From Streptomyces sp. ISL-66 (GTDB taxonomy: Bacteria > Actinomycetota > Actinomycetes > Streptomycetales > Streptomycetaceae), in NCBI RefSeq assembly GCF_018614135.1, contig NZ_JAGGOW010000031.1, positions 1-64,000 on the forward strand: a stretch of DNA of 64,000 bases. Direction: 5' to 3'. A program made the translations under genes and the position numbers. Numbering within the stretch: position 1 is the first letter of the stretch; each line of letters opens with the position of its first letter. Of the stretch, positions 1 to 64,000 are shown piece after piece. Under the pieces are notes generated by a model. The model was not told the origin of the DNA, ran no database searches, and saw only the letters and a list, made by a program, of their open reading frames with translations.

Positions 1-48
1 GTACGAAGCCGCCCGCCCCGGACCTCTCCGGGGCGGGCGGCTTCGTAC
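1..48 (-). terminator. Strong perfect-stem terminator
   Basis: A perfect 22-bp inverted repeat with a CCTC loop occupies 1-48 (arms 1-22 and 27-48). It lies just downstream of the minus-strand glycosyltransferase that ends at 84 and could work in both directions. There is no U-tract, as is usual in Streptomyces. The repeat begins at the window edge and may extend further left. Confidence 0.8.
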
Positions 49-83
49 GTACGCGGACGGCCGGGCTGGGGCTGCGGGGAAAC

Positions 84-1253
84 TCAGCGCTCCAGGAAGG
101 AGAACAGGTTCTCCCACCGGTCGGTGATCTCGGCGCTGGAGTACCGCTTCACGTTGCGGAAGGCGTTGTCGCCGAGCCGGTCGCGCAGTTCCCGGTCGGA
201 CATCAGCCGGTCCAGCTGCCCGGCGAGCTCCATCGTGTTGCCGAGCCGGGCCAGCAGCCCGTCCTCACCGTGCTTGACGATCTCCCGTACGCCCGGCGCG
301 CAGTCGAAGGCGGCCACCGGCACGCCCGCGGCCATCGCCTCCAGCAGGGTGATCGGGAACCCTTCGGCCCGCGAGGCCTGGGCGAAGACCGAGGCCCCGC
401 GCAGGGCGCCGAGCACGTCGTCGGTGCTGCCCATCCACTCCACGGACTCCTCCACGCCGAGCTCGGCGGCGTGCGCCCGCAGCGCGGGCTCCTCCACACC
501 GGCCCCGTAGATCCGCAGGGTCCAGTCGGCGTGGTGCGGGGCCGCGTCCGCCCACGCGTCGAGCAGCAGGTCCATGCCCTTCTCGAAGGCCAGGCGGCCG
601 ACGCTCGCCACGACCTTCTCCGTCCGCGGGGCGGGGGAGTCGGGCATGAACGGCAGCGGGTTCGGCATGCTGCCCACGTTCTGCATGCCGGCCCGGATCC
701 AGAGGTCCGCGTCCTCGGGGGTCAGCACGAGCATGCGGTCGACCTCCGGGTAGAAGCGGCGGACCCGGCGGCCGCGGCTGGACTTCTCGCTGGCCTCGAA
801 GGACTCGTGGCTCATGGCGATGAGGGTGCACCCCTTGGTGTCGGCGAGGGCCACCCACTCCATCGCCCAGACCTGGGTGACGATCACCACGGCGCCGGGG
901 CGGGCCGCGCGCAGCAGCTCGCTCAGCTGCTCCGCCTTGGCCCGCATCTTCGCCCGGCGCGCCGCCTGGCGGCGCCGTTCGGGTGCGTTGAGCCGCCCCT
1001 TGATGCCGTGCAGCCGGCGCGCGGCCGGCGGGTGGGCATCGTAGAGCGTGGTCGTCGCGTAGGGGAGGTCGGCGGGCAGCTTCTGCCGGATCTCCTCGGC
1101 GACGGGGGCGATGCCGATGACGTGCACCCGGTGTCCGCGGTCGCCGAACAGCCGGGCCATCTGGTGCGACCAGGTCGTCACACCGCCGAGCTCGTCGACG
1201 CTGTTGGAGACGAGGAAGATGTCACGGCCGCCGGAGGCGGTCTGGTCACTCAC
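84..1253 (-). CDS. GT4-family glycosyltransferase
   Basis: Predicted GT-B fold glycosyltransferase of 389 residues, transferring a sugar from a nucleotide-sugar donor to a surface glycan precursor on the cytoplasmic side. The N-terminal Rossmann half contains the GGVTTWSHQMARLF glycine-rich start. The C-terminal half (about 210-370) carries the GT4 motif EGFPITLLEAMAAGVPVAAFD near residue 297, with the EX7E pair typical of retaining enzymes. The GTG start at 1253 overlaps the stop of the upstream teichoic-acid-type gene by 4 bases (GTGA), so the two are translationally coupled and probably act on the same polymer. Acceptor and donor cannot be read from the sequence. Confidence 0.88.
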   Translation of the reverse strand: MSDQTASGGRDIFLVSNSVDELGGVTTWSHQMARLFGDRGHRVHVIGIAPVAEEIRQKLPADLPYATTTLYDAHPPAARRLHGIKGRLNAPERRRQAARRAKMRAKAEQLSELLRAARPGAVVIVTQVWAMEWVALADTKGCTLIAMSHESFEASEKSSRGRRVRRFYPEVDRMLVLTPEDADLWIRAGMQNVGSMPNPLPFMPDSPAPRTEKVVASVGRLAFEKGMDLLLDAWADAAPHHADWTLRIYGAGVEEPALRAHAAELGVEESVEWMGSTDDVLGALRGASVFAQASRAEGFPITLLEAMAAGVPVAAFDCAPGVREIVKHGEDGLLARLGNTMELAGQLDRLMSDRELRDRLGDNAFRNVKRYSSAEITDRWENLFSFLER

Positions 1254-4129
1254 TTGCCGCTCCTGGTGAAGAACTTCTCGACGATCTGGCGGGCCGCGTC
1301 CCCGCGGTCGTACTCGCCGAACTCGGCGAGGAAACGCTGACGCGCCTCGGCGTACTTGGCGTCGGCCTCGTCGAAGGCGGCGACGGCCTGGAGCAGTTCG
1401 TCCGCCGTGGCCACCACCGGGCCCGGGGCCTTCTCCTTCAGGTCGAAGTACGTGCCGCGGATGTCGGTCGCGTACTGCTCGTAGTCGTACGCGAAGAACA
1501 GCATCGGCCGGTCCAGGAGCGCGTAGTCGAACATCACGGACGAGTAGTCGGTGATCAGACCGTCGGCGAGGGCCAGCAGCGGGGTGATGTCGTGGTGCTT
1601 GGACACGTCGATGACCCGGCCCGCGACCGACGCGGGCAGCGCGACGCTGTTGAGGTAGTGGGTCCGCACCAGCAGCGTGAAACGGTCGCCGAGCCGGTCG
1701 GCGAACTCCTCCACGTCAAAGGGGAACTCGAAGCCCTCCACCGCGCCGTCCGCGTTCGCCCGGAAGGTCGGCGCGTACAGCAGCACCCTCTTGTCCGGGT
1801 CGATCCCGAACTCCGCGGCCAGCGGCCCGCGGACCCGCTCGCCGCTGTCCGCCTCGGAGCGGTGGGCCGCGACCAGGGCGTCGTTGCGCGGATAGCCGGT
1901 GCGCAGCAGCACCTCGTCGCGGAGGCGGAAGCCCTTGGCGAGGGTCCGGGCGTCGTGCTCGGAGCGGATCAGGAAGTGGTCGAAGCGGTCGACGGCGGCC
2001 TGGAAGCGGTCCTGGGCCGCGCGGCCCTGGGCCTTGGTACGGGGCTCGTGGAAACCCATCCGCTTGAGCGCCGAGCCGTGCCAGGTCTGGATGTACGTGG
2101 TCCCCGGGCGCTTGGCCAGCGCCAGCGGGAAGCCCTGGTTGTCGACCCAGTACTCGGCCTGGGCCAGCGCGCGCAGGTACGGCCAGCTCCAGCGCCGCAC
2201 CAGCGTGGCCTCCTTGGGGAAGCCGGTGGGCTTGCCGCCGGCGTACGACCAGATCGCCTCGAACGGCACGCCCGCGCGCACGAGCTCCTCGTAGATCGCC
2301 TTCGGACTGTCGCTGTACTGCTTGCCCATGTGGCTCTCGAAGACGACCGTGCCCTTCTTGATCGGCAGCTTCGAGAAGACCTCGTGGTAGACCTTCACCT
2401 TCTGCTCGCCCGAGCCGATGTTGCGGCGGGCCCGCAGGGCCTTGCGCAGACCCCGCTTGACCAGGCCGGCGGCCTTGCCGTGCATCGCGCTGCTGATCAG
2501 CGTCTGGGTGCGCACGGCGGCGGCGCCCTCGGCGGTCAGGACGTAGGAGAGGTTGCCCTTCTTGGTCACCTCGGGCTCGAAGCGGTCGGAGACCAGCCGG
2601 GTCAGCCGGGGCCGCACGCGCAGCCGGGCGGCCTGCTCCAGGTCGACCCCGCCGACCGAGACGCGGGTGGTGATGCGATCTCTGCCGGCCGTCAACTTCA
2701 GGGTGACGTCCCAGACCGCGTCGATGATGCCGAGGGGACGGACGGTGCTGCCGATGTCAGCGGTGGCGTTCCACTCGATCGTGTCACCGGCGTGGCGCAC
2801 CGTTGCCACCGGGAAGCTGAACGAACGCACCCCGATCTGACGGCGGGCCCGGAATTCGAGCGTGGCCTTCAATTCCGTTTCGGGCGTGATCCGGCCCAGC
2901 GGGTTCACGATGGCACCGGCGAGGGTGACGGTGCCCCGGCCGTCGTCCGCGTACGAGGTGAGGCGGTTGCCCAGGGCCATGGAGCCGAGCGGCGCCGTGT
3001 CGAAGCCCTGGTCGGTGACGTCCAGTATCCGGCGGGCCTCGGTGTCGGCCGGGTCGTCGATGTGCCGTGCGCACCAGTAGATCCGGCCGTCGCGCTCGGC
3101 GAGCGGGGAGGTGAGCCGGCCCTTGTTGGTCATGGCGTCGGCGGCGGGCAGGAGGTTGTCCCAGTCCTCCTTGCCGAGCAGGTAGGCGCAGATGGCCTGG
3201 AGGTTCGTGACGTTGTCGTACGCGGCCGGGTCGATGCCGGCCAGGTAGCCGTTGGCGAGCCGGGCGAACTGCCGGCGGTACGCGTCCCCGAGCAGCGGCA
3301 GGTCCCGCAGGTGCAGCACCAGGTCGTGCTTGAGGAACTTGGCGTCCTTGGCGGACTTGATCTCCGCGTGGCCCTTGGCGGCCAGCAGCTCGTCGACGCG
3401 GCGGTGGATCTCCATCCGGTGGACGAAGTTCTCGATCTCGTGGCGCCGGTTGCTGATCGACTTCGCCGCGGCCTTCTCGATCACGTTCCAGAAGTAGACG
3501 TGGTTCGGGATGAGCGTGATGCGGCTGGCGGCGACGTAGGCCTGCGCGGAGAACAGCAGGTCCTCGTAGTGGATCCCGACCGGGAATTCCAGGCCCTGCT
3601 CCAGCAGGAACGCGCGCCGGTAGCACTTGTTCGTGGAGAGGGTGTCGTAGACCAGCAGGTCCGGATATTCGGTGATCGACTCCAGCGTGCGGGTCCCGGA
3701 GTAGATCCACGGGTACCACTCGGTGGTCTTGCCCCACCTGTTGTCGAGGTGCACGCGGACGCACATGCCCGAGACCAGGTCGGAGCCGGTCCGCTCGGCG
3801 GCGTCCAGCATGTTGCGGCAGGCGTTGCGCTCCAGCACGTCGTCGCTGTCCAGGAACATCACGTAGGCGCCGGTGGCCTGCTTGATGCCGTGGTTGCGCG
3901 GTGCTCCGCAGCCGCCGCTGTTCTCCGGCAGCCGGAAGGCGCGCACCCTCCCCGGGTGCGCGGCTTCGAGCTCCTGGGCGACCGCGTAGGACCGGTCCTT
4001 GCTGCAGTCGTCGACGATCACGACTTCGACCCCGTGCAGGGTTTGGTCCAAAACCGACTGGACGGCTGTCGGCAGACGCTCTGCGTCGTTGTAGACGATG
4101 ACGACCACGGAGACGTCAGGCACGTGCAC
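1250..4129 (-). CDS. Bifunctional GT2 / CDP-glycerol glycerophosphotransferase
   Basis: A 959-residue teichoic-acid-type polymerase or primase. Residues 1 to about 240 are a GT2 domain (VSVVVIVYNDAERLPTAV start, FLDSDD metal-binding motif near 95). About 250-580 is a linker with beta-rich character. About 590-950 is a CDP-glycerol:poly(glycerophosphate) glycerophosphotransferase, with the catalytic-type WHGSALKRMG near 685, LLYAPTFRA, and ITDYSSVMFDYALLDRP near 861. The fusion suggests one protein both primes or glycosylates and adds glycerol phosphate. GTG start at 4129 with AAGGGA upstream; a second GTG lies two codons in. Related loci in S. coelicolor have, from memory, been tied to spore-wall polymer synthesis. 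The polymer made here is inferred only. Confidence 0.87.
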   Translation of the reverse strand: MHVPDVSVVVIVYNDAERLPTAVQSVLDQTLHGVEVVIVDDCSKDRSYAVAQELEAAHPGRVRAFRLPENSGGCGAPRNHGIKQATGAYVMFLDSDDVLERNACRNMLDAAERTGSDLVSGMCVRVHLDNRWGKTTEWYPWIYSGTRTLESITEYPDLLVYDTLSTNKCYRRAFLLEQGLEFPVGIHYEDLLFSAQAYVAASRITLIPNHVYFWNVIEKAAAKSISNRRHEIENFVHRMEIHRRVDELLAAKGHAEIKSAKDAKFLKHDLVLHLRDLPLLGDAYRRQFARLANGYLAGIDPAAYDNVTNLQAICAYLLGKEDWDNLLPAADAMTNKGRLTSPLAERDGRIYWCARHIDDPADTEARRILDVTDQGFDTAPLGSMALGNRLTSYADDGRGTVTLAGAIVNPLGRITPETELKATLEFRARRQIGVRSFSFPVATVRHAGDTIEWNATADIGSTVRPLGIIDAVWDVTLKLTAGRDRITTRVSVGGVDLEQAARLRVRPRLTRLVSDRFEPEVTKKGNLSYVLTAEGAAAVRTQTLISSAMHGKAAGLVKRGLRKALRARRNIGSGEQKVKVYHEVFSKLPIKKGTVVFESHMGKQYSDSPKAIYEELVRAGVPFEAIWSYAGGKPTGFPKEATLVRRWSWPYLRALAQAEYWVDNQGFPLALAKRPGTTYIQTWHGSALKRMGFHEPRTKAQGRAAQDRFQAAVDRFDHFLIRSEHDARTLAKGFRLRDEVLLRTGYPRNDALVAAHRSEADSGERVRGPLAAEFGIDPDKRVLLYAPTFRANADGAVEGFEFPFDVEEFADRLGDRFTLLVRTHYLNSVALPASVAGRVIDVSKHHDITPLLALADGLITDYSSVMFDYALLDRPMLFFAYDYEQYATDIRGTYFDLKEKAPGPVVATADELLQAVAAFDEADAKYAEARQRFLAEFGEYDRGDAARQIVEKFFTRSGK

Positions 4130-4298
4130 CTCGATCCCTTTGTTTCATTCCGTTTATCCCGTCAAAGCTACCGTGTGCCGCGCTCACCCCCGGCAGCTCC
4201 ACCCCCGCCGTGCATACTTCTAAGGAAGAAAAAAGGCAGAGGTGAGTGGCTGGTCCGGTCGCCGACAAATCACCCGTTCGGACCTGCAGGATGTGTTC

Positions 4299-5315
4299 AT
4301 GAAGCTGTCCGTAGTAGTCCCTTGCTACAACGAAGAAGCTGTCATCGACAGCTTCGACACGGAGATCCGCAAGGTGCTGGACGCCCTCCCCGTCGAGTAC
4401 GAGGTCTGCTACGTCGACGACGGCAGCCGTGACGGCACCCTCGACAAGCTCCGCGAGATCGCCGCCCGGCACGCGGACCGGACCCGCTACGTCTCCTTCA
4501 GCCGGAACTTCGGCAAGGAGGCCGGCATGCTCGCCGGTCTGCGCGAGGCGACCGGCGACGCCGTGGTCATCATGGACGCGGACCTCCAGCACCCGCCGGA
4601 GCTCATCGCCCCCATGCTCGACTACTACCGGCAGGGGCACGACCAGATCATCGCCCGCCGCACCCGTCAGGGTGACAAGAAGCTCCGCACGGCGCTGAGC
4701 CGCCTCTACTACCGGGGCATCAACCGGTGGGTCGACGTGGAGCTCACCGACGGCGTCGGCGACTTCCGGATGCTGTCCCGCCCCGCCGTGGACGCCCTGC
4801 TCTCGCTGCCCGAGTACAACCGCTTCTCCAAGGGCCTCTTCTCCTGGATCGGCTTCGACACGGTCCACTTCGACTACCGCAACGCGCAGCGCGAGGCGGG
4901 CGAGACGAAGTGGAAGTTCGGGTCCCTGCTGAACTACGGCATGGACGGGCTCATCTCGTTCAACAACCGGCCGCTGCGCATCGGCATCTGGGTGGGCGTG
5001 TCGCTGGTGGCGCTGACCGCGGTGTACGCGGTGTGGATCGCGGTCATGGCGATGACCCACGGCGTGGACTCCCCGGGGTACGTCACCCTCGTCGCGATCA
5101 TCGTCGGCCTGGGCGGGGTCCAGATGGTCATGCTGGGCCTGATCGGCGAGTACATCGGCCGGATCTACTACGAGACCAAGCGCCGGCCGCACTTCCTGGT
5201 GAAGGAGTCGCACGGCGCGGAGCCCGTGCCGCGTGACATCCAGGGCTCCCGGGACGTCCGCAATTCCGGGGCGGCCATCGTCGCCGAGAGCGTGATCGCG
5301 GAACGCAGCAGCTGA
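4299..5315 (+). CDS. GT2 family glycosyltransferase, GtrB/DPM1-like
   Basis: Inverting GT2 enzyme of 338 residues, probably loading a sugar onto polyprenyl phosphate at the inner membrane face. MKLSVVVPCYNEEAVID opens the domain, DADLQHPPEL near residue 91 is the metal-binding motif, and two transmembrane helices follow (about 227-251 and 260-289). This layout matches GtrB/ArnC-type polyprenyl-phosphate glycosyltransferases. I chose ATG 4299 (GCAGG at 4286-4290) over the in-frame GTG 4242 because the family begins at KLSVVVP. The stop overlaps the start of the next gene, a GtrA-type flippase candidate, by one base (TGATG), which supports a flippase/transferase pair for glycan decoration. Confidence 0.9.
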   Translation: MKLSVVVPCYNEEAVIDSFDTEIRKVLDALPVEYEVCYVDDGSRDGTLDKLREIAARHADRTRYVSFSRNFGKEAGMLAGLREATGDAVVIMDADLQHPPELIAPMLDYYRQGHDQIIARRTRQGDKKLRTALSRLYYRGINRWVDVELTDGVGDFRMLSRPAVDALLSLPEYNRFSKGLFSWIGFDTVHFDYRNAQREAGETKWKFGSLLNYGMDGLISFNNRPLRIGIWVGVSLVALTAVYAVWIAVMAMTHGVDSPGYVTLVAIIVGLGGVQMVMLGLIGEYIGRIYYETKRRPHFLVKESHGAEPVPRDIQGSRDVRNSGAAIVAESVIAERSS

Positions 5316-5848
5316 TGTCGGATACCTCGAACGCCTCGAACGCCTCAAATGCGCCGGACGCTGCGGACACCTCGAATGCGCCGGACACCCCGGGCGCCCC
5401 GGACGGGAAGGCGCGGCCCGGCCACAGGAAGGGGCAGCTCGGCCAGATCGTCCGCTTCGCCCTGGTGGGCGGCGTCAACACCGGCACCTTCTTCGTCCTC
5501 TACCTGCTGCTGCACCCCTGGATGCCGTACTTCGCCGCCTACTCCCTCGCCTTCGTGCTGGCGATGGTCGGCTCGTTCTTCATGAACACCTATTTCACCT
5601 ACCGGACCCGGCCGACGTGGAAGAAGTTCTTCCTCTTCCCGCTGACCAACGTCACGAACTACGTGATCCAGTCCGCCGGCCTCTACGCCCTGGTGACCTG
5701 GGCGGGGATGAACACCAAGATCGCGCCGCTGGTCGCGGCCGTCGTGGCCATTCCCTTCACCTTCGTCCTCTCCCGCAAGATCCTCATCCCGGGGACCGGC
5801 GCCGGGGCCGGGGAACCGGACCGGGCCCGCAGCACGTCCACGCTCTGA
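5315..5848 (+). CDS. GtrA family membrane protein
   Basis: A 177-residue protein with four transmembrane segments (VRFALVGGVNTGTFFVLYLLL, FAAYSLAFVLAMVGSFFMNT, FFLFPLTNVTNYVIQSAGLY, APLVAAVVAIPFTFVLSRK) and the GtrA signature of an early F-x-LVGG-xNT. GtrA proteins are thought to help move polyprenyl-linked sugars across the membrane. The first 35 residues are a low-complexity N/A/P/D-rich cytoplasmic tail encoded by short imperfect repeats (5325-5400). It is coupled to the preceding GT2 gene by a one-base overlap, so the pair probably works together. Confidence 0.9.
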   Translation: MSDTSNASNASNAPDAADTSNAPDTPGAPDGKARPGHRKGQLGQIVRFALVGGVNTGTFFVLYLLLHPWMPYFAAYSLAFVLAMVGSFFMNTYFTYRTRPTWKKFFLFPLTNVTNYVIQSAGLYALVTWAGMNTKIAPLVAAVVAIPFTFVLSRKILIPGTGAGAGEPDRARSTSTL

Positions 5849-5926
5849 AACCCGAGGGCGGCCCCGCCCGGCCACCCCGTAGATTGGGCGGGCAGGTTCA
5901 TGACGGCAAGGGGCAAGGGGACAGAC

Positions 5927-7054
5927 GTGTCAGCGGCTAGGCAGGGTGTGCTCGACGCGCGCAGGATCGTGGTCAAGGTCGGCTCCTCCTCCTTGACCAC
6001 GGCGGCCGGCGGTCTCGACGCGGACCGCGTGGACGCGCTGGTCGACGTACTGGCCAAGGCGCGCAGCGGAGGCGAGAAGGAGATCGTCCTCGTCTCCAGC
6101 GGAGCCATCGCCGCCGGACTCTCCCCTCTCGGCCTGCGCCGCCGCCCCACGGACCTGGCCCGCCAGCAGGCCGCCGCCAGCGTCGGACAGGGCCTCCTCG
6201 TCGCCCGCTACACCGCCTCCTTCGCGCGGTACGGCGTCCGTGTCGGCCAGGTACTGCTCACCACCAACGACACCAGTCGGCGTGCGCACTACCGCAACGC
6301 CTACCGGACCCTGGACCAGCTCCTGGCCATGGGCGCCCTCCCCGTCGTCAACGAGAACGACACGGTCGCCACCGACGAGATCCGTTTCGGCGACAACGAC
6401 CGCCTCGCCGCCCTCGTCGCCCACCTGGTCCGCGCCGACCTCCTCATCCTGCTCTCCGACGTCGACGGCCTCTACGACGGCGACCCGTCGCTGCCCGGCA
6501 CGAGCCGCATCGACGAGGTCCGCGGCCCCGAGGACATCGCGCACGTCACCATCGGCAGCGCCGGCAAGGCGGGCGTCGGCACCGGCGGCATGGCCACCAA
6601 GGTCGAGGCCGCGCGCATCGCCGCGGCGGCCGGCATCCCGGTCGTCCTGACCTCGTCGAGCCAGGCCGCGGACGCGCTGGCCGGGCGGGCGACGGGCACG
6701 CTGTTCCACTCCACCGGGCGCCGTTCCACCGACCGGCTGCTCTGGCTCCAGCACGCGTCGACCCCGCAGGGGCACCTCGTCCTCGACGACGGAGCCGTGC
6801 GCGCGGTGACCGAGCGCGGCGGCTCGCTGCTGCCCGCGGGGATCGCCGCGGTCGAGGGCGACTTCGTCGCCGGGGACCCCGTGGAACTCCGCGCGGCCGA
6901 CGGCCGCGCCGTGGCCCGCGGCCTCGTCAACTTCGACGCCAAGGAACTTCCGCAGCTCCTCGGCCGCTCCACGCGCGAGCTCGCGCGGTCGCTCGGACCC
7001 GAGTACGAGCGGGAGGTCGTCCACCGCGACGATCTGGTCCTCCTGCAGGGCTGA
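5927..7054 (+). CDS. proB: Glutamate 5-kinase
   Basis: Catalyses the first step of proline synthesis, ATP-dependent phosphorylation of glutamate to gamma-glutamyl phosphate, in the cytoplasm. The amino-acid-kinase domain begins RRIVVKVGSSSLTT and contains VSSGAIAAG, VNENDTVATDEIRFGDNDRLAALVA and the KAGVGTGGMATKVEAA loop. A PUA domain follows at about 285-365. I chose GTG 5927 because AAGGGGA lies at the right distance; an in-frame ATG at 5900 would add nine residues with no good ribosome site. The partner proA is 700 bases downstream, separated by one small conserved gene. Confidence 0.96.
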   Translation: MSAARQGVLDARRIVVKVGSSSLTTAAGGLDADRVDALVDVLAKARSGGEKEIVLVSSGAIAAGLSPLGLRRRPTDLARQQAAASVGQGLLVARYTASFARYGVRVGQVLLTTNDTSRRAHYRNAYRTLDQLLAMGALPVVNENDTVATDEIRFGDNDRLAALVAHLVRADLLILLSDVDGLYDGDPSLPGTSRIDEVRGPEDIAHVTIGSAGKAGVGTGGMATKVEAARIAAAAGIPVVLTSSSQAADALAGRATGTLFHSTGRRSTDRLLWLQHASTPQGHLVLDDGAVRAVTERGGSLLPAGIAAVEGDFVAGDPVELRAADGRAVARGLVNFDAKELPQLLGRSTRELARSLGPEYEREVVHRDDLVLLQG

Positions 7055-7139
7055 GGTTCGGTAAAACCGCCGCGCGGTGAGCCAGGGACTGGTCAACTGT
7101 GAGGGGCGGACACGCATGGCGCAGACAAGGAGGCGGCTG

Positions 7140-7550
7140 GTGAGACGAGCGCTGACCAGCGTCGGCACCGGGGACGGTGACATCGGCGGAAGCGGGGAAG
7201 AGCAGGACGCCTCCCGCCTCTGGCACATCACGCTGAGCGTCTCGGGCAAGCCCGCGCCGCTGTCCGAAGTCCGCCGCGGGCTGGAGCAGCTCGCCCACGA
7301 CCACCCCTTCCTGCTGACCAGCCGCTACGCCGACGACCATGCGGAAATCCGCTACTGGGAGGAAGCCCGCGACCTCCACGACGCCGCGGCCGTCGCCCTG
7401 CGGCTCTGGGGCGAACACCGCTCCTCGGCGCAGCTGCCGCCGTGGGAGATCGTCGGCCTGGAGGTCATCGACCGCGCCACCTACCACCAGCGCGTGGCCG
7501 AGGGCTACGGCCCGCCCCCTGCCCACCCGGTCGGCGTGCACCCCTTTTGA
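7140..7550 (+). CDS. Conserved hypothetical protein between proB and proA
   Basis: No function recognised. The likely product is 136 residues from GTG 7140, preceded by an excellent AAGGAGG at 7128-7134. ATG 7116 and an earlier GTG at 7077 are alternatives. It reads as a small soluble alpha/beta protein: [68 protein letters not shown], then a conserved [21 protein letters not shown] segment. The context between two proline genes, on the same strand, suggests co-transcription but does not define a role. Codon use is typical of the neighbours. Confidence 0.8.
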
Positions 7551-7755
7551 ACGCGCGCCTCGCACGGCTCCGCCGGACCGCTCCCGGGGCGTAGGCGCAA
7601 CCCCGGACCGGTGGCCGACGGACGGAGTCCGGGCGCAGGCGTGCGCGGGGCGTCGAGGGGGCCGGTCGTCTCGGGGAGCGGGCGTGGCGTGGAGCGGTCG
7701 TCTCGGGGAGTGGAAGGCCGTTCGGGGTGGCCGGGGCGAGGATTACCCTGGCCGC

Positions 7756-9033
7756 ATGACCTCGCTCGATGCCACCACCTCACCCGTGATCGCCACCGCG
7801 CAAGCCGCCCGTACCGCCGCCGCGGCCATCGCCCCCCTCCCGCGGTCCGCCAAGGACACGGCCCTGCTGGCCATCGCGGACGCGCTGGAGGCCCGTACGG
7901 CCGAGATCGTCGAGGCCAATGCCGTCGACACCGCGAAGGCGGCCGCCGCCGGCACCAGTGAGACCGTCATCGACCGCCTCACACTCACCCCGGACCGCAT
8001 CGCGGCCATCGCCTCCGACGTCCGCGACATCGCGGCCCTGCCCGACCCCGTCGGCGAGGTCGTCCGCGGCTCCACCCTCCCCAACGGCATCGACCTGCGC
8101 CAGGTCCGCGTCCCGCTCGGCGTCGTCGGCATCATCTACGAGGCCCGCCCCAACGTCACCGTCGACGCCGCCGTCCTCTGCCTGAAGTCCGGCAACGCCG
8201 TCCTCCTGCGCGGCTCGTCGTCCGCCTACGCCTCCAATACCGTGCTCGTCGCCGTCCTGCGCGACGCCATCGTGTCGGCCGGCCTGCCCGCGGACGCGAT
8301 CCAGCTCGTCCCCGGCGAGTCCCGCGACTCCGTCCGCGAACTGATGCGCGCCCGCGGGCTCGTCGACGTGCTCATCCCGCGCGGCGGCGCCTCCCTCATC
8401 AAGACCGTCGTGGAGGAGTCGATCGTCCCGGTCATCGAGACCGGTACCGGCAACTGCCACGTCTACGTGGACGCTCAGGCGGACCTCGCCATGGCCGTGG
8501 ACATCCTCGTCAACTCCAAGGCCCAGCGGCCCTCCGTCTGCAACTCCGCGGAGACCCTGCTGGTCCACCGCGACATCGCCGACGCCTTCGTCCCCCTCGC
8601 CCTGGAAGCGCTCGCCGACGCCGGCGTGACCGTGCACGGCGACGAGCGGGTGCTCGCGTACGCGGAGGACTCCAAGGTCACCGCACTCGCCGCCACGGAC
8701 GAGGACTGGGCGGCCGAATACCTCTCCTACGACATCGCCGCAGGCGTCGTCGACTCCCTCGACGACGCCGTCGCGCACATCCGGCGATGGACCTCCGGCC
8801 ACACCGAGGCGATCGTCACCACCTCCCAGGCGGCCGCGCGCCGCTTCACCCAGCTGGTCGACTCGACCACGGTTGCCGTGAACGCCTCCACCCGGTTCAC
8901 GGACGGTGGTCAGTTCGGCTTCGGCGCGGAGATCGGCATCTCCACCCAGAAGCTGCACGCCCGGGGCCCGATGGGGCTTCCCGAGCTCACCTCGACCAAG
9001 TACATCGTCACCGGCGACGGTCACGTTCGGTAG
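7756..9033 (+). CDS. proA: Gamma-glutamyl phosphate reductase
   Basis: NADPH-dependent reduction of gamma-glutamyl phosphate to glutamate semialdehyde, second step of proline synthesis. The 425-residue product has the family landmarks: [42 protein letters not shown], the catalytic-cysteine region [18 protein letters not shown], and [24 protein letters not shown] near the end. The frame stays open for 139 codons upstream, but ATG 7756 is where family similarity begins. The 205 bases between the preceding small gene and this start contain only GC-rich sequence with no clear signal. Confidence 0.97.
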
Positions 9034-9110
9034 TCACGCCCCGAACACCGGGTGGCCGGATTTCGCCGGATGCCCTGCCCAAAGCCGCCCCCCAGGTCTA
9101 CGCTGGTCAC

Positions 9111-9662
9111 GTGCCGGACGACGTGGGGGGCAATCCGTTCCCGGACGACGGGGAGCCCGACGACGACCGCGGAGGCGCGGACAAGGACTTCGCCTCCGTG
9201 GTGTTCGACGAGGACTTCGTCCGGAACGCCGAGATCCGTGAACCGAGCGCCGCGGAGCGCCAGCGGTCCGCAGATCGGGCGCGCGCCGAGGCGGCCGAAG
9301 CCGCCCGGGCCGCCTTCGCGGGCGGCTGGACGGGCGACGAGGACTACGACGGGTACGGGTACGCCGAGGGCTACCACTCCGACGAATCCGGCTGGGAACA
9401 CGGCCCCGGCTACGGGGACGGGCCGTACGGCGCCTACGGCGGCAGCCTGCGCCCCTACCGCGGCCGCTCGCCCTGGCTGCGCCCGGTCGCCTGGTTCCTC
9501 GCATTCGTCATGGGCCTCGGCATGGTCGCCCTGGCCTTCAGCGCCGTCTACCGCAGCGCCGCCGCCAGCGACGCGGAGCAGACTCCGGCGCCCGCGAGCA
9601 CCCCCATGGGCGAAGTCACCGGCGCCGGCAAGTTTATGGACCGCGTCGGCCGCCAACCCTGA
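9111..9662 (+). CDS. Single-pass membrane protein with VVFDEDFVR motif (short paralogue)
   Basis: A 183-residue protein of unknown function. It starts at GTG 9111. The N-terminal region is acidic and contains FASVVFDEDFVRNAEIREPSA, followed by an Ala/Arg-rich helix, a Gly/Tyr/Asp-rich stretch (DYDGYGYAEGYHSDESG), a basic patch and one transmembrane helix (VAWFLAFVMGLGMVALAFSAVY, about 133-154), then a short external tail. The downstream gene carries the same SVVFDEDFVR block and the same topology, so the two are diverged tandem paralogues. The conserved position next to a protease, LCP protein and nadD suggests a cell-envelope role, but this is inference. Confidence 0.82.
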   Translation: MPDDVGGNPFPDDGEPDDDRGGADKDFASVVFDEDFVRNAEIREPSAAERQRSADRARAEAAEAARAAFAGGWTGDEDYDGYGYAEGYHSDESGWEHGPGYGDGPYGAYGGSLRPYRGRSPWLRPVAWFLAFVMGLGMVALAFSAVYRSAAASDAEQTPAPASTPMGEVTGAGKFMDRVGRQP

Positions 9663-9728
9663 AGGTACGACCCCGCTCCTTCACCGGAGCCGGGGGCTTC
9701 TCTGAAGCGGGGACAGCGGGGAGAAGCG

Positions 9729-10886
9729 ATGGCCGTGCCAGGAGATCCACCCAACGGCACCCCCGAAGGCATCGGCGGGGGCGACGAGGAGTTCCGGTCG
9801 GACGAGTACCGGTCGGTGGTGTTCGACGAGGACTTCGTCCGGGCTGCCCGCCTCCAGGAGTTCTCCGCACAGGAACGCATGGGCGAGCACGCCCGCGCGG
9901 TACGCAGCCGGTCCTTCTGGTCCGGCGGCGGCCACCCCGGGCCCCGGCGCGGCTCCTCCGCGGCCCGGCAGGGCCGGCTCATCGTGCTGTGCATCACCCT
10001 GGCGCTCGCCGCAGCCGTCTACATGGGGCTGCGCAACCCGTACGTGGCCCCCGTCGTGGGCCGGGCCGAGGCACTCAGCAGCACCGTGGTCCCGCTCGCG
10101 CCCTCCGAGCCGGTCCCCGGCGGCCGCCCGGCCGATCTGTACGCGAGCAGCCCGGCCGCGCAGTACCGCATCGGGGCGGCCGGCATCGCCCTGCCCGCCG
10201 TGCGCCACACTCCGCACTTCACCGACCATCAGGTCCTCACGGCGCTGAGCATCGCCAAGGACTACCTGGTGCAGTCCTCCCTGGACCCGGACGTGCTGGC
10301 CGCCGCCGCCACCCGCCCGGTGCGCGTCCTGCTCGACCCCGACCAGCTGACGCAGTTCGACCAGAGCATGGCCTCGCCCGCCGGTGACGGGCGCCACGCC
10401 GTCACCGGCTGGCTCGTCCGCTTCGACCCCGCCACCGCCGTGCTCGCCGACAGCCGGGTCCGGGTGAGCGGCGCCCTCGCCTTCGCCGAGACCAGCCCGA
10501 ACGTGCTGGAAGTGATCACCGATCACACCTTCGTCTACGCCGTGCACCCGGCCACGGGGCAGCCCGCCGCGGTGGACGGAGCCTCGCTCTTCACCGTCCG
10601 CCGCGAGCTGCGGCTGCGCTTCGACCGCGACGACCTCACGGCCCGGCGGGCGGAGCTCGCCTCGGCCTACGTGACGGCGGGCCCCCAGGCGTGCTCCGCC
10701 GATCCGGCGCAGGGCTTCCGCCCGATGCTGGCCGGCGCCGGGCCGACGACGGTCGGACCGGCCGCGAGCGACCCGTACGCCAGTGGCCGACCGCGGCGCA
10801 CGGCGGGGCTGTGCGGCGTCCTGGCGCCGACGGCCACCCCGGAGCAGGACGTGGGCTCAGCTCCCGAGGCCGGACCCGCTGCATAG
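9729..10886 (+). CDS. Membrane protein with VVFDEDFVR motif (long paralogue)
   Basis: A 385-residue protein. The cytoplasmic N-terminus holds YRSVVFDEDFVRAARLQEFSAQERM (about 25-49), matching the preceding gene. One transmembrane helix follows (RLIVLCITLALAAAVYMGL, about 83-101), then about 280 extracytoplasmic residues. That domain has the pattern of a secreted alpha/beta fold, including LRVFAETSPNVLEVITDHTFVYAVHP-like segments and a late Cys pair (TAGPQACSADP, RTAGLCGVL). As I recall, homologues at this locus in S. coelicolor have been linked to the spore-wall machinery; I did not check this. ATG 9729 is preceded by GGGGAGAAGCG. Confidence 0.85.
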   Translation: MAVPGDPPNGTPEGIGGGDEEFRSDEYRSVVFDEDFVRAARLQEFSAQERMGEHARAVRSRSFWSGGGHPGPRRGSSAARQGRLIVLCITLALAAAVYMGLRNPYVAPVVGRAEALSSTVVPLAPSEPVPGGRPADLYASSPAAQYRIGAAGIALPAVRHTPHFTDHQVLTALSIAKDYLVQSSLDPDVLAAAATRPVRVLLDPDQLTQFDQSMASPAGDGRHAVTGWLVRFDPATAVLADSRVRVSGALAFAETSPNVLEVITDHTFVYAVHPATGQPAAVDGASLFTVRRELRLRFDRDDLTARRAELASAYVTAGPQACSADPAQGFRPMLAGAGPTTVGPAASDPYASGRPRRTAGLCGVLAPTATPEQDVGSAPEAGPAA

Positions 10887-10951
10887 GCCGGCCTGGCCCT
10901 CTGTGGACGTGACCGGCCCGCTCTTCGTGGACCCGGCCCCCGCTTCCTGGA

Positions 10952-12049
10952 TCAGTCCTGCTCGGCGCCGCCCGTGGGCCTGTCCGTGCCCCTGTCCCCG
11001 GGGTTGCCGCCCGGGGCCGTGCCCGGACCGCTGCCCGTGAACCGGTCGCGGAGCTTGCCGCCCAGGTCCGCCGTGCCGCCGGCGATGTCACCGACCAGCT
11101 TCATCAGCGGGTCCTTGCTGGTCCGCACCGAGTCGGCGTAGTGCGCGGCGGACTGGCGGAAGGAGTCGCTCACCGAGGTGTCCTTGTCCTCGTCGCGACG
11201 CGGGTAGTGGCCGTCCATGATCCGCTGGTAGTCCCGGTTCTGCGACCACTTGTTCAGCTCGGCCGCCCGCACCGTCGTGAAGGGGTGCGTCCGCGGCAGC
11301 ATGTTGAGGATCTTCAGTACGGAGTCGCGCAGGTCGCCGCTCTTCTCGTACTCCTCGGCCTGGGCGAGGAACGCGTCGACATTCATCTCGTGGAGGTGGT
11401 TGCCGCCCGCGAGCTTCATCAGGCCCCGCATCGAGGCCTGCACGTCCTGCCCCACCAGCAGCCCCGCGCGGTCCGCCGACAGCTCCGACTTGCGGAACCA
11501 CTCGCGCAGCGCCGTCACGATCCCCATGATCGCCACATTGCCCAGCGGGATCCACGCGACCTTGAGCGCCAGGGTCGTCAGGAACAGCAGGATCGTCCGG
11601 TACACGGCGTGCCCCGACAGCGCGTGGCCCGCCTCGTGGCCCACCACCGCCCGCATCTCCTCCTCGTCGAGCAGCTCGACCAGGCCCGTCGTCACCACGA
11701 TGATCGGCTCGTCCAGCCCGATGCACATGGCATTGGGCTTCGGATCCTGCTGCACGTACATCTGCGGGACCTTCTCCAGGTCCAGGATGTAGCAGGCGTC
11801 GAGGAGCATCGCGTGCAGGTGCGGGAACTGGGTCTCGCCCACCCGGACGGAGTCCGACAGGAACAGCAGTCGCAGACTGCGCTCCGGCAGCAGCCCGCTC
11901 AGCGCCTTGAACACCGTGTCGAAGCCGCTCAGCTTCCGCAGCGCCACCAGCGCCGAGCGGTCCGCCGGATGCTCGTACGCGCGCGAGGAAATACCGGGGA
12001 ACCTCCTGCGGTCCCGTGCCGGTGCCTTCTCGAAGCCCGTCTCCGTCAT
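10952..12049 (-). CDS. M48 family metalloprotease
   Basis: Zinc metallopeptidase of 365 residues. HEAGH at about residue 136 is the zinc site, and ELSADRAG near 186 supplies the third ligand. Hydrophobic stretches around the motif (YRTILLFLTTLALKVAWIPLGNVAIMGIV) suggest membrane association with a cytoplasmic active site, as in HtpX. The C-terminus is a Gly/Thr/Pro-rich tail. The start is ATG 12049, preceded by GGGGAGGGCGCT. The frame continues open upstream over the antisense of nadD and the LCP gene, but that part is a GC shadow. It is convergent with the long VVFDEDFVR membrane protein. Confidence 0.9.
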   Translation of the reverse strand: MTETGFEKAPARDRRRFPGISSRAYEHPADRSALVALRKLSGFDTVFKALSGLLPERSLRLLFLSDSVRVGETQFPHLHAMLLDACYILDLEKVPQMYVQQDPKPNAMCIGLDEPIIVVTTGLVELLDEEEMRAVVGHEAGHALSGHAVYRTILLFLTTLALKVAWIPLGNVAIMGIVTALREWFRKSELSADRAGLLVGQDVQASMRGLMKLAGGNHLHEMNVDAFLAQAEEYEKSGDLRDSVLKILNMLPRTHPFTTVRAAELNKWSQNRDYQRIMDGHYPRRDEDKDTSVSDSFRQSAAHYADSVRTSKDPLMKLVGDIAGGTADLGGKLRDRFTGSGPGTAPGGNPGDRGTDRPTGGAEQD

Positions 12050-12190
12050 AGCGCCCTCCCCGTCGATCCGTCCGTCTTGCCGTCCGTCTATCCTCTCCAA
12101 CGCCTGAGTCGGCGTGAGCGTGCCCCAGGCCCCCGCATACGATGTGAGCGAAATCTCCGCCCGCTCCCCGACTCGATAGGTACCTGCCTG

Positions 12191-12358
12191 ATGAGCCTCG
12201 CCTCCACCGCCCAGACCCTGGTCGTCCTCGCCTCGGAGGGCGCCGAGCAGCACGGCGGCAACCACGACAGCCTGAGCCCGTACCTGACCGGCGGTGCGGC
12301 CTTCGGCATCCTCCTGCTGCTGCTCTGGGTCACCACGCGCCTGAACCGCGACCGCTGA
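12191..12358 (+). CDS. Small single-pass membrane protein upstream of nadD
   Basis: A 55-residue protein, MSLASTAQTLVVLASEGAEQ at the start, with one C-terminal transmembrane helix (AAFGILLLLLWVTTRL) ending in NRDR. It sits directly upstream of nadD on the same strand with 69 bases between. Small proteins of this kind at this position look conserved in Streptomyces, and the codon use is that of a real gene. The function is unknown. Confidence 0.7.
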   Translation: MSLASTAQTLVVLASEGAEQHGGNHDSLSPYLTGGAAFGILLLLLWVTTRLNRDR

Positions 12359-12427
12359 AGCCCGGCGTCGCTCACCCGCTCGAAGGCGGGTGCCTGCCGC
12401 TCCACCGGGCCAGTAGGCTCTTCGCTC

Positions 12428-13045
12428 ATGGGAGAGCAGGAAATGCCTACCGGCCCGGTCAAGCGCCGGCTCGGCGTGATGGGCGGGACATTCGACCCGA
12501 TCCACCACGGACACCTGGTGGCCGCCAGTGAGGTGGCCGCGCTGTTCCACCTCGACGAGGTGATGTTCGTACCGACCGGTGAGCCGTGGCAGAAGTCGCA
12601 GCGGGCCGTGTCGGCCGCCGAGGACCGGTACCTGATGACGGTCATCGCGACCGCGTCGAATCCGCAGTTCTCGGTGAGCCGCATCGACATCGACCGCGGC
12701 GGACCGACCTACACGATCGACACCCTGCGGGACCTGAGCGCCCTCAACGCCGATGCCGACCTGTTCTTCATCACCGGCGCCGACGCCCTCGCGCAGATCC
12801 TGACCTGGCGGAACGCCGACGAGCTCTTCGCCCTCGCCCATTTCATCGGCGTCACCCGGCCGGGCCACGTCCTCACCGACGACGGACTGCCCGAGGGGGG
12901 CGTCTCCCTCGTCGAGGTGCCCGCGCTGGCGATTTCGTCCACGGACTGCCGCGCACGCGTCGCCCAGGGGGATCCTGTCTGGTACTTGGTGCCCGACGGC
13001 GTGGTCCGCTACATCGACAAGCGTGAGCTGTACCGGGGAGCCTGA
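12428..13045 (+). CDS. nadD: Nicotinate-nucleotide adenylyltransferase
   Basis: Adenylates nicotinate mononucleotide with ATP to give deamido-NAD in NAD synthesis. [22 protein letters not shown] contains the nucleotidyltransferase HxGH signature, and [20 protein letters not shown] near residue 165 is the second, ISSTxIR-type motif. [23 protein letters not shown] is also diagnostic. Length 205 residues. ATG 12428 is used here; ATG 12443 (GGAG nine bases upstream) is equally placed. It is followed after 24 bases by the LCP gene and then rsfS, the usual arrangement in this genus. Confidence 0.96.
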
Positions 13046-13069
13046 GCTTCCGGAGAGAGGGGCCCCGCG

Positions 13070-14836
13070 GTGAACGACCGACAGGATCCGTACGACCGGT
13101 ACGATCCGCAGACAGCCCAGGAGCAGCAGCTCGTCGGCTACGACGCCTACGGGCGGCCGGTGTACGGCCAGGTGCCCGCGCAGCCCGCTCCTGCCCCTCA
13201 GGCCCCTTCCGCTCCGTACGGGCAGCAGCAGTACGAGCAGTCCTACGAGCAGCAGTACGACCGGCAGCAGTACGAGCAGTCGTACGAGCAGCAGTACGGC
13301 TACGACCACCAGGGCTACGCCGAGCAGCCCCCGCAGCAGCAGTACTACGCGCAGCAGCAGGAGTACCCGCAGGCCCAGGCGGCCCAGCCCCAGCCCCAGG
13401 CCTACGGTTACGACACCCAGGCCACCCAGCAGTGGATCCCGCAGCAGGCCGCCCCGCAGGCTCGGGCGCCGGAGCCGGTGCGCGCACCGGCGCCCGGCCC
13501 CGAGCGTGCGCCCGGCCCCGCGTCCGCGCAGGTCCCCGAGCCCCGCCGGGCCGAGGGAGGGGGCGCGCAGGGGCCCTCGTACCGCACCGAGCAGTTCGAC
13601 TTCATCGACCAGCCGGACGAGGACTCCGAGGACGTCATCGACTGGCTCGCCTTCACCGAGAGCCGGACCGAGCGCCGCGAGGAGGCCCGCCGCCGCGGCC
13701 GCAACCGCGTGGTGGCGCTGATCGTGGTCCTCGCCGTCTTCGTCGCCGGCGGCCTCGGCTACCTCTGGTACGCGGACGAGCTCCCCTTCGTGGAAGGCCC
13801 GGGCAAGGCCGCGAGCGGCGCGGCCGCCACCGGTCCGCAGAAGCGCGACATGATCGTCGTCCACCTGCACAACACCAAGAAGGGCGGCATTTCCACGGCA
13901 CTGCTCGTCGACAACGTCACGACCAAGCAGGGCGCCACCGTCCTGGTGCCGAGCACGCTCGGCGTCTCCAAGGACGACGGCACCGCCGCACCGCTGGCCA
14001 AGGCCCTGGAGGACGGCGGCCTCGGCGTACGGGAAGCCCTCGACACGGCGCTCGGCACCCACATCGGCGGCACCTGGCGGCTGGACACCCCCTTCCTGGA
14101 AAACTTCGTGGAGCTGGTCGGCGGCATCGAGGTCGACACCGACGTGGCGGTCCCCGCGGACGACGCGGCGAAGTCCCCGGCCGTGGGAGCGGGCCAGAAG
14201 CAGAGCCTCAGCGGTCCGATGGCCGTCGCGTACGCCACGTACCGGGCCCAGGGCGAGCCGGAGACCAAGCAGCTGGAACGCCTCGGCAAGGTCCTGTTCG
14301 CGCTGCTGCGCAAGGTGCCCGGCGACCCGAAGACGGCGGCGCAGACCGTCGAGACCACCGGCCAGATCCTCGATCCGGCCCTGGACGCGCAGGCCCTGGG
14401 CGCACTGCTGTCCAAGCTGGGCGATCACGCGAAGGTGGGCGCCTACCGCACCGACGTGCTCGCGGTGAAGCCCGACGGCGGCCTCACGGACGAGGCCAAC
14501 AAGAAGGTCGTCAAGGAGGTCCTCGGCGGCTCCGCCACGGCCGCCCAGCCCGGCGCGGCCCCGCGGGTGGGCATCAAGGACGCCACCGGCGACGACAAGA
14601 CGCAGACGGCGGCGAAGGCGGCCCTGCTCAACGGCGGCTACACCCTGGTGGACGGCGGCAAGGCCGACAAGCCCGTGCCCGCGTCGCAGATCACCTACCA
14701 GGACGACGCGCAGCGGGACAAGGCCGTCGAGGTCGCCAAGACGCTGGGGCTGCCCGAGACGGCCGTGAAAAAGGCCGAGAACGCGGTGAACGCCGACGTC
14801 GTGGTGACGCTGGGCAAGGATTACAAACCGTCCTGA
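13070..14836 (+). CDS. LytR-CpsA-Psr (LCP) family protein with LytR C-terminal domain
   Basis: Membrane enzyme expected to attach an anionic glycopolymer from a lipid carrier to peptidoglycan. 588 residues from GTG 13070 (GGAGAGAGGGG upstream). Residues 1 to about 150 are a low-complexity Gln/Tyr/Pro region with repeated QQYEQSYEQQYD-type units. A single membrane helix (RVVALIVVLAVFVAGGLGYLWY) lies at about 213-234. The extracytoplasmic LCP domain runs about 260-440 (MIVVHLHNTKKGGISTALL, VELVGGIEVDTDV, KQLERLGKVLFALL). A LytR_C domain fills about 500-588. The classic arginines of LCP enzymes are not all evident, so activity may differ. Followed by a hairpin terminator. Confidence 0.9.
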   Translation: MNDRQDPYDRYDPQTAQEQQLVGYDAYGRPVYGQVPAQPAPAPQAPSAPYGQQQYEQSYEQQYDRQQYEQSYEQQYGYDHQGYAEQPPQQQYYAQQQEYPQAQAAQPQPQAYGYDTQATQQWIPQQAAPQARAPEPVRAPAPGPERAPGPASAQVPEPRRAEGGGAQGPSYRTEQFDFIDQPDEDSEDVIDWLAFTESRTERREEARRRGRNRVVALIVVLAVFVAGGLGYLWYADELPFVEGPGKAASGAAATGPQKRDMIVVHLHNTKKGGISTALLVDNVTTKQGATVLVPSTLGVSKDDGTAAPLAKALEDGGLGVREALDTALGTHIGGTWRLDTPFLENFVELVGGIEVDTDVAVPADDAAKSPAVGAGQKQSLSGPMAVAYATYRAQGEPETKQLERLGKVLFALLRKVPGDPKTAAQTVETTGQILDPALDAQALGALLSKLGDHAKVGAYRTDVLAVKPDGGLTDEANKKVVKEVLGGSATAAQPGAAPRVGIKDATGDDKTQTAAKAALLNGGYTLVDGGKADKPVPASQITYQDDAQRDKAVEVAKTLGLPETAVKKAENAVNADVVVTLGKDYKPS

Positions 14837-14868
14837 GCCTTCTGCGGCGGCGACTGTGAGGTGTGGGT

Positions 14869-14898
14869 CCGCCCGCGCGGGACGTTCCGCGCGGGCGG
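14869..14898 (+). terminator. Hairpin terminator after the LCP gene
   Basis: A perfect 12-bp stem (CCGCCCGCGCGG and its complement) with loop GACGTT, 33 bases after the LCP stop and 59 bases before rsfS. Confidence 0.65.
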
Positions 14899-14956
14899 TG
14901 TCGGCGGTACATGAGACCCTTGTAAGGATCTGCCCGCCAACCCGAAAGCATGGCCA

Positions 14957-15403
14957 GTGACCGCCACGGACCGCTCCATCGAGCTCATCACCGCCGCCGC
15001 CCAGGCCGCGGCCGACCGGCTCGCGCACGACATCATCGCGTACGACGTCAGCGACGTGCTGTCGATCACCGACGCCTTCCTGCTCGCCTCGGCGCCCAAC
15101 GACCGTCAGGTCAAGTCGATCGTGGACGAGATCGAGGAGAAGCTCCAGAAGGAGCTCGGCGTCAAGCCGGTGCGCCGCGAGGGCGACCGCGACGCCCGCT
15201 GGATCCTGCTCGACTACATCGACATCGTCGTCCACGTGCAGCACAGCGAGGAGCGGGTCTTCTACGCGCTGGAGCGCCTGTGGAAGGACTGCCCCGAGAT
15301 CGACCTCCCCGAGGACGCCAAGCTCACCAAGGGCAAGGCCGAGGAGCACGCGGCCCTGCGCGCGACGCAGGGCGACGACGAACTGGACGGTGATCTGTTC
15401 TGA
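14957..15403 (+). CDS. rsfS: Ribosome silencing factor
   Basis: Binds uL14 on the large ribosomal subunit and blocks subunit joining when nutrients are short. The 148-residue product has the family core: DIIAYDVSDVLSITDAFLLASAPNDRQVKSIVDEIEE, then REGDRDARWILLDYIDIVVHVQHSEERVFYALERLWKDCPEID. GTG start at 14957. Its TGA at 15401-15403 overlaps the only plausible start (CTG 15400) of the next gene, implying translational coupling. Confidence 0.95.
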   Translation: MTATDRSIELITAAAQAAADRLAHDIIAYDVSDVLSITDAFLLASAPNDRQVKSIVDEIEEKLQKELGVKPVRREGDRDARWILLDYIDIVVHVQHSEERVFYALERLWKDCPEIDLPEDAKLTKGKAEEHAALRATQGDDELDGDLF

Positions 15404-16086
15404 GCACGACCAGCGAGAGCACGACCAGCACGGGCAGGGCCAGCACGGGCAAGGCGGGCAGGAAGATCGTCCTCTGGCGCCACGGCCAGACCGCGTGGAA
15501 CCTGGAGCGCCGCTTCCAGGGCTCCACGGACATCGAGCTGACCGAGACGGGTGTGGCGCAGGCGCGCCGCGCCGCCCGGCTGCTCGCCTCGCTGGGCCCC
15601 GACGCCATCGTCTCCTCGGACCTGCGGCGGGCCTCCGCCACGGCCGCCGAGCTGGCGTCCGTCACGGGCCTGACCGTGTCGCACGACGAGGCGCTGCGCG
15701 AGACGTACGCCGGCGAGTGGCAGGGCCTCACGCACGACGAGATCCTCGAGAAGTACGGCGACCAGTACGCGGCGTGGAAGCGCGGCGAGGCGGTCCGCCG
15801 CGGCGGCGGTGAGCTGGAGACCGAGGTCGCCGAGCGGGCCGCGCCGGTGGTGCTGGGGCACGTCGACCGGCTGCCCCCGGGCGGCACGCTCGTCGTCGTC
15901 AGTCACGGCGGCACCATCCGTACGACGATCGGCCGTCTGCTGGGCCTGGATTCGTACTACTGGGAGGGCCTCGGCGGGCTCTCCAACTGCTGCTGGTCCG
16001 TCCTCGGAGAGGGCGCGCGAGGCTGGCGGCTGATGGAGCACAACGCCGGCACACTGCCCGAACCGGTGCTGGGCGACGACGACTGA
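15400..16086 (+). CDS. Histidine phosphatase family protein, probable CTG start
   Basis: Phosphoglycerate-mutase-like phosphatase of 228 residues. The catalytic RHGQTAWN motif (arginine at about residue 27), RRFQGSTDIELTETG, DLRRASATAAELA, the acid ETYAGEWQG, and the second histidine VVVSHGGTIRTTIGRLLG are all present. The frame is closed by TGA at 15391, and between that stop and RKIVLWRHG there is no ATG, GTG or TTG. The only recognised bacterial start codon is CTG 15400, overlapping the rsfS stop as CTGA. ATG or GTG starts downstream (from 15553) would remove the catalytic motif. The first 20 residues are a Ser/Thr/Gly-rich tail. Substrate unknown. Confidence 0.88.
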   Translation: MSTTSESTTSTGRASTGKAGRKIVLWRHGQTAWNLERRFQGSTDIELTETGVAQARRAARLLASLGPDAIVSSDLRRASATAAELASVTGLTVSHDEALRETYAGEWQGLTHDEILEKYGDQYAAWKRGEAVRRGGGELETEVAERAAPVVLGHVDRLPPGGTLVVVSHGGTIRTTIGRLLGLDSYYWEGLGGLSNCCWSVLGEGARGWRLMEHNAGTLPEPVLGDDD

Positions 16087-16198
16087 GCCGACCTCAGGGC
16101 GGCTCCCACCCGGATTTCACTTTCCGGCTGGTCACAGGCTAGAGTTCTTCTTGTTCGCAGCGCGGAACACCGGAAACGGGGGGAGCGTCGCGAAGAGC

Positions 16199-16271
16199 GG
16201 GGCTATAGCTCAGTTGGTAGAGCGCCTGCATGGCATGCAGGAGGTCTGGAGTTCAATTCTCCATAGCTCCA
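16199..16271 (+). tRNA. tRNA-Ala(GGC), copy 1
   Basis: A complete 73-nt cloverleaf without encoded CCA. The acceptor stem is GGGGCTA/TAGCTCC, the D-arm GCTC...GAGC, the anticodon stem CCTGC/GCAGG with loop ATGGCAT (anticodon GGC), the T-arm TGGAG-TTCAATT-CTCCA, and the discriminator is A. It is identical over all 73 bases to the copy at 16787. A terminator hairpin follows after five bases. Confidence 0.97.
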
Positions 16272-16276
16272 CAATC

Positions 16277-16308
16277 AAGATCCCGTCCCCAGTAGGGGGC
16301 GGGATCTT
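16277..16308 (+). terminator. Terminator of tRNA-Ala copy 1
   Basis: A 14-bp stem with one G-T wobble (AAGATCCCGTCCCC paired with its complement), loop AGTA, followed by a T-rich run (TTTGCTTTTG). A clear intrinsic terminator. Confidence 0.85.
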
Positions 16309-16407
16309 TGCTTTTGTTCGCAGCTGACCAGGTGCGCGCCGGCATGGCAGAATCGGACCGCCGGAGGGGGACGACGACGGCCCGACGCGGGAGGGAGTCG
16401 CTGACGG

Positions 16408-16641
16408 ATGGGTGCACACCGGCGGCGGTGCGACTGGTGCAACAACGGCACGCCGATCGTGCGGGACATGGAGCCGATCAACCCCGACTACCAGTACTGG
16501 TGCGAGGAATGCGCACGGGCGCTGATCATAAAAGGCGACCCGATCGAGACGTACCGGGAGCTGGAGGGAGAGCCGATCTACGGGCGGCTGCTCGATGAGC
16601 ACTGCACGCTGAAGCGCTTCTACCAGTTCGCTCGCGCCTGA
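16408..16641 (+). CDS. Small four-cysteine (zinc-ribbon-like) hypothetical protein
   Basis: A 77-residue protein between the two tRNA-Ala genes. CDWCNNG and CEECARA form a CxxC...CxxC pair spaced as in a zinc ribbon, followed by a charged helix-forming region (GDPIETYRELEGEPIYGRLLDEHCTLKRFYQ). ATG 16408 has GGGAGG about 13 bases upstream. I do not recognise a named family. The function may involve nucleic acid or protein binding, but that rests only on the ribbon. Confidence 0.72.
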   Translation: MGAHRRRCDWCNNGTPIVRDMEPINPDYQYWCEECARALIIKGDPIETYRELEGEPIYGRLLDEHCTLKRFYQFARA

Positions 16642-16786
16642 CGCGGAAACATGCGCCGAACTACCCATAACGGACATGGCTCGGGACTCGTGGAAACCGA
16701 TTTTTGGACCAGGGCCATGACCGTGTAATGTTTGGGACGTCGCCGAGGGGAACCGGAAACGGAGAACGAAGCGGCAGGCAAGGCAA

Positions 16787-16859
16787 GGGGCTATAGCTCA
16801 GTTGGTAGAGCGCCTGCATGGCATGCAGGAGGTCTGGAGTTCAATTCTCCATAGCTCCA
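16787..16859 (+). tRNA. tRNA-Ala(GGC), copy 2
   Basis: Identical in all 73 bases to the tRNA at 16199-16271, with anticodon GGC. The two upstream flanks differ (GGCAAGGCAA here), so only the mature gene is duplicated. It is followed by its own terminator. Confidence 0.97.
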
Positions 16860-16865
16860 CAGTGA

Positions 16866-16900
16866 AGAAGCGGGCCACCCGGATCGGGTGGCCCGCTTCT
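16866..16900 (+). terminator. Terminator of tRNA-Ala copy 2
   Basis: A perfect 16-bp stem (AGAAGCGGGCCACCCG and its complement) with loop GAT, directly after the tRNA. Confidence 0.85.
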
Positions 16901-16970
16901 CGTTGTGCGCCGCCCGTCGCGGGCCGGAAGGGCAGAGCACCCCTAGGGGCCGCTGCGGTACCCTGACGCC

Positions 16971-17009
16971 ATGCGTGCCGTACGCCTCCTGCTTACCGAG
17001 CCGCGCTGA
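16971..17009 (+). CDS. leuS leader peptide with three consecutive Leu codons
   Basis: A 12-codon open frame, [12 protein letters not shown], ending in TGA. The three leucines use CTC, CTG and CTT in a row at 16986-16994. A TACCCT -10-like box at 16959-16964 places the start of transcription at or next to the ATG, so the leader may be leaderless. It lies 115 bases upstream of leuS and 41 bases before an intrinsic terminator, the layout of a ribosome-stalling attenuator. Confidence 0.7.
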
Positions 17010-17074
17010 AGAGCACCGACCCCACGAGACGGTCGGCCTCGGCGCGGCGCCCCCTCCTGTGCGAGGGGTTTTTT
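16971..17074 (+). promoter_or_regulatory. Candidate leucine attenuator of leuS
   Basis: The order is leader peptide (16971-17009), hairpin CCGACC/GGTCGG (17016-17021 and 17031-17036), then a terminator with stem CCCCTC/GAGGGG (17051-17068) followed by six Ts (17069-17074). Stalling at the Leu codons when charged tRNA-Leu is scarce would be expected to change the folding and allow read-through into leuS. No T-box sequence is present. I could not define a convincing antiterminator by eye, so the switching mechanism is inferred. Confidence 0.65.
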
Positions 17075-17124
17075 CGTTTGGGCAGGCAGAGACGGCAGAG
17101 ACGATCGATGGAGCTTCAGAAATC

Positions 17125-19998
17125 ATGAGCGAGACGAACACCCCGGCCCCCGAGGCGGCCGAGGCGCACCGCTACACGGCTGCCATGGCCGCCGACATCG
17201 AGGCACGCTGGCAGGACTTCTGGGACGCCCAGGGCACCTACGAGGCGCCGAACCCGACCGGCGACCTGGCCGGCGACCCGGCGGTCGTGGCGAGGCCCAA
17301 GAAGTTCATCATGGACATGTTCCCGTTCCCCTCGGGCGCGGGCCTGCACGTCGGCCACCCGCTGGGGTACATCGCCACCGACGTCTTCGCCCGCCACCAG
17401 CGGATGACCGGCCACAACGTCCTGCACACCCTGGGCTTCGACGCCTTCGGCCTGCCGGCCGAGCAGTACGCCGTGCAGACCGGCATGCACCCGCGCGTCT
17501 CGACCGAGGCGAACATCGCGAACATGAAGGTCCAGCTGCGCCGGCTGGGCCTGGGCCACGACAACCGCCGCTCGGTCGCCACGATCGACACGGAGTACTA
17601 CAAGTGGACCCAGTGGATCTTCCTGCAGATCTACAACTCCTGGTACGACGTGGAGGCGAAGACGGCCCGCCCGATCGCCGAGCTGGTCGCCGCCTTCGAG
17701 AACGGCACCCGTGAGCTGCCCGGTGGCGCTTCCTGGGCCGCGCTGAGCGCCGGCGAGCGGGCCGACGTGCTGAACGAGTACCGGCTGGCGTACTCCTCGG
17801 ACGCGCCCGTCAACTGGTGCCCCGGGCTGGGCACCGTACTGGCCAACGAGGAAGTCACCGCCGACGGCCGCTCCGAGCGGGGCAACTTCCCCGTCTTCAA
17901 GTCCAAGCTGAGCCAGTGGAACATGCGGATCACGGCCTACGCCGACCGCCTGCTGGACGACCTGGACGCGCTGGACTGGCCCGAGGCCATCAAGCTGCAG
18001 CAGCGCAACTGGATCGGGCGCAGCGAGGGCGCGCGCGTCGACTTCCCGGTCGGCGACGGCGACGCCATCACCGTCTTCACCACCCGCCCCGACACGCTGT
18101 TCGGCGCCACCTACATGGTGCTGGCGCCCGAGCACGAGCTGGTCGGGAAGATCGTCCCGACCGAGTGGCCCGAGGGCACCCGCCAGGTGTGGACCGGCGG
18201 CGCCGCAACCCCCGCCGATGCCGTGGACGCGTACCGCAAGCAGGCCGCGTCGAAGTCGGACGTCGAGCGGCAGGCCGAGGCCAAGGACAAGACCGGCGTC
18301 TTCACCGGCGCGTTCGCGACCAACCCGGTCAGCGGCGAGCGGGTTCCGGTCTTCATCGCGGACTACGTGCTGATGGGCTACGGCACCGGCGCGATCATGG
18401 CCGTCCCGGCGCACGACTCCCGCGACTTCGCGTTCGCGCGCGCCTTCGAGCTGCCGATGCGCTGCGTCGTGCAGCCCTCGGACGACCGCGACGCCGACCC
18501 GGCCGAGTGGGACGACGCGTTCGCCTCGTACGACGCCGCGATCGTCAACTCCACCGGTGAGGGCATCTCGCTGGACGGCCTGGGCGTGGTCGAGGCCAAG
18601 GCGGCGATCACCGACTGGCTGACCGAGCGGGGCATCGGCGAGGGGACCGTCAACTTCCGGCTGCGCGACTGGCTGTTCAGCCGCCAGCGCTACTGGGGCG
18701 AACCCTTCCCGATCGTCTACGACGAGGACGGCGTCGCGCACGCGCTGCCCGAGTCGATGCTGCCGCTGGAACTGCCGGAGGTCGAGGACTACTCGCCGCG
18801 CACCTTCGAGCCGGACGACGCGACCTCCCAGCCGGAGACCCCGCTGTCGCGCAAGGCCGACTGGGTCAACGTCGAACTGGACCTGGGCCGAGGCGAGGGC
18901 GTCAAGCGCTACCGGCGCGAGACCAACACCATGCCGAACTGGGCCGGTTCCTGCTGGTACCAGCTGCGCTACCTGGACCCCACCAACTCCGAGGCGCTGG
19001 TCGACCCGGCGATCGAGCAGTACTGGATGGGCCCCAGCGAGAGCCAGCCGCACGGCGGCGTCGACCTGTACGTGGGCGGCGCCGAGCACGCGGTGCTGCA
19101 CCTGCTGTACGCGCGCTTCTGGACGAAGGTCCTGTTCGACCTGGGTCACGTCTCCTCGGTGGAGCCGTACCACAAGCTGTACAACCAGGGCATGATCCAG
19201 GCATACGTCTACCGTGACGAGCGCGGCTTCCCCGTCCCCGCGACCGAGGTCGAGGAGCGCGACGGCCGGTTCTTCTTCGAGGGCGAGCCGGTCAAGCGCG
19301 AGCTGGGCAAGATGGGCAAGTCCCTGAAGAACGCCGTCACGCCGGACGAGATCTGCGAGGAGTACGGCGCGGACACCCTGCGCCTGTACGAGATGGCGAT
19401 GGGCCCGCTGGACGTCTCGCGTCCGTGGGACACCCGCGCCGTCGTCGGCCAGTACCGGCTGCTGCAGCGCCTGTGGCGCAACGTGGTGGACGAGGAGACG
19501 GGCGCCGTGACGGTGGTCGACTCGGAGCCGGGCACGGACACCCTGCGCGCGCTGCACAAGGCGATCGACGGGGCCGGCTCCGACATGGCCGCGCTGCGCT
19601 TCAACACCGCCATCGCGAAGATCACCGAGCTGAACAACACCCTGACGAAGGCGGGGCGCCCGCTGGAGCGCTCGGTCGCGGAGCGGCTGGTGCTGCTGGT
19701 CGCCCCGCTGGCTCCGCACGTCGCGGAGGAGCTGTGGCAGCGCCTGGGTCACACCGACTCGGTCGTCTTCCAGGACTTCCCGGTCGCGGACCCGGCGTAC
19801 GTCGTGGACGAGAGCGTCACCTGCGTCGTCCAGATCAAGGGCAAGGTCAAGGCCCGTCTGGAGGTGTCTCCGACGATCTCCGACGCCGACCTGGAGCAGC
19901 TGGCGCTGGGCGACGAGGCGGTCGTGGCGGCGCTGGGCGGGGCCGAGATCCGCAAGGTGATCGTGCGCGCGCCGAAGCTGGTGAACATCGTCGTCTGA
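17125..19998 (+). CDS. leuS: Leucyl-tRNA synthetase
   Basis: Class I synthetase that charges tRNA-Leu. 957 residues from ATG 17125. The HIGH motif is [15 protein letters not shown] (about residue 75) and the KMSKS motif is [10 protein letters not shown] (about 730). The CP1 editing domain contains the [19 protein letters not shown] motif and the [20 protein letters not shown] segment needed for clearing misacylated tRNA. The C-terminal end [11 protein letters not shown]...[13 protein letters not shown] is the usual tRNA-binding tail. The frame is open 79 codons upstream through the leader and attenuator, which is not coding. Expression is probably controlled by that leader. Confidence 0.98.
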
Positions 19999-20152
19999 GG
20001 CTGTCTGAGGCTGTCCGAGGCGTCTGTTGAGCTGACGTCTGGGGCGTCTAGGGGTATTCCCGTACGGGCAGGTTGGGGGTTCGAGGGGAACCCGCGGCCT
20101 GCCCGTGGCGGTTACGGTGGAAGGGACGTAATCGGCTGGGGAAGGGACCCTC

Positions 20153-20875
20153 ATGGAGGCGGCTTTTATCATCGTGGCCCTGGTGCTGCTGTTCGCCTTC
20201 CTGGGGCTCGGCGCCTATGTGACGACGAAGGTGGTCAAGGCCGCGGCGCGCGGCGTGGACCGGACGATCACACAAGCCCGCCGCACCGTGGAGGACACCA
20301 CCCTGAAGGCGCGCAGCTTCGGTCAGGTCGGCGTCTCGGGCGCCCTGGCCCAGCTGCGGCTGGACCTGCGGAGCTCGATGCGGGCCACGCAGCAGGCCCT
20401 GTACGAGGGCGTCCAGATGGACGCTTCGCTGAAGGAGTCGATCGGGCTGTTCGAGCGGCTGAGCGCGCACGGGCACGAGCTGGACGACGAGCTGAAGCGC
20501 CTGGAGGCGGAGCCGGACCGTAGGCGGATCGCGGACAGCCTGCCGGACCTGCGCGAGCGTACGGCGAGGATCACGCAGGCGGCGGACTCGCTGCGCTGGG
20601 CGGCGCGCGACCGCGCCCGCCGCTTCGCGGAAGACGACCTGTCGACGCTGTCGGCCCAGATCGACATCGAGTCGGGCGCCCTGCGGGACTGGTCCCGCGC
20701 ACCGTCGGACGACTTCACCTCCGCGCCCGCGCCCGCCACCCCCTGGTCTGCCCCTCAGCCGTCCCAGGCTCCTCAGCCGTCCCAGACCCAGACGCCGCCG
20801 GCCGCCCTCTCCCAGCCGGCCCCGACCCCCCAGTACCCCTGGCAGAAGTCACCCAGGCCGGAAACGACGACCTGA
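20153..20875 (+). CDS. Membrane-anchored coiled-coil protein, function unknown
   Basis: 240 residues. The N-terminal helix AAFIIVALVLLFAFLGLGAYVTT anchors the protein. About 25-170 is predicted helical and charged with heptad-like spacing (SLKESIGLFERLSAHGHELDDELKRLEAE, LRERTARITQAADSLRWAARDRARRFAEDDLSTLSAQID). The last 55 residues are a Pro/Gln/Ala-rich tail. It begins at ATG 20153 with GGAAGGGA upstream. I recognise no named family. It stands alone between leuS and degV on the same strand. Confidence 0.82.
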   Translation: MEAAFIIVALVLLFAFLGLGAYVTTKVVKAAARGVDRTITQARRTVEDTTLKARSFGQVGVSGALAQLRLDLRSSMRATQQALYEGVQMDASLKESIGLFERLSAHGHELDDELKRLEAEPDRRRIADSLPDLRERTARITQAADSLRWAARDRARRFAEDDLSTLSAQIDIESGALRDWSRAPSDDFTSAPAPATPWSAPQPSQAPQPSQTQTPPAALSQPAPTPQYPWQKSPRPETTT

Positions 20876-20961
20876 GCCGGGCGGCAGCGTCCAGGCCGAC
20901 GGCAAGGGCCCCCGCCCGGCCGGGCTGCCGGAACACCCCCACTGCCGGTAACCTCCGCCTC

Positions 20962-21807
20962 ATGTCCCGCCATGTCGCGATCGTCACCGATTCCACGGCC
21001 TACCTGCCCCAAACAGCCATGGCGCGGCACGGAATCACCGCCGTCCCGCTGACCGTGGTCCTCGGTGACGAGGCCCTCGAAGAGGGCACCGAGATCTCGG
21101 CCCGAAGCCTCGCCCTGGCCCTGCAGAAGCGCCACTCGGTCACCACCTCGCGCCCCAGTCCGGAGGACTTCGTCCGGGCCTACCGGGCCGCCGCCGACGC
21201 CGGTGCGACCGGCATCGTGAGCCTGCACCTGTCCGCCGAGTTCTCCGGCACCTACGACGCCGCCGTGCTCGCCGCGAAGACCGCGCCGGTGCCCGTGCGC
21301 GTCGTGGACACCGGCATGGTCGCGATGGCCCTCGGATTCTGCGCGCTGGCCGCCGCCGAGGTGTCCGAGGCCGGCGGCTCCGTCGACGAGGCCGTCGCGG
21401 CCGCCGAGAAGCGGGCCGGTGGCATGTCGGCGTACTTCTACGTGGACACCCTCGACTACCTCCGTCGCGGAGGCCGCATCGGCGCCGCGCAGGCCCTGCT
21501 CGGTTCGGCGCTCGCGGTCAAGCCGCTGCTCACCCTGGACGGCGGGCGGATCGAAATGCTGGAGAAGGTGCGTACGGCCTCCAAGGCCATCGCCCGCCTC
21601 GAGGAACTGGCCGTGGAATGCGCGGGGTCCGGCGCCGTCGACGTGGCCGTGCACCACCTGGCGGCCCCGGAGCGCGCGGAGAAACTGGCGCAGCGGCTCC
21701 GCGAGCGCATCCCGGGGCTGGTCGAGCTGCACGTCAGCGAGGTGGGCGCGGTGATCGGCGCGCACACCGGGCCGGGGCTGCTGGCGGCGGTGGTATCCCC
21801 GCGCTGA
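20962..21807 (+). CDS. DegV family fatty-acid-binding protein
   Basis: A 281-residue DegV (EDD fold) protein. Family members bind a fatty acid and in several bacteria act as the binding component of fatty acid kinase. Landmarks are VAIVTDSTAYLPQ at the start, SLHLSAEFSGTYDAAVLAA, VVDTGMVAMALGFCALAAAE, YFYVDTLDYLRRGGRIGAAQALLGSALAVKPLL, and the end EVGAVIGAHTGPGLLAAVV. No fatty acid kinase A gene is next to it in this window. ATG 20962. Confidence 0.94.
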   Translation: MSRHVAIVTDSTAYLPQTAMARHGITAVPLTVVLGDEALEEGTEISARSLALALQKRHSVTTSRPSPEDFVRAYRAAADAGATGIVSLHLSAEFSGTYDAAVLAAKTAPVPVRVVDTGMVAMALGFCALAAAEVSEAGGSVDEAVAAAEKRAGGMSAYFYVDTLDYLRRGGRIGAAQALLGSALAVKPLLTLDGGRIEMLEKVRTASKAIARLEELAVECAGSGAVDVAVHHLAAPERAEKLAQRLRERIPGLVELHVSEVGAVIGAHTGPGLLAAVVSPR

Positions 21808-21905
21808 TCACCGGATCGGGTGACGGAGTTTTCCACAATGGATGGGTTTTCCACCGGAATTGATGGTTCCGAACGGGGTTCCGGCTGCGGTCCTACCGTC
21901 GTGCC

Positions 21906-22895
21906 ATGACTCTTCGTACGCGTGATTCGTCTCCCGTCGGCGCCACCAGTGGCCCCGGCCGTCCCCGGCTCTCCGACAGTCGTCTGCGTCATCGGCGCGG
22001 TCACCGTGCCCGCCACCCCGAGCCCGCAGCCGTACGCCGCAGGGCCGAGGCGATGCTCGGCGTCCCGCCACCGGGCGCTCCGGCTCCGGCCGTGGGCCTG
22101 GCTCCGGCTCTGGGCACGGTGCCGGCTGCGGCTCAGGTCGCGGCTCAGGCACCGCCTTCCGCGGGGACCGGGGCGGGGAGCGCGTCGGTGCCGCCTGGTG
22201 GTGGCCCTGCCACCCTGCTGCCCGAGGCCGAGGCCCGGTGGCTCGCCGTGCGTGAGCGACTGCCCGGGTGGCTCCAGGCCCGGTGCGGGGTGGAGCCGCG
22301 CACGGTGGCGGCCGTCTCGGTGGTGCTGGCCGTGGCGGCCGGTTTCGCCGGGTACCAGTACTGGTCGGCCAGGCCGCAGCCGGTGACCGCGCCCGCCCTG
22401 GTGGCACCCGTACCCGTGCCCGTCCCGGCAGCCGCGGGCATGGGTACGGGCACGGGTACGGGCGCAGCCGCGGGGCGGATCCTGGTGGACGTCAGCGGCA
22501 AGGTCCGGGACCCCGGGGTGCGGCGGCTGCCCGCGGGCTCGCGGGTGGAGGACGCCCTGGTCGCCGCCGGGGGAGTGCGGCCCGGGACGGACATCACCGG
22601 GCTCAACCGGGCCCGGGTCCTGATGGACGGCGAGCAAGTGCTGGTGGGGGCTCCGGCACCACCCCCGGTCGGCGGGGGCGCTCCAGCGCCGGGGCCCGGG
22701 TCAGGGCCGCTGAGCCTCGGCACGGCCACCGCCGAGCAGTTGGACGGTCTGCCGGGGGTCGGCCCGGTCCTCGCGCAGCACATCGTGGACTTCCGGACGG
22801 CCCGTGGGGGCTTCCGCTCGGTGGAGGAGCTCCGGCAGGTCAACGGGATCGGTGAACGGCGGTTCGCGGATCTTCGGAAGCTGGTGCGGCCGTGA
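21906..22895 (+). CDS. comEA: ComEA family DNA-binding protein
   Basis: 329 residues. An Ala/Pro/Arg-rich cytoplasmic region (1 to about 135), one transmembrane helix (VAAVSVVLAVAAGFAGYQYW, about 137-156), an SLBB domain (ILVDVSGKVRDPGVRRLPAGSRVEDALVAAGGV, about 195-245), and a C-terminal helix-hairpin-helix pair (TAEQLDGLPGVGPVLAQHIVDFRTARGGF and VEELRQVNGIGERRFADLR). ComEA binds incoming double-stranded DNA at the outer membrane face in competent bacteria. Its last codons overlap the GTG of comEC by four bases (GTGA), so the pair is coupled. Streptomyces is not known to be naturally competent, so the physiological role is open. Confidence 0.92.
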   Translation: MTLRTRDSSPVGATSGPGRPRLSDSRLRHRRGHRARHPEPAAVRRRAEAMLGVPPPGAPAPAVGLAPALGTVPAAAQVAAQAPPSAGTGAGSASVPPGGGPATLLPEAEARWLAVRERLPGWLQARCGVEPRTVAAVSVVLAVAAGFAGYQYWSARPQPVTAPALVAPVPVPVPAAAGMGTGTGTGAAAGRILVDVSGKVRDPGVRRLPAGSRVEDALVAAGGVRPGTDITGLNRARVLMDGEQVLVGAPAPPPVGGGAPAPGPGSGPLSLGTATAEQLDGLPGVGPVLAQHIVDFRTARGGFRSVEELRQVNGIGERRFADLRKLVRP

Positions 22896-25800
22896 GCGGG
22901 CCGGAGGCCGGGGGAGCGGAGCCGCGGCCGGCCGGGGACCCGGAGCGGACGCGCCCCCTGGATCTGCGCCTGGCGGTGCCTGCCCTGGCCGCCTGGGCCG
23001 CGGCCGCCGTCGCCCTCGGCGCCCCCGCCGGGCACAGCCTCGTGGTGGCGGGGCTGGGGTTGGCCGGCGCCGGGCTGCTGATACAGGCCGGGTTCCGGCG
23101 CCCGGAGCACTTCCGGCAGGCGGGAGCGGGCCTGGCCGCGGTCCTGCTGTGCGCGGCCGCCGGGGCCGCGGTCGCCGGGCTCCAGCGGGCCGAGGCGCGG
23201 GCCGGGCCGGTCCCGGAGCTGGCCCGTGAGCACGCCCGGGTGCTGGCCGAGCTCACCGTCGGCTCCGATCCCCGGACCGCCCGCGGCGGGAGCGGGCCGC
23301 CCACGGTGGTGCTCGACGCGGAGGTGACCGGGGTGACCGGGCCCGACGGCGTGCGGATCCGGGTCTCGACGCCGGTGCGGGTGCTGGCCGGGCATCCGGG
23401 CTGGTCCCGCCTGCAGCCCTCGACCCGGGTCGAGGTGGTCGCCCGGCTGGCCCCGGCACGCGGTGGGGAGCGGGCCGTCGCCCTGCTCCGTCCCGCCGGG
23501 GACACGCCACCGCGGGTGACCGGCGGCCCGGACACCGCACAGCGGATCGCTGGGCGGTTGCGGGCCGGGCTGCGCGAGGTCACCGACGGGCTGGCGCCGG
23601 ATGCCAGGGCCTTGCTGCCGGGGTTGGTGGTCGGGGACACCTCGCGGGTGGAGCCCGATCTGCACGAGGCGTTCCGGGCCACCGATCTGCTGCACCTGCT
23701 GGCCGTCTCCGGGTCCAACCTGACCGTCGTGCTCTTCCTGCTCATCGGATCACCGGCCCGTGCGCAGCAGGCCGAGCGGGGAGGCCTGGCTCCGCTGCTG
23801 GGGCTTTCGCTGCGGGCGACGGCCCTGTGCGGGGCGGCGTTGACCCTGGCGTTCGTGGTCGTGTGCCGGCCGGAGCCCAGCGTGCTGCGGGCGGCGGCCT
23901 GCGGGGCGGTGACCCTGCTGGCCATTGCCACCGGGCGGCGCAGGTCCCTGATCCCGGCGCTCGCCGCCGCCGTACTGCTGCTGGTGCTCTACGACCCGTG
24001 GCTGGCCCGGAGCTACGGATTCCTCCTCTCGGTCCTGGCCACCGGGGCCCTGCTGACCCTCGCACCCCGGTGGAGCCAGGCCCTGCGGAACCGCGGCGTG
24101 TGGCCCCGCCCGGCCGAGGCGTTGGCGGCCGCCGCGGCAGCGCAGGCGGTGTGCGCGCCGGTCGTCGCCGTCCTGTCGGCCCGGGTGAGCCTGGTGGCGG
24201 TCCCGTGCAATCTGCTGGCCGAGCTGGCCGCGGGTCCCGCCACGGTCCTGGGGTTCGCCGCGCTGGCGGTGGCCCCGGTGTGCGGACCGGTGGCGGAGCT
24301 GCTGGCCTGGTGCGCCGGTGTGCCGGCCGGGTGGATCGCCGCGGTGGCCCGGGTCGGGGCGGGACTGCCCGGGGCGGAGCTGGGCTGGCCCGGCGGGGTG
24401 GTCGGAGGGATGCTGCTCGCCACGGCCACCTTGGCGGTGGTGATGCTCGGCGGCCGGTTCGGCCGCAAGCGATGGCTTTCCTCCGCCCTGGCCGTGACGC
24501 TGCTCCTCGCCGTACTGAGGCCGCCGCTGGTCACTCGTACGATCAAAGGCTGGCCACCGCCCGACTGGAGCTATGTGCAGTGCGCGGTCGGCCAGGGGGA
24601 CGCCGCCGTCCTGGCCGTGGCCCCGGGCACGGCCGTGGTGGTCGACGCGGGTCCCGAGCCCGGACCGGTGGACGCCTGCCTCAGAGCGCTGGGCGTGCGG
24701 CGGGTGCCGCTGCTCCTGCTGACGCATTTTCACGCGGACCACGTGGGCGGGGTGGCCGGGGTGCTGAGGGGGCGGTCGGTGGGCGTGGTACAGGCCACGT
24801 CGCTGGAAGAACCGGCGGGACAGGCGCGGTTCGTGCGGACAGTGGCGGCAGCCGCGGGCATCGATGTCGTCCGGGCCCTGGACAGGGAGCGTCGCCGGGC
24901 CGGCCCGCTGGAGTGGCAGGTGCTGTGGCCGCCCGCCGGAGCGCCGCCGCCCGAGGGGCCGAACGGCGCGAGCGTGGCCCTGCTGGTGCGCACCGCCGGC
25001 GTGACACTGCTCCTGTTGGGCGACCTCGAACCGGCCTCGCAGGAAGCGCTGTTGAGGAACCATCCGGAGCTGGGGCCGGTCGACGTCCTCAAGGTCGCCC
25101 ACCACGGCAGCGCCCACCAGGACCCGGGGCTCTACGACCGGATCCGGCCCCGCCTCGCGATCGTCCCGGTCGGCGCGGGGAACCGGTACGGACACCCGGC
25201 GGAGAGTACGCTCACGCGGTTGCGGGCTTCCGGAGCGGCGGTGTTGCGCACGGATCAGGACGGCTCGGTGGCCGTCGCGGGCAGCGGTTCGCGGCTGCGG
25301 GCGTTCCCGGCCATTCGGCGCCGTCGCCGGTTCGGCCATACCGGGCGCGACCCCTCTGTTTGCCCACAACCCGACAGCATGATCGAATGCGTTTTCGCCA
25401 GAGCCGTCCAATTACACACAGCACGGGGGTGCACAAGCCATGTTCAGTCGAAGACGGGGGATGGATTCGGCGGGGACCGCCAATCCTCAGACATCCGCGA
25501 CACTGACGCTCCCTCATACCGCGCGGCTGCTCAGCTGCCGGGTTCTCGATGCGGTCCACCAACCGGTCCGGCAGGCCAAGTTCGAGGTGACCGACCCGAT
25601 CGGCCGACGGATCGTCAGCGGGGAGACCGACCCGTACGGCGGGATCACGGCAGCCGTACCGGCGGGCGAGTACCTGCTGTCGGTGACGGCCGAGGGCTAT
25701 GCGCCGTTCCACGGGGCGACGCTGGTGGGGGATCCGGCACAGCCCGGCACCGGGGAGATCGTCCTCGACGCGGTGGAGCCGCCGCTGCTGCCGCAGCCCG

Positions 25801-26872
25801 GCCACTGGGAGCTCGACCCGGCGCACTCGTCGATCGGGTTCTCGGCCCGGCACATCGGCTTCGCCCGGATCAACGGCCGGTTCAACACCTTCGCCGGCGC
25901 GGTGCGGATAGCCGACCGCATGGAGGACTCCTCCATGCACGTGATCATCGACGCGAAGAGCATCGACACCGGGATGCGGTTGCGGGACGACCACCTGCGC
26001 TCCGCGGACTTCCTGGACGCGGCCCGGTACCCGACCGTGGAGTTCTACAGCGAGCGGTTCATCCACCACAGCGGCAGCCGGTGGTCCGTGGCGGGCGCCC
26101 TGACCCTCCACGGGGTCAGCCGGTCGGTCACCCTGGACACCAGTTACCTGGGCCTGGGTACGGGCCTGGAGGGCGAGGCGAGGGCGGCCTGCCGGGCGAC
26201 GGCCGAACTGCAGCGCGAGGACTTCACGCTGAACTGGCAGTCGATGCTGGCGCAGGGGATCGCGGCGATCGGTTCGAGCGTGGAAGTGACGCTGGACGTC
26301 CAGGCCGTGCACAAGGCCTGACCGGGGCCGGAGTCGAGGCCAGGTCCCCGTACGGGGCCGGGGCCCGGGCCCGAGTTCCGTACGGAGCCGGGGCCGGGGC
26401 CGGGGCCCGAGTTCCGTACGGAGCCGGAGCCGGGGCCGGGGCCGCGGGGCCGCCTACGGGGCTTCGAGCCAGCCGTCGTACTCGCCTGCCAGATCGTCCA
26501 GGGCGGTGGGGTCGAGGCCCTCGCGGGGGTCCTCGACCACCACCAGCCACTGGGCGTCCTCGGCATCGTCCTCGCCCGCCAGGGCTTCGCGGACCAGCTG
26601 GGGTTCCTCCGGGAGTCCGAAGCGGTCGACCACCTCCCGCGCCACCTCCTCGGCGGCGTCGCGGTCGGGCAGGACCAGTACATGTCGCACGTTCACCCGA
26701 TCATTCTCGGCTACGGGGAAGGGGCCGCGGAGCGAGGGGCTGTCAGTGGGGCGTGGGATGCTGGATCCGATGGCCACCAGGAAGAATTCCACCGACGATC
26801 CGCTTGCCCCCATCACCCTCGCGGTGGGGCAGGAGGACCTGCTGCTCGACCGCGCCGTGCGGGAGGTGGTGA
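22892..26872 (+). CDS. comEC: ComEC/Rec2 family channel; conserved part ends near 25,320 but frame stays open to 26,872
   Basis: Polytopic DNA-uptake channel homologue. An N-terminal hydrophobic and DUF4131-like region is followed by the Competence domain (LLPGLVVGDTSRVEPDLHEAFRATDLLHLLAVSGSNLTVVLFLL, then about eight helices) and a metallo-beta-lactamase domain with LTHFHADHVGG near residue 611 and VAHHGSAHQDPGLYD. Recognisable homology ends around RLAIVPVGAGNRYGHPAESTLTRLRASGAAVLRTDQDGSVAVAG (to about 25,290). No in-frame stop follows until 26,870-26,872, so the literal frame runs out of phase across the whole YceI gene and into holA. A one-base shift would stop at TGA 25,380. Either a lost stop/frameshift or a sequence error explains this; I do not believe the tail is translated functionally. 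Confidence 0.8.
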   Translation: MSGPEAGGAEPRPAGDPERTRPLDLRLAVPALAAWAAAAVALGAPAGHSLVVAGLGLAGAGLLIQAGFRRPEHFRQAGAGLAAVLLCAAAGAAVAGLQRAEARAGPVPELAREHARVLAELTVGSDPRTARGGSGPPTVVLDAEVTGVTGPDGVRIRVSTPVRVLAGHPGWSRLQPSTRVEVVARLAPARGGERAVALLRPAGDTPPRVTGGPDTAQRIAGRLRAGLREVTDGLAPDARALLPGLVVGDTSRVEPDLHEAFRATDLLHLLAVSGSNLTVVLFLLIGSPARAQQAERGGLAPLLGLSLRATALCGAALTLAFVVVCRPEPSVLRAAACGAVTLLAIATGRRRSLIPALAAAVLLLVLYDPWLARSYGFLLSVLATGALLTLAPRWSQALRNRGVWPRPAEALAAAAAAQAVCAPVVAVLSARVSLVAVPCNLLAELAAGPATVLGFAALAVAPVCGPVAELLAWCAGVPAGWIAAVARVGAGLPGAELGWPGGVVGGMLLATATLAVVMLGGRFGRKRWLSSALAVTLLLAVLRPPLVTRTIKGWPPPDWSYVQCAVGQGDAAVLAVAPGTAVVVDAGPEPGPVDACLRALGVRRVPLLLLTHFHADHVGGVAGVLRGRSVGVVQATSLEEPAGQARFVRTVAAAAGIDVVRALDRERRRAGPLEWQVLWPPAGAPPPEGPNGASVALLVRTAGVTLLLLGDLEPASQEALLRNHPELGPVDVLKVAHHGSAHQDPGLYDRIRPRLAIVPVGAGNRYGHPAESTLTRLRASGAAVLRTDQDGSVAVAGSGSRLRAFPAIRRRRRFGHTGRDPSVCPQPDSMIECVFARAVQLHTARGCTSHVQSKTGDGFGGDRQSSDIRDTDAPSYRAAAQLPGSRCGPPTGPAGQVRGDRPDRPTDRQRGDRPVRRDHGSRTGGRVPAVGDGRGLCAVPRGDAGGGSGTARHRGDRPRRGGAAAAAAARPLGARPGALVDRVLGPAHRLRPDQRPVQHLRRRGADSRPHGGLLHARDHRREEHRHRDAVAGRPPALRGLPGRGPVPDRGVLQRAVHPPQRQPVVRGGRPDPPRGQPVGHPGHQLPGPGYGPGGRGEGGLPGDGRTAARGLHAELAVDAGAGDRGDRFERGSDAGRPGRAQGLTGAGVEARSPYGAGARARVPYGAGAGAGARVPYGAGAGAGAAGPPTGLRASRRTRLPDRPGRWGRGPRGGPRPPPATGRPRHRPRPPGLRGPAGVPPGVRSGRPPPAPPPRRRRGRAGPVHVARSPDHSRLRGRGRGARGCQWGVGCWIRWPPGRIPPTIRLPPSPSRWGRRTCCSTAPCGRW
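25440..26321 (+). CDS. YceI family protein with N-terminal carboxypeptidase-regulatory-like domain
   Basis: 293 residues. About 25-110 is a small beta-sandwich (LLSCRVLDAVHQPVRQAKFEVTDPIGRRIVSGETDPYGGITAAVPAGEYLLSVTAEGYAP) like carboxypeptidase regulatory domains. About 118-290 is a YceI lipocalin-like domain (HWELDPAHSSIGFSARHIGFARINGRFNTFAGAVRI, DDHLRSADFLDAARYPTVEFYSERF, VAGALTLHGVSRSVTLD). YceI domains bind isoprenoid or lipid molecules. There is no signal peptide, so this version should be cytoplasmic. ATG 25440 has GGGGGTG upstream. The unterminated comEC frame overlaps it out of phase. Confidence 0.9.
   Translation: MFSRRRGMDSAGTANPQTSATLTLPHTARLLSCRVLDAVHQPVRQAKFEVTDPIGRRIVSGETDPYGGITAAVPAGEYLLSVTAEGYAPFHGATLVGDPAQPGTGEIVLDAVEPPLLPQPGHWELDPAHSSIGFSARHIGFARINGRFNTFAGAVRIADRMEDSSMHVIIDAKSIDTGMRLRDDHLRSADFLDAARYPTVEFYSERFIHHSGSRWSVAGALTLHGVSRSVTLDTSYLGLGTGLEGEARAACRATAELQREDFTLNWQSMLAQGIAAIGSSVEVTLDVQAVHKA
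26346..26444. repeat. 36-bp direct repeats after the YceI gene
   Basis: Two near-identical 36-bp units start at 26370 and 26406 (core CCCGAGTTCCGTACGGAGCC followed by GGGGCC runs), with a shorter degenerate unit from 26346. They fill the gap between two convergent genes. They look like polymerase-slippage repeats. No coding potential is claimed. Confidence 0.75.
26454..26696 (-). CDS. Small acidic hypothetical protein divergent from holA
   Basis: 80 residues from GTG 26696 (GTG 26690 is an alternative, giving VRHVLVLPDRDAAEEVAREVVDRFG). The sequence is strongly acidic (REALAGEDDAEDAQWLVVVEDPREGLDPTALDDLAGEYDGWLEAP) and looks like a small alpha/beta protein. It is divergently oriented to holA, with starts 74 bases apart. 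I know no family name. Conservation at this position in the genus is likely, but from memory only. Confidence 0.75.
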   Translation of the reverse strand: MNVRHVLVLPDRDAAEEVAREVVDRFGLPEEPQLVREALAGEDDAEDAQWLVVVEDPREGLDPTALDDLAGEYDGWLEAP

Positions 26873-27762
26873 CGGCGGCCCGTGCCGTCGACACCGACAC
26901 GGACGTGCGCGACCTCTCCTCCGAGCAGCTCCAGCCCGGCACGCTGTCCGAGCTGACCAGTCCTTCGCTCTTCTCGGAGCGCAAGGTGCTGGTCGTGCGC
27001 AACGCGCAGGACTTGTCCGCGGAGACGGCCAAGGAGGTCAAGGCGTACCTGGCCTCGCCGTACGAGGAGATCAGCCTCGTCCTCCTCCACGCCGGTGGAG
27101 TCAAGGGCAAGGGTCTGCTGGACGCGGCGCGCAAGGCGGGCGCCCGGGAGATCGCCTGCCCGAAGATGACGAAGCCGGCGGACCGGCTGTCCTTCGTGCG
27201 CGGAGAGTTCCGCACGCTGGGACGCTCCGCGACGCCCGAGGCCTGTCAGACGCTGGTCGACGCGATCGGGAGCGATCTGCGGGAGCTGGCGAGCGCGGCG
27301 GCGCAGCTCTGCGCGGACGTCGAGGGCACGATCGACGAGGCCGTGGTCGGCCGTTATTACACCGGCCGGGCCGAGGCCTCGAGCTTCACGGTCGCCGACC
27401 GGGCGGTCGAGGGCCGGGCGGCGGAGGCTCTGGAAGCCCTGCGCTGGTCCCTGTCCACGGGAGTGGCGCCGGTGCTGATCACCAGCGCGCTGGCGCAGGC
27501 GGTGCGGGCGATCGGGAAGCTGGCGTCGGCCCCGCGGGGGGCCAGGCCCGGAGACCTCGCGCGCGATCTGGGCATGCCGCCGTGGAAGATCGACCGGGTG
27601 CGGCAGCAGATGCGGGGGTGGTCGGCGGATGGCGTCGCGGACGCGCTGCGGGCGGTTGCGGATGCCGATGCGGGGGTGAAGGGCGGGGGCGACGACCCGG
27701 AGTACGCGCTGGAGAAGGCGGTCGTCGCGGTCGCCCGCGCGGCCAGGCCTCAGCGGGGCTAG
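26770..27762 (+). CDS. holA: DNA polymerase III delta subunit
   Basis: Clamp-loader delta subunit that opens the beta clamp during replication. 330 residues from ATG 26770 (MATRKNSTDDPLAPITLAVGQEDLLLDRAVREVV). The RFC-like fold landmarks are present: SLFSERKVLVVRNAQDLSAETAKEVKAYLASPYEEISLVLLHAGGVKGKGLLDAARKAGAREI, then the helical collar domain with ASSFTVADRAVEGRAAEALEALRWSLSTGVAPVLITSALAQAVRAI and MPPWKIDRVRQQMRGW. An ATG at 26758 is in frame but lies before the usual start. It is transcribed away from the small acidic gene. Confidence 0.95.
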   Translation: MATRKNSTDDPLAPITLAVGQEDLLLDRAVREVVTAARAVDTDTDVRDLSSEQLQPGTLSELTSPSLFSERKVLVVRNAQDLSAETAKEVKAYLASPYEEISLVLLHAGGVKGKGLLDAARKAGAREIACPKMTKPADRLSFVRGEFRTLGRSATPEACQTLVDAIGSDLRELASAAAQLCADVEGTIDEAVVGRYYTGRAEASSFTVADRAVEGRAAEALEALRWSLSTGVAPVLITSALAQAVRAIGKLASAPRGARPGDLARDLGMPPWKIDRVRQQMRGWSADGVADALRAVADADAGVKGGGDDPEYALEKAVVAVARAARPQRG

Positions 27763-27772
27763 GGAAGCGTCC

Positions 27773-27869
27773 CGGGCTCCGCCCGGACTCCCTGGGGCTT
27801 CGCCCGGACTCCCTGGGGCTTCGCCCGGACTCCCTGGGGCTTCGCCCGGACTCCCTGGGGCTCCGCCCC
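27773..27869. repeat. 21-bp tandem repeat, four to five units
   Basis: Units with period exactly 21 and core CTTCGCCCGGACTCCCT recur at about 27782, 27803, 27824 and 27845. The first differs by one base and the last grades into GGGGCTCCGCCCCAGACCCC, a sequence common between Streptomyces genes. The period is a multiple of three, so all frames stay open, but nothing indicates translation. The 326 bases between holA and rpsT (27763-28088) hold only this array and the terminator at 27925. Confidence 0.85.
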
Positions 27870-27924
27870 AGACCCCGCGCCTCGAACGCCGGCGGGGCTG
27901 AAAATGGCGGTGTCGGCGTAGCGC

Positions 27925-27970
27925 GAAGGCCCCGGTGTCCTCCTGGGGAAGGGGGACGGCCGGGGCCTTC
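27925..27970. terminator. Bidirectional terminator between holA and rpsT
   Basis: An 11-bp perfect stem GAAGGCCCCGG/CCGGGGCCTTC with a 24-base loop that can itself pair (GTCC/GGAC). It is placed between convergent holA and rpsT. Confidence 0.65.
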
Positions 27971-28088
27971 GGTTTGGTGCTTGGTTGCGCCGCACCCGCG
28001 TGGCGAACGCTTCGTGTGCGGCGCGGAGTGCCGGTCGGGAGCGGGAGAGAGGGCCCGCTGGATCCCTGCCCGGCGATCACATCAGAGC

Positions 28089-28355
28089 TCAGCCCTGAAG
28101 GGAGGAAACCTTGATCGCCAGCGCCGACTTCTTGTTGGCGGCGGCGTTCTTGTGGATGACACCCTTCGAGACGGCCTTGTCGAGCGCACGGGAAGCGGCG
28201 CGGGAAGCCACGGTGGCCTTCTCGACGTCACCGGCGACGACGGCCTCACGGGCCTTGCGGATCGCGGTCTTGAGCGAAGACTTGACGGCCTTGTTGCGCA
28301 GGCGCGCCTTCTCGTTCGTCTTGTTCCGCTTGATCTGGGACTTGATGTTCGCCAC
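28089..28355 (-). CDS. rpsT: 30S ribosomal protein S20
   Basis: Binds 16S rRNA early in assembly of the small subunit. 88 residues starting [39 protein letters not shown] and ending in [24 protein letters not shown], both highly conserved. The start codon is GTG (28353-28355), preceded by AAGG. It is divergent from lepA across 224 bases that must contain both promoters; no clear -10/-35 pair could be assigned by eye. Confidence 0.98.
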
Positions 28356-28579
28356 GAAAGAGCCTTTTCAGGTTCAGAGATTTGATCTTCGGATTGTGTC
28401 CCGGAAGCTTAGAGGGCATACGAGACACAGCTGCTCAGGCTACCAGGCGCGCTCCGACCGGCCCAAACCGAGCGCACTGCCCGGTCCATGGGACCATGGA
28501 AGCCTGCGTACAGATCCGACTTCGCGCAGACCGACGCCCACACTTCGTTCCGACTGCGACCCGAGAATCAGGACACTGC

Positions 28580-30445
28580 GTGCCCGCGATCCCCAGCCAC
28601 GTGCCCGAGCCGAGCCGTACCGACCCGGCGCTGATCCGCAATTTCTGCATCATCGCGCACATCGACCACGGCAAGTCGACCCTCGCCGACCGGATGCTCC
28701 AGCTCACCGGCGTGGTGGACTCGCGGCAGATGCGCGCCCAGTACCTCGACCGCATGGACATCGAGCGCGAGCGCGGCATCACGATCAAGTCCCAGGCGGT
28801 CCGGCTGCCCTGGGCCCCGAACACGGGCGAGGACCTGGGCAAGACCCACATCCTCAACATGATCGACACGCCCGGGCACGTCGACTTCACCTACGAGGTC
28901 TCGCGCTCCCTCGCCGCCTGCGAAGGCACGGTGCTCCTGGTGGACGCCGCCCAGGGCATCGAGGCGCAGACCCTCGCCAACCTGTACCTGGCGATGGAGA
29001 AGGACCTGGCGATCGTCCCGGTCCTCAACAAGATCGACCTGCCGGCCGCCCAGCCGGAGAAGTTCGCCGAGGAGCTCGCGAACCTGGTCGGCTGCCAGCC
29101 CGAGGACGTCCTGCGCGTCTCGGCGAAGACCGGTCTCGGCGTGGACGTGCTGCTCGACAAGATCGTCGCCACGGTCCCGGCCCCGGTCGGTCCCAAGGAC
29201 GCCCCGGCCCGCGCGATGATCTTCGACTCGGTCTACGACTCGTACCGCGGTGTCGTGACCTACGTCCGTGTCGTCGACGGCCAGCTCAACAAGCGCGAGC
29301 GCATCCGGATGATGTCGACCGGCGCCACGCACGAGCTGCTGGAGATCGGCGTCTCCTCCCCGGAGATGACCCCGGCCGACGGCATCGGCGTCGGTGAGGT
29401 GGGCTACATCATCACCGGTGTGAAGGACGTCCGTCAGTCCAAGGTCGGTGACACCATCACCAGCCTGCACAACGGTGCGACCGAGGCCCTCGGTGGCTAC
29501 AAGGACCCGCGTCCGATGGTCTTCTCCGGCCTGTACCCGCTCGACGGCTCCGACTACCCGGACCTGCGCGAGGCCCTGGACAAGCTGCAGCTCAACGACG
29601 CCGCGCTGGTCTACGAGCCGGAGACCTCGGCGGCGCTCGGCTTCGGCTTCCGCGTCGGCTTCCTCGGCCTGCTGCACCTGGACGTGGTGCGCGAGCGCCT
29701 GGAGCGCGAGTTCGGCCTCGACCTGATCGCCACCGCGCCGAACGTGGTCTACCGCGTCGTCATGGAGGACGGCAAGGAGGTCACCGTCACCAACCCGAGC
29801 GAGTTCCCCGAGGGCAAGATCTCGGACGTGTTCGAGCCGGTCGTCCGTGCCACCCTGCTCGCGCCCTCCGAGTTCATCGGCGCGATCATGGAGCTCTGCC
29901 AGCAGCGCCGCGGCACCCTCCTCGGGATGGACTACCTCTCCGAGGACCGGGTCGAGATCCGCTACACGCTCCCGCTCGCGGAGATCGTCTTCGACTTCTT
30001 CGACCAGCTGAAGTCCAAGACGCGCGGCTACGCCTCCCTCGACTACGAGCCCACCGGCGAGCAGGCCTCCGGACTGGTCAAGGTCGACATCCTCCTGCAC
30101 GGAGACAAGGTCGACGCCTTCTCCGCCGTGACGCACAAGGACGCCGCCTACGCCTACGGTGTGCGCCTCGTCGCCAAGCTGCGCGAGCTCATCCCGCGGC
30201 AGGCCTTCGAGATCCCGATCCAGGCGGCCGTCGGCTCGCGCGTCATCGCCCGCGAGACCATCCGCGCCATCCGCAAGGACGTCCTCGCCAAGTGCTACGG
30301 CGGTGACATCTCCCGTAAGCGGAAGCTGCTGGAGAAGCAGAAGGAAGGCAAGAAGCGCATGAAGATGGTCGGCTCGGTGGAGGTCCCGCAGGAGGCCTTC
30401 ATCGCCGTCCTCTCCAGTGACGAGTCCGCCGGCAAGAAGAAGTAG
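28580..30445 (+). CDS. lepA: Elongation factor 4 (back-translocating GTPase)
   Basis: Ribosome-associated translational GTPase, 621 residues from GTG 28580 (AGGA seven bases upstream). G1 AHIDHGKST, the switch region RGITIKSQ, G3 DTPGHVD and G4 [10 protein letters not shown] are all intact. The EF4-specific C-terminal domain is present, ending [35 protein letters not shown], which is near invariant. The frame extends 66 codons upstream over the intergenic region, but that segment is not conserved-looking. A strong terminator follows at 30471. Confidence 0.98.
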
Positions 30446-30470
30446 CCGCCGAGGCAGCCACTGGATGCGA

Positions 30471-30504
30471 AGCAGGCCCCCGTGCTCCGGCGCGGGGGCC
30501 TGCT
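30471..30504 (+). terminator. Terminator after lepA
   Basis: A 12-bp perfect stem AGCAGGCCCCCG with its complement and a 10-base loop, 25 bases after the lepA stop. Confidence 0.8.
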
Positions 30505-30555
30505 CCGTTGTGGAACGCGGGCACGCTTCGTTATGAATCGGCGTCCCAGGGCCTC

Positions 30556-30614
30556 TTACGCGCCAGGCGGAGGGCCCCTAGTCTGATCAATGCTCGTTGG
30601 TTACTCGCCAGTTT
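30556..30614 (+). promoter_or_regulatory. Candidate operator pair upstream of the acyl-CoA ligase
   Basis: Two copies of TTAC(G/T)CGCCAG, at 30556-30566 and 30601-30611, lie 45 bases apart in the 278-base gap between lepA and the ligase. The second extends to TTACTCGCCAGTTT, a partly dyad-symmetric sequence of the sort bound by TetR-type regulators. A TAGTCT -10-like box (30579-30584) lies between them. The regulator is unknown; this is pattern recognition only. Confidence 0.35.
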
Positions 30615-30723
30615 TTTTGGTCGGGCGCCGCCAAGCCCTGACTCAGCCACCCACCCTGACCCACCACCGAGTCAGTCCGCCCCTGTGATGTACAGGCCCT
30701 GCCGCGTGGTCCGGAGGATGTCC

Positions 30724-32616
<1,893 letters not shown>

Positions 32617-32804
32617 CGCCTGCGGGGGGCGGGCGGTACGGGGCGGGGCGGCGGACCGCCCACCGTCAAACGCCCCTGCGAGGTCCGCAGCCCAAGCCTT
32701 CGCCCCCACCCCGCCCGCCATCTCCGCCCCGCCCCGCCCCGCGCCCAGCGCGTGCGCGGGGCGGGGCGGGACGCGGGTGGTGTCGGGTGCGGGACAATGG
32801 GGGC

Positions 32805-34037
32805 ATGCCTTCCGCACTGCCCGACGGTGAACCCATGCCCGAAGACGGCTCGCTGCCGTCGCACGCCCTGGTGGGTGCCGGGGAGCGGCCGCTCGGGTTC
32901 TACCTGCACGTCCCGTACTGCGCCACGCGCTGCGGGTACTGCGACTTCAACACCTACACGGCCACCGAGCTGCGGGGTACCGGAGGCGTGCTCGCCTCCC
33001 GGGAGAACTACGCCGACACCCTGATCGACGAGGTCCGCCTCGCCCGGAAGGTCCTCGGGGACGACCCGAGGGCGGTGCGGACGGTGTTCGTGGGCGGCGG
33101 TACGCCGACGCTGCTGCCCGCCGCCGACCTCGTACGGATGCTCGCGGCGATCCGCGAGGAATTCGGACTGGCCGAGGACGCCGAGGTCACGACCGAGGCC
33201 AATCCGGAGTCGGTGAACCCGCAGTACCTGGCGGAGCTGCGGGCCGGCGGCTTCAACCGGATCTCCTTCGGCATGCAGAGCGCCAAGCAGCACGTCCTGA
33301 AGGTCCTCGACCGTACGCACACTCCCGGGCGGCCCGAGGCGTGCGTCGCCGAGGCGCGCGCGGCGGGCTTCGAGCACGTGAACCTGGACCTGATCTACGG
33401 GACCCCGGGGGAGTCGGACGCGGACTGGCGGGCCTCGCTGGAGGCGGCCCTGGGGGCCGGGCCGGACCACATCAGCGCCTACGCGCTGATCGTGGAGGAA
33501 GGCACCCAGCTCGCGCGGCGGATCCGGCGGGGCGAGGTCCCGATGACGGACGACGACGTGCACGCGGACCGGTACCTGATCCTCGACTCGGTGATGGCCG
33601 AGGCGGGCTACTCCTGGTACGAGGTCTCGAACTGGGCCACGACGGACGCCGGGCGCTGCCTGCACAACGAGCTGTACTGGCGCGGGGCCGACTGGTGGGG
33701 CGCGGGTCCGGGTGCGCACTCCCACGTGGGCGGGGTGCGGTGGTGGAACGTGAAGCACCCGGGCGCGTACGCGGCGGCGCTGGCCGAGGGCCGCTCGCCC
33801 GGGGCGGGGCGCGAGCTCCTCTCCGTGGAGGACCGCCGGGTCGAGCGGATCCTGCTGGAGCTCCGGCTCGTGGACGGCGTACCGCTGTCCCTGCTGGCTC
33901 CGGCCGGTCTGGCCGCGTCCTGCCGGGCCCTGGCGGACGGCCTCCTGGAGCCGGCCCCGTACGAGGCAGGCCGCGCCGTACTGACCCTGCGCGGCCGGCT
34001 CCTGGCCGACGCGGTGGTCCGCGACCTGGTGGACTGA
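32805..34037 (+). CDS. hemW: HemW-type radical SAM protein (coproporphyrinogen III oxidase-like)
   Basis: 410 residues. FYLHVPYCATRCGYCDFNTYT carries the radical SAM CX3CX2C cluster, with the trailing CDF typical of the HemN/HemW family. FVGGGTPTLLPAADLVRML, NPESVNPQYLAELRAGGFNRISFGMQS and DLIYGTPGESDADW follow. Family knowledge says HemW is a heme chaperone rather than an oxidase, and its operon position near hrcA-dnaJ is typical of many bacteria. ATG 32805 is favoured; an in-frame ATG at 32787 lies just upstream. Confidence 0.93.
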   Translation: MPSALPDGEPMPEDGSLPSHALVGAGERPLGFYLHVPYCATRCGYCDFNTYTATELRGTGGVLASRENYADTLIDEVRLARKVLGDDPRAVRTVFVGGGTPTLLPAADLVRMLAAIREEFGLAEDAEVTTEANPESVNPQYLAELRAGGFNRISFGMQSAKQHVLKVLDRTHTPGRPEACVAEARAAGFEHVNLDLIYGTPGESDADWRASLEAALGAGPDHISAYALIVEEGTQLARRIRRGEVPMTDDDVHADRYLILDSVMAEAGYSWYEVSNWATTDAGRCLHNELYWRGADWWGAGPGAHSHVGGVRWWNVKHPGAYAAALAEGRSPGAGRELLSVEDRRVERILLELRLVDGVPLSLLAPAGLAASCRALADGLLEPAPYEAGRAVLTLRGRLLADAVVRDLVD

Positions 34038-34132
34038 CCACCCGGGGGAGTGAATCCGGGCGGGAGGGGGAGGCGCGTGCACATCCTGTTCCCCGGCCGT
34101 CACCGTAAGTGACGGCGGCGGGAAGCCGAAGT

Positions 34133-34942
34133 TCAGGCGGCACCGCCGGCCGTAACGAAGTCGATCAGCTCCTCGACGCGGCCCAGCAGGGCCGGCTCCA
34201 GGTCCTTGTACGAGGTCACGCGCGACAGGATGTGCTGCCAGGCGGCCCCCGTGTTCTCCGGCCAGCCCAGGGAGCGGCAGATGCCCGTCTTCCAGTCCTC
34301 CCCGCGCGGGACCACCGGCCACGCGCGGATCCCGAGAGCGGAGGGCTTCACCGCCTGCCAGACGTCCACGTACGGGTGGCCCGCGATCAGGACGTGCGGG
34401 GAGGTCACCGAGGCGGCGATGCGGGACTCCTTGGAGCCCGGGACGAGGTGGTCCACCAGGACGCCCAGCCGGGCGTCGGCGGCGGGGGCGAAGTCCGCGA
34501 CCACCGAGGGAAGGTCGTCGATGCCCTCCAGGTACTCCACCACGACGCCTTCGATCCGCAGGTCGTCGCCCCAGACCCGTTCCACCAGTTCGGCGTCGTG
34601 GCGGCCCTCGACGTAGATCCGGCCCGCCCGGGCCACCCGCGCCCGCGCGCCCGGAACGGCGACCGAGCCGGAGGCGGTGCGCAGCGGGGCGGAGGGTCCG
34701 CGGGCGGGGCGGGTCAGGGTGACCACCGCGCCGTCCAGGAGGAACCCGCGGGGTTCGAGCGGGAACACCCGGCGCTTGCCGAAGCGGTCCTCCAGGGTGA
34801 CCGTGCCCGCCTCGCAGCCCACCACCGCCCCGCAGAAGTCCGTACCCGCCACCTCGACCACCAGGTCCGGGTCGGCCGGCACCTGCGGGACGGGCTTGGC
34901 GCGCTGCCACTGCGGGGTCAGGTCCGGGGAGTACTCACGCAT
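34133..34942 (-). CDS. DUF3097 family protein
   Basis: 269 residues, MREYSPDLTPQWQRAKPVPQVPADPDLVVEVAGTDFCGAVVG at the start, ending DLEPALLGRVEELIDFVTAG. The central segment (GRIYVEGRHDAELVERVWGDDLRIEGVVVEYLEGIDDL, then LGVLVDHLVPGSKESRIA and HVLIAGHPYVDVWQAVKP) resembles a Toprim-like acidic core, consistent with a nucleic-acid-related role, but the family is uncharacterised. Its start overlaps the end of the MBL hydrolase gene by eight bases, so they form one operon. The function is unknown. Confidence 0.88.
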   Translation of the reverse strand: MREYSPDLTPQWQRAKPVPQVPADPDLVVEVAGTDFCGAVVGCEAGTVTLEDRFGKRRVFPLEPRGFLLDGAVVTLTRPARGPSAPLRTASGSVAVPGARARVARAGRIYVEGRHDAELVERVWGDDLRIEGVVVEYLEGIDDLPSVVADFAPAADARLGVLVDHLVPGSKESRIAASVTSPHVLIAGHPYVDVWQAVKPSALGIRAWPVVPRGEDWKTGICRSLGWPENTGAAWQHILSRVTSYKDLEPALLGRVEELIDFVTAGGAA

Positions 34943-35696
34943 CCGGCCGAGGGTAGGAGAGCGGGCGGCCCCAGGTGACCGACACGCCGAAGCGGGCCGC
35001 CAGTGTGTCGCGTTGCGCACGGACGAAGTCCGCGTCGACCACCGCTCCGTGACCCGGTACGTACAGAGCGTCGTCCCCGCCCAGGGCGAGGAGCCGGCCG
35101 AGCGCCGCGGGCCACTGGCGGGGTACGGCGTCCGGGCCGGCCTGGGGCTCGCCCGATTCCTCGACGAGGTCGCCGCAGAAGACGACCTCGCGCGTTCCGG
35201 GGACGAAGACGGCCAGGTCGTGGCGGGTGTGCCCGGGGCCCACGTTCGCCAGCAGCACCTGCACCCCGCCCAGGTCCAGGGTCCACTCACCCGACACCAG
35301 GTGCCGGGGGAGCACCAGCAGTTCCACCGCCTCGGCGGCCTCGGCCTCCGCCAGACCGTGCCGGACGGCCTCGGCGCGCAGGTCCTCGTGGCTGATGGAC
35401 AGCAGGTTGTCGAGCCCGACCGGACCGTAGACCTGGGCGCCCGCGAACACCGCGCCGCCCAGTACGTGGTCGAAATGTCCGTGTGTGAATGCGATATGGG
35501 TCACTCGGCGGCCCGCCAGCCGTTCGGCCTCGGCCCGCACCCGGGCACCCTCGCGCACGGATGACCCCGGGTCGATCAGGAGGGCCGAATCCTCGCCCAC
35601 CACCAGCCCCACGGTGCAGTCCCACACCGGAAGCCGTAGCCGACCGACCCGTTCGGTGAGCCGTTCCCAGCCCACCTCTTCCCAACGCACGTCCAT
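34935..35696 (-). CDS. MBL-fold metallo-hydrolase
   Basis: 253 residues with the binuclear zinc motif FTHGHFDHVLGG (about 83-94), the upstream aspartate in LLIDPGSSVREG, a later histidine in NVGPGHTRHDLAVFVP and the end motif YVPGHGAVVDADFV. This is a glyoxalase II-type hydrolase of unknown substrate. It starts at ATG 35696, 139 bases from the divergent hrcA, and is followed with an eight-base overlap by the DUF3097 gene. Confidence 0.9.
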   Translation of the reverse strand: MDVRWEEVGWERLTERVGRLRLPVWDCTVGLVVGEDSALLIDPGSSVREGARVRAEAERLAGRRVTHIAFTHGHFDHVLGGAVFAGAQVYGPVGLDNLLSISHEDLRAEAVRHGLAEAEAAEAVELLVLPRHLVSGEWTLDLGGVQVLLANVGPGHTRHDLAVFVPGTREVVFCGDLVEESGEPQAGPDAVPRQWPAALGRLLALGGDDALYVPGHGAVVDADFVRAQRDTLAARFGVSVTWGRPLSYPRPDA

Positions 35697-35724
35697 ACCG
35701 CGACGCTACCTTGACGGACGGCCC

Positions 35725-35755
35725 TTGCTACCGGTGTACCACCCCGCCGTACACT
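35725..35755 (+). promoter_or_regulatory. Probable hrcA promoter
   Basis: TTGCTA at 35725-35730 and TACACT at 35750-35755 with a 19-base spacer, immediately upstream of the CIRCE operator. The expected transcription start is near 35762, placing the operator in the early transcribed region, where HrcA usually blocks. Confidence 0.45.
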
Positions 35756-35768
35756 GACCGGGGGATCT

Positions 35769-35795
35769 CTGGCACTCGAACGCTCAGAGTGCCAA
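35769..35795 (+). promoter_or_regulatory. CIRCE operator upstream of hrcA
   Basis: CTGGCACTC, nine bases, GAGTGCCAA: a 9-9-9 inverted repeat matching the CIRCE consensus, with one mismatch between the arms. It is the binding site of HrcA, encoded directly downstream, so the hrcA-dnaJ operon should be autoregulated and heat inducible. Confidence 0.9.
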
Positions 35796-35835
35796 TGAGC
35801 CGAGCGGCGAACGACGAACGACGGAGGTGTGCGCG

Positions 35836-36852
35836 ATGCTCAGCGAACGCAGACTCGAAGTGCTGCGCGCCATCGTCCAGGACTACGTCGGGACGGAGGA
35901 GCCGGTCGGCTCCAAGGCGCTCACGGAGCGGCACCGGCTCGGCGTGTCGCCCGCCACCGTCCGCAACGACATGGCGCTGCTGGAGGAAGAGGGCTACATC
36001 GCCCAGCCCCACACCAGCGCCGGCCGGATCCCCACCGACAAGGGCTACCGCCTCTTCGTCGACAAGCTGGCGGGGGTCAAGCCCCTGTCCACGCCCGAGC
36101 GCCGGGCCATCCAGAACTTCCTCGACGGCGCGGTGGACCTCGACGACGTCGTCGGCCGGACCGTACGGCTGCTCGCGCAGCTGACCCGGCAGGTCGCCGT
36201 CGTCCAGTATCCGAGCCTGACCCGCTCCACCGTCCGGCACGTGGAACTGCTCTCGCTGGCCCCGGCCCGCCTGATGCTCGTCCTCATCACGGACACCGGC
36301 CGGGTCGAGCAGCGGCTCGTCGACTGCCAGACCCCCTTCGGGGAGGTTTCGCTCGCCGACCTGCGGGCCCGCCTCAACAGCCGGGTCGTCGGCCGCCGGT
36401 TCACCGACGTGCCGCCGCTGGTGCAGGACCTTCCGGAGTCCTTCGAGACCGAGGACCGGGTGACGGTGAAGGCCGTCCTCGACACCCTTCTCGAAACGCT
36501 GGTGGAGGAGGCGGAGGAGCGGCTGATGATCGGCGGCACCGCCAACCTCACCCGTTTCGGACACGATTTTCCCCTGACGATCAGGCCGGTGCTCGAAGCG
36601 CTGGAGGAGCAGGTCGTGCTCCTCAAGCTGCTGGGCGAGGCCAGTGAGTCGGGAATGGCCGTAAAGATCGGGCATGAGAATGCCTACGAGGGGCTGAACT
36701 CCACGTCCGTCGTCTCGGTCGGCTACGGTTCGGGCGGCGAAGCAGTCGCCAAACTCGGCGTGGTCGGACCGACCCGCATGGACTACCCCGGAACGATGGG
36801 AGCGGTACGCGCAGTGGCACGTTACGTCGGACAGATCCTGGCGGAGTCGTAA
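35836..36852 (+). CDS. hrcA: Heat-inducible transcription repressor HrcA
   Basis: 338 residues. The N-terminal winged helix is [54 protein letters not shown], followed by [19 protein letters not shown] and the GAF-like and insert domains ending [26 protein letters not shown] 35836 is eight bases after GGAGG; an in-frame GTG lies three codons upstream. A CIRCE element sits 41 bases before the start. dnaJ begins one base after its stop. Confidence 0.96.
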
Positions 36853-38010
36853 GTGGCCACGGACTACTACGCCGTTCTCGGCGTGCGCCGCGACGCATCG
36901 CAGGACGAGATCAAGAAGGCCTTCCGCCGCCTCGCGCGTGAACTCCACCCGGACGTCAATCCGGATCCGAAGACGCAGGAGCGCTTCAAGGAGATCAACG
37001 CCGCGTACGAGGTGCTCTCCGACCCGCAGAAGAAGCAGGTCTTCGACCTCGGCGGCGACCCGCTGTCCTCCTCGGGCGGCGGTGGCGGAGCCGGCGGCTT
37101 CGGGGCGGGCGGCTTCGGCAACTTCTCCGACATCATGGACGCCTTCTTCGGCCAGAGTCAGCAGCGCGGACCGCGTTCGCGGACCCGCCGGGGCCAGGAC
37201 GCCATGATCCGCCTGGACCTGGAGCTGGACGAGGCCGCCTTCGGCACGACCAAGGACATCCAGGTCGACACGGCCGTCGTCTGCACCACCTGCTCCGGCG
37301 AAGGGGCCGCCCCCGGCACCGCGGCGCAGACGTGTGACATGTGCCGCGGTCGCGGTGAGGTGTCGCAGGTGACCCGGTCCTTCCTGGGCCAGGTCATGAC
37401 CTCGCGCCCCTGCCCGCAGTGCCAGGGCTTCGGCACCGTGGTCCCGACCCCGTGCCCCGAGTGTGCGGGCGACGGCCGGGTCCGCTCCCGTCGCAGCCTC
37501 ACGGTCAAGATCCCGGCCGGTGTCGAGAACGGCACCCGGATCCAGCTCGCGGGGGAGGGCGAGGTCGGCCCCGGCGGTGGCCCCGCCGGCGACCTGTACG
37601 TGGAGATCCACGAGCTGCCGCACTCGACCTTCCAGCGGCGCGGGGACGACCTGCACTGCACGGTCACCATCCCGATGACGGCGGCCGCCCTGGGCACCAA
37701 GTGTCCGCTGGAGACGCTGGACGGCCTGGAGGAGATCGACATCCGGCCCGGCACCCAGTCCGGGCAGGCGATCCCGCTGCACGGCCGGGGCGTCACGCAC
37801 CTGCGCGGCGACCTCGGGCGCAGCGGCCAACTGCGCGGCGACCTGATCGTGCACGTCGAGGTCACCACCCCCTCCAAGCTGGACCCCGCGCAGGAGGACC
37901 TGCTGCGCCAGCTCGCGAAGCTGCGCGGCGAGGAGCGGCCGCTCGGCCAGTTCGCACCGGGCCAGCAGGGGCTGTTCAGCCGCCTGAAGGACGCCTTCAA
38001 CGGGCGCTGA
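36853..38010 (+). CDS. dnaJ: Chaperone protein DnaJ
   Basis: Co-chaperone that presents substrates to DnaK and stimulates its ATPase. 385 residues from GTG 36853. The J domain has HPD at about residue 33 (LARELHPDVNPDPKTQERFKEINAAYEVLSD). A Gly/Phe-rich linker covers about 75-100. Four zinc repeats are CTTCSGEG, CDMCRGRG, CPQCQGFG and CPECAGDG. The client-binding C-terminal domain follows. This is the DnaJ2-type gene paired with hrcA; the dnaK-linked paralogue would be elsewhere. Controlled by the CIRCE site upstream of hrcA. Confidence 0.96.
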   Translation: MATDYYAVLGVRRDASQDEIKKAFRRLARELHPDVNPDPKTQERFKEINAAYEVLSDPQKKQVFDLGGDPLSSSGGGGGAGGFGAGGFGNFSDIMDAFFGQSQQRGPRSRTRRGQDAMIRLDLELDEAAFGTTKDIQVDTAVVCTTCSGEGAAPGTAAQTCDMCRGRGEVSQVTRSFLGQVMTSRPCPQCQGFGTVVPTPCPECAGDGRVRSRRSLTVKIPAGVENGTRIQLAGEGEVGPGGGPAGDLYVEIHELPHSTFQRRGDDLHCTVTIPMTAAALGTKCPLETLDGLEEIDIRPGTQSGQAIPLHGRGVTHLRGDLGRSGQLRGDLIVHVEVTTPSKLDPAQEDLLRQLAKLRGEERPLGQFAPGQQGLFSRLKDAFNGR

Positions 38011-38066
38011 GCCGCGCGCGCGACCGCGTACGGCAGGACGTGCGCGAGCACGTACGAGAACGGCCG

Positions 38067-38101
38067 CGAGCCCGGTCCGGGGATGCCCCGGACCGGGCTC
38101 G
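38067..38101 (+). terminator. Terminator of the hrcA-dnaJ operon
   Basis: A perfect 16-bp stem (CGAGCCCGGTCCGGGG and its complement) with loop ATG, 56 bases after the dnaJ stop. Confidence 0.8.
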
Positions 38102-38193
38102 TCGCATGCGGCCGGCGCGTTTCGAGCACCCCGGTGAAGGGGACTATGCCAGGCGAATGCCGTGATTCGGTCCCGTGAGCGGGACATGGCACG

Positions 38194-39294
38194 ATGCAGT
38201 CCATGTCCTCCGCACCGAACGGTCTCTTCGCGTACCCGATCGTGCAGGCTCCCATGGCCGGCGGCGCGTCCTGCCCGCCGCTCGCCGCCGCGGTGTGCGA
38301 AGCGGGAGGGCTGGGCTTCCTCGCCGGGGGGTACAAAACGGCCGACGGCATGTTCCAGGAGATCAAGCGGCTGCGCGCGCTCACCCGCCGGCCGTTCGGC
38401 GTCAACCTCTTCATGCCGCAGACCGGTTACGTGGACCCGGCCGCCGTGGAGGTCTACCGCGGACAGCTCGCCGGGGAGGCCAGCTGGTACGAGATCTCGC
38501 TCGCCGAAGAGGACATCATCGGCACGAGCGACGACGGCTACGACGCCAAACTGGCCATTCTCATCGAAGACCCGGTCCCCGTGGTCTCCTTCACCTTCGG
38601 CCTGCCCTCGCCCGCGGTCTTCACCTGCCTGCGCAAGGCCGGTACGTACACGATCGTCACCGTCACCTGCGTGGAGGAGGCCCGCGCCGCGCAGACGGCC
38701 GGCGCCGACGCGGTGTGCGTCCAGGGCATGGAGGCGGGCGGCCACCAGGGCACCCACCGCGACGACCCCCAGGCGGACGGCACTGCGGGCCTCGGGCTGC
38801 TCGCCCTCGTGGCGCAGGTGCGGGAGACCGTGGCCCTGCCGATCATCGCGGCGGGCGGGCTGATGCGCGGCTCGCAGATCGCCGCGCTGCTCGCAGCGGG
38901 CGCGGAGGCGGCGCAGCTCGGCACGGCGTTCCTGGCCTGCCCGGAATCCGGCGCGGACCCGCTGCACAAGAAGGCGCTGACCGACCCGCTGTTCGTCCGC
39001 ACGGAGATGACCCGGGCCTTCTCGGGGCGCCCGGCCCGGGGGCTGGTCAACCGCTTCATGCGCGAGCACGGCCCCTACGCCCCCGCCGCGTACCCGCAGG
39101 TGCACCACCTGACCTTGCCGCTGCGCAAAGCGGCCGCCGCGGCCGGGGACCCGCAGGGCATGGCCCTGTGGGCGGGCCAGGGCCACCGGCTGTCGCGGAC
39201 GATGCCCGCGGGCGAGCTGGTCGAGGTGCTCGCGGCTGAACTCACCGCGGCGCAGCACGCGTTGAAGACAAGGCAAATGAGGAGTGCGTCATGA
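38194..39294 (+). CDS. Nitronate monooxygenase family protein
   Basis: FMN-dependent TIM-barrel enzyme that oxidises nitronates (2-nitropropane dioxygenase family). 366 residues. Landmarks are YPIVQAPMAGGASCPPLAAAVCEAGGLGFLAGGYKT, PFGVNLFMPQ, AGADAVCVQGMEAGGHQGTHRD, LPIIAAGGLMRGSQIAALLAAGAEAAQLGTAFLACPESGADPLHK and TRAFSGRPARGLVNRFM. Start ATG 38194 or 38203; neither has a strong ribosome site. Its stop overlaps the ATG of rsmE (ATGA), so the two are coupled. Confidence 0.92.
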   Translation: MQSMSSAPNGLFAYPIVQAPMAGGASCPPLAAAVCEAGGLGFLAGGYKTADGMFQEIKRLRALTRRPFGVNLFMPQTGYVDPAAVEVYRGQLAGEASWYEISLAEEDIIGTSDDGYDAKLAILIEDPVPVVSFTFGLPSPAVFTCLRKAGTYTIVTVTCVEEARAAQTAGADAVCVQGMEAGGHQGTHRDDPQADGTAGLGLLALVAQVRETVALPIIAAGGLMRGSQIAALLAAGAEAAQLGTAFLACPESGADPLHKKALTDPLFVRTEMTRAFSGRPARGLVNRFMREHGPYAPAAYPQVHHLTLPLRKAAAAAGDPQGMALWAGQGHRLSRTMPAGELVEVLAAELTAAQHALKTRQMRSAS

Positions 39295-40034
39295 CCGCCC
39301 CCGTGTTCGTGGTCGAAAAGGTCCCCGCGGGACCGGTGTTCGTCCTGGACGGCCCCGAGGGCCGGCACGCGGTGTCCGTGAAGCGGCTCGCCCCGGGCGA
39401 GGCCGTGGTCCTGGCGGACGGCCGGGGCGGCTGGGCCGAGGCCGTCGTGACGGCGGCCGAGGGCAAGGACCGCCTCGTGGTCCGCGTGACCGGGGTCTTC
39501 GAGGAGGCGGAGCCGGCCGTCCGGATCACCGTCGTCCAGGCCCTGCCCAAGGGCGACCGGGGCGAGGTCGCGGTCGAGACCATGACGGAGACCGGAGTGG
39601 ACGAGATCGTGCCCTGGCAGGCCTCGCGCTGCATCACCCAGTGGCGCGGGGACCGGGGCGCCAAGTCGCTGGCGAAGTGGCGGGCCACCGCCCGGGAGTC
39701 CGGCAAGCAGTCGCGCCGGGTCCGCTTCCCCGAGGTCGCGGAAGCCGCGACGACCAAGCAGGTCGCGGCGCTGCTCGCCGGGGCGGACCTCGCGGTGGTC
39801 CTGCACGAGGACCGCGACGCGCCCTCGGGTGCCCTGGCCACGGCGGAACTGCCCGCGGCGGGCTCCATCGTCGTCGTGGTCGGACCCGAGGGCGGGGTCT
39901 CCCCGGAGGAGCTCGGCGCCTTCGCGGCGGTCGGCGCCCACCCGTACCGGCTGGGCCCCTCGGTGCTGCGCACCTCCACGGCCGGCACGGCGGCGGCCGC
40001 GGTCCTGCTGGCCAGGACGGGCCGCTGGTCCTGA
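39291..40034 (+). CDS. rsmE: 16S rRNA (uracil1498-N3)-methyltransferase
   Basis: SPOUT methyltransferase acting on the small-subunit rRNA. 247 residues. The N-terminal PUA-like domain contains GPEGRHAVSVKRLAPGEAVVLADGRG. The C-terminal knot has ALPKGDRGEVAVETMTETGVDEIVPWQASRC, VVVVGPEGGVSPEELGAF and LGPSVLRTSTAGTAAAAVLL, which form the SAM pocket. Coupled to the upstream nitronate monooxygenase gene by a four-base overlap. Confidence 0.95.
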   Translation: MTAPVFVVEKVPAGPVFVLDGPEGRHAVSVKRLAPGEAVVLADGRGGWAEAVVTAAEGKDRLVVRVTGVFEEAEPAVRITVVQALPKGDRGEVAVETMTETGVDEIVPWQASRCITQWRGDRGAKSLAKWRATARESGKQSRRVRFPEVAEAATTKQVAALLAGADLAVVLHEDRDAPSGALATAELPAAGSIVVVVGPEGGVSPEELGAFAAVGAHPYRLGPSVLRTSTAGTAAAAVLLARTGRWS

Positions 40035-40035
40035 G

Positions 40036-40097
40036 GGGGCCGCCGGTCCTGGCGGGGCCGCCGGTTCTGGCGGGGCCGCCGGTTCTGGCGGGGCCGC
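40036..40097. repeat. 18-bp tandem repeat after rsmE
   Basis: Units of GGGGCCGCCGG(T)TCTGGC start at 40036, 40054, 40072 and 40090 with an exact period of 18. They begin two bases after the rsmE stop and end before the HIT gene. Low-complexity slippage repeat. Confidence 0.8.
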
Positions 40098-40174
40098 AGT
40101 GCCTGACGGGCCCCCGGTCCTCGGCGGTGGATACCATGCCGGAACCGATCGAACGTCACGGAAGGACCAGCGAA

Positions 40175-40534
40175 ATGGCCGGTGAACCGCAGGCCGACTG
40201 CCTGTTCTGCAAGATCGTCGAGGGGAACATCCCGGCGACGATCGTCCGGGAGACCGAGACGACCCTCGCCTTCAGGGACATCAACCCGCAGGCGCCCAGC
40301 CACGTCCTCGTCATCCCGAAGGCGCACCACGCCGACGCCGCGTCCCTCGCCGCCGCCGCGCCCGAGCTCGCCGCCGACGTACTGCGCGAGGCCGGCCACG
40401 TCGCCGCCGACGAGGAGATCGTCGAGCACGGCTACCGGGTCGTCTTCAACACCGGCGCCGGCGCCGGTCAGACCGTCTTCCACGCCCACGCGCACGTCCT
40501 CGGCGGGCGCGGGCTCCAGTGGCCCCCGGGATAA
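40175..40534 (+). CDS. HIT family nucleotide hydrolase
   Basis: Histidine triad protein of 119 residues, presumably a purine nucleoside phosphoramidase or dinucleotide hydrolase. DCLFCKIVEGNIPATIVRETETTLAFRDINPQAPSHVLVIPKAHH, then the catalytic triad in QTVFHAHAHVLGGRGLQWPPG. ATG 40175 follows GGAAGGA. The next gene, RNase Z-like, starts three bases after its stop, indicating one operon. Confidence 0.94.
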   Translation: MAGEPQADCLFCKIVEGNIPATIVRETETTLAFRDINPQAPSHVLVIPKAHHADAASLAAAAPELAADVLREAGHVAADEEIVEHGYRVVFNTGAGAGQTVFHAHAHVLGGRGLQWPPG

Positions 40535-40537
40535 GAC

Positions 40538-41443
40538 GTGTCCGTACGCGAATTCGTGGTGCTGGGCACGGCCAGCCAGGTGCCCACCCGCCACCGCAAC
40601 CACAACGGCTACCTGCTGCGCTGGGACGGCGAGGGCATTCTCTTCGATCCCGGCGAGGGCACCCAGCGCCAGATGCTGCGCGCCGGGGTCGCCGCGCACG
40701 ACATCAACCGGATCTGCGTCACGCACTTCCACGGTGACCACAGCCTCGGCCTCGCCGGGGTGATCCAGCGCATCAACCTCGACCGGGTCCCGCACCCCGT
40801 CACCGCGCACTATCCGGCCTCCGGGCAGAAGTTCTTCGACCGGCTGCGCTACGCCACGGCCTACCGCGAGACGGTCCGGCTGGCCGAGGAACCGGTGGCC
40901 GAGGACGGGATCCTGGCGCGCACCGGCTCGTACACCCTGGACGCCGTGCGGCTCTCGCACCCGGTGGAGTCCTTCGGCTACCGCGTCACCGAGCCCGACG
41001 GGCGCCGGATACGCCCCGAACTGCTCGCGCTCCACGGGATCGAAGGGCCGGACGTGGGCCGGATCCAGCGCGAGGGACGCCTCGGCGAGGTCACCCTCGA
41101 AGAGGTCAGCGAGCCGCGCGCCGGCCAGCGCTTCGCCTTCGTGATGGACACCCGGCTCTGCGAGGGCGTCGACGCGCTCGCAGAGGGCTGCGACATGCTC
41201 GTGATCGAGTCGACGTTCCTCGACGAGGACGTCCAACTGGCCACCGACCACGGTCACCTCACCGCCGGACAGGCCGCCCGGGCGGCGCGGGACGCGGGCG
41301 TACGGCACCTCGTGCTGACGCACTTCTCGCAGCGCTACGGCGACCCGGCGGAGTTCGAGCGCCAGGCCCGGGCGGCCGGGTTCGAGGGCGAGCTGACGAT
41401 CGCCGCGGACCTCGTACGGGTCCCCGTGCCGAAGCGGGCCTGA
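40538..41443 (+). CDS. Ribonuclease Z-like MBL-fold protein
   Basis: 301 residues. [39 protein letters not shown], then [19 protein letters not shown] (zinc motif), [67 protein letters not shown]. This is the bacterial RNase Z/ElaC pattern; the family matures tRNA 3' ends. The two tRNA genes in this window lack encoded CCA and so would need such an enzyme. The product is close to standard RNase Z length. Confidence 0.88.
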
Positions 41444-41719
41444 GGGCGGCGGCCGGGCGGCCGGTCCCGGCGGCGAGCACGGCCACGATCGAGCCGGGCC
41501 GGCCTTGCCGGACTCCCCGTCGCCAGGTGGAAGCGAGCCGCGGCCGGAACCCGGGAGAAAGAGCGTTCGGGTGGTGATCTGCGTCACACTGTTGTCCGGA
41601 TCCCTCCGCGAGGGAGGGGCCGGGCGGCCGTGGTGCGTTGACCCCTTGCAGAAACGACCCGCCAAGACTTCCATCAGGCATCACTTCCAGCGAGACGCGC
41701 GCCGAACGGGGAATGCATC

Positions 41720-42817
41720 GTGAGCAGTAGGGACAGCCGGGACAGCCGAACCGACGCCGTGGACCCGCTCGGTCCGCTGCGCGATCCCCAAGAGCCCGGC
41801 TGCGACGTCTTCCTGACCGGCACGGTGTTCCTCGACATCATCTTCACCGGCCTCGACTCGGCCCCGGTGCGCGGTACGGAGTCCTGGGCGCGGGGCATGG
41901 GCTCCAGCCCCGGCGGCGTGGCCAACATGGCCACCGCCCTCGCCCGGCTCGGCCTGCGCACCTCGCTCGCGGCCGCCTTCGGGGACGATCACTACGGCGA
42001 GTACTGCTGGGACGCGCTCGCCCAGGGCGAGGGCATCGACCTGTCGATGTCACGGACCGTGCCCGGCTGGCACAGCCCCGTCACCGTGTCCATGGCGTAC
42101 GAGGGCGAGCGCACGATGGTCTCGCACGGCCACGAGGCCCCGCCCCCGGCGGGCGCCGGTCCCTTCCCCCAGTGCCCGCCCCGCGCCCGCGCGGCGGTGG
42201 CCTCGCTCGGCACGGGCGGCGGCGAGGCATGGGTGGCCGAGGCGGCCCGTCGCGGGGCGCGGGTCTTCGCCGACGTCGGGTGGGACGAGAGCGGCCGGTG
42301 GGACCTGGGGGCGCTGGCCGACCTGGAGCACTGCGAGGCCTTCCTGCCCAACGCGGGAGAAGCGATGGCCTACACGCGCACCGGCTGCCCGCGCACGGCG
42401 GCCCGGGCGCTGGCCGAAAAGGTCCCGATCGCGGTGGTGACCATGGGTTCCGAGGGCTCGTACGCGGTGGACGGGCGGACCGGGGAGACCGCCGAGGTCC
42501 CGGCGATCGCGGTCGACGCGCTGGACCCGACCGGCGCGGGCGACGTCTACGTGGCCGGATTCCTCACCGGAACCCTCGCCGGCTGGCCGCTCGCGGACCG
42601 GCTGGCCTTCGCGGGCCTCACGGCGGCCCTGTCGGTCCAGGAGTTCGGAGGCTCCCTGTCGGCCCCCGGCTGGCCGGAAGTGGCCGCCTGGTGGCGCACC
42701 GCCCCGGAGGCCCTGCGCGGACGGTACGGCTTCCTGGACGACCTGGTTCCGCCGGACCACGCCCCCGCCAGCAGGCGCCGGGCGGTCCCGACCATCGGCT
42801 TCCGGCACCCCGCGTAG
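41720..42817 (+). CDS. PfkB family carbohydrate kinase
   Basis: Ribokinase-fold sugar kinase of 365 residues from GTG 41720. DVFLTGTVFLDIIFTGLDSAPVRGTESWARGMGSSPGGVANMATALARLGLRTSLAAAFGDDHYGEY is the substrate half. The DPTGAGDVYVAGFLTGTLAGWPLADRLAFAGLTAALSV motif near residue 270 holds the catalytic aspartate and anion hole. Substrate unknown. The 276 bases upstream (41444-41719) contain no gene and no signal I could define. Confidence 0.9.
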   Translation: MSSRDSRDSRTDAVDPLGPLRDPQEPGCDVFLTGTVFLDIIFTGLDSAPVRGTESWARGMGSSPGGVANMATALARLGLRTSLAAAFGDDHYGEYCWDALAQGEGIDLSMSRTVPGWHSPVTVSMAYEGERTMVSHGHEAPPPAGAGPFPQCPPRARAAVASLGTGGGEAWVAEAARRGARVFADVGWDESGRWDLGALADLEHCEAFLPNAGEAMAYTRTGCPRTAARALAEKVPIAVVTMGSEGSYAVDGRTGETAEVPAIAVDALDPTGAGDVYVAGFLTGTLAGWPLADRLAFAGLTAALSVQEFGGSLSAPGWPEVAAWWRTAPEALRGRYGFLDDLVPPDHAPASRRRAVPTIGFRHPA

Positions 42818-42935
42818 GAGCGTGCCGGAAAACCCCTCGGGGTCGGGGCGGCGGCGACGTACGCTTGGAAGTCCGGAGGTCGTCGATCGGCACGGCCCCT
42901 CAGTGGGAGGTATGCGCAGGCCACAGTGCCGGCCC

Positions 42936-45053
42936 ATGACTCAGACATCGAGAGCCCAGATTCCCGCGCCGGGGCAGGCGCGGGCCCACTTCACCGTCCC
43001 GGCCACCCATCCGATGGTGTCCCTCCTCGGATCGGGCGACGCACTGTTGCGCGTGATCGAGAAGGCCTTCCCCGAGGTCGACATCCACGTGCGCGGCAAC
43101 CAGGTCAGCGCGATCGGCGCGGCGGCGGAAGTGGCCCTGATCCAGCACCTGTTCGACGAGATGATGCTGGTGCTCCGCACCGGGCAGCCGATGACGGAGG
43201 ACGCAGTGGAACGCTCGATCGCCATGCTCAAGTCGAGCGACAACGGCGACGGCCCGCAGGAGACCCCGGCGGAGGTGCTCACCCAGAACATCCTCTCCAG
43301 CCGCGGCCGCACCATCCGCCCCAAGACGCTCAACCAGAAGCGGTACGTCGACGCGATCGACAAGCACACGATCGTCTTCGGCATCGGCCCCGCCGGTACC
43401 GGCAAGACCTACCTCGCCATGGCCAAGGCGGTCCAGGCCCTGCAGTCCAAGCAGGTCAGCCGGATCATCCTGACCCGCCCGGCGGTCGAAGCGGGCGAAC
43501 GCCTGGGATTCCTCCCCGGCACCCTCTTCGACAAGATCGACCCGTACCTGCGCCCGCTCTACGACGCGCTGCACGACATGATCGACCCGGACTCGATCCC
43601 CCGGCTCATGGCGGCGGGCACCATCGAGGTGGCGCCGCTGGCATACATGAGGGGCAGGTCGCAGCCCGTCTTCACCAAGGTGCTGACGCCGGACGGCTGG
43701 CGCCCCATCGGTGACCTCCAGGTTGGAGATCTGGTCATCGGCTCGAACGGCGAGCCGACCCCCGTCCTCGGCGTGTACCCGCAGGGCGAGAAGGACATCT
43801 ACCGGCTTTCGGCGCAGGATGGCTCCTGGACGCTGGCCTGCGGCGAACACCTGTGGACCGTGCGGACGGCGTCGGACCGCCGTCGCGACAAGCCGTGGCG
43901 GGTCCTGGAGACGAAGGAGATGATCGGCAACCTGCGGGCCGCGCACGCCCGTCGGTACGAGCTGCCGATGCTGACCGCGCCGGTCTGCTTCCCGGAACGC
44001 GAGGTCCCCATGGACGCGTACGCTCTGGGGCTGCTGCTCGGCGACGGGTGCATCACCGGCTCCACCACACCGTCCTTCGCTACGGAGGACGACGAACTCG
44101 TCCACGCCTTGGTGGCAGCGCTTCCTGGAGTCACAGCACGGTACAAGGGCGGTGTCGACTACGTCCTGAACAGGGTGAAGTCGCCCGGCGACGTGGTCAC
44201 CCTGGAGAACCCCGTCACCCGGGCCATGCGAGAACTGGATCTGCTCGGCAGTCGTTCGCACTCCAAGTCCGTGCCGGACGACTACCTGTTCAACACGGCG
44301 GAGGTCCGCCTCGCGGTGCTCCAGGGCCTGCTTGACTCTGACGGTGGTCCGGTCACCCAGAAGGACCGTACGTGCCGTATCCAGTACTCCACGGCCTCGA
44401 TCGTCCTTCGGGACGACGTCATTGCCCTCGTCCAGTCTCTTGGCGGTGTCGCCTACACCCGGCGCCGCAGGGCCGAAGGCCGGGCGCGGGGCACGGCCCT
44501 GGCCGCTCACAGGCGCGACTCGCACGTCGTCGACATCCGCCTCCCCGAGGGCATCGAGCCCTTCCGCCTCACGCGCAAGCGGGACGCCTACCACGCGGCC
44601 GGCGGCGGCGGGCGTCCGATGCGGTTCATCGACGCCATCGAGCCCGCGGGCCGGGAAGAGGCGGTGTGCATTCAGGTCGCCGCCGAAGACTCGCTGTACG
44701 TCACACAGGACTACCTGCTGACGCACAACACCCTTAATGAGGCTTTTGTCGTCCTCGACGAGGCGCAGAACACCACCCCCGAGCAGATGAAGATGTTCCT
44801 GACCAGGCTCGGGTTCGACTCGAAGATCGTCGTCACCGGTGACGTCACCCAGGTCGACCTGCCGGGTGGATCCAAGAGCGGTCTGCGTCAGGTCCAGGAG
44901 ATCCTCGAAGGAGTTCCGGACATCCACTTCTCGCGGCTCACCTCCGAGGATGTCGTCCGGCACAAGCTGGTCGGCCGTATCGTCGACGCGTACGAGAAGT
45001 ACGACGACAGCCAGGACGCGAAACCGTCCCGGAACGGCTACCAGCGGAAGTAG
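42936..45053 (+). CDS. phoH: PhoH-like ATPase precursor containing an intein
   Basis: 705-residue precursor. Removing the intein (residues 242-598) leaves a 348-residue PhoH-like ATPase of standard length. The N-extein holds Walker [15 protein letters not shown] and [20 protein letters not shown], ending PLAYMRGR. The C-extein starts [24 protein letters not shown] (Walker B VVLDEAQ) and [12 protein letters not shown]. The intein therefore separates Walker A from Walker B, and activity depends on splicing. ATG 42936 is chosen because the family begins near MTQTSRAQ. PhoH often sits before ybeY, as here, and is linked to RNA metabolism. Confidence 0.95.
43659..44729 (+). other. Intein with LAGLIDADG homing endonuclease in phoH
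   Basis: 357 codons in frame. It begins with Ser1 ([31 protein letters not shown], splicing block A), has a block B-like [13 protein letters not shown], and ends [14 protein letters not shown] followed by Thr as the +1 residue, so the penultimate His, terminal Asn and a hydroxyl +1 nucleophile are all present. Two endonuclease motifs are intact: [13 protein letters not shown] and [12 protein letters not shown], each with an acidic residue. It should both splice and cut. Codon use is somewhat less GC-biased than in the exteins. Confidence 0.93.
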
Positions 45054-45066
45054 AACCCAGCGCACC

Positions 45067-45564
45067 ATGTCGATCGACGTCAACAACGAGTCCGGAACCG
45101 AGGTCGACGAGCGGGCGATCCTCGACATCGCCCGCTACGCGCTCGCCCGGATGCGGATCCACCCGCTCTCGGAGCTCTCCGTCATCGTCGTCGACGAGGA
45201 GGCGATGGAGCAGCTCCACATCCAGTGGATGGATCTGCCCGGACCCACCGACGTCATGTCCTTCCCGATGGACGAACTGCGTCCGCCGACGAAGGACGAG
45301 GAGGAGGCCCCGCAAGGACTCCTCGGTGACATCGTGCTCTGCCCCGAAGTGGCGAAGAGGCAGGGCGAGGACGCGCCGACGCAGCACTCCATGGACGAGG
45401 AGCTCCAGCTCCTGACCGTCCACGGGGTGCTGCACCTGCTCGGCTACGACCACGAGGAGCCGGACGAGAAGGCCGAGATGTTCGGCCTCCAGGCGGCCAT
45501 CGTCGACGGCTGGCGCGGCGAGCGCGGCGTGAGCGGTCCGTCCCCGGCCCCGACCGTCTCGTGA
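45067..45564 (+). CDS. ybeY: Endoribonuclease YbeY
   Basis: Single-strand RNase for 16S rRNA 3'-end maturation and ribosome quality control. 165 residues. IRYALARM-type start region, [33 protein letters not shown], and the zinc motif [19 protein letters not shown] (H3XH5XH pattern). It starts 13 bases after the phoH stop. Its stop overlaps the GTG of the CNNM gene by four bases, giving a phoH-ybeY-CNNM operon. Confidence 0.96.
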
Positions 45565-46868
45565 CCGGCGATCCGCAGCTGATCACCGGGGCCGTCCTGC
45601 TGGTCGTGGTGGCCTGGTTCGCGGCGTGCGCGGAGTCCGGGATCGCCCGGATCTCCACCTTCCGCGCCGAACAGGCCGTACGGGACGGCCGGCGCGGCAG
45701 CGCCAAACTGGCGCAGGTCGCCGCCGACCCCACCCGCTACCTCAACGTCGCCCTGCTGGTCCGCGTCACCTGCGAGATGGCGGCGGGCGTGCTCGTCACC
45801 TACGTCTGCCTCGACGAGTTCGGGGAGAACTGGACCGCGCTGCTCGTGGCCATCGCCGTGATGGTGCTGGTCTCGTTCGTGGCGGTCGGGGTGTCGCCGC
45901 GCACCATCGGCCGGCAGCACCCGCTGAACACCGCGACGGCGGCCTCGTACGTCCTCGTACCGCTCGCCCGTGTCATGGGGCCGATCCCCCAGCTGCTGAT
46001 CCTCATCGGCAACGCGCTCACGCCCGGCAAGGGCTTCCGCAAGGGGCCCTTCGCCTCCGAGGCCGAGCTGCGCGCGATGGTGGACCTGGCGGAGAAGGAA
46101 TCGCTCATCGAGGACGACGAGCGCCGGATGGTGCACCAGGTCTTCGAGCTGGGCGACACGCTCGTGCGCGAGGTGATGGTGCCGCGCACCGACCTGGTGT
46201 GCATCGAGCGGTACAAGACGATCCGTCAGGCGACCACGCTCGCGCTGCGGTCCGGTTTCTCGCGCATCCCCGTCACCGGGGAGAACGAGGACGACATCGT
46301 CGGCGTCGTGTACCTGAAGGACCTGGTCCGCAAGACGCACATCAGCCGCGAGTCGGAGACCGGTCTGGTCTCCACGGCGATGCGGCCGGCGGTCTTCGTG
46401 CCGGACACCAAGAACGCGGGCGACCTGCTGCGCGAGATGCAGTCGGTGCGCAACCACGTCGCGGTCGTCATCGACGAGTACGGCGGCACCGCCGGCATCG
46501 TCACCATCGAGGACATCCTGGAGGAGATCGTCGGCGAGATCACCGACGAGTACGACCGGGAGATCGCGCCGGTGGAGGAGCTGGGCGGGGACAGCTACCG
46601 GGTCACCGCGCGCCTCGACATCACCGACCTGGGGGAGCTGTTCAAGGTCGACTCCTTCGACGACGAGGACGTGGAGACCGTCGGCGGGCTGCTGGCCAAG
46701 GCGCTGGGCCGGGTGCCGATCGCGGGCGCCTCGGCGGTGGTGAACCTGCCGGACGGGCGGCCGCTGCGGCTGACCGCCGAATCCCCGGCGGGGCGGCGGA
46801 ACAAGATCGTGACGGTACTCGTCGAGCCACTGGCTCCGGCCGTGGCGCCGCAGGACGGGGCGCAATGA
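45561..46868 (+). CDS. CNNM/CorC-type membrane protein with CBS domains (hemolysin family)
   Basis: 435 residues. An N-terminal CNNM (DUF21) domain with about three helices ([61 protein letters not shown]) is followed by two CBS repeats ([57 protein letters not shown]...[26 protein letters not shown]) and a CorC_HlyC domain. Relatives are involved in magnesium or cobalt efflux. The hemolysin name is historical. Coupled to ybeY upstream (GTGA) and to the small gene downstream (ATGA). Confidence 0.94.
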
Positions 46869-47227
46869 CACCGGCCGAGCTGCGCGATTTCTGCCTGGGC
46901 TTCAACGCGGCGGTGGAGGAGTTCCCCTTCACCCCCGAGACCTCGGTGTTCAAGGTGCTGGGGAAGGTGTTCGCGCTGAGCGCGCTGGACGGCGACCCCC
47001 TGAAGGTCAACCTCAAGTGCGAACCGGAGCAGGCGGTGCGGCTGCGGGAGGAGCACGAGGCGGTCGTGCCGGGCTGGCACATGAACAAGCGGCACTGGAA
47101 CACGGTCACGGCGGGCGGGCCGGGGGCCCTGCCCGACGCGCTGGTCCGGGAGCTCGTCGAGGACTCGTACGACCTGGTGGTCGCCGGCCTGCCGAAGGCG
47201 GAGCGGCTGCGGCTGGACCGGCCGTAG
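46865..47227 (+). CDS. MmcQ/YjbR family DNA-binding-like protein
   Basis: 120 residues with the CyaY-like fold pattern of the family: LRDFCLGFNAAVEEFPFTPETSVFKVLGKVFALSALDGDPLKVNLKCEPEQAVRLREEHEAVVPGWHMNKRHWNTVTAG, ending DLVVAGLPKAERLRL. ATG 46865 overlaps the preceding stop. The name MmcQ is historical. The function is not established. Confidence 0.9.
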   Translation: MTPAELRDFCLGFNAAVEEFPFTPETSVFKVLGKVFALSALDGDPLKVNLKCEPEQAVRLREEHEAVVPGWHMNKRHWNTVTAGGPGALPDALVRELVEDSYDLVVAGLPKAERLRLDRP

Positions 47228-47272
47228 CCGCCCGGGCCCCCTCGGGGGCGCCGGAGGGTGGAGCGGGAGCGT

Positions 47273-47303
47273 GTCCGCGGGGCCGTCGTGCCGCCCCGCG
47301 GAC
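47273..47303 (+). terminator. Hairpin after the MmcQ-like gene
   Basis: A perfect 11-bp stem GTCCGCGGGGC with its complement and a nine-base loop, 46 bases downstream of the operon end and 22 bases before the next start. Confidence 0.6.
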
Positions 47304-47324
47304 CCGCTCCCTATGCTTCGGACC

Positions 47325-47678
47325 ATGACCGACAGCACCGGGATCGACCCCGAAGACAACAAGATCATCACGTTGGCGCGCAGCGCCCGGGCCCGCAACG
47401 GCGTGGCCGAGGGGGCGGCGGTCCGGGACGAGACCGGCCGTACGTACGTCGCCGGAACGGTGGAGCTGGACTCCCTGAAGCTCAGCGCGCTCCAGACGGC
47501 CGTCGCGATGGCGGTGGCCAGCGGAGCCCAGTCCCTGGAGGCGGCGGCGGTCGTCAGCGCGGCGGACGCCCCGGCCGAAGCCGACCGCGCGGCGGTCCGC
47601 GACCTCGGCGGCCCGGACACCCCGGTCCTGCTGGCGGCCCCGGACGGCACGCTCAAGTCCACGACTCCGGCCGGCTGA
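47325..47678 (+). CDS. Cytidine deaminase-like protein lacking the catalytic residues
   Basis: 117 residues resembling the core of cytidine deaminases: DNKIITLARSARARNGVAEGAAVRDETGRTYVAGTVELDSLKLSALQTAVAMAVASGAQSLEAAAVVS. The zinc-binding HAE motif expected after the strand TYVAGTVEL is absent and no PCxxC occurs in the C-terminal half (the protein has no cysteine at all). It is therefore probably not an active deaminase. This kind of gene is commonly found just upstream of era in Streptomyces; here the accessory region separates the two. Confidence 0.78.
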   Translation: MTDSTGIDPEDNKIITLARSARARNGVAEGAAVRDETGRTYVAGTVELDSLKLSALQTAVAMAVASGAQSLEAAAVVSAADAPAEADRAAVRDLGGPDTPVLLAAPDGTLKSTTPAG

Positions 47679-47693
47679 ACCGCGGGCCGGGCG

Positions 47694-48983
47694 TCAAGCG
47701 GGCAGCGGGGCGGCGGCCGGGCGGCGGCGGATGACCATGGCCATCAGGGCCGCCATCGCGCATAGTGCGCCCGAGGCGTACCAGACGAGGTCGTACGAGC
47801 CGAAGGCGTCGCGGGCCAGGCCGCCGAGGAAGGCCACCAGCGCGGCGCCCACCTGGTGCGAGGCCAGGACCCAGCCGAAGACGATGGCGCTGTCCTCGCC
47901 GTAGTGCTCGCGGCACAGGGCGATCGTCGGCGGGACGGTCGCGACCCAGTCCAGGCCGTAGAAGACGATGAAGAGCAGCATCGGCGGGTGTACGGAGGGG
48001 GCCAGCAGCATCGGCAGGAAGAGCAGCGAGATCCCGCGCAGGGCGTAGTAGACGACGAGGAGGCGGCGGGCGTCGAAGCGGTCCGTCAGCCAGCCGGAGA
48101 ACACCGTGCCGATCACGTCGAAGACGCCGATCACCGCCAGTAGCCCCGCCGCCGCCGTCACCGGCATGCCGTGGTCGTGGGCCGACGGTACGAAGTGGGT
48201 CTTGACCAGGCCGTTCGTCGAGGCTCCGCAGATCGCGAAGGTGCCCGCCAGCAGCCAGAAGGGGCCCGTCCGGGCCGCCGTGAAGAGCACGGTCACCGTG
48301 CGGCGGGCGGCTCCCAGGGCGGGCGCGGGCTTGGGCGCGTAGGTGCCGCCGTACGGGGCGAGCCCGATGTCCGCCGGGTGGTCGCGCAGGAGCAGCCAGA
48401 CGAAGGGCACGACCGTCAGGGCCGCCAGCGAGACGGTGACGGCCGCCGGGCGCCAGCCGTGGTGCTCCACCAGCCAGGCCAGCAGCGGCAGGAAGATCAA
48501 CTGGCCGGAGGCCCCGGCGGCGGTGAGGACGCCCGTGACCAGGCCGCGCCGGGCGACGAACCAGCGGTTGGTCACCGTCGCGGCGAAGGCCAGGGCCATC
48601 GAGCCGCTGCCCAGACCGACCAGAACGCCCCAGTACATGACCAGCTGCCAGGAGGCGGTCATCCACACCGTGGCCACCGAGCCGGCGGATATGACGGTCA
48701 GCGCGATCGCCACGACCTTCCGGATGCCGAAGCGGTCCATCAGCGCGGCGGCGAACGGCGCGGTGAGCCCGTACAGCGCGAGGTTCACGGAGACGGCGAG
48801 GCCGATGGTGCCGCGCGACCAGTCGAACTCCTCGTGCAGCGGCTCGATGAGCAGCCCGGGGAGGGAGGCGAAGGCGGCGGCGCCGATGATCGTCACGAAG
48901 GCGACGGCCGCCACGGACCAGGCGCGGTGGATGCCGGGAGGGGCGGACTCGGGGGCGGGTGCGGGTGCTGTCTGCGTCGTCAC
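47694..48983 (-). CDS. MFS transporter
   Basis: 429 residues with about 12 transmembrane helices. AWSVAAVAFVTIIGAAAFASLPGLLIEPLHEEFDWSRGTIGLAVSVNLALYGLTAPFAAALMDRFGIRKVVAIALTVI contains the MFS loop 2-3 motif (DRFGIRKV). GWLTDRFDARRLLVVYY in the second half is its repeat. It resembles monocarboxylate/oxalate-formate-type exporters, but the substrate is unknown. GTG start at 48983, 71 bases from the divergent AraC-type regulator, which probably controls it. Confidence 0.92.
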   Translation of the reverse strand: MTTQTAPAPAPESAPPGIHRAWSVAAVAFVTIIGAAAFASLPGLLIEPLHEEFDWSRGTIGLAVSVNLALYGLTAPFAAALMDRFGIRKVVAIALTVISAGSVATVWMTASWQLVMYWGVLVGLGSGSMALAFAATVTNRWFVARRGLVTGVLTAAGASGQLIFLPLLAWLVEHHGWRPAAVTVSLAALTVVPFVWLLLRDHPADIGLAPYGGTYAPKPAPALGAARRTVTVLFTAARTGPFWLLAGTFAICGASTNGLVKTHFVPSAHDHGMPVTAAAGLLAVIGVFDVIGTVFSGWLTDRFDARRLLVVYYALRGISLLFLPMLLAPSVHPPMLLFIVFYGLDWVATVPPTIALCREHYGEDSAIVFGWVLASHQVGAALVAFLGGLARDAFGSYDLVWYASGALCAMAALMAMVIRRRPAAAPLPA

Positions 48984-49030
48984 GAGAGAAGTTTCCGGCC
49001 GCGGTGGCCCCTTCCGACAGTGGCCTGAAT

Positions 49031-49040
49031 GACAGCTGTC
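49031..49040. promoter_or_regulatory. Palindromic operator candidate between MFS and AraC genes
   Basis: GACAGCTGTC is a perfect 10-bp palindrome centred in the 71-base divergent gap. Immediately next to it TATGAT (49043-49048) is a -10-like box whose predicted start coincides with the regulator's ATG at 49055, so that mRNA may be leaderless. Binding of the regulator here would affect both genes. Confidence 0.45.
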
Positions 49041-49054
49041 GATATGATCGGGCC

Positions 49055-50131
49055 ATGGACTCCCAGCCGCACCGCGTCGTCGTCCTCGCCCTCGCCGGTC
49101 TGCTGCCGTTCGAGCTCGGGATCCCGCACCGGATCTTCGGCCGGGCCAAGGATCCGGCGGGCCGGCCGCTCTACGAGATCCGCACCTGCGGGCTCGCCCC
49201 CGGGCAGGTGCCCACGGACGCCGACTTCGCGATCCACGTCGACCACGGGCCGGAACTGCTGGCCACGGCCGACACGGTGGTGGTCCCCGCCTCCTACGAG
49301 CTGGGCCCGGTCCACTCGGAGGGCCGGCTCACTCCCGAACTCGCCGCCGCGCTCGCGCACATCAGGCCCGGAACGCGGCTCGTCTCCATTTGCACCGGTG
49401 GTTACGTGCTGGCGGCCGCCGGATATCTCGACGGCCGCCGGGCCACCACCCACTGGTCCTCCGCCGAGCACTTCCAGCAGCTGTTCCCGGCCGTACGGGT
49501 CGACGCGGACGTCCTCTACACCGACGAGGGGGACGTGCTGACCTCGGCCGGTGTCGCCTCGGGCATCGACCTGTGCCTGCACATCGTGCGCCGGGACCAC
49601 GGCGCGGCCGTCGCCAACCAGGTGGCCCGGCTCACCGTCGTACCGCCGCACCGCGACGGCGGGCAAGCGCAGTTCATCGCGCGCCCGGTGCCGGAGCTTC
49701 AGCAGGCCAGTACCGCGGCGGCCCGCGCATGGGTGATGGACCGGCTGCACGAGCCGCTGCGGCTGACCGATCTCGCCCGGCAGGAGACCATGTCCGTACG
49801 GACCTTCACGCGCAGGTTCCGCGAGGAGTCGGGGGTCAGCCCCGGCGAGTGGATCGTCGGGCAGCGGGTGGAGCGGGCCCGGGCCCTGCTGGAACAGACC
49901 GACATGCCGATGGAACAGCTGGCGCGGGAGACGGGCTTCGGCGGGGCGCAGTCGCTGCGCAAGCACGTCCAGGCGGCGCTCGGCGTCAGCCCGACCGCCT
50001 ACCGCAGGACGTTCAGGGAGACCCGGCAGGAGGCCCGGGAGGAGACCCGGGGCGGCATCCGGGACGAGATCCGGGACGAGATCCTCCCATCTCCTGATGG
50101 GACATCAGTTGCTGCCGGGTCCGTGCGTTGA
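49055..50131 (+). CDS. GlxA/AraC family transcriptional regulator with DJ-1/PfpI domain
   Basis: 358 residues. About 1-175 is a DJ-1/PfpI-like domain (HRVVVLALAGLLPFELGIPHRIFG, LVSICTGGYVLAAAGYLDGRRATTHWSSAEHFQQLFP). About 215-320 is an AraC DNA-binding pair of helix-turn-helices (LTDLARQETMSVRTFTRRFREESGVSPGEWIVGQRVERARALLEQTDMPMEQLARETGFGGAQSLRKHVQAALGVSPTAYRRTF). The C-terminal tail is a charged repeat of ETR/IRDE units. It is divergent from the MFS gene, suggesting local control of export. Confidence 0.93.
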   Translation: MDSQPHRVVVLALAGLLPFELGIPHRIFGRAKDPAGRPLYEIRTCGLAPGQVPTDADFAIHVDHGPELLATADTVVVPASYELGPVHSEGRLTPELAAALAHIRPGTRLVSICTGGYVLAAAGYLDGRRATTHWSSAEHFQQLFPAVRVDADVLYTDEGDVLTSAGVASGIDLCLHIVRRDHGAAVANQVARLTVVPPHRDGGQAQFIARPVPELQQASTAAARAWVMDRLHEPLRLTDLARQETMSVRTFTRRFREESGVSPGEWIVGQRVERARALLEQTDMPMEQLARETGFGGAQSLRKHVQAALGVSPTAYRRTFRETRQEAREETRGGIRDEIRDEILPSPDGTSVAAGSVR

Positions 50132-50267
50132 CTTATCCCGCCGCCCGCTCGTGAACGGCCCCCTGTCGGGGTACGGGAACCCAGGGAGCGGGCAGTGCGG
50201 GCAGTGGTGTGTTAACTGCACTATCGCCGATCATGGACTGCCGTGATCTACGCATCCAAGGAAGTGC

Positions 50268-50420
50268 GTGTTGCAGGATTTACACCGCCAGCTGATCGAG
50301 GGCGGGGTCGTAGTACCTCGCCTTGGCTCGGTCGTCGAGCTGGAGTCCATACCCCGGTACGCCGTTCTCGGGCCTGACGGGACCGCCGTCACTCCCGTCG
50401 TTCCGTACCTGCGCAGCCGC
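50268..50420 (+). pseudogene. Truncated tyrosine integrase N-terminus
   Basis: GTG 50268, with AAGGAAG upstream, opens VLQDLHRQLIEGGVVVPRLG and continues VVELESIPRYAVLGPDGTAVTPVVPYLR. This resembles the N-terminal segment of Streptomyces tyrosine-type site-specific recombinases (…DGxPVxPVxxFLRDL…). After PYLR the similarity stops, and the frame runs into sequence antisense to the neighbouring immunity gene. More A/T-rich codons (TTG, TTA, ATA, CCT) than the core genes suggest foreign origin. It is probably a relic of the element that delivered the toxin locus. The match is from memory. Confidence 0.5.
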
Positions 50421-50443
50421 ACCCTGATACCGGCAGTAGCCGG

Positions 50444-51118
50444 CTACGCGTACTTGGGCCGGAAGCCGCTCAGCTCATCGGCAACGGCACTGAGCCAGCT
50501 GCCCGCCGAGTGGTCTCCCGGCGGTTCGAGCTCCATTCCCAGTTCTGCTACGGCGAGTGCGTGGTCGGCCTCGTCCAGTCCAAGTGCGAGCAGCTCGCGG
50601 ATCTCGCCGACGACGCGGGCCACGAGAGTGCGGTCTGTCGAGTCGGCGTAGTCGCGGACGGCCGCCTCGTGGTCGGTGAACTCGTCCGGCATGTCCTGCG
50701 AGAACCAGCCGCCGAGGAACTGTCCGAGTTCGGGGAAACGCGCATGCCATTCCCAACGGGTCTCGGGCAGCTCCGATGGGCGAGGGACCTCGCCACTCTC
50801 GATGCTCTGCTTGATGTGGTCGGCGAGCTGGACGAGCCATGCCTGGATCTCGGAGTCGGATAGGCCGATGTCCGGGACCGGGTAGAACTCGCCGAGCCGC
50901 TGACGCAGCCGACCGGGCGGATTGTTGGCGTAAGCGCGCAGTTGCTGTTCCGCGACGGACAGGGCCCAGGGGCGGGTGTGCCAGGTGTGCCGCAGGTAGG
51001 CCCGGAGGGCGAGGCTGGGCCGGTCGGGTTCGTCGTCGGCGGGCTGGCCGAGGTAGGCGCTGATCACCTGGTCCAGCTCGCCGTAGCGGCGGTCGAAGTC
51101 GATGGGCTTCATGGACAT
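50444..51118 (-). CDS. CdiI-type contact-dependent inhibition immunity protein, two tandem domains
   Basis: 224 residues. The C-terminal half (FPELGQFLGGWFSQDMPDEFTDHEAAVRDYADSTDRTLVARVVGEIRELLALGLDE) matches the CdiI_2-type immunity fold. The N-terminal half (YGELDQVISAYLGQPADDEPDRPSLALRAYLRHTWHTRPWALSVAEQQLRAYANN) looks like a diverged second copy of the same beginning (F/Y-x-EL-x-Q/F-x-x-Y/W). It lies 12 bases after an orphan RNase A-like toxin tip and is the last gene of the minus-strand toxin array, so it should protect against that tip or a lost relative. Confidence 0.8.
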   Translation of the reverse strand: MSMKPIDFDRRYGELDQVISAYLGQPADDEPDRPSLALRAYLRHTWHTRPWALSVAEQQLRAYANNPPGRLRQRLGEFYPVPDIGLSDSEIQAWLVQLADHIKQSIESGEVPRPSELPETRWEWHARFPELGQFLGGWFSQDMPDEFTDHEAAVRDYADSTDRTLVARVVGEIRELLALGLDEADHALAVAELGMELEPPGDHSAGSWLSAVADELSGFRPKYA

Positions 51119-51130
51119 CGGGTGTGGCCT

Positions 51131-51430
51131 CTACAGGTAGATCGGGACGGTGGTGTGTACGACGAAGCCGTGGGGTGCGTCGGGCGCGCGCCGGAGCACC
51201 ACCCGCGCGGCCCGTACGTCCACGGGCCCGCGCCCGGCGAAGGCCATGGCCTGGAGCAGGACACGGCCGACCGGATCGGGACGGGAGGGCCAGGCCGCTT
51301 CGAGGGTGATCCGGAGGCGGGTGCCCTGGGCGAGCCAGCGGTGGATGGCCTGCTCGTTACGGGTGATGACCTCCTGGGTGGCCCATTGGGCGGTTTCCCG
51401 GTCGGGGTAGGTGGCGGTTCGCGTCAGCAC
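51131..51430 (-). CDS. Orphan C-terminal fragment of an RNase A-like toxin (tip A)
   Basis: 99 residues from GTG 51430 with GGGGGA upstream. LTRTATYPDRETAQWATQEVITRNEQAIHRWLAQ corresponds to the middle of bacterial RNase A-like toxin domains, and VVLRRAPDAPHGFVVHTTVPIYL to their end. It lacks the GGGHTLEKHVGKT start that supplies the first catalytic histidine, so it cannot be an active toxin alone. It is directly followed by a CdiI-type immunity gene. It is best read as a silent cassette that could replace the tip of the full toxin by recombination. Its first 35 codons are nearly identical to those of the fragment at 52037. Confidence 0.72.
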   Translation of the reverse strand: MLTRTATYPDRETAQWATQEVITRNEQAIHRWLAQGTRLRITLEAAWPSRPDPVGRVLLQAMAFAGRGPVDVRAARVVLRRAPDAPHGFVVHTTVPIYL

Positions 51431-51455
51431 GGGGTCCCCCGTTGGGTCGGAAAGG

Positions 51456-52025
51456 TCAGAATGATTCGAATATCCAGATCAGGGCGACTTCGGTGTCGTT
51501 GACCGCGAGCAGCCCCGCATCCCAGCGGCTCCGGCTGAATGGACTGGTCGCGTTGACCGGCTGCTCGTAAAAATTCGGCGCCTCGCCGTCCCAGCCGATG
51601 TTGGAGTAGAAACGGGTGCCGAAAGGAAACCGAGAGAGCAGCAACTGAGCGCGGCGTTCCATCTCCGGTTGCCGCTCGTTGAAATCCCATGTCTTCGCCG
51701 CGTCCATGCCGACGATTGCAAGAAGGACCATCAGTGATGTGGCCGAGGAGCGTGGCAGCTCATTGACGGAGTGCCGGAACCGAGCCACGTCGGCCGGATG
51801 GGTGGGGGGCTCGATCCAGGCGAACGTCTCGACCTCGCGGTCGACCTCCTCCTCGTAGGGACCGAGTGACGCCCAACCCCGGGGATCAGCGGTTTCACCA
51901 CGCATGATCGCTGCAACGTCCAACCACCACTCCGCGTGACTACGCGGGGCCACGGCTGCGAATGCCCATCGCTCCTCGTACAGCGCAAGTCCGTCCGCCC
52001 AGGCATCCGCCGTGAGATCGTCCAT
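51456..52025 (-). CDS. Putative immunity protein, paralogue of the gene at 52269
   Basis: 189 residues from ATG 52025 (GGAG six bases upstream; ATG 52028 directly precedes it). No named family recognised. Blocks shared with the paralogue are AWADGLALYE, AEWWLDVAAIMRGETADPRGWASL, GTRFYSNIGWDGEAPNFYEQPVNATSPFSRSRWDAGLLAVNDTEVALIWIFES. It is a soluble, acidic, Trp-rich protein. Position directly after a toxin-tip fragment argues for an immunity role, but that is inference. Confidence 0.75.
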   Translation of the reverse strand: MDDLTADAWADGLALYEERWAFAAVAPRSHAEWWLDVAAIMRGETADPRGWASLGPYEEEVDREVETFAWIEPPTHPADVARFRHSVNELPRSSATSLMVLLAIVGMDAAKTWDFNERQPEMERRAQLLLSRFPFGTRFYSNIGWDGEAPNFYEQPVNATSPFSRSRWDAGLLAVNDTEVALIWIFESF

Positions 52026-52036
52026 CATTCACTCCA

Positions 52037-52243
52037 TTATTCAGGCATAGACGTGACGACGACGAAGGGCGGGTTCAGGTTCGGGCCGTACTTGATGCGG
52101 GTGCTCACCCCATGAGCGTCGCGGACGGGGCAGGTGGCCTGGGCGAGCCAGCGGTGGATGGTTTGTTCGTTACGGGTGATGACTTCCTGGGTGGCCCACT
52201 GGGCGGTCTCCCGGTCGGGATAGGTGGCGGTTCGTGTCAGCAT
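52037..52243 (-). CDS. Orphan C-terminal fragment of an RNase A-like toxin (tip B)
   Basis: 68 residues, ATG 52243, weak ribosome site. LTRTATYPDRETAQWATQEVITRNEQTIHRWLAQ is followed directly by CPVRDAHGVSTRIKYGPNLNPPFVVVTSMPE, whose end matches the full toxin's MPVQDAKGVRTRLQYDPNLNPPFVVHTSSPE. Compared with the full toxin it lacks the catalytic N-terminal part and about 37 internal residues, so it is a decayed or silent cassette. The junction to the next gene (CCTGAATAATGGAGTG) is nearly the same as at the end of the full toxin. Confidence 0.65.
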   Translation of the reverse strand: MLTRTATYPDRETAQWATQEVITRNEQTIHRWLAQATCPVRDAHGVSTRIKYGPNLNPPFVVVTSMPE

Positions 52244-52268
52244 GGGTTCGCCAGTTCGGTGGGTCTGA

Positions 52269-52841
52269 TCAGGTGGGGTCGAAATACCAGATCATTGCGA
52301 CTTCGCTGTTGTTGACGGCAATCAGACCAGCGTCCCAGCCGTAGCGGCTGAACGGGTCCGTCAGGCGGACCGGCTGTTCGTAGAAGTCTGGATTATCGCC
52401 CTTCCATCCGATGTTGGAGTAGAAGCGCGTGCCGTCAGGGAAGCGCGAAATGATCAGGTCTGCCCGGCGTTCCATTTCGGGCCGATCATGGTCGAACTCC
52501 GGTGCCTTTGTCGCGTCCAGGCCGGGAATGCTGAGCATGACGAGCAGCGAATGGGCCGAGTTCCTGGGGATCTCGGTCACTCGCCGTCGGAAGCGGACCA
52601 CGTCCTCAGGTGCCGTCGGGGCCTCTGCAAAGGGGAACAGCGGATCGTCCCGTCGTTCGAACTCGCCCTCGTCCGGGTCGAGCGATGGCCATCCGCGCGG
52701 GTCGGCGGTCTGGCCGAGCATGATGGCGGCTACGTCGAGCCACCACTCCTCGTGCTCCCGGCGGCCAACGGCGACGGAGGTATAGCTGTATTGGTACAGC
52801 TCGAGTGCGTCCGCCCACGCCTCCGTGGTGAGTTTAGACAT
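52269..52841 (-). CDS. Putative cognate immunity protein of the RNase A-like toxin
   Basis: 190 residues from ATG 52841 (GGAG six bases upstream; in-frame GTG at 52853 overlaps the toxin stop). MSKLTTEAWADALELYQYSY at the start, EEWWLDVAAIMLGQTADPRGWPSL, LLVMLSIPGLDATKAPEFD, GTRFYSNIGWKGDNPDFYEQPV, and GWDAGLIAVNNSEVAMIWYFDPT at the end. It is soluble and acidic. The gene starts 11 bases after the toxin stop and has a paralogue after the tip B fragment, which is how immunity genes track toxin tips. I know no family name for it. Confidence 0.78.
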   Translation of the reverse strand: MSKLTTEAWADALELYQYSYTSVAVGRREHEEWWLDVAAIMLGQTADPRGWPSLDPDEGEFERRDDPLFPFAEAPTAPEDVVRFRRRVTEIPRNSAHSLLVMLSIPGLDATKAPEFDHDRPEMERRADLIISRFPDGTRFYSNIGWKGDNPDFYEQPVRLTDPFSRYGWDAGLIAVNNSEVAMIWYFDPT

Positions 52842-52852
52842 CATCCACTCCA

Positions 52853-54029
52853 CTATTCAGGTGACGACGTATGGACGACGAAGGGCGGGTTCAGGTTCGG
52901 GTCGTACTGAAGGCGCGTTCTCACGCCTTTGGCATCCTGGACGGGCATCACTACGCCTTTCACGCCCCGAGAAGTCCGCCCGGTCACTGCGTCTCCGGTG
53001 AGTGGTCCCTCCAGCGGTATCGAGGGAACGACGATGGACAGTGCGGGTTTGGCCGGGGGTGGATTCTTCAGCCAGTCCTGGATCTCTGCGGTGTTGTGGC
53101 GGATGTTGTACTGAGTGTATTTCTGGGCGGATTCGAAGTCGGCGAAGCTCGACGCTGACATGAGCTCAAGCTTCCCGGACGGCTTGGTCTGGTCCCGATG
53201 CCTTTGTAGCAGCTGCTCATCGGTCTTGCCGACATGCTTCTCCAGGGTGTGGCCGCCCCCGAGGTCCTCGTTCGTCGCAAGGTCGAACGAGTACATGAAC
53301 GGGGTGGGACTCTCGCCGCCGCGCTGCCAGCTGTGTTCCTGCTTGAACTCGTTGAGCGACCGCGCACCGAACCCCTGGGCGCGCGCGATCTCGGACTGGT
53401 ACGTCGGGGCGCTGAGGATCGCCTCTTCCAATTCCGGTACGACAGGACTTTGCCATGTCCCGGCCATCCTCCTGCTTGAAGCCAGGAGTGATCTCGTGTG
53501 CCTTCCCGAGGCGCAGAAGATGCTGGAACGAGGGCCCGACGATGAGGGCGAGCCAGTCGGGGAACTCGCCGAGGATCCCGGAGATCCACCAGGAGTCGGC
53601 GTCCTCTCCGGTGCCCGACCACTTGATGCTGTTGACGGGGCCGTACCGAGGCGGCTTGTTGATGACGACGGGCTCCGGGGCGTTCCTCGGCTGCGCACCC
53701 TTGCGACCGCTCGCCTCCCAGTCGGCCAGCACATAGTGGTTGGCGGTGACGGTCAGGCCCACGGCGGCGCCGCCGACGCTGACCACGCTCCTGCCCCAGG
53801 CCTCCAGGAACTTCTCCGTCACGATCATGTAGGCAACCGCGAAGTTGTGGGCGCCCCAGCCTCTGCCGGCGGACTGGTTGTACTTGTTCAGCGCGTCGAC
53901 CAGCACGAATGCCCGGTCGGCGTGGGCGAACTGCGCATCCTTCACCAGTTCCGAGGCGTGGTAGACGTGCACTGGCTGGACGTCGAAGCCGCCGTTCTGG
54001 TTTGGCGGCGGCGGAGCAGTCCCTGCCAT
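52853..54029 (-). pseudogene. Secreted toxin with RNase A-like C-terminal domain, frameshifted
   Basis: The gene starts at ATG 54029 (MAGTAPPPPNQNGGFDVQPVHVYHASELV). It continues in one frame through a helical region (LVDALNKYNQSAGRGWGAHNFAVAYMIVTEKFLEAWGRSVVSVGG, KWSGTGEDADSWWISGILGEFPDW) to HEITPGFKQEDGRDMAK, then must shift by one base near 53440-53475 to continue SPVVPELEEAILSAPTYQSEI. The C-terminal half holds the RNase A-like toxin domain: GGGHTLEKHVGKTDEQLLQRH (first catalytic His), SASSFADFESAQKYTQYNIRHNTAEIQDWL, and PNLNPPFVVHTSSPE. Length 1177 nt equals 392 codons plus one base. The ATG overlaps the upstream WXG100-type gene (TGATG), so it was probably a type VII secretion substrate. 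Confidence 0.75.
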
Positions 54030-54334
54030 CAGGCCGCTCCCCATCCGTGCAGCACGGCCTTGTGGGCGTTCGCGTAGCTGTGGTGCCCGTTGACGACGAT
54101 GTCGTGGAGCCAGGCCTGGGTCGCGACCAGGTCCTGCGCCGACCGGTCCCATCGGTCGAGTTGGTCGATGAACGACTGCCTGGCTTCGCCGTCCCAGGTC
54201 AACACGACCTTCTCGGCCCGTTCGTAGAGCACGTCCAGCTGCTCGTTGAGTGCCTTGAGGATGGCCTCAAGGTCGCCCGCGAGCTTCTGTTGCGTCGCGA
54301 AGTCGACTGATATCCCGTCGTCACCAGACGGCAC
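54029..54334 (-). CDS. WXG100 family type VII secretion protein (second)
   Basis: 101 residues from GTG 54334 (GAGGGG upstream). Two helices around VLTWDGEARQSF (WxG turn) in the pattern FATQQKLAGDLEAILKALNEQLDVLYERAEKVVLTWDGEARQSFIDQLDRWDRSAQDLVATQAWLHDIVVNGHHSYANAHKAVL. Such proteins pair into helical bundles that carry effectors to the ESX/type VII machinery. The stop overlaps the toxin start. No secretion ATPase gene is in the window, so export would rely on a locus elsewhere. Confidence 0.85.
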   Translation of the reverse strand: MPSGDDGISVDFATQQKLAGDLEAILKALNEQLDVLYERAEKVVLTWDGEARQSFIDQLDRWDRSAQDLVATQAWLHDIVVNGHHSYANAHKAVLHGWGAA

Positions 54335-54381
54335 GGTTCCCCCTCGTGTCCTTGATGGCTGGTCGAGCCGGTGTTACCTGC

Positions 54382-54774
54382 TCACAGGTCGGCTATGCGG
54401 CTGCGTGGCGTGGCGACCGGTGCGACGTTCGGTGTGGAGAGGACGTCCGCCTCCGCTGACACGTCAGCCCCCGCCTGTACCCGTCTGAACTGCTGCAGGA
54501 CTTCGAGCTCGTGCGCCGTGAACCCGCCCTCGCTGAGGCGCATTGCCTCGGCGAGCAGCTTCATGGTCCCCCTGATGCTTACGGCGTCCTCCGCTGCCGC
54601 GCGATGCCGGGCGCGGTACGCCTCCGCCGCCGGCCCCCGCCAGCGCGCCTCGATGGCGTCCACGATCTCGTCCATGCGCAGCAGTTGTTTCGTCAGAACT
54701 TCCTGCATCGCGTCGAGGTCGCGGGCGAGGCTCTTGAGCCGCTCGGCCTCCACCGAGAGATCTGCGTTTTCCAC
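54382..54774 (-). CDS. WXG100-like protein (first gene of the toxin operon)
   Basis: 130 residues from GTG 54774, with GGAGG five bases upstream. ADLSVEAERLKSLARDLDAMQEVLTKQLLRMDEIVDAIEARWRGPAAEAYRARHRAAAEDAVSIRGTMKLLAEAMRL is a helical hairpin with the WRG turn. A C-terminal tail of about 45 residues follows. The frame is open 35 codons further upstream but without a ribosome site. It probably forms a heterodimer with the WXG100 protein encoded next. The upstream region (54775-54972) is A/T-rich and must contain the operon promoter. Confidence 0.82.
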   Translation of the reverse strand: MENADLSVEAERLKSLARDLDAMQEVLTKQLLRMDEIVDAIEARWRGPAAEAYRARHRAAAEDAVSIRGTMKLLAEAMRLSEGGFTAHELEVLQQFRRVQAGADVSAEADVLSTPNVAPVATPRSRIADL

Positions 54775-54972
54775 GGTGCCTCCGTCCCCTGAGCTCCGGG
54801 TCGACAGATGATCAGCATGTTTGACCCTAACAAAAAACGTCGATCGGAATTGATTCGAATAGGGGGCACCGATCGGCAACCAGTGATCGCGGCAAGGACG
54901 ACGGGAGCGTGTCAGCGCGGCGCCTCATGGTGACGTCGTCGTCAGGCAGGAACACCGAAACGAGGACCCCCG

Positions 54973-55263
54973 ATGAACACCACGATCGCCGCTCTCCAGA
55001 TCCTGATCGCGCTCCCCTTCCTCAGCATCCCGCTCGTCCGCAACCGCTACGGGGCCCGTGCCCAGGCCGCCGTCGAGGCGGAGTTGAGCCGCCAGGGCGT
55101 ACGGACCACGGTCATGGCGGAGAACGGGATGCACGACGCCGGCGGGCACGAGACCTGGGCGCCGGTCGGGATCGCCCTGGCCCTGGCGGTGCCTGCCGTC
55201 GCCGGGCTCGCGGGGAGCGGATGGGCCGGGACCGTCTCCTGGACAGTCGCCGGTCCCCCTTGA
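54973..55263 (+). CDS. Small membrane protein, function unknown
   Basis: 96 residues from ATG 54973, with GAGGA nine bases upstream. An N-terminal helix (TIAALQILIALPFLSIPLV), a charged middle (RNRYGARAQAAVEAELSRQGVRTTVM) and a second helix (PVGIALALAVPAVAGLAG). GC content returns to the core level here, so this is the first gene right of the toxin island. I recognise no family. Confidence 0.6.
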   Translation: MNTTIAALQILIALPFLSIPLVRNRYGARAQAAVEAELSRQGVRTTVMAENGMHDAGGHETWAPVGIALALAVPAVAGLAGSGWAGTVSWTVAGPP

Positions 55264-55329
55264 CTTGGTGCAGAGAAGCGGGCAGCGCGGGCATCGGCAC
55301 GGAGCAGAGGGTGGCCTACGGCGGTCGGC

Positions 55330-56139
55330 ATGGCGGTGCTGGCGGCGGCCGCGACCGCAGGCGCGCTGAGCTCGCCCGCCGCCGCCGAGGGGGAGACGCC
55401 CCCGGGGCAGGTGCCGGGCCGGGTCGAGTTCCCGACGCACTGCCTGGCGCCCCAGGAGGCGGGTCTCCCGCCCGCCGACGGGCCCACCACCGCCCGGATC
55501 ACCGTGGACAACCCGGCGGCGCGCGTCGGCGACACCGTCACCGTGACCTTTTCGGTGATCAGCACCCCCGCCGTGAACCCGCTCCCCGCCGACCTGCCCG
55601 CCGACGTGCTCACCCCGACCGGGCGGGTCGTCCTCGGGGGAGCGCTGAGCGGCGAGGTCACGGTCGTGGGCGCCAAGCGCAACGCCCCCGTCGAGGCGGG
55701 CGGCGCGCTGCCGGCCGTCACCATGACGGGCACCTTCACCGTCACCGCGCCCGGCGAGATCACCCTCGCCCCGGGCGGCTACACCCTGCACACCAGCAAC
55801 CTGCTCGACCTCGACACGACGTGCGCGGCCGACGCGCCGCCGGTGCGGGACCCGGCCCAGGAGCCGGAGCCGGAGCCGGATGCGGATCCGGCGCCGAGTA
55901 CTGATCCGGCGCAGACCCCCGGTCCGGCTCCCGACACGACTCGCACCCCGGCCACCCCGGCCCCCGTCCCGGCCCCGGCGCGAGCGTCGCCGACACCGTC
56001 ACCGTCACCAACCGGACCGACCGGCCCCGCACCTTCCGCCTCTACGCCGCCGACGCCTACAACACCGCCCGCGACGGCGGCTTCGCCCCGCGCGGCCCCG
56101 ACGAACCGCGGACGGCCACCGGTGCCTGGGCGCGGCTAG
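55330..56139 (+). CDS. Secreted beta-sandwich protein with Pro-rich tail, damaged at both ends
   Basis: Reads MAVLAAAATAGALSSPAAAEG, a signal-peptide core without a normal positively charged start. The frame extends upstream to TGA 55261 with Arg/Lys codons but no start codon, so the true start may be lost. About 30-170 looks like a secreted beta-sandwich (TTARITVDNPAARVGDTVTVTFSV, LPADVLTPTGRVVLGG, TVTAPGEITLAPGGYTLHTSNLLDLDTTCA). After about 55,970 the frame becomes a Pro/Ala/Thr-rich run lying over the start of the remnant in the next frame, so the real C-terminus is uncertain. Function unknown. Confidence 0.55.
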   Translation: MAVLAAAATAGALSSPAAAEGETPPGQVPGRVEFPTHCLAPQEAGLPPADGPTTARITVDNPAARVGDTVTVTFSVISTPAVNPLPADLPADVLTPTGRVVLGGALSGEVTVVGAKRNAPVEAGGALPAVTMTGTFTVTAPGEITLAPGGYTLHTSNLLDLDTTCAADAPPVRDPAQEPEPEPDADPAPSTDPAQTPGPAPDTTRTPATPAPVPAPARASPTPSPSPTGPTGPAPSASTPPTPTTPPATAASPRAAPTNRGRPPVPGRG

Positions 56140-56561
56140 CGCAGGACCGGATCGCCGTCCCCGCCGGCCGGGCGGTCGCCGTCGGCTTCACCCTGACCGT
56201 TCCGGACCGCGCGGAGCCCGGGGACCATCCCGGAGCCATCGTGGTCCTGGAAGACCGGCCGAGCGGCACGGCCGGGCAGGGGATCGGCGTGCGGCAGGCG
56301 GTCGCCGCCCGGGTGTACCTCCGGGTCACCGGCCGCATCGCTCCCGCCCTCGCCGTCGAGGACCTCCGCGTCACCGCGGGAGGCGCCGGCGGCGCGGAGA
56401 TCTCGTACACGCTGCACAACGTCGGGAACGTCACCCTCCGCCCCCGGGCCACCGCCGGCCATGCCGCGCACCCCGCTCTGAACGGCCTCCTGGCGGCCGC
56501 CCTCGCGCTCCTGGCGGCGGCCTGGTCGGCGCTGGGAGCCGCATCGGGGAGAATGGCCCGT
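55975..56561 (+). pseudogene. Remnant of a DUF916-like surface protein, in frame with era
   Basis: Starting near 55975, a different frame encodes ASVADTVTVTNRTDRPRTFRLYAADAYNT, DGGFAPRGPDEPRTATGAWARLAQDRIAVPAG, FTLTVPDRAEPGDHPGAIVVLEDRPS, AARVYLRVTG and AEISYTLHNVGNVTLRPRA, the pattern of DUF916/WxL-type surface proteins. It has no start of its own and lacks the usual later part. It ends in a membrane-helix-like LLAAALALLAAAWSAL and runs without a stop directly into era. A deletion joining two neighbouring genes is the simplest explanation. Confidence 0.55.
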
Positions 56562-57503
56562 ATGAGCGATCGTTCCCCCGAGACCACCAGCCCGCACCGT
56601 GCGGGCTTCGCATGCTTCGTCGGCCGCCCCAACGCGGGGAAGTCGACCCTGACCAACGCGCTCGTGGGCACCAAGGTCGCGATCACCTCCAACCGGCCGC
56701 AGACCACCCGCCACACGGTCCGCGGCATCGTGCACCGCCCCGACGCCCAGCTCGTCCTGGTAGACACGCCCGGCCTGCACAAGCCGCGCACGCTGCTCGG
56801 CGAGCGACTCAACGACGTCGTGCGCGCGACCTGGTCCGAGGTCGACGTCATCGGCTTCTGCCTGCCCGCCGACCAGAAGCTCGGCCCCGGCGACAAGTTC
56901 ATCATCAAGGAGCTCGCGGGGATCAAGAAGACCCCCAAGATCGCCATCATCACGAAGACCGACCTCGTCGAGTCCAAGGTGGTGGGCGAGCAGCTCATCG
57001 CCGTCCACCAGCTCGCCGAGGAGCTGGGCTTCGAGTGGGCCGAGATCGTCCCCGTCTCGGCGGTCGGCGACAGCCAGGTCCAGCTGCTGGCGGACCTGAT
57101 CGCGCCGATGCTGCCGAAGAGCCCGCCGCTGTACCCGGAGGGCGACCTCACCGACGAGCCCGAGATGGTGATGGTCGCGGAGCTGATCCGCGAGGCCGCG
57201 CTGGAAGGCGTACGGGACGAGCTCCCGCACTCCATCGCCGTCGTCGTCGAGGAGATGATCCCCCGCGAGAACCGGCCGGCGGACCGCCCGCTGCTGGACA
57301 TCCACGCGAACCTGTACATCGAGCGGCCCAGCCAGAAGGGCATCATCATCGGCCCGAAGGGCGCCCGCCTGAAGGAGGTCGGGATGAAGTCGCGCAAGCA
57401 CATCGAGGCGCTGCTCGGCACTCCGGTCTTCCTCGACCTGCACGTGAAGGTCGCCAAGGACTGGCAGCGCGACCCCAAGCAGCTCCGCAAACTGGGTTTC
57501 TGA
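56562..57503 (+). CDS. era: GTPase Era
   Basis: Essential ribosome assembly GTPase. 313 residues from ATG 56562 (GGGGAG about ten bases upstream). G1 GRPNAGKST, switch region TTRHTVRG, G3 DTPGLH, G4 TKTDLV are present. The C-terminal KH domain has IIIGPKGARLKEVGMKSRKHIEALLGTPVFLDLHVKVAKDWQRD. The frame is continuous with the remnant upstream, so a longer fusion product is formally possible, but conservation begins at HRAGFACFVGRPNAGKS. In most relatives era follows the cytidine-deaminase-like gene closely; here about 9 kb separate them. Confidence 0.97.
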   Translation: MSDRSPETTSPHRAGFACFVGRPNAGKSTLTNALVGTKVAITSNRPQTTRHTVRGIVHRPDAQLVLVDTPGLHKPRTLLGERLNDVVRATWSEVDVIGFCLPADQKLGPGDKFIIKELAGIKKTPKIAIITKTDLVESKVVGEQLIAVHQLAEELGFEWAEIVPVSAVGDSQVQLLADLIAPMLPKSPPLYPEGDLTDEPEMVMVAELIREAALEGVRDELPHSIAVVVEEMIPRENRPADRPLLDIHANLYIERPSQKGIIIGPKGARLKEVGMKSRKHIEALLGTPVFLDLHVKVAKDWQRDPKQLRKLGF

Positions 57504-57531
57504 CCTTTCGACGCGTGCGGTCGCCCGCCTC

Positions 57532-58191
57532 CTAGGGGAGCCGCCGCACCTTCACCGCGTTGTCCGTACGGGTCCCGGGCCGGCCGTCAGGCTGGTTCTG
57601 GACCCGTACGTGTTCCTCCGCGAGCAGCACCTCCCAGGCGCCGGGCTCCAGCTCCAGCTGGTCGAGGACCTCGTCGGGCGTGGGGAAGGCCACCTGCGGG
57701 CGGTCCTCCTGCCAGGGCGCCCAGCCCGCGTGCCCGACGACCAGCAGGATCCCGCCGGGGGCCACGGCCGCGGCGGCCCGGCGCAGGACCGCCCCGCGCG
57801 GGAACGCGCCGAAGGTGTGCAGGAAGCAGGCGGAGACCAGGTCGTACTCCCCGGCGGGGAAGGACTCCGCGAGGTCGTGCCGCTCCCACTCGGTGCGGTC
57901 CGCGACCCCGGCTTCGCCAGCACGGGCCGCCGCCCGCTCCAGGGCGACCCCGGAAATGTCCGTGCCGGTGACCCGCCAGCCCCGCCGCGCGAGCCACACG
58001 GCGTCGCCGCCCTCGCCGCAGCCGAGATCGAGGGCCCGTCCCGGGGCGAGTGAGGCGGCTTCCCGGGCCAGCACGGCGTTGGCGTCGCCGCTCCAGACCT
58101 CCTCGCTCTCGCGGTAGCGGGTGTCCCAGTACTCCTCGCCCACGAAATCGGCGGCGGCCTCGGGGGAGCGGTGCTGGTGCTCGTGCGACAT
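57532..58191 (-). CDS. Class I SAM-dependent methyltransferase
   Basis: 219 residues from ATG 58191 (AAGAGGAAG upstream). DFVGEEYWDTRYRESEEVWSGDANAVL is followed by motif I ALDLGCGEGGDAVWLARRGWRVTGTDIS, EWERHDLAESFPAGEYDLVSACFLHTF and VAPGGILLVVGHAGWAPW. It resembles the TehB/thiopurine-type small-molecule methyltransferases. Substrate unknown. The frame continues open upstream but without similarity. The ends of era and this gene converge with 28 bases between. Confidence 0.9.
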   Translation of the reverse strand: MSHEHQHRSPEAAADFVGEEYWDTRYRESEEVWSGDANAVLAREAASLAPGRALDLGCGEGGDAVWLARRGWRVTGTDISGVALERAAARAGEAGVADRTEWERHDLAESFPAGEYDLVSACFLHTFGAFPRGAVLRRAAAAVAPGGILLVVGHAGWAPWQEDRPQVAFPTPDEVLDQLELEPGAWEVLLAEEHVRVQNQPDGRPGTRTDNAVKVRRLP

Positions 58192-58367
58192 GGGACTTCC
58201 TCTTCCGGTCGGTACGGATGCCTGGCGCCCCCGATGCTCCGCCCCCCGTCCCGCCCCGGCCGAACAACCTTGCCGTTCCGGCAAAAACAGATGTCCAGCC
58301 GGCCCTCGTGTCCCTCCCCCTCCCGGTACCGGGCACCGAGCGGCGGGCTTCCCCCGCGGTGAGCGGC

Positions 58368-59243
58368 CTACAGAGGGCGGTCCGCGATCAGGGCCGTGCC
58401 CGCCCGGCGGAAGCCGAGGCGGGCGTAGATGCGGGCCACGTCCTCGTCGCCGGCCGAGAGGAAGACCGTGCGGGCTCCGCGGTCCAGGGCGTCGGCGACC
58501 AGGGCCGCCGTCACCGCGAGGGCCAGGCCCCGGCGGCGGGCCGAGGGAAGGGTGCCGACGCCCACGACCTCCGTGACGTCGCCGACCGGGAGGTGCTGGC
58601 CGGAACACAGCACCACGCCGTCGCTGACGGCGGCCGCCAGCGCGGTGCGGCCCGACGCGATCATCCCGGACACCCGGAGCCGTCGGCCCTCCGAGGCCGG
58701 GTTCCGCTCCGCCACCGCGAGTTCGGCCGGGCCCGCCTCGCCCACCGCCGTGCCCGGCGCGGCGAAGGCCAGCATCGGTACCGTCACGGCCGCCCGGAGC
58801 AGCGGGTCGGCCGCGCCGAGCACGCGTACCTCCGGATGCGCGGGGATCCGTACCGCCGAGGTGTCCAGCACCATCAGCGGATGTTCGTGGACCCGCAGTC
58901 CGGCGGCCCGTACCGCGCCCCGCAGGGAGGGGGTGGTTTCGGCCACCCACTCGAAGGACTCCGGGACCTTCAGCTCCCGCTGCCGGGCCAGCACGCGTTC
59001 CACGTCCGCCACCGAGATCTCGGCGGGACCGGCGGGACCGGCGTGGCCGGCGTGGCCGTCGCCTCCGCCGGCCGGCGCGAGCGCGGGGCGGGCGTAGTAC
59101 GGCCAGCCCGCGGACTCCTGGACGAAGAGCGTCAGCGGACCGAAGTCCTCGACCCGGGCACCGCCCGCGCGGGGAGCCGTGTCGTAGTAGCGCTCCAGCT
59201 CGGGCAGCAGCGGGTCACAAGGGGAGGGGAAGCTCGTGGTCAT
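58368..59243 (-). CDS. GNAT family N-acetyltransferase
   Basis: 291 residues from ATG 59243. The catalytic acetyl-CoA fold is in the C-terminal part: LRVSGMIASGRTALAAAVSDGVVLCSGQHLPVGDVTEVVGVGTLPSARRRGLALAVTAALVADALDRGARTVFLSAGDEDVARIYARLGFRRAGTALI, with the RRRGLA pyrophosphate-binding loop. About 1-150 is an additional domain seen in longer GNAT proteins of actinobacteria. Target unknown. A 20-bp stem terminator lies 18 bases upstream, isolating it from the protease operon. Confidence 0.9.
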   Translation of the reverse strand: MTTSFPSPCDPLLPELERYYDTAPRAGGARVEDFGPLTLFVQESAGWPYYARPALAPAGGGDGHAGHAGPAGPAEISVADVERVLARQRELKVPESFEWVAETTPSLRGAVRAAGLRVHEHPLMVLDTSAVRIPAHPEVRVLGAADPLLRAAVTVPMLAFAAPGTAVGEAGPAELAVAERNPASEGRRLRVSGMIASGRTALAAAVSDGVVLCSGQHLPVGDVTEVVGVGTLPSARRRGLALAVTAALVADALDRGARTVFLSAGDEDVARIYARLGFRRAGTALIADRPL

Positions 59244-59260
59244 CCGGCCATCAAAGCAAA

Positions 59261-59306
59261 GCGGCGGCGTCCGGGCACCCGGTTGAGGGTGCCCGGACGC
59301 CGCCGC
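59261..59306 (-). terminator. Terminator of the M4 protease-emfourin operon
   Basis: A perfect 20-bp stem (arms 59261-59280 and 59287-59306) with loop GGTTGA. It follows the emfourin-like gene on the minus strand and precedes the GNAT start. Confidence 0.85.
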
Positions 59307-59361
59307 GCGGCAGCCGTCCGCGAGCCTTTTCGGCGCCGCTCAGCTGCCCCTCAAGCGCCGC

Positions 59362-59631
59362 TCAGGCGCCCTCCTTCAGCACGCGGGAGATCAGTGCCCG
59401 CTGCGCCTGCGACAGGTTCGGTTCCTCGCAGGAGACCGTCCGTCCGTCCACCGTGATCCGGTACGAGAACCCGTCCCGGATCCGGTCCGCCGGATCGCCC
59501 GCCGGAGCGGGCCGCAGGGCCAGGTGGGCCAGGGCCTGCCAATCGGCCGCGTCGGGAAAGCCCGAGGTGTCCACCTCGGCCCGCCGCTCGATCCCGGCGA
59601 AGCCGCCCGTCCGCACCACCCGTATCCGCAT
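59362..59631 (-). CDS. Emfourin-type protealysin inhibitor
   Basis: 89 residues: MRIRVVRTGGFAGIERRAEVD start, then LAHLALRPAPAGDPADRIRDGFSYRITVDGRTVSCEEPNLSQAQRALISRVLKEG. Emfourins are small proteins encoded next to M4 protealysin-like peptidases and inhibit them by inserting into the active site. The gene starts nine bases after the stop of such a peptidase, the canonical arrangement. It would protect the cell from the protease before release. Confidence 0.85.
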   Translation of the reverse strand: MRIRVVRTGGFAGIERRAEVDTSGFPDAADWQALAHLALRPAPAGDPADRIRDGFSYRITVDGRTVSCEEPNLSQAQRALISRVLKEGA

Positions 59632-59640
59632 ACCGCCTTC

Positions 59641-60705
59641 CTACCCCAGGCCGACGGTCGACCAAGCCTTCTGCAGCGCCTGGTGTTCCGGGCCGCCCTC
59701 CCCGTACCGGGCCACGGCCGCGGCCACCGTCAGCCCGGCGAAGTCCGCGAAGTCGGCGTTCTGGGCCAGTTCCCCGCCGGTCAGGGTGTCGAACCAGATC
59801 TGTCCCGCCCGCTCCCACGCCTTGCCGCCGAGCTCGCTCGCCACGATGTAGAAGGCGTGGTTGGGGATGCCGGAATTGATGTGCACGCCGCCGTTGTCGC
59901 GGGAGGTGCGGACGTAGCCGTCCATCGTCGCGGGCTGCGGGTCCTTGCCGAGCTCGTCGTCCTCGTACGCCGTCCCGGGTGCCTTCATCGACCGCAGGGC
60001 CATGCCGCTGTCGACGTCCGGCCCGAGCAGTCCGGCGCCGATCAGCCAGTCGGCCTCCTCGGCGGTCTGGGACAGCGAGTACTGCTTGATGAGGGAGCCG
60101 AAGACGTCGGACATGGACTCGTTGAGCGCGCCCGACTGGTCGTGATAGGCGAGGTTGGCGGTGTACTGGGTGACCCCGTGGGTCAGCTCGTGCCCGATGA
60201 CGTCGACGGAGACGGTGAAATCGAGGAAGAGGTCCCCGTCCCCGTCGCCGAAGACCATCTGGCTGCCGTCCCAGAAGGCGTTGTTGTACAGCCGGTCGTA
60301 GTGGACGGTGGCGTTCAGCGGCAGGCCGGCATCGTCGATGGAATGACGCCCGAAGGCCTTCAGGTAAAGCTCGAAGGTGGCCCCGAGCCCGGCGTAGGCA
60401 CGGTTGACGCTGGCGTCCTTGGTGGCGTCCCCGCCTTCGCCGCGGACCTTCTTGCCGGGCAGCCGGGTGTGGTGCTGGGCGTCGTAGACGGTGCGCTCGG
60501 GCGTCTCGGAAACCGTTTCGCCCGCGGGCGGGAGGACGGACAGCTGGCGGCGGACGCGGTGCGAGGCGTCCAGCTCCAGGGTGTGCCGGGCGGCGGCCGC
60601 GCGGGCGGGGTCCTCGGACCGGGCGATCTTGTCCAGGAGGTGCGGCGGCACCACGGTGCAGAAGACGGGGTGGCGGTGGGCGTGGGAGGCATCCATGCCC
60701 GGCAA
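59641..60705 (-). CDS. M4 family metallopeptidase, protealysin-like
   Basis: 354 residues. A short propeptide carries HPVFCTVVPPHLLDKIARSED, the PPL-type motif of protealysin-like enzymes. The zinc site is VIGHELTHGVTQYTANL (about 169-173), and the third ligand is in SGALNESMSDVFGSLI. NGGVHINSGIPNHAFYIVASELGG contains the substrate-side histidine. There is no signal peptide, so export, if any, is non-classical, as noted for this family. ATG 60705 or 60696. Forms an operon with the emfourin-type inhibitor downstream. Confidence 0.93.
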   Translation of the reverse strand: MPGMDASHAHRHPVFCTVVPPHLLDKIARSEDPARAAAARHTLELDASHRVRRQLSVLPPAGETVSETPERTVYDAQHHTRLPGKKVRGEGGDATKDASVNRAYAGLGATFELYLKAFGRHSIDDAGLPLNATVHYDRLYNNAFWDGSQMVFGDGDGDLFLDFTVSVDVIGHELTHGVTQYTANLAYHDQSGALNESMSDVFGSLIKQYSLSQTAEEADWLIGAGLLGPDVDSGMALRSMKAPGTAYEDDELGKDPQPATMDGYVRTSRDNGGVHINSGIPNHAFYIVASELGGKAWERAGQIWFDTLTGGELAQNADFADFAGLTVAAAVARYGEGGPEHQALQKAWSTVGLG

Positions 60706-60824
60706 TGTGGCAGTCCGTCACCTCTGTGTCACTAGCAGCGACCATGATTCATTCGGTTGTGTGGACGGAGCTGCCAACCCGAGGGAGGGCAAAATGAGGT
60801 GTAGCTCACAAAGAGGGCAAAACG

Positions 60825-60836
60825 GACCCGTGGGTC
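60825..60836 (+). promoter_or_regulatory. Palindrome upstream of the leuA leader
   Basis: GACCC GT GGGTC, a perfect five-base dyad with a two-base centre, four bases before CATACT (60840-60845), which may be a -10 box. A candidate repressor site for leuA. The regulator is unknown. The 337 bases between the protease and leuA (60706-61042) otherwise hold the leader and attenuator. Confidence 0.35.
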
Positions 60837-60892
60837 TTGCATACTGAAACAGGTCCCCGCGTACGACGCGGCTCGGTTAGGCTCGGCCCATC

Positions 60893-62806
<1,914 letters not shown>

Positions 62807-62842
62807 TCCCCGTCCGGCTGACCGGCTAGCGCACGCGCGGTC

Positions 62843-62880
62843 CGGAACCCCGCTCCTCCTCCCGGAGGGGCGGGGTTCCG
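62843..62880 (+). terminator. Terminator after leuA
   Basis: An 11-bp perfect stem CGGAACCCCGC with its complement, 16-base loop, 37 bases after the leuA stop. Confidence 0.75.
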
Positions 62881-63078
62881 CCCCTTTCCGGGGCCCCCGG
62901 CTTGGGCGCTCCGGCAGCCTCCGGCAGGCCTCCGGCGGGGGCGTGCGCGGGGGGCGCAGATCGGCCAAGTACGGGGCTCCGGAGGATGTTGTCCTGTCAC
63001 ACTGCTGACGCATCCTCACTGATGTGGCTAACATCACGCCAACCCGGCGATGTTGCCGGAAGGTTACGGAGGTGCGAC

Positions 63079-63774
63079 GTGCTGCCAGTTCGGGGTGGGG
63101 ACGGCCGGAAGCTGACGGTCTGGGGCATCCGCACCACCTGGAGCACCGTGGGGGACGGGGAGTTCTTCTGCCCCGACTGCGGTGGCGACCGCAATTACCG
63201 CCGTCGCACGGGGCGCCGCCGGTTCACCGTCCTCGGGGTGCCGTTGCTGCCGCGCGGGCAGGCCGGTCCCGTCGTCGAATGCCAGGGCTGTCGGGAGCGC
63301 TTCTCCACCGACATCCTCGACCACCTCACCACCACCCGCTTCTCCGCCCTGCTGCGCGACGCCGTGCACACGGTGACGCTGGCCGTGCTGGCCGCCGGCG
63401 GTACGGCCTCGCGCAGCGCCCTGGAGGCCGCCGTGGGCGCCGTACGGTCCGCCGGGTTCCAGGACTGCACCGAGGAGCAGCTGGAGTCCCTGGTGGACGC
63501 GCTGGCCACGGACGAGGGGCGGCTCGGCCTCTACGACGGCCCCGACTGCTGCGGGGCCGCGCTCTCGATCGAGCTGCACGAAGCCCTCGAACCCCTCGCG
63601 CCGCACCTGGCCGCGCCGGGGCGCGAATCGATCCTGCTGCAGGGCGCGCGCGTCGCGCTGGCGGACGGCCCGTACATCCCCGCGGAGCGCGAGGTGCTGG
63701 CCACGGTGGGCGCGGCGCTGCGGATCGACGCGGACGAGGTGGCGCGGCTCCTGTCGGCGGTCCGGGCGCCGTAG
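63079..63774 (+). CDS. TerB family tellurite resistance-like protein with zinc ribbon
   Basis: 231 residues from GTG 63079, with GGAGG six bases upstream. About 25-75 has two CxxC pairs (FFCPDCGGDRNY and VECQGCRERF) forming a zinc ribbon. About 85-231 is helical and matches the TerB pattern (AVHTVTLAVLAAGGTASRSALEAAVGAVRSAG, LQGARVALADGPYIPAEREVLATVGAALRIDADEVARLL). TerB proteins bind metal and belong to stress-related tellurite systems; no other ter gene is nearby. The 226 bases after it show no gene or clear signal. Confidence 0.88.
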   Translation: MLPVRGGDGRKLTVWGIRTTWSTVGDGEFFCPDCGGDRNYRRRTGRRRFTVLGVPLLPRGQAGPVVECQGCRERFSTDILDHLTTTRFSALLRDAVHTVTLAVLAAGGTASRSALEAAVGAVRSAGFQDCTEEQLESLVDALATDEGRLGLYDGPDCCGAALSIELHEALEPLAPHLAAPGRESILLQGARVALADGPYIPAEREVLATVGAALRIDADEVARLLSAVRAP

Positions 63775-64000
63775 CGGCCGCGCTGACGGCTTCCTGCGCC
63801 GTCACGGCGCCCGACCCGGGGCTCGACACAGGCAAAAACGGCACATTTCGAGGTAACAATCCGGCCTCGCGTCCGAAAATCCGCCGCGGAGGCGTTCCGC
63901 CCGTGCGGCATGCTTCCGCCATGTGGACAGCCGGAGATGCGTCCGTCCACTTGCGCGCCTGAACGGCGGCGAAGTGTTAACCCGCAGGTCACGCCGTGGG

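Follow-up and report, generated by a model that had tools for sequence, protein, structure and literature searches.

A probable leader-peptide attenuator of leuS with a near-invariant rare leucine codon recurs across families of actinobacteria

Introduction

The leader attenuators of trp, his and leu in E. coli are built from tandem cognate codons, a hairpin between segments 1 and 2 (1:2), and a terminator. In trp, the cognate codons lie inside segment 1, and the pairing of segments 2 and 3 (2:3) excludes the terminator. For the control of leucyl-tRNA synthetase, Firmicutes mostly use T-boxes. The closest described systems precede leuS itself in Streptomyces. Seliverstov et al. (2005), in their passages on this gene, report 'classical candidate attenuators' before leuS in S. 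avermitilis and S. coelicolor (PMC1262725). The 2021 reannotation of S. lividans TK24, in the part of its text that concerns leuS, places leuL2 (SLIV_24828), which is leaderless and has a hairpin and a U stretch after it, in front of this gene (PMC8079986). In its passages on other genes, the 2005 paper describes the LEU element found before leuA in Actinobacteria, a pseudoknot that pairs with the Shine-Dalgarno box of leuA and lacks a typical terminator. It also relates that altering the candidate codons in front of ilvB was without effect in S. coelicolor, and that changes in the leuA leader do not fit classical attenuation (PMC1262725).

A preliminary description of the locus studied here, made from its DNA letters, had held that leader-peptide attenuation is described less often for a synthetase than for biosynthetic operons. 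Since it has already been published for Streptomyces, in the passages of PMC1262725 and PMC8079986 just mentioned, the leuS attenuator is less unusual than that description had it: it is already described in this genus, and its comparative breadth is what we add. The wide reach of the element and its fixed rare codon are not stated in the open-licence literature we searched, where we also found no leucine-limitation or starvation data for the leuS leader; Lopatovskaya et al. 2010 (Mol Biol 44:128) may report a wider distribution for leuS. A Term-seq paper on S. clavuligerus counts, in its main text, 37 premature units from earlier studies, citing Lopatovskaya (PMC8269248); the terms 'tRNA synthetase' and 'leader peptide' are absent from that main text, and the accompanying data set may include leuS. 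A term search of the available text of PMC4833913, PMC3848588 and PMC10272879 found leuS unnamed.

Results

The leader region of leuS in Streptomyces sp. ISL-66

We analysed a stretch of 64,000 nucleotides from Streptomyces sp. ISL-66 (contig NZ_JAGGOW010000031.1, positions 1 to 64,000), hereafter the window. The features at and upstream of leuS are the following.

16959..16964, + strand: candidate -10 box TACCCT, 6 nt 5' of the leader ATG
16971..17009, + strand: leader ORF of 12 codons, MRAVRLLL(S/T)EPR-type, ATG at 16971 and stop codon TGA at 17007-17009, by direct reading
16986..16994, + strand: Leu codons CTC CTG CTT, the CTT at 16992-16994 being 5 nt before region 1
17000..17009, + strand: region 1, GCCGCGCTGA, comprising the final leader codons and the stop; 5' arm of hairpin 1:2
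17016..17036, + strand: inner hairpin CCGACC/GGTCGG, helix of 17016-17021 with 17031-17036
17039..17048, + strand: region 2, TCGGCGCGGC, 3' arm of hairpin 1:2
17051..17074, + strand: intrinsic terminator CCCCTC-CTGTGC-GAGGGG-TTTTTT, stem-loop 17051-17068 and six T at 17069-17074
17058-17059, + strand: TG of the terminator loop, with a possible alternative role as pause signal 10 nt past hairpin 1:2
17059..17064, + strand: candidate region 3, GTGCGA, possible antiterminator partner of 17039-17045
17110-17113, + strand: GGAG, 5' of leuS
17125..19998, + strand: leuS, leucyl-tRNA synthetase of 957 aa, ATG at 17125 (NCBIfam TIGR00396 leuS_bact, E 8e-268)

A ten-base pairing is possible between regions 1 and 2, enclosing the inner hairpin, and the terminator begins two bases past region 2. 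On rereading, the 12-codon leader, the CTC CTG CTT run, the hairpins and the CCCCTC/GAGGGG stem with its six T before leuS agreed base for base with the preliminary description. Its statement that no T-box is present also holds: two tRNAs were the only matches at gathering level when the whole window was searched with Rfam, and none of the three sub-threshold sRNA matches between 16900 and 17130 (Rfam models, E up to 5) was a T-box. The leader element itself matched no Rfam family at gathering, so its model could be added to that database.

The case from the window sequence alone is modest. Terminator-like sites number 4 in 2 kb, where shuffles average 1.2 (sd 1.3), and the folding energy has z = -1.13 (25 of 200 shuffles were equally or more stable). 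The doubt left by these one-sequence statistics is removed by the conservation of the leader and terminator in relatives. Folding the window also gave a hairpin at the start of the leader, GCGUG/UACGC, which we dropped because it is lost, as judged by eye, in several other genera.

Two tRNA-Ala (GGC) genes lie 5' of leuS, at 16199-16272 and 16787-16860, about 590 bases apart. The first is followed by a hairpin with a T-rich tail (16277-16308), the second by a long hairpin (~16867-16899) that has no T-run and was not scored terminator-like. The terminator before leuS might thus merely end the transcripts of the second tRNA gene, the leader ORF being a chance frame. We regard this as extremely improbable, because the leader, the -10 box and the stems are conserved across the order and beyond.

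Distribution of the element

LeuS gave a match in all 249 genomes of the family. We picked 90 family loci by leuS alone (30 returned by the LeuS search and 60 chosen by hand among the matches listed, with 249 genomes searched), a choice that lets close relatives dominate the set, and all 90 carry the leader and the terminator (89 by pattern and one, L075, by eye). A covariance model built from 51 of these loci (alignment A1) matched every one of 119 sampled genomes of the order, 104 from the genus itself and 15 from two other families. Searching the ISL-66 genome with the model showed no convincing second copy (next best E 0.34).

In a sample of the class, the model gave a match at E up to 0.01 in 105 of 256 genomes; the genus itself accounts for 23. 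Outside the genus, 80 of 85 places were fetched, and five weak class matches (G482, G368, G278, G450, G496) were left out; leuS stands in the same locus in 74 of these 80. The six without it comprise a contig end at L191 and five leaders of other genes (L201, L204-L207). Alignment A3 gathers 89 leuS-linked copies from the order and the class, representing 23 families besides that of the window; L191, L201, L204-L207 and L124-L126 were excluded because leuS was not seen downstream. An antisense match (L119:430-477) is one row of A3 in the covariation count and was removed before the codon, -10, folding and permutation counts. Since A1 trained the model that recovered the A3 copies, these are somewhat biased toward the CTT, the -10 box and the stems, and all counts below ignore the kinship of the sequences, which are related rather than independent. 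In a phylum sample, 7 of 119 genomes matched at E up to 0.001, and the lone match outside the class is G575:C81:33856-33958 (E 1e-10).

We also scanned a collection of named genomes for an exact pattern, CTGCTCCTTA followed 2-7 nt on by GCCGCGCTGA. This returned at least 120 stretches, of which 80 loci were analysed: 76 match the covariance model and 71 lie upstream of leuS, where 112-305 nt separate the pattern from the first LeuS residue in the alignment. The genera among these 71 include Amycolatopsis, Actinokineospora, Jiangella, Kitasatospora, Streptacidiphilus, Actinospica and Kineosporia, which identifies the class as Actinomycetes.

The leader element is patchy across the class. Among 20 of the 151 model-negative class genomes, such a leader was absent in 17, as judged by the model, applied with E up to 1, and by a script that sought runs of at least three Leu codons and would miss shorter ones. 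One of the 20, L348, does have the leader and had been missed by the stricter filters of the genome scan. At another (L347:696-802), a terminator before leuS matches the model weakly (E 0.036) and there is no run of three Leu codons; this locus is ambiguous, possibly a degenerate leader. The last, L335, was left unjudged, since LeuS is matched there from residue 534 on. Rfam searches of the 19 loci other than L335 returned one tRNA and nothing else.

Two diverged leuS genes, each preceded by the leader, occur in G455 (L130, L173) and in the Actinophytocola MAG Dino_bin25 (L212, L249), which may be a mixed assembly. Among the A3 copies, 36 of 89 precede a LeuS less than 50% identical to that of the window over the N-terminal match. 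The presence of the leader before diverged leuS genes may reflect gene replacement under a kept leader or joint transfer.

Related leaders matched by the model

The model also reached leaders of other genes, which we named from translations. It matched weakly the leaders before ilvB at L124, L125 (both of MRTRILVLG type) and L206, and the Leu-run leaders before leuA at L126 (E 0.006) and L207 (E 2e-4). Both kinds are already described in actinobacteria. Two Ile/Val-rich leaders of family f19, MPSQVIIIVRRAG at L204 (G492) and MSSRAIIIVRRVG at L205 (G453), are followed by a hairpin and a terminator and precede a citramalate-synthase-like gene. The gene fragment at L204 has TIGR00977 as its best match (E 1e-43, 149 bits, under the whole-protein cut-off of 450), and we propose these leaders as a candidate attenuator of that gene. 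Finally, a Leu-rich leader at L201 (G419), MRTVLLLLSGRDETSF, precedes a leuC-like gene, whose fragment matches the 3-isopropylmalate dehydratase large subunit (NF004016, E 8e-58).

A rare leucine codon at a fixed position

Every one of the 140 aligned copies (51 of A1 and 89 of A3) has a Leu codon exactly 5 nt upstream of region 1. It is CTT in 135 of them, i.e., in 51/51 copies of A1 and 84/89 of A3 (the others being 4 CTC and 1 CTG), so that CTT or CTC occupies the position in 139 of 140 copies. Outside the family of the window, 22 of the 23 families have at least one copy with CTT there. The codon is rare elsewhere: the N-terminal leuS segments of the A3 loci contain 959 Leu codons, of which 7 are CTT and 818 CTG, and none of the 76 Leu codons of the window's leuS is CTT. 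We take both CUU and CUC to be decoded by the tRNA-Leu with anticodon GAG. A Leu run, two to four codons long, ends with the fixed codon in 138 of 140 copies. One variant leader, MASQQQRLIGPR at L174 (G340), has a run of Gln and a single Leu codon, a CTT at the fixed position, with the stems kept.

The stop codon starts at base 8 of region 1 in 51/51 copies of A1 and 71/89 of A3; in the rest of A3, it overlaps the first base of region 1 (13/89) or comes 13-25 nt after the start of region 1 (5/89). The position of the stop thus drifts relative to the stem, whereas the spacing between CUU and stem is constant.

The rarity of CUU admits another reading, in which a leaderless upstream ORF and a partial terminator sense the general state of translation or growth through slow decoding of this codon, and not leucine itself. 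The lack of effect of codon changes upstream of S. coelicolor ilvB, reported in the passages of PMC1262725 cited above, would agree with it. A general sensor would nevertheless have no need of Leu codons, and the neighbouring codons are also Leu in 138 of 140 copies; the gene downstream is that of the cognate synthetase in 74 of the 80 fetched class matches. We therefore think a general sensor unlikely and a sensor of leucyl-tRNA the better reading.

In 51/51 copies of A1 and 88/89 of A3, the motif TAnnnT precedes an in-frame start of the leader by 6-7 nt, the exception being cut by a contig end; the bases of this -10 box belong to the model that found the A3 copies. At shifted positions, the motif occurs in 3 of 556 cases, a control that is imperfectly matched since more than one start and gaps of 4-9 were permitted in the real search. 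With a -10 box 6 nt before the ATG, transcription is expected to begin at the start codon or right beside it, giving a leaderless RNA. This spacing agrees with the leaderless start published for S. lividans, as given in the leuS part of PMC8079986.

Covariation of the stems

Hairpin 1:2 and the terminator both covary. In A3, 98.0% of the cells of helix 1 are paired and 5 of its 10 pairs have changed on both sides; in the terminator, 99.8% of cells are paired, with double changes in 4 of 6 pairs. Overall, in 89 distinct rows of which one is the spurious antisense match, 98.6% of cells pair and 52 show double changes, compared with 9.7 in shuffles (none of 500 reaches 52) and 1-5 in slid controls; the alignment was fitted to the model, which somewhat favours the structure. 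Within the family (A1), the same two stems show one double change, because they are nearly invariant there. In the family, the inner hairpin has double changes in 5 of 6 pairs (18 cells against 5.5 in shuffles); it is absent from several other genera. The preliminary description had proposed comparing the sequences upstream of leuS in relatives, and this comparison bears it out, with the Leu codons conserved and both stems covarying.

A doubtful antiterminator

The antiterminator is the weak link of the scheme, a doubtful step that neither covariation nor folding energies support. In A1, 96.1% of cells pair between region 2 and GUGCGA, without double changes; 35 of 500 shuffles reach this percentage, and a slide of +2 still gives 82.4%. 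In a permutation test on the 97 distinct sequences among the 140, region 2 paired with the terminator loop at -9.29 kcal/mol, compared with -9.18 kcal/mol when permuted (0.21 of permutations as good), and 0.20 of permutations were as good for region 1 with the loop. Hairpin 1:2 and the terminator, used as positive controls, were equalled by 0 of 300 permutations. When region 1 was masked, structures without the terminator were worse by a median of 12-15 kcal/mol (minimum 9.2), and the median probability of the terminator was 0.99-1.0. With CUU in the A site, this probability fell below 0.5 in 2/51 copies of A1 and 4/89 of A3, the same counts as without masking; with CUU in the P site, it did so in 7/51 and 5/89.

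Because an antiterminator shows no covariation and the terminator is favoured, the alternative pairing would have to act briefly during transcription, unless the decision is kinetic. A kinetic account dispenses with a true antiterminator. RNA polymerase would be held by hairpin 1:2 at a conserved TG about 10 nt downstream, and its encounter with the terminator would depend on a slow ribosome having opened 1:2 or not. In hairpin-stabilised pauses, about 10-12 nt separate the hairpin from the 3' end of the RNA. The loop of the terminator contains TG in 51/51 copies of A1 and 84/89 of A3, with the T mostly 10-12 nt after hairpin 1:2, a count to be read against the kinship of the sequences and the TG expected by chance in such a loop. 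The absence of a covarying antiterminator and the preference for the terminator in the masked states fit this account as well, but the 2:3 pairing seen in A1 would explain the TG equally. We consider a purely kinetic decision possible, if doubtful.

Discussion

These results make it probable that the element is a ribosome-mediated transcription attenuator of leuS. A leader-peptide attenuator, as first proposed for this locus, remains the best reading, given the conservation of the Leu codons and of both stems and the failure of the Rfam searches to find a T-box in the window. From the sequences, we infer translation of the leader, ribosome stalling, the direction of control, the antiterminator step and the response to leucine. 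Transcription would begin at the leader ATG, so that the ribosome loads on a leaderless end. With plenty of charged tRNA-Leu, the ribosome would complete the leader and leave, region 1 would pair with region 2, the terminator hairpin would form, and most transcripts would end at about 17074. Under a shortage of charged tRNA-Leu, the ribosome would stall with the CUU (16992) in its A site. A ribosome extends about 12-13 nt beyond the first base of the A site; a stalled one would cover roughly the first five bases of region 1 and weaken the 1:2 stem. RNA polymerase may then pass the terminator into leuS, which would be up at low charged tRNA-Leu. Several observations speak against this scheme, namely the energetic preference for the terminator with region 1 masked, the lack of covariation between region 2 and the terminator loop, the ilvB and leuA results given in PMC1262725, and the patchy distribution of the element.

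More speculatively, the switch may read the charging of a single isoacceptor, tRNA-Leu(GAG), through the rare CUU or CUC fixed 5 nt before the stem, be old and widespread in actinobacteria, and work kinetically without a stable antiterminator; we put this forward as a tentative combination. The near-invariant rare codon at a fixed spacing offers a sharp and cheap handle on which tRNA is sensed. Without a conserved antiterminator, how the stem and the terminator alone decide becomes the question.

The element is closest to the leuS attenuators of Seliverstov et al., which, in the passages concerned, involve the same gene and the same plan of a Leu-codon leader ORF with antiterminator and terminator hairpins (PMC1262725). 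Those passages refer to 'some Streptomyces', whereas the present copies come from 23 further families and show no covariation in support of an antiterminator. LeuL2 of S. lividans, as listed in the leuS part of the reannotation, differs from the window's leader by one residue (S to T), and both, with the leaderless start predicted for the window, have the plan of a leaderless ORF, a hairpin and a U-run before leuS (PMC8079986). The LEU element of leuA, in the passages that describe it, likewise has a Leu-run leader in the same bacteria (PMC1262725).

With the E. coli trp, his and leu attenuators, the element of the window shares the tandem cognate codons, the 1:2 hairpin and the terminator. 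It differs from trp in that the codons stop 5 nt short of segment 1 and that no stable antiterminator is evident, and from all three in that the controlled gene is a synthetase. Its breadth points to ribosome stalling as the means by which many actinobacteria control leucyl-tRNA synthetase, in contrast with the T-boxes found mostly in Firmicutes.
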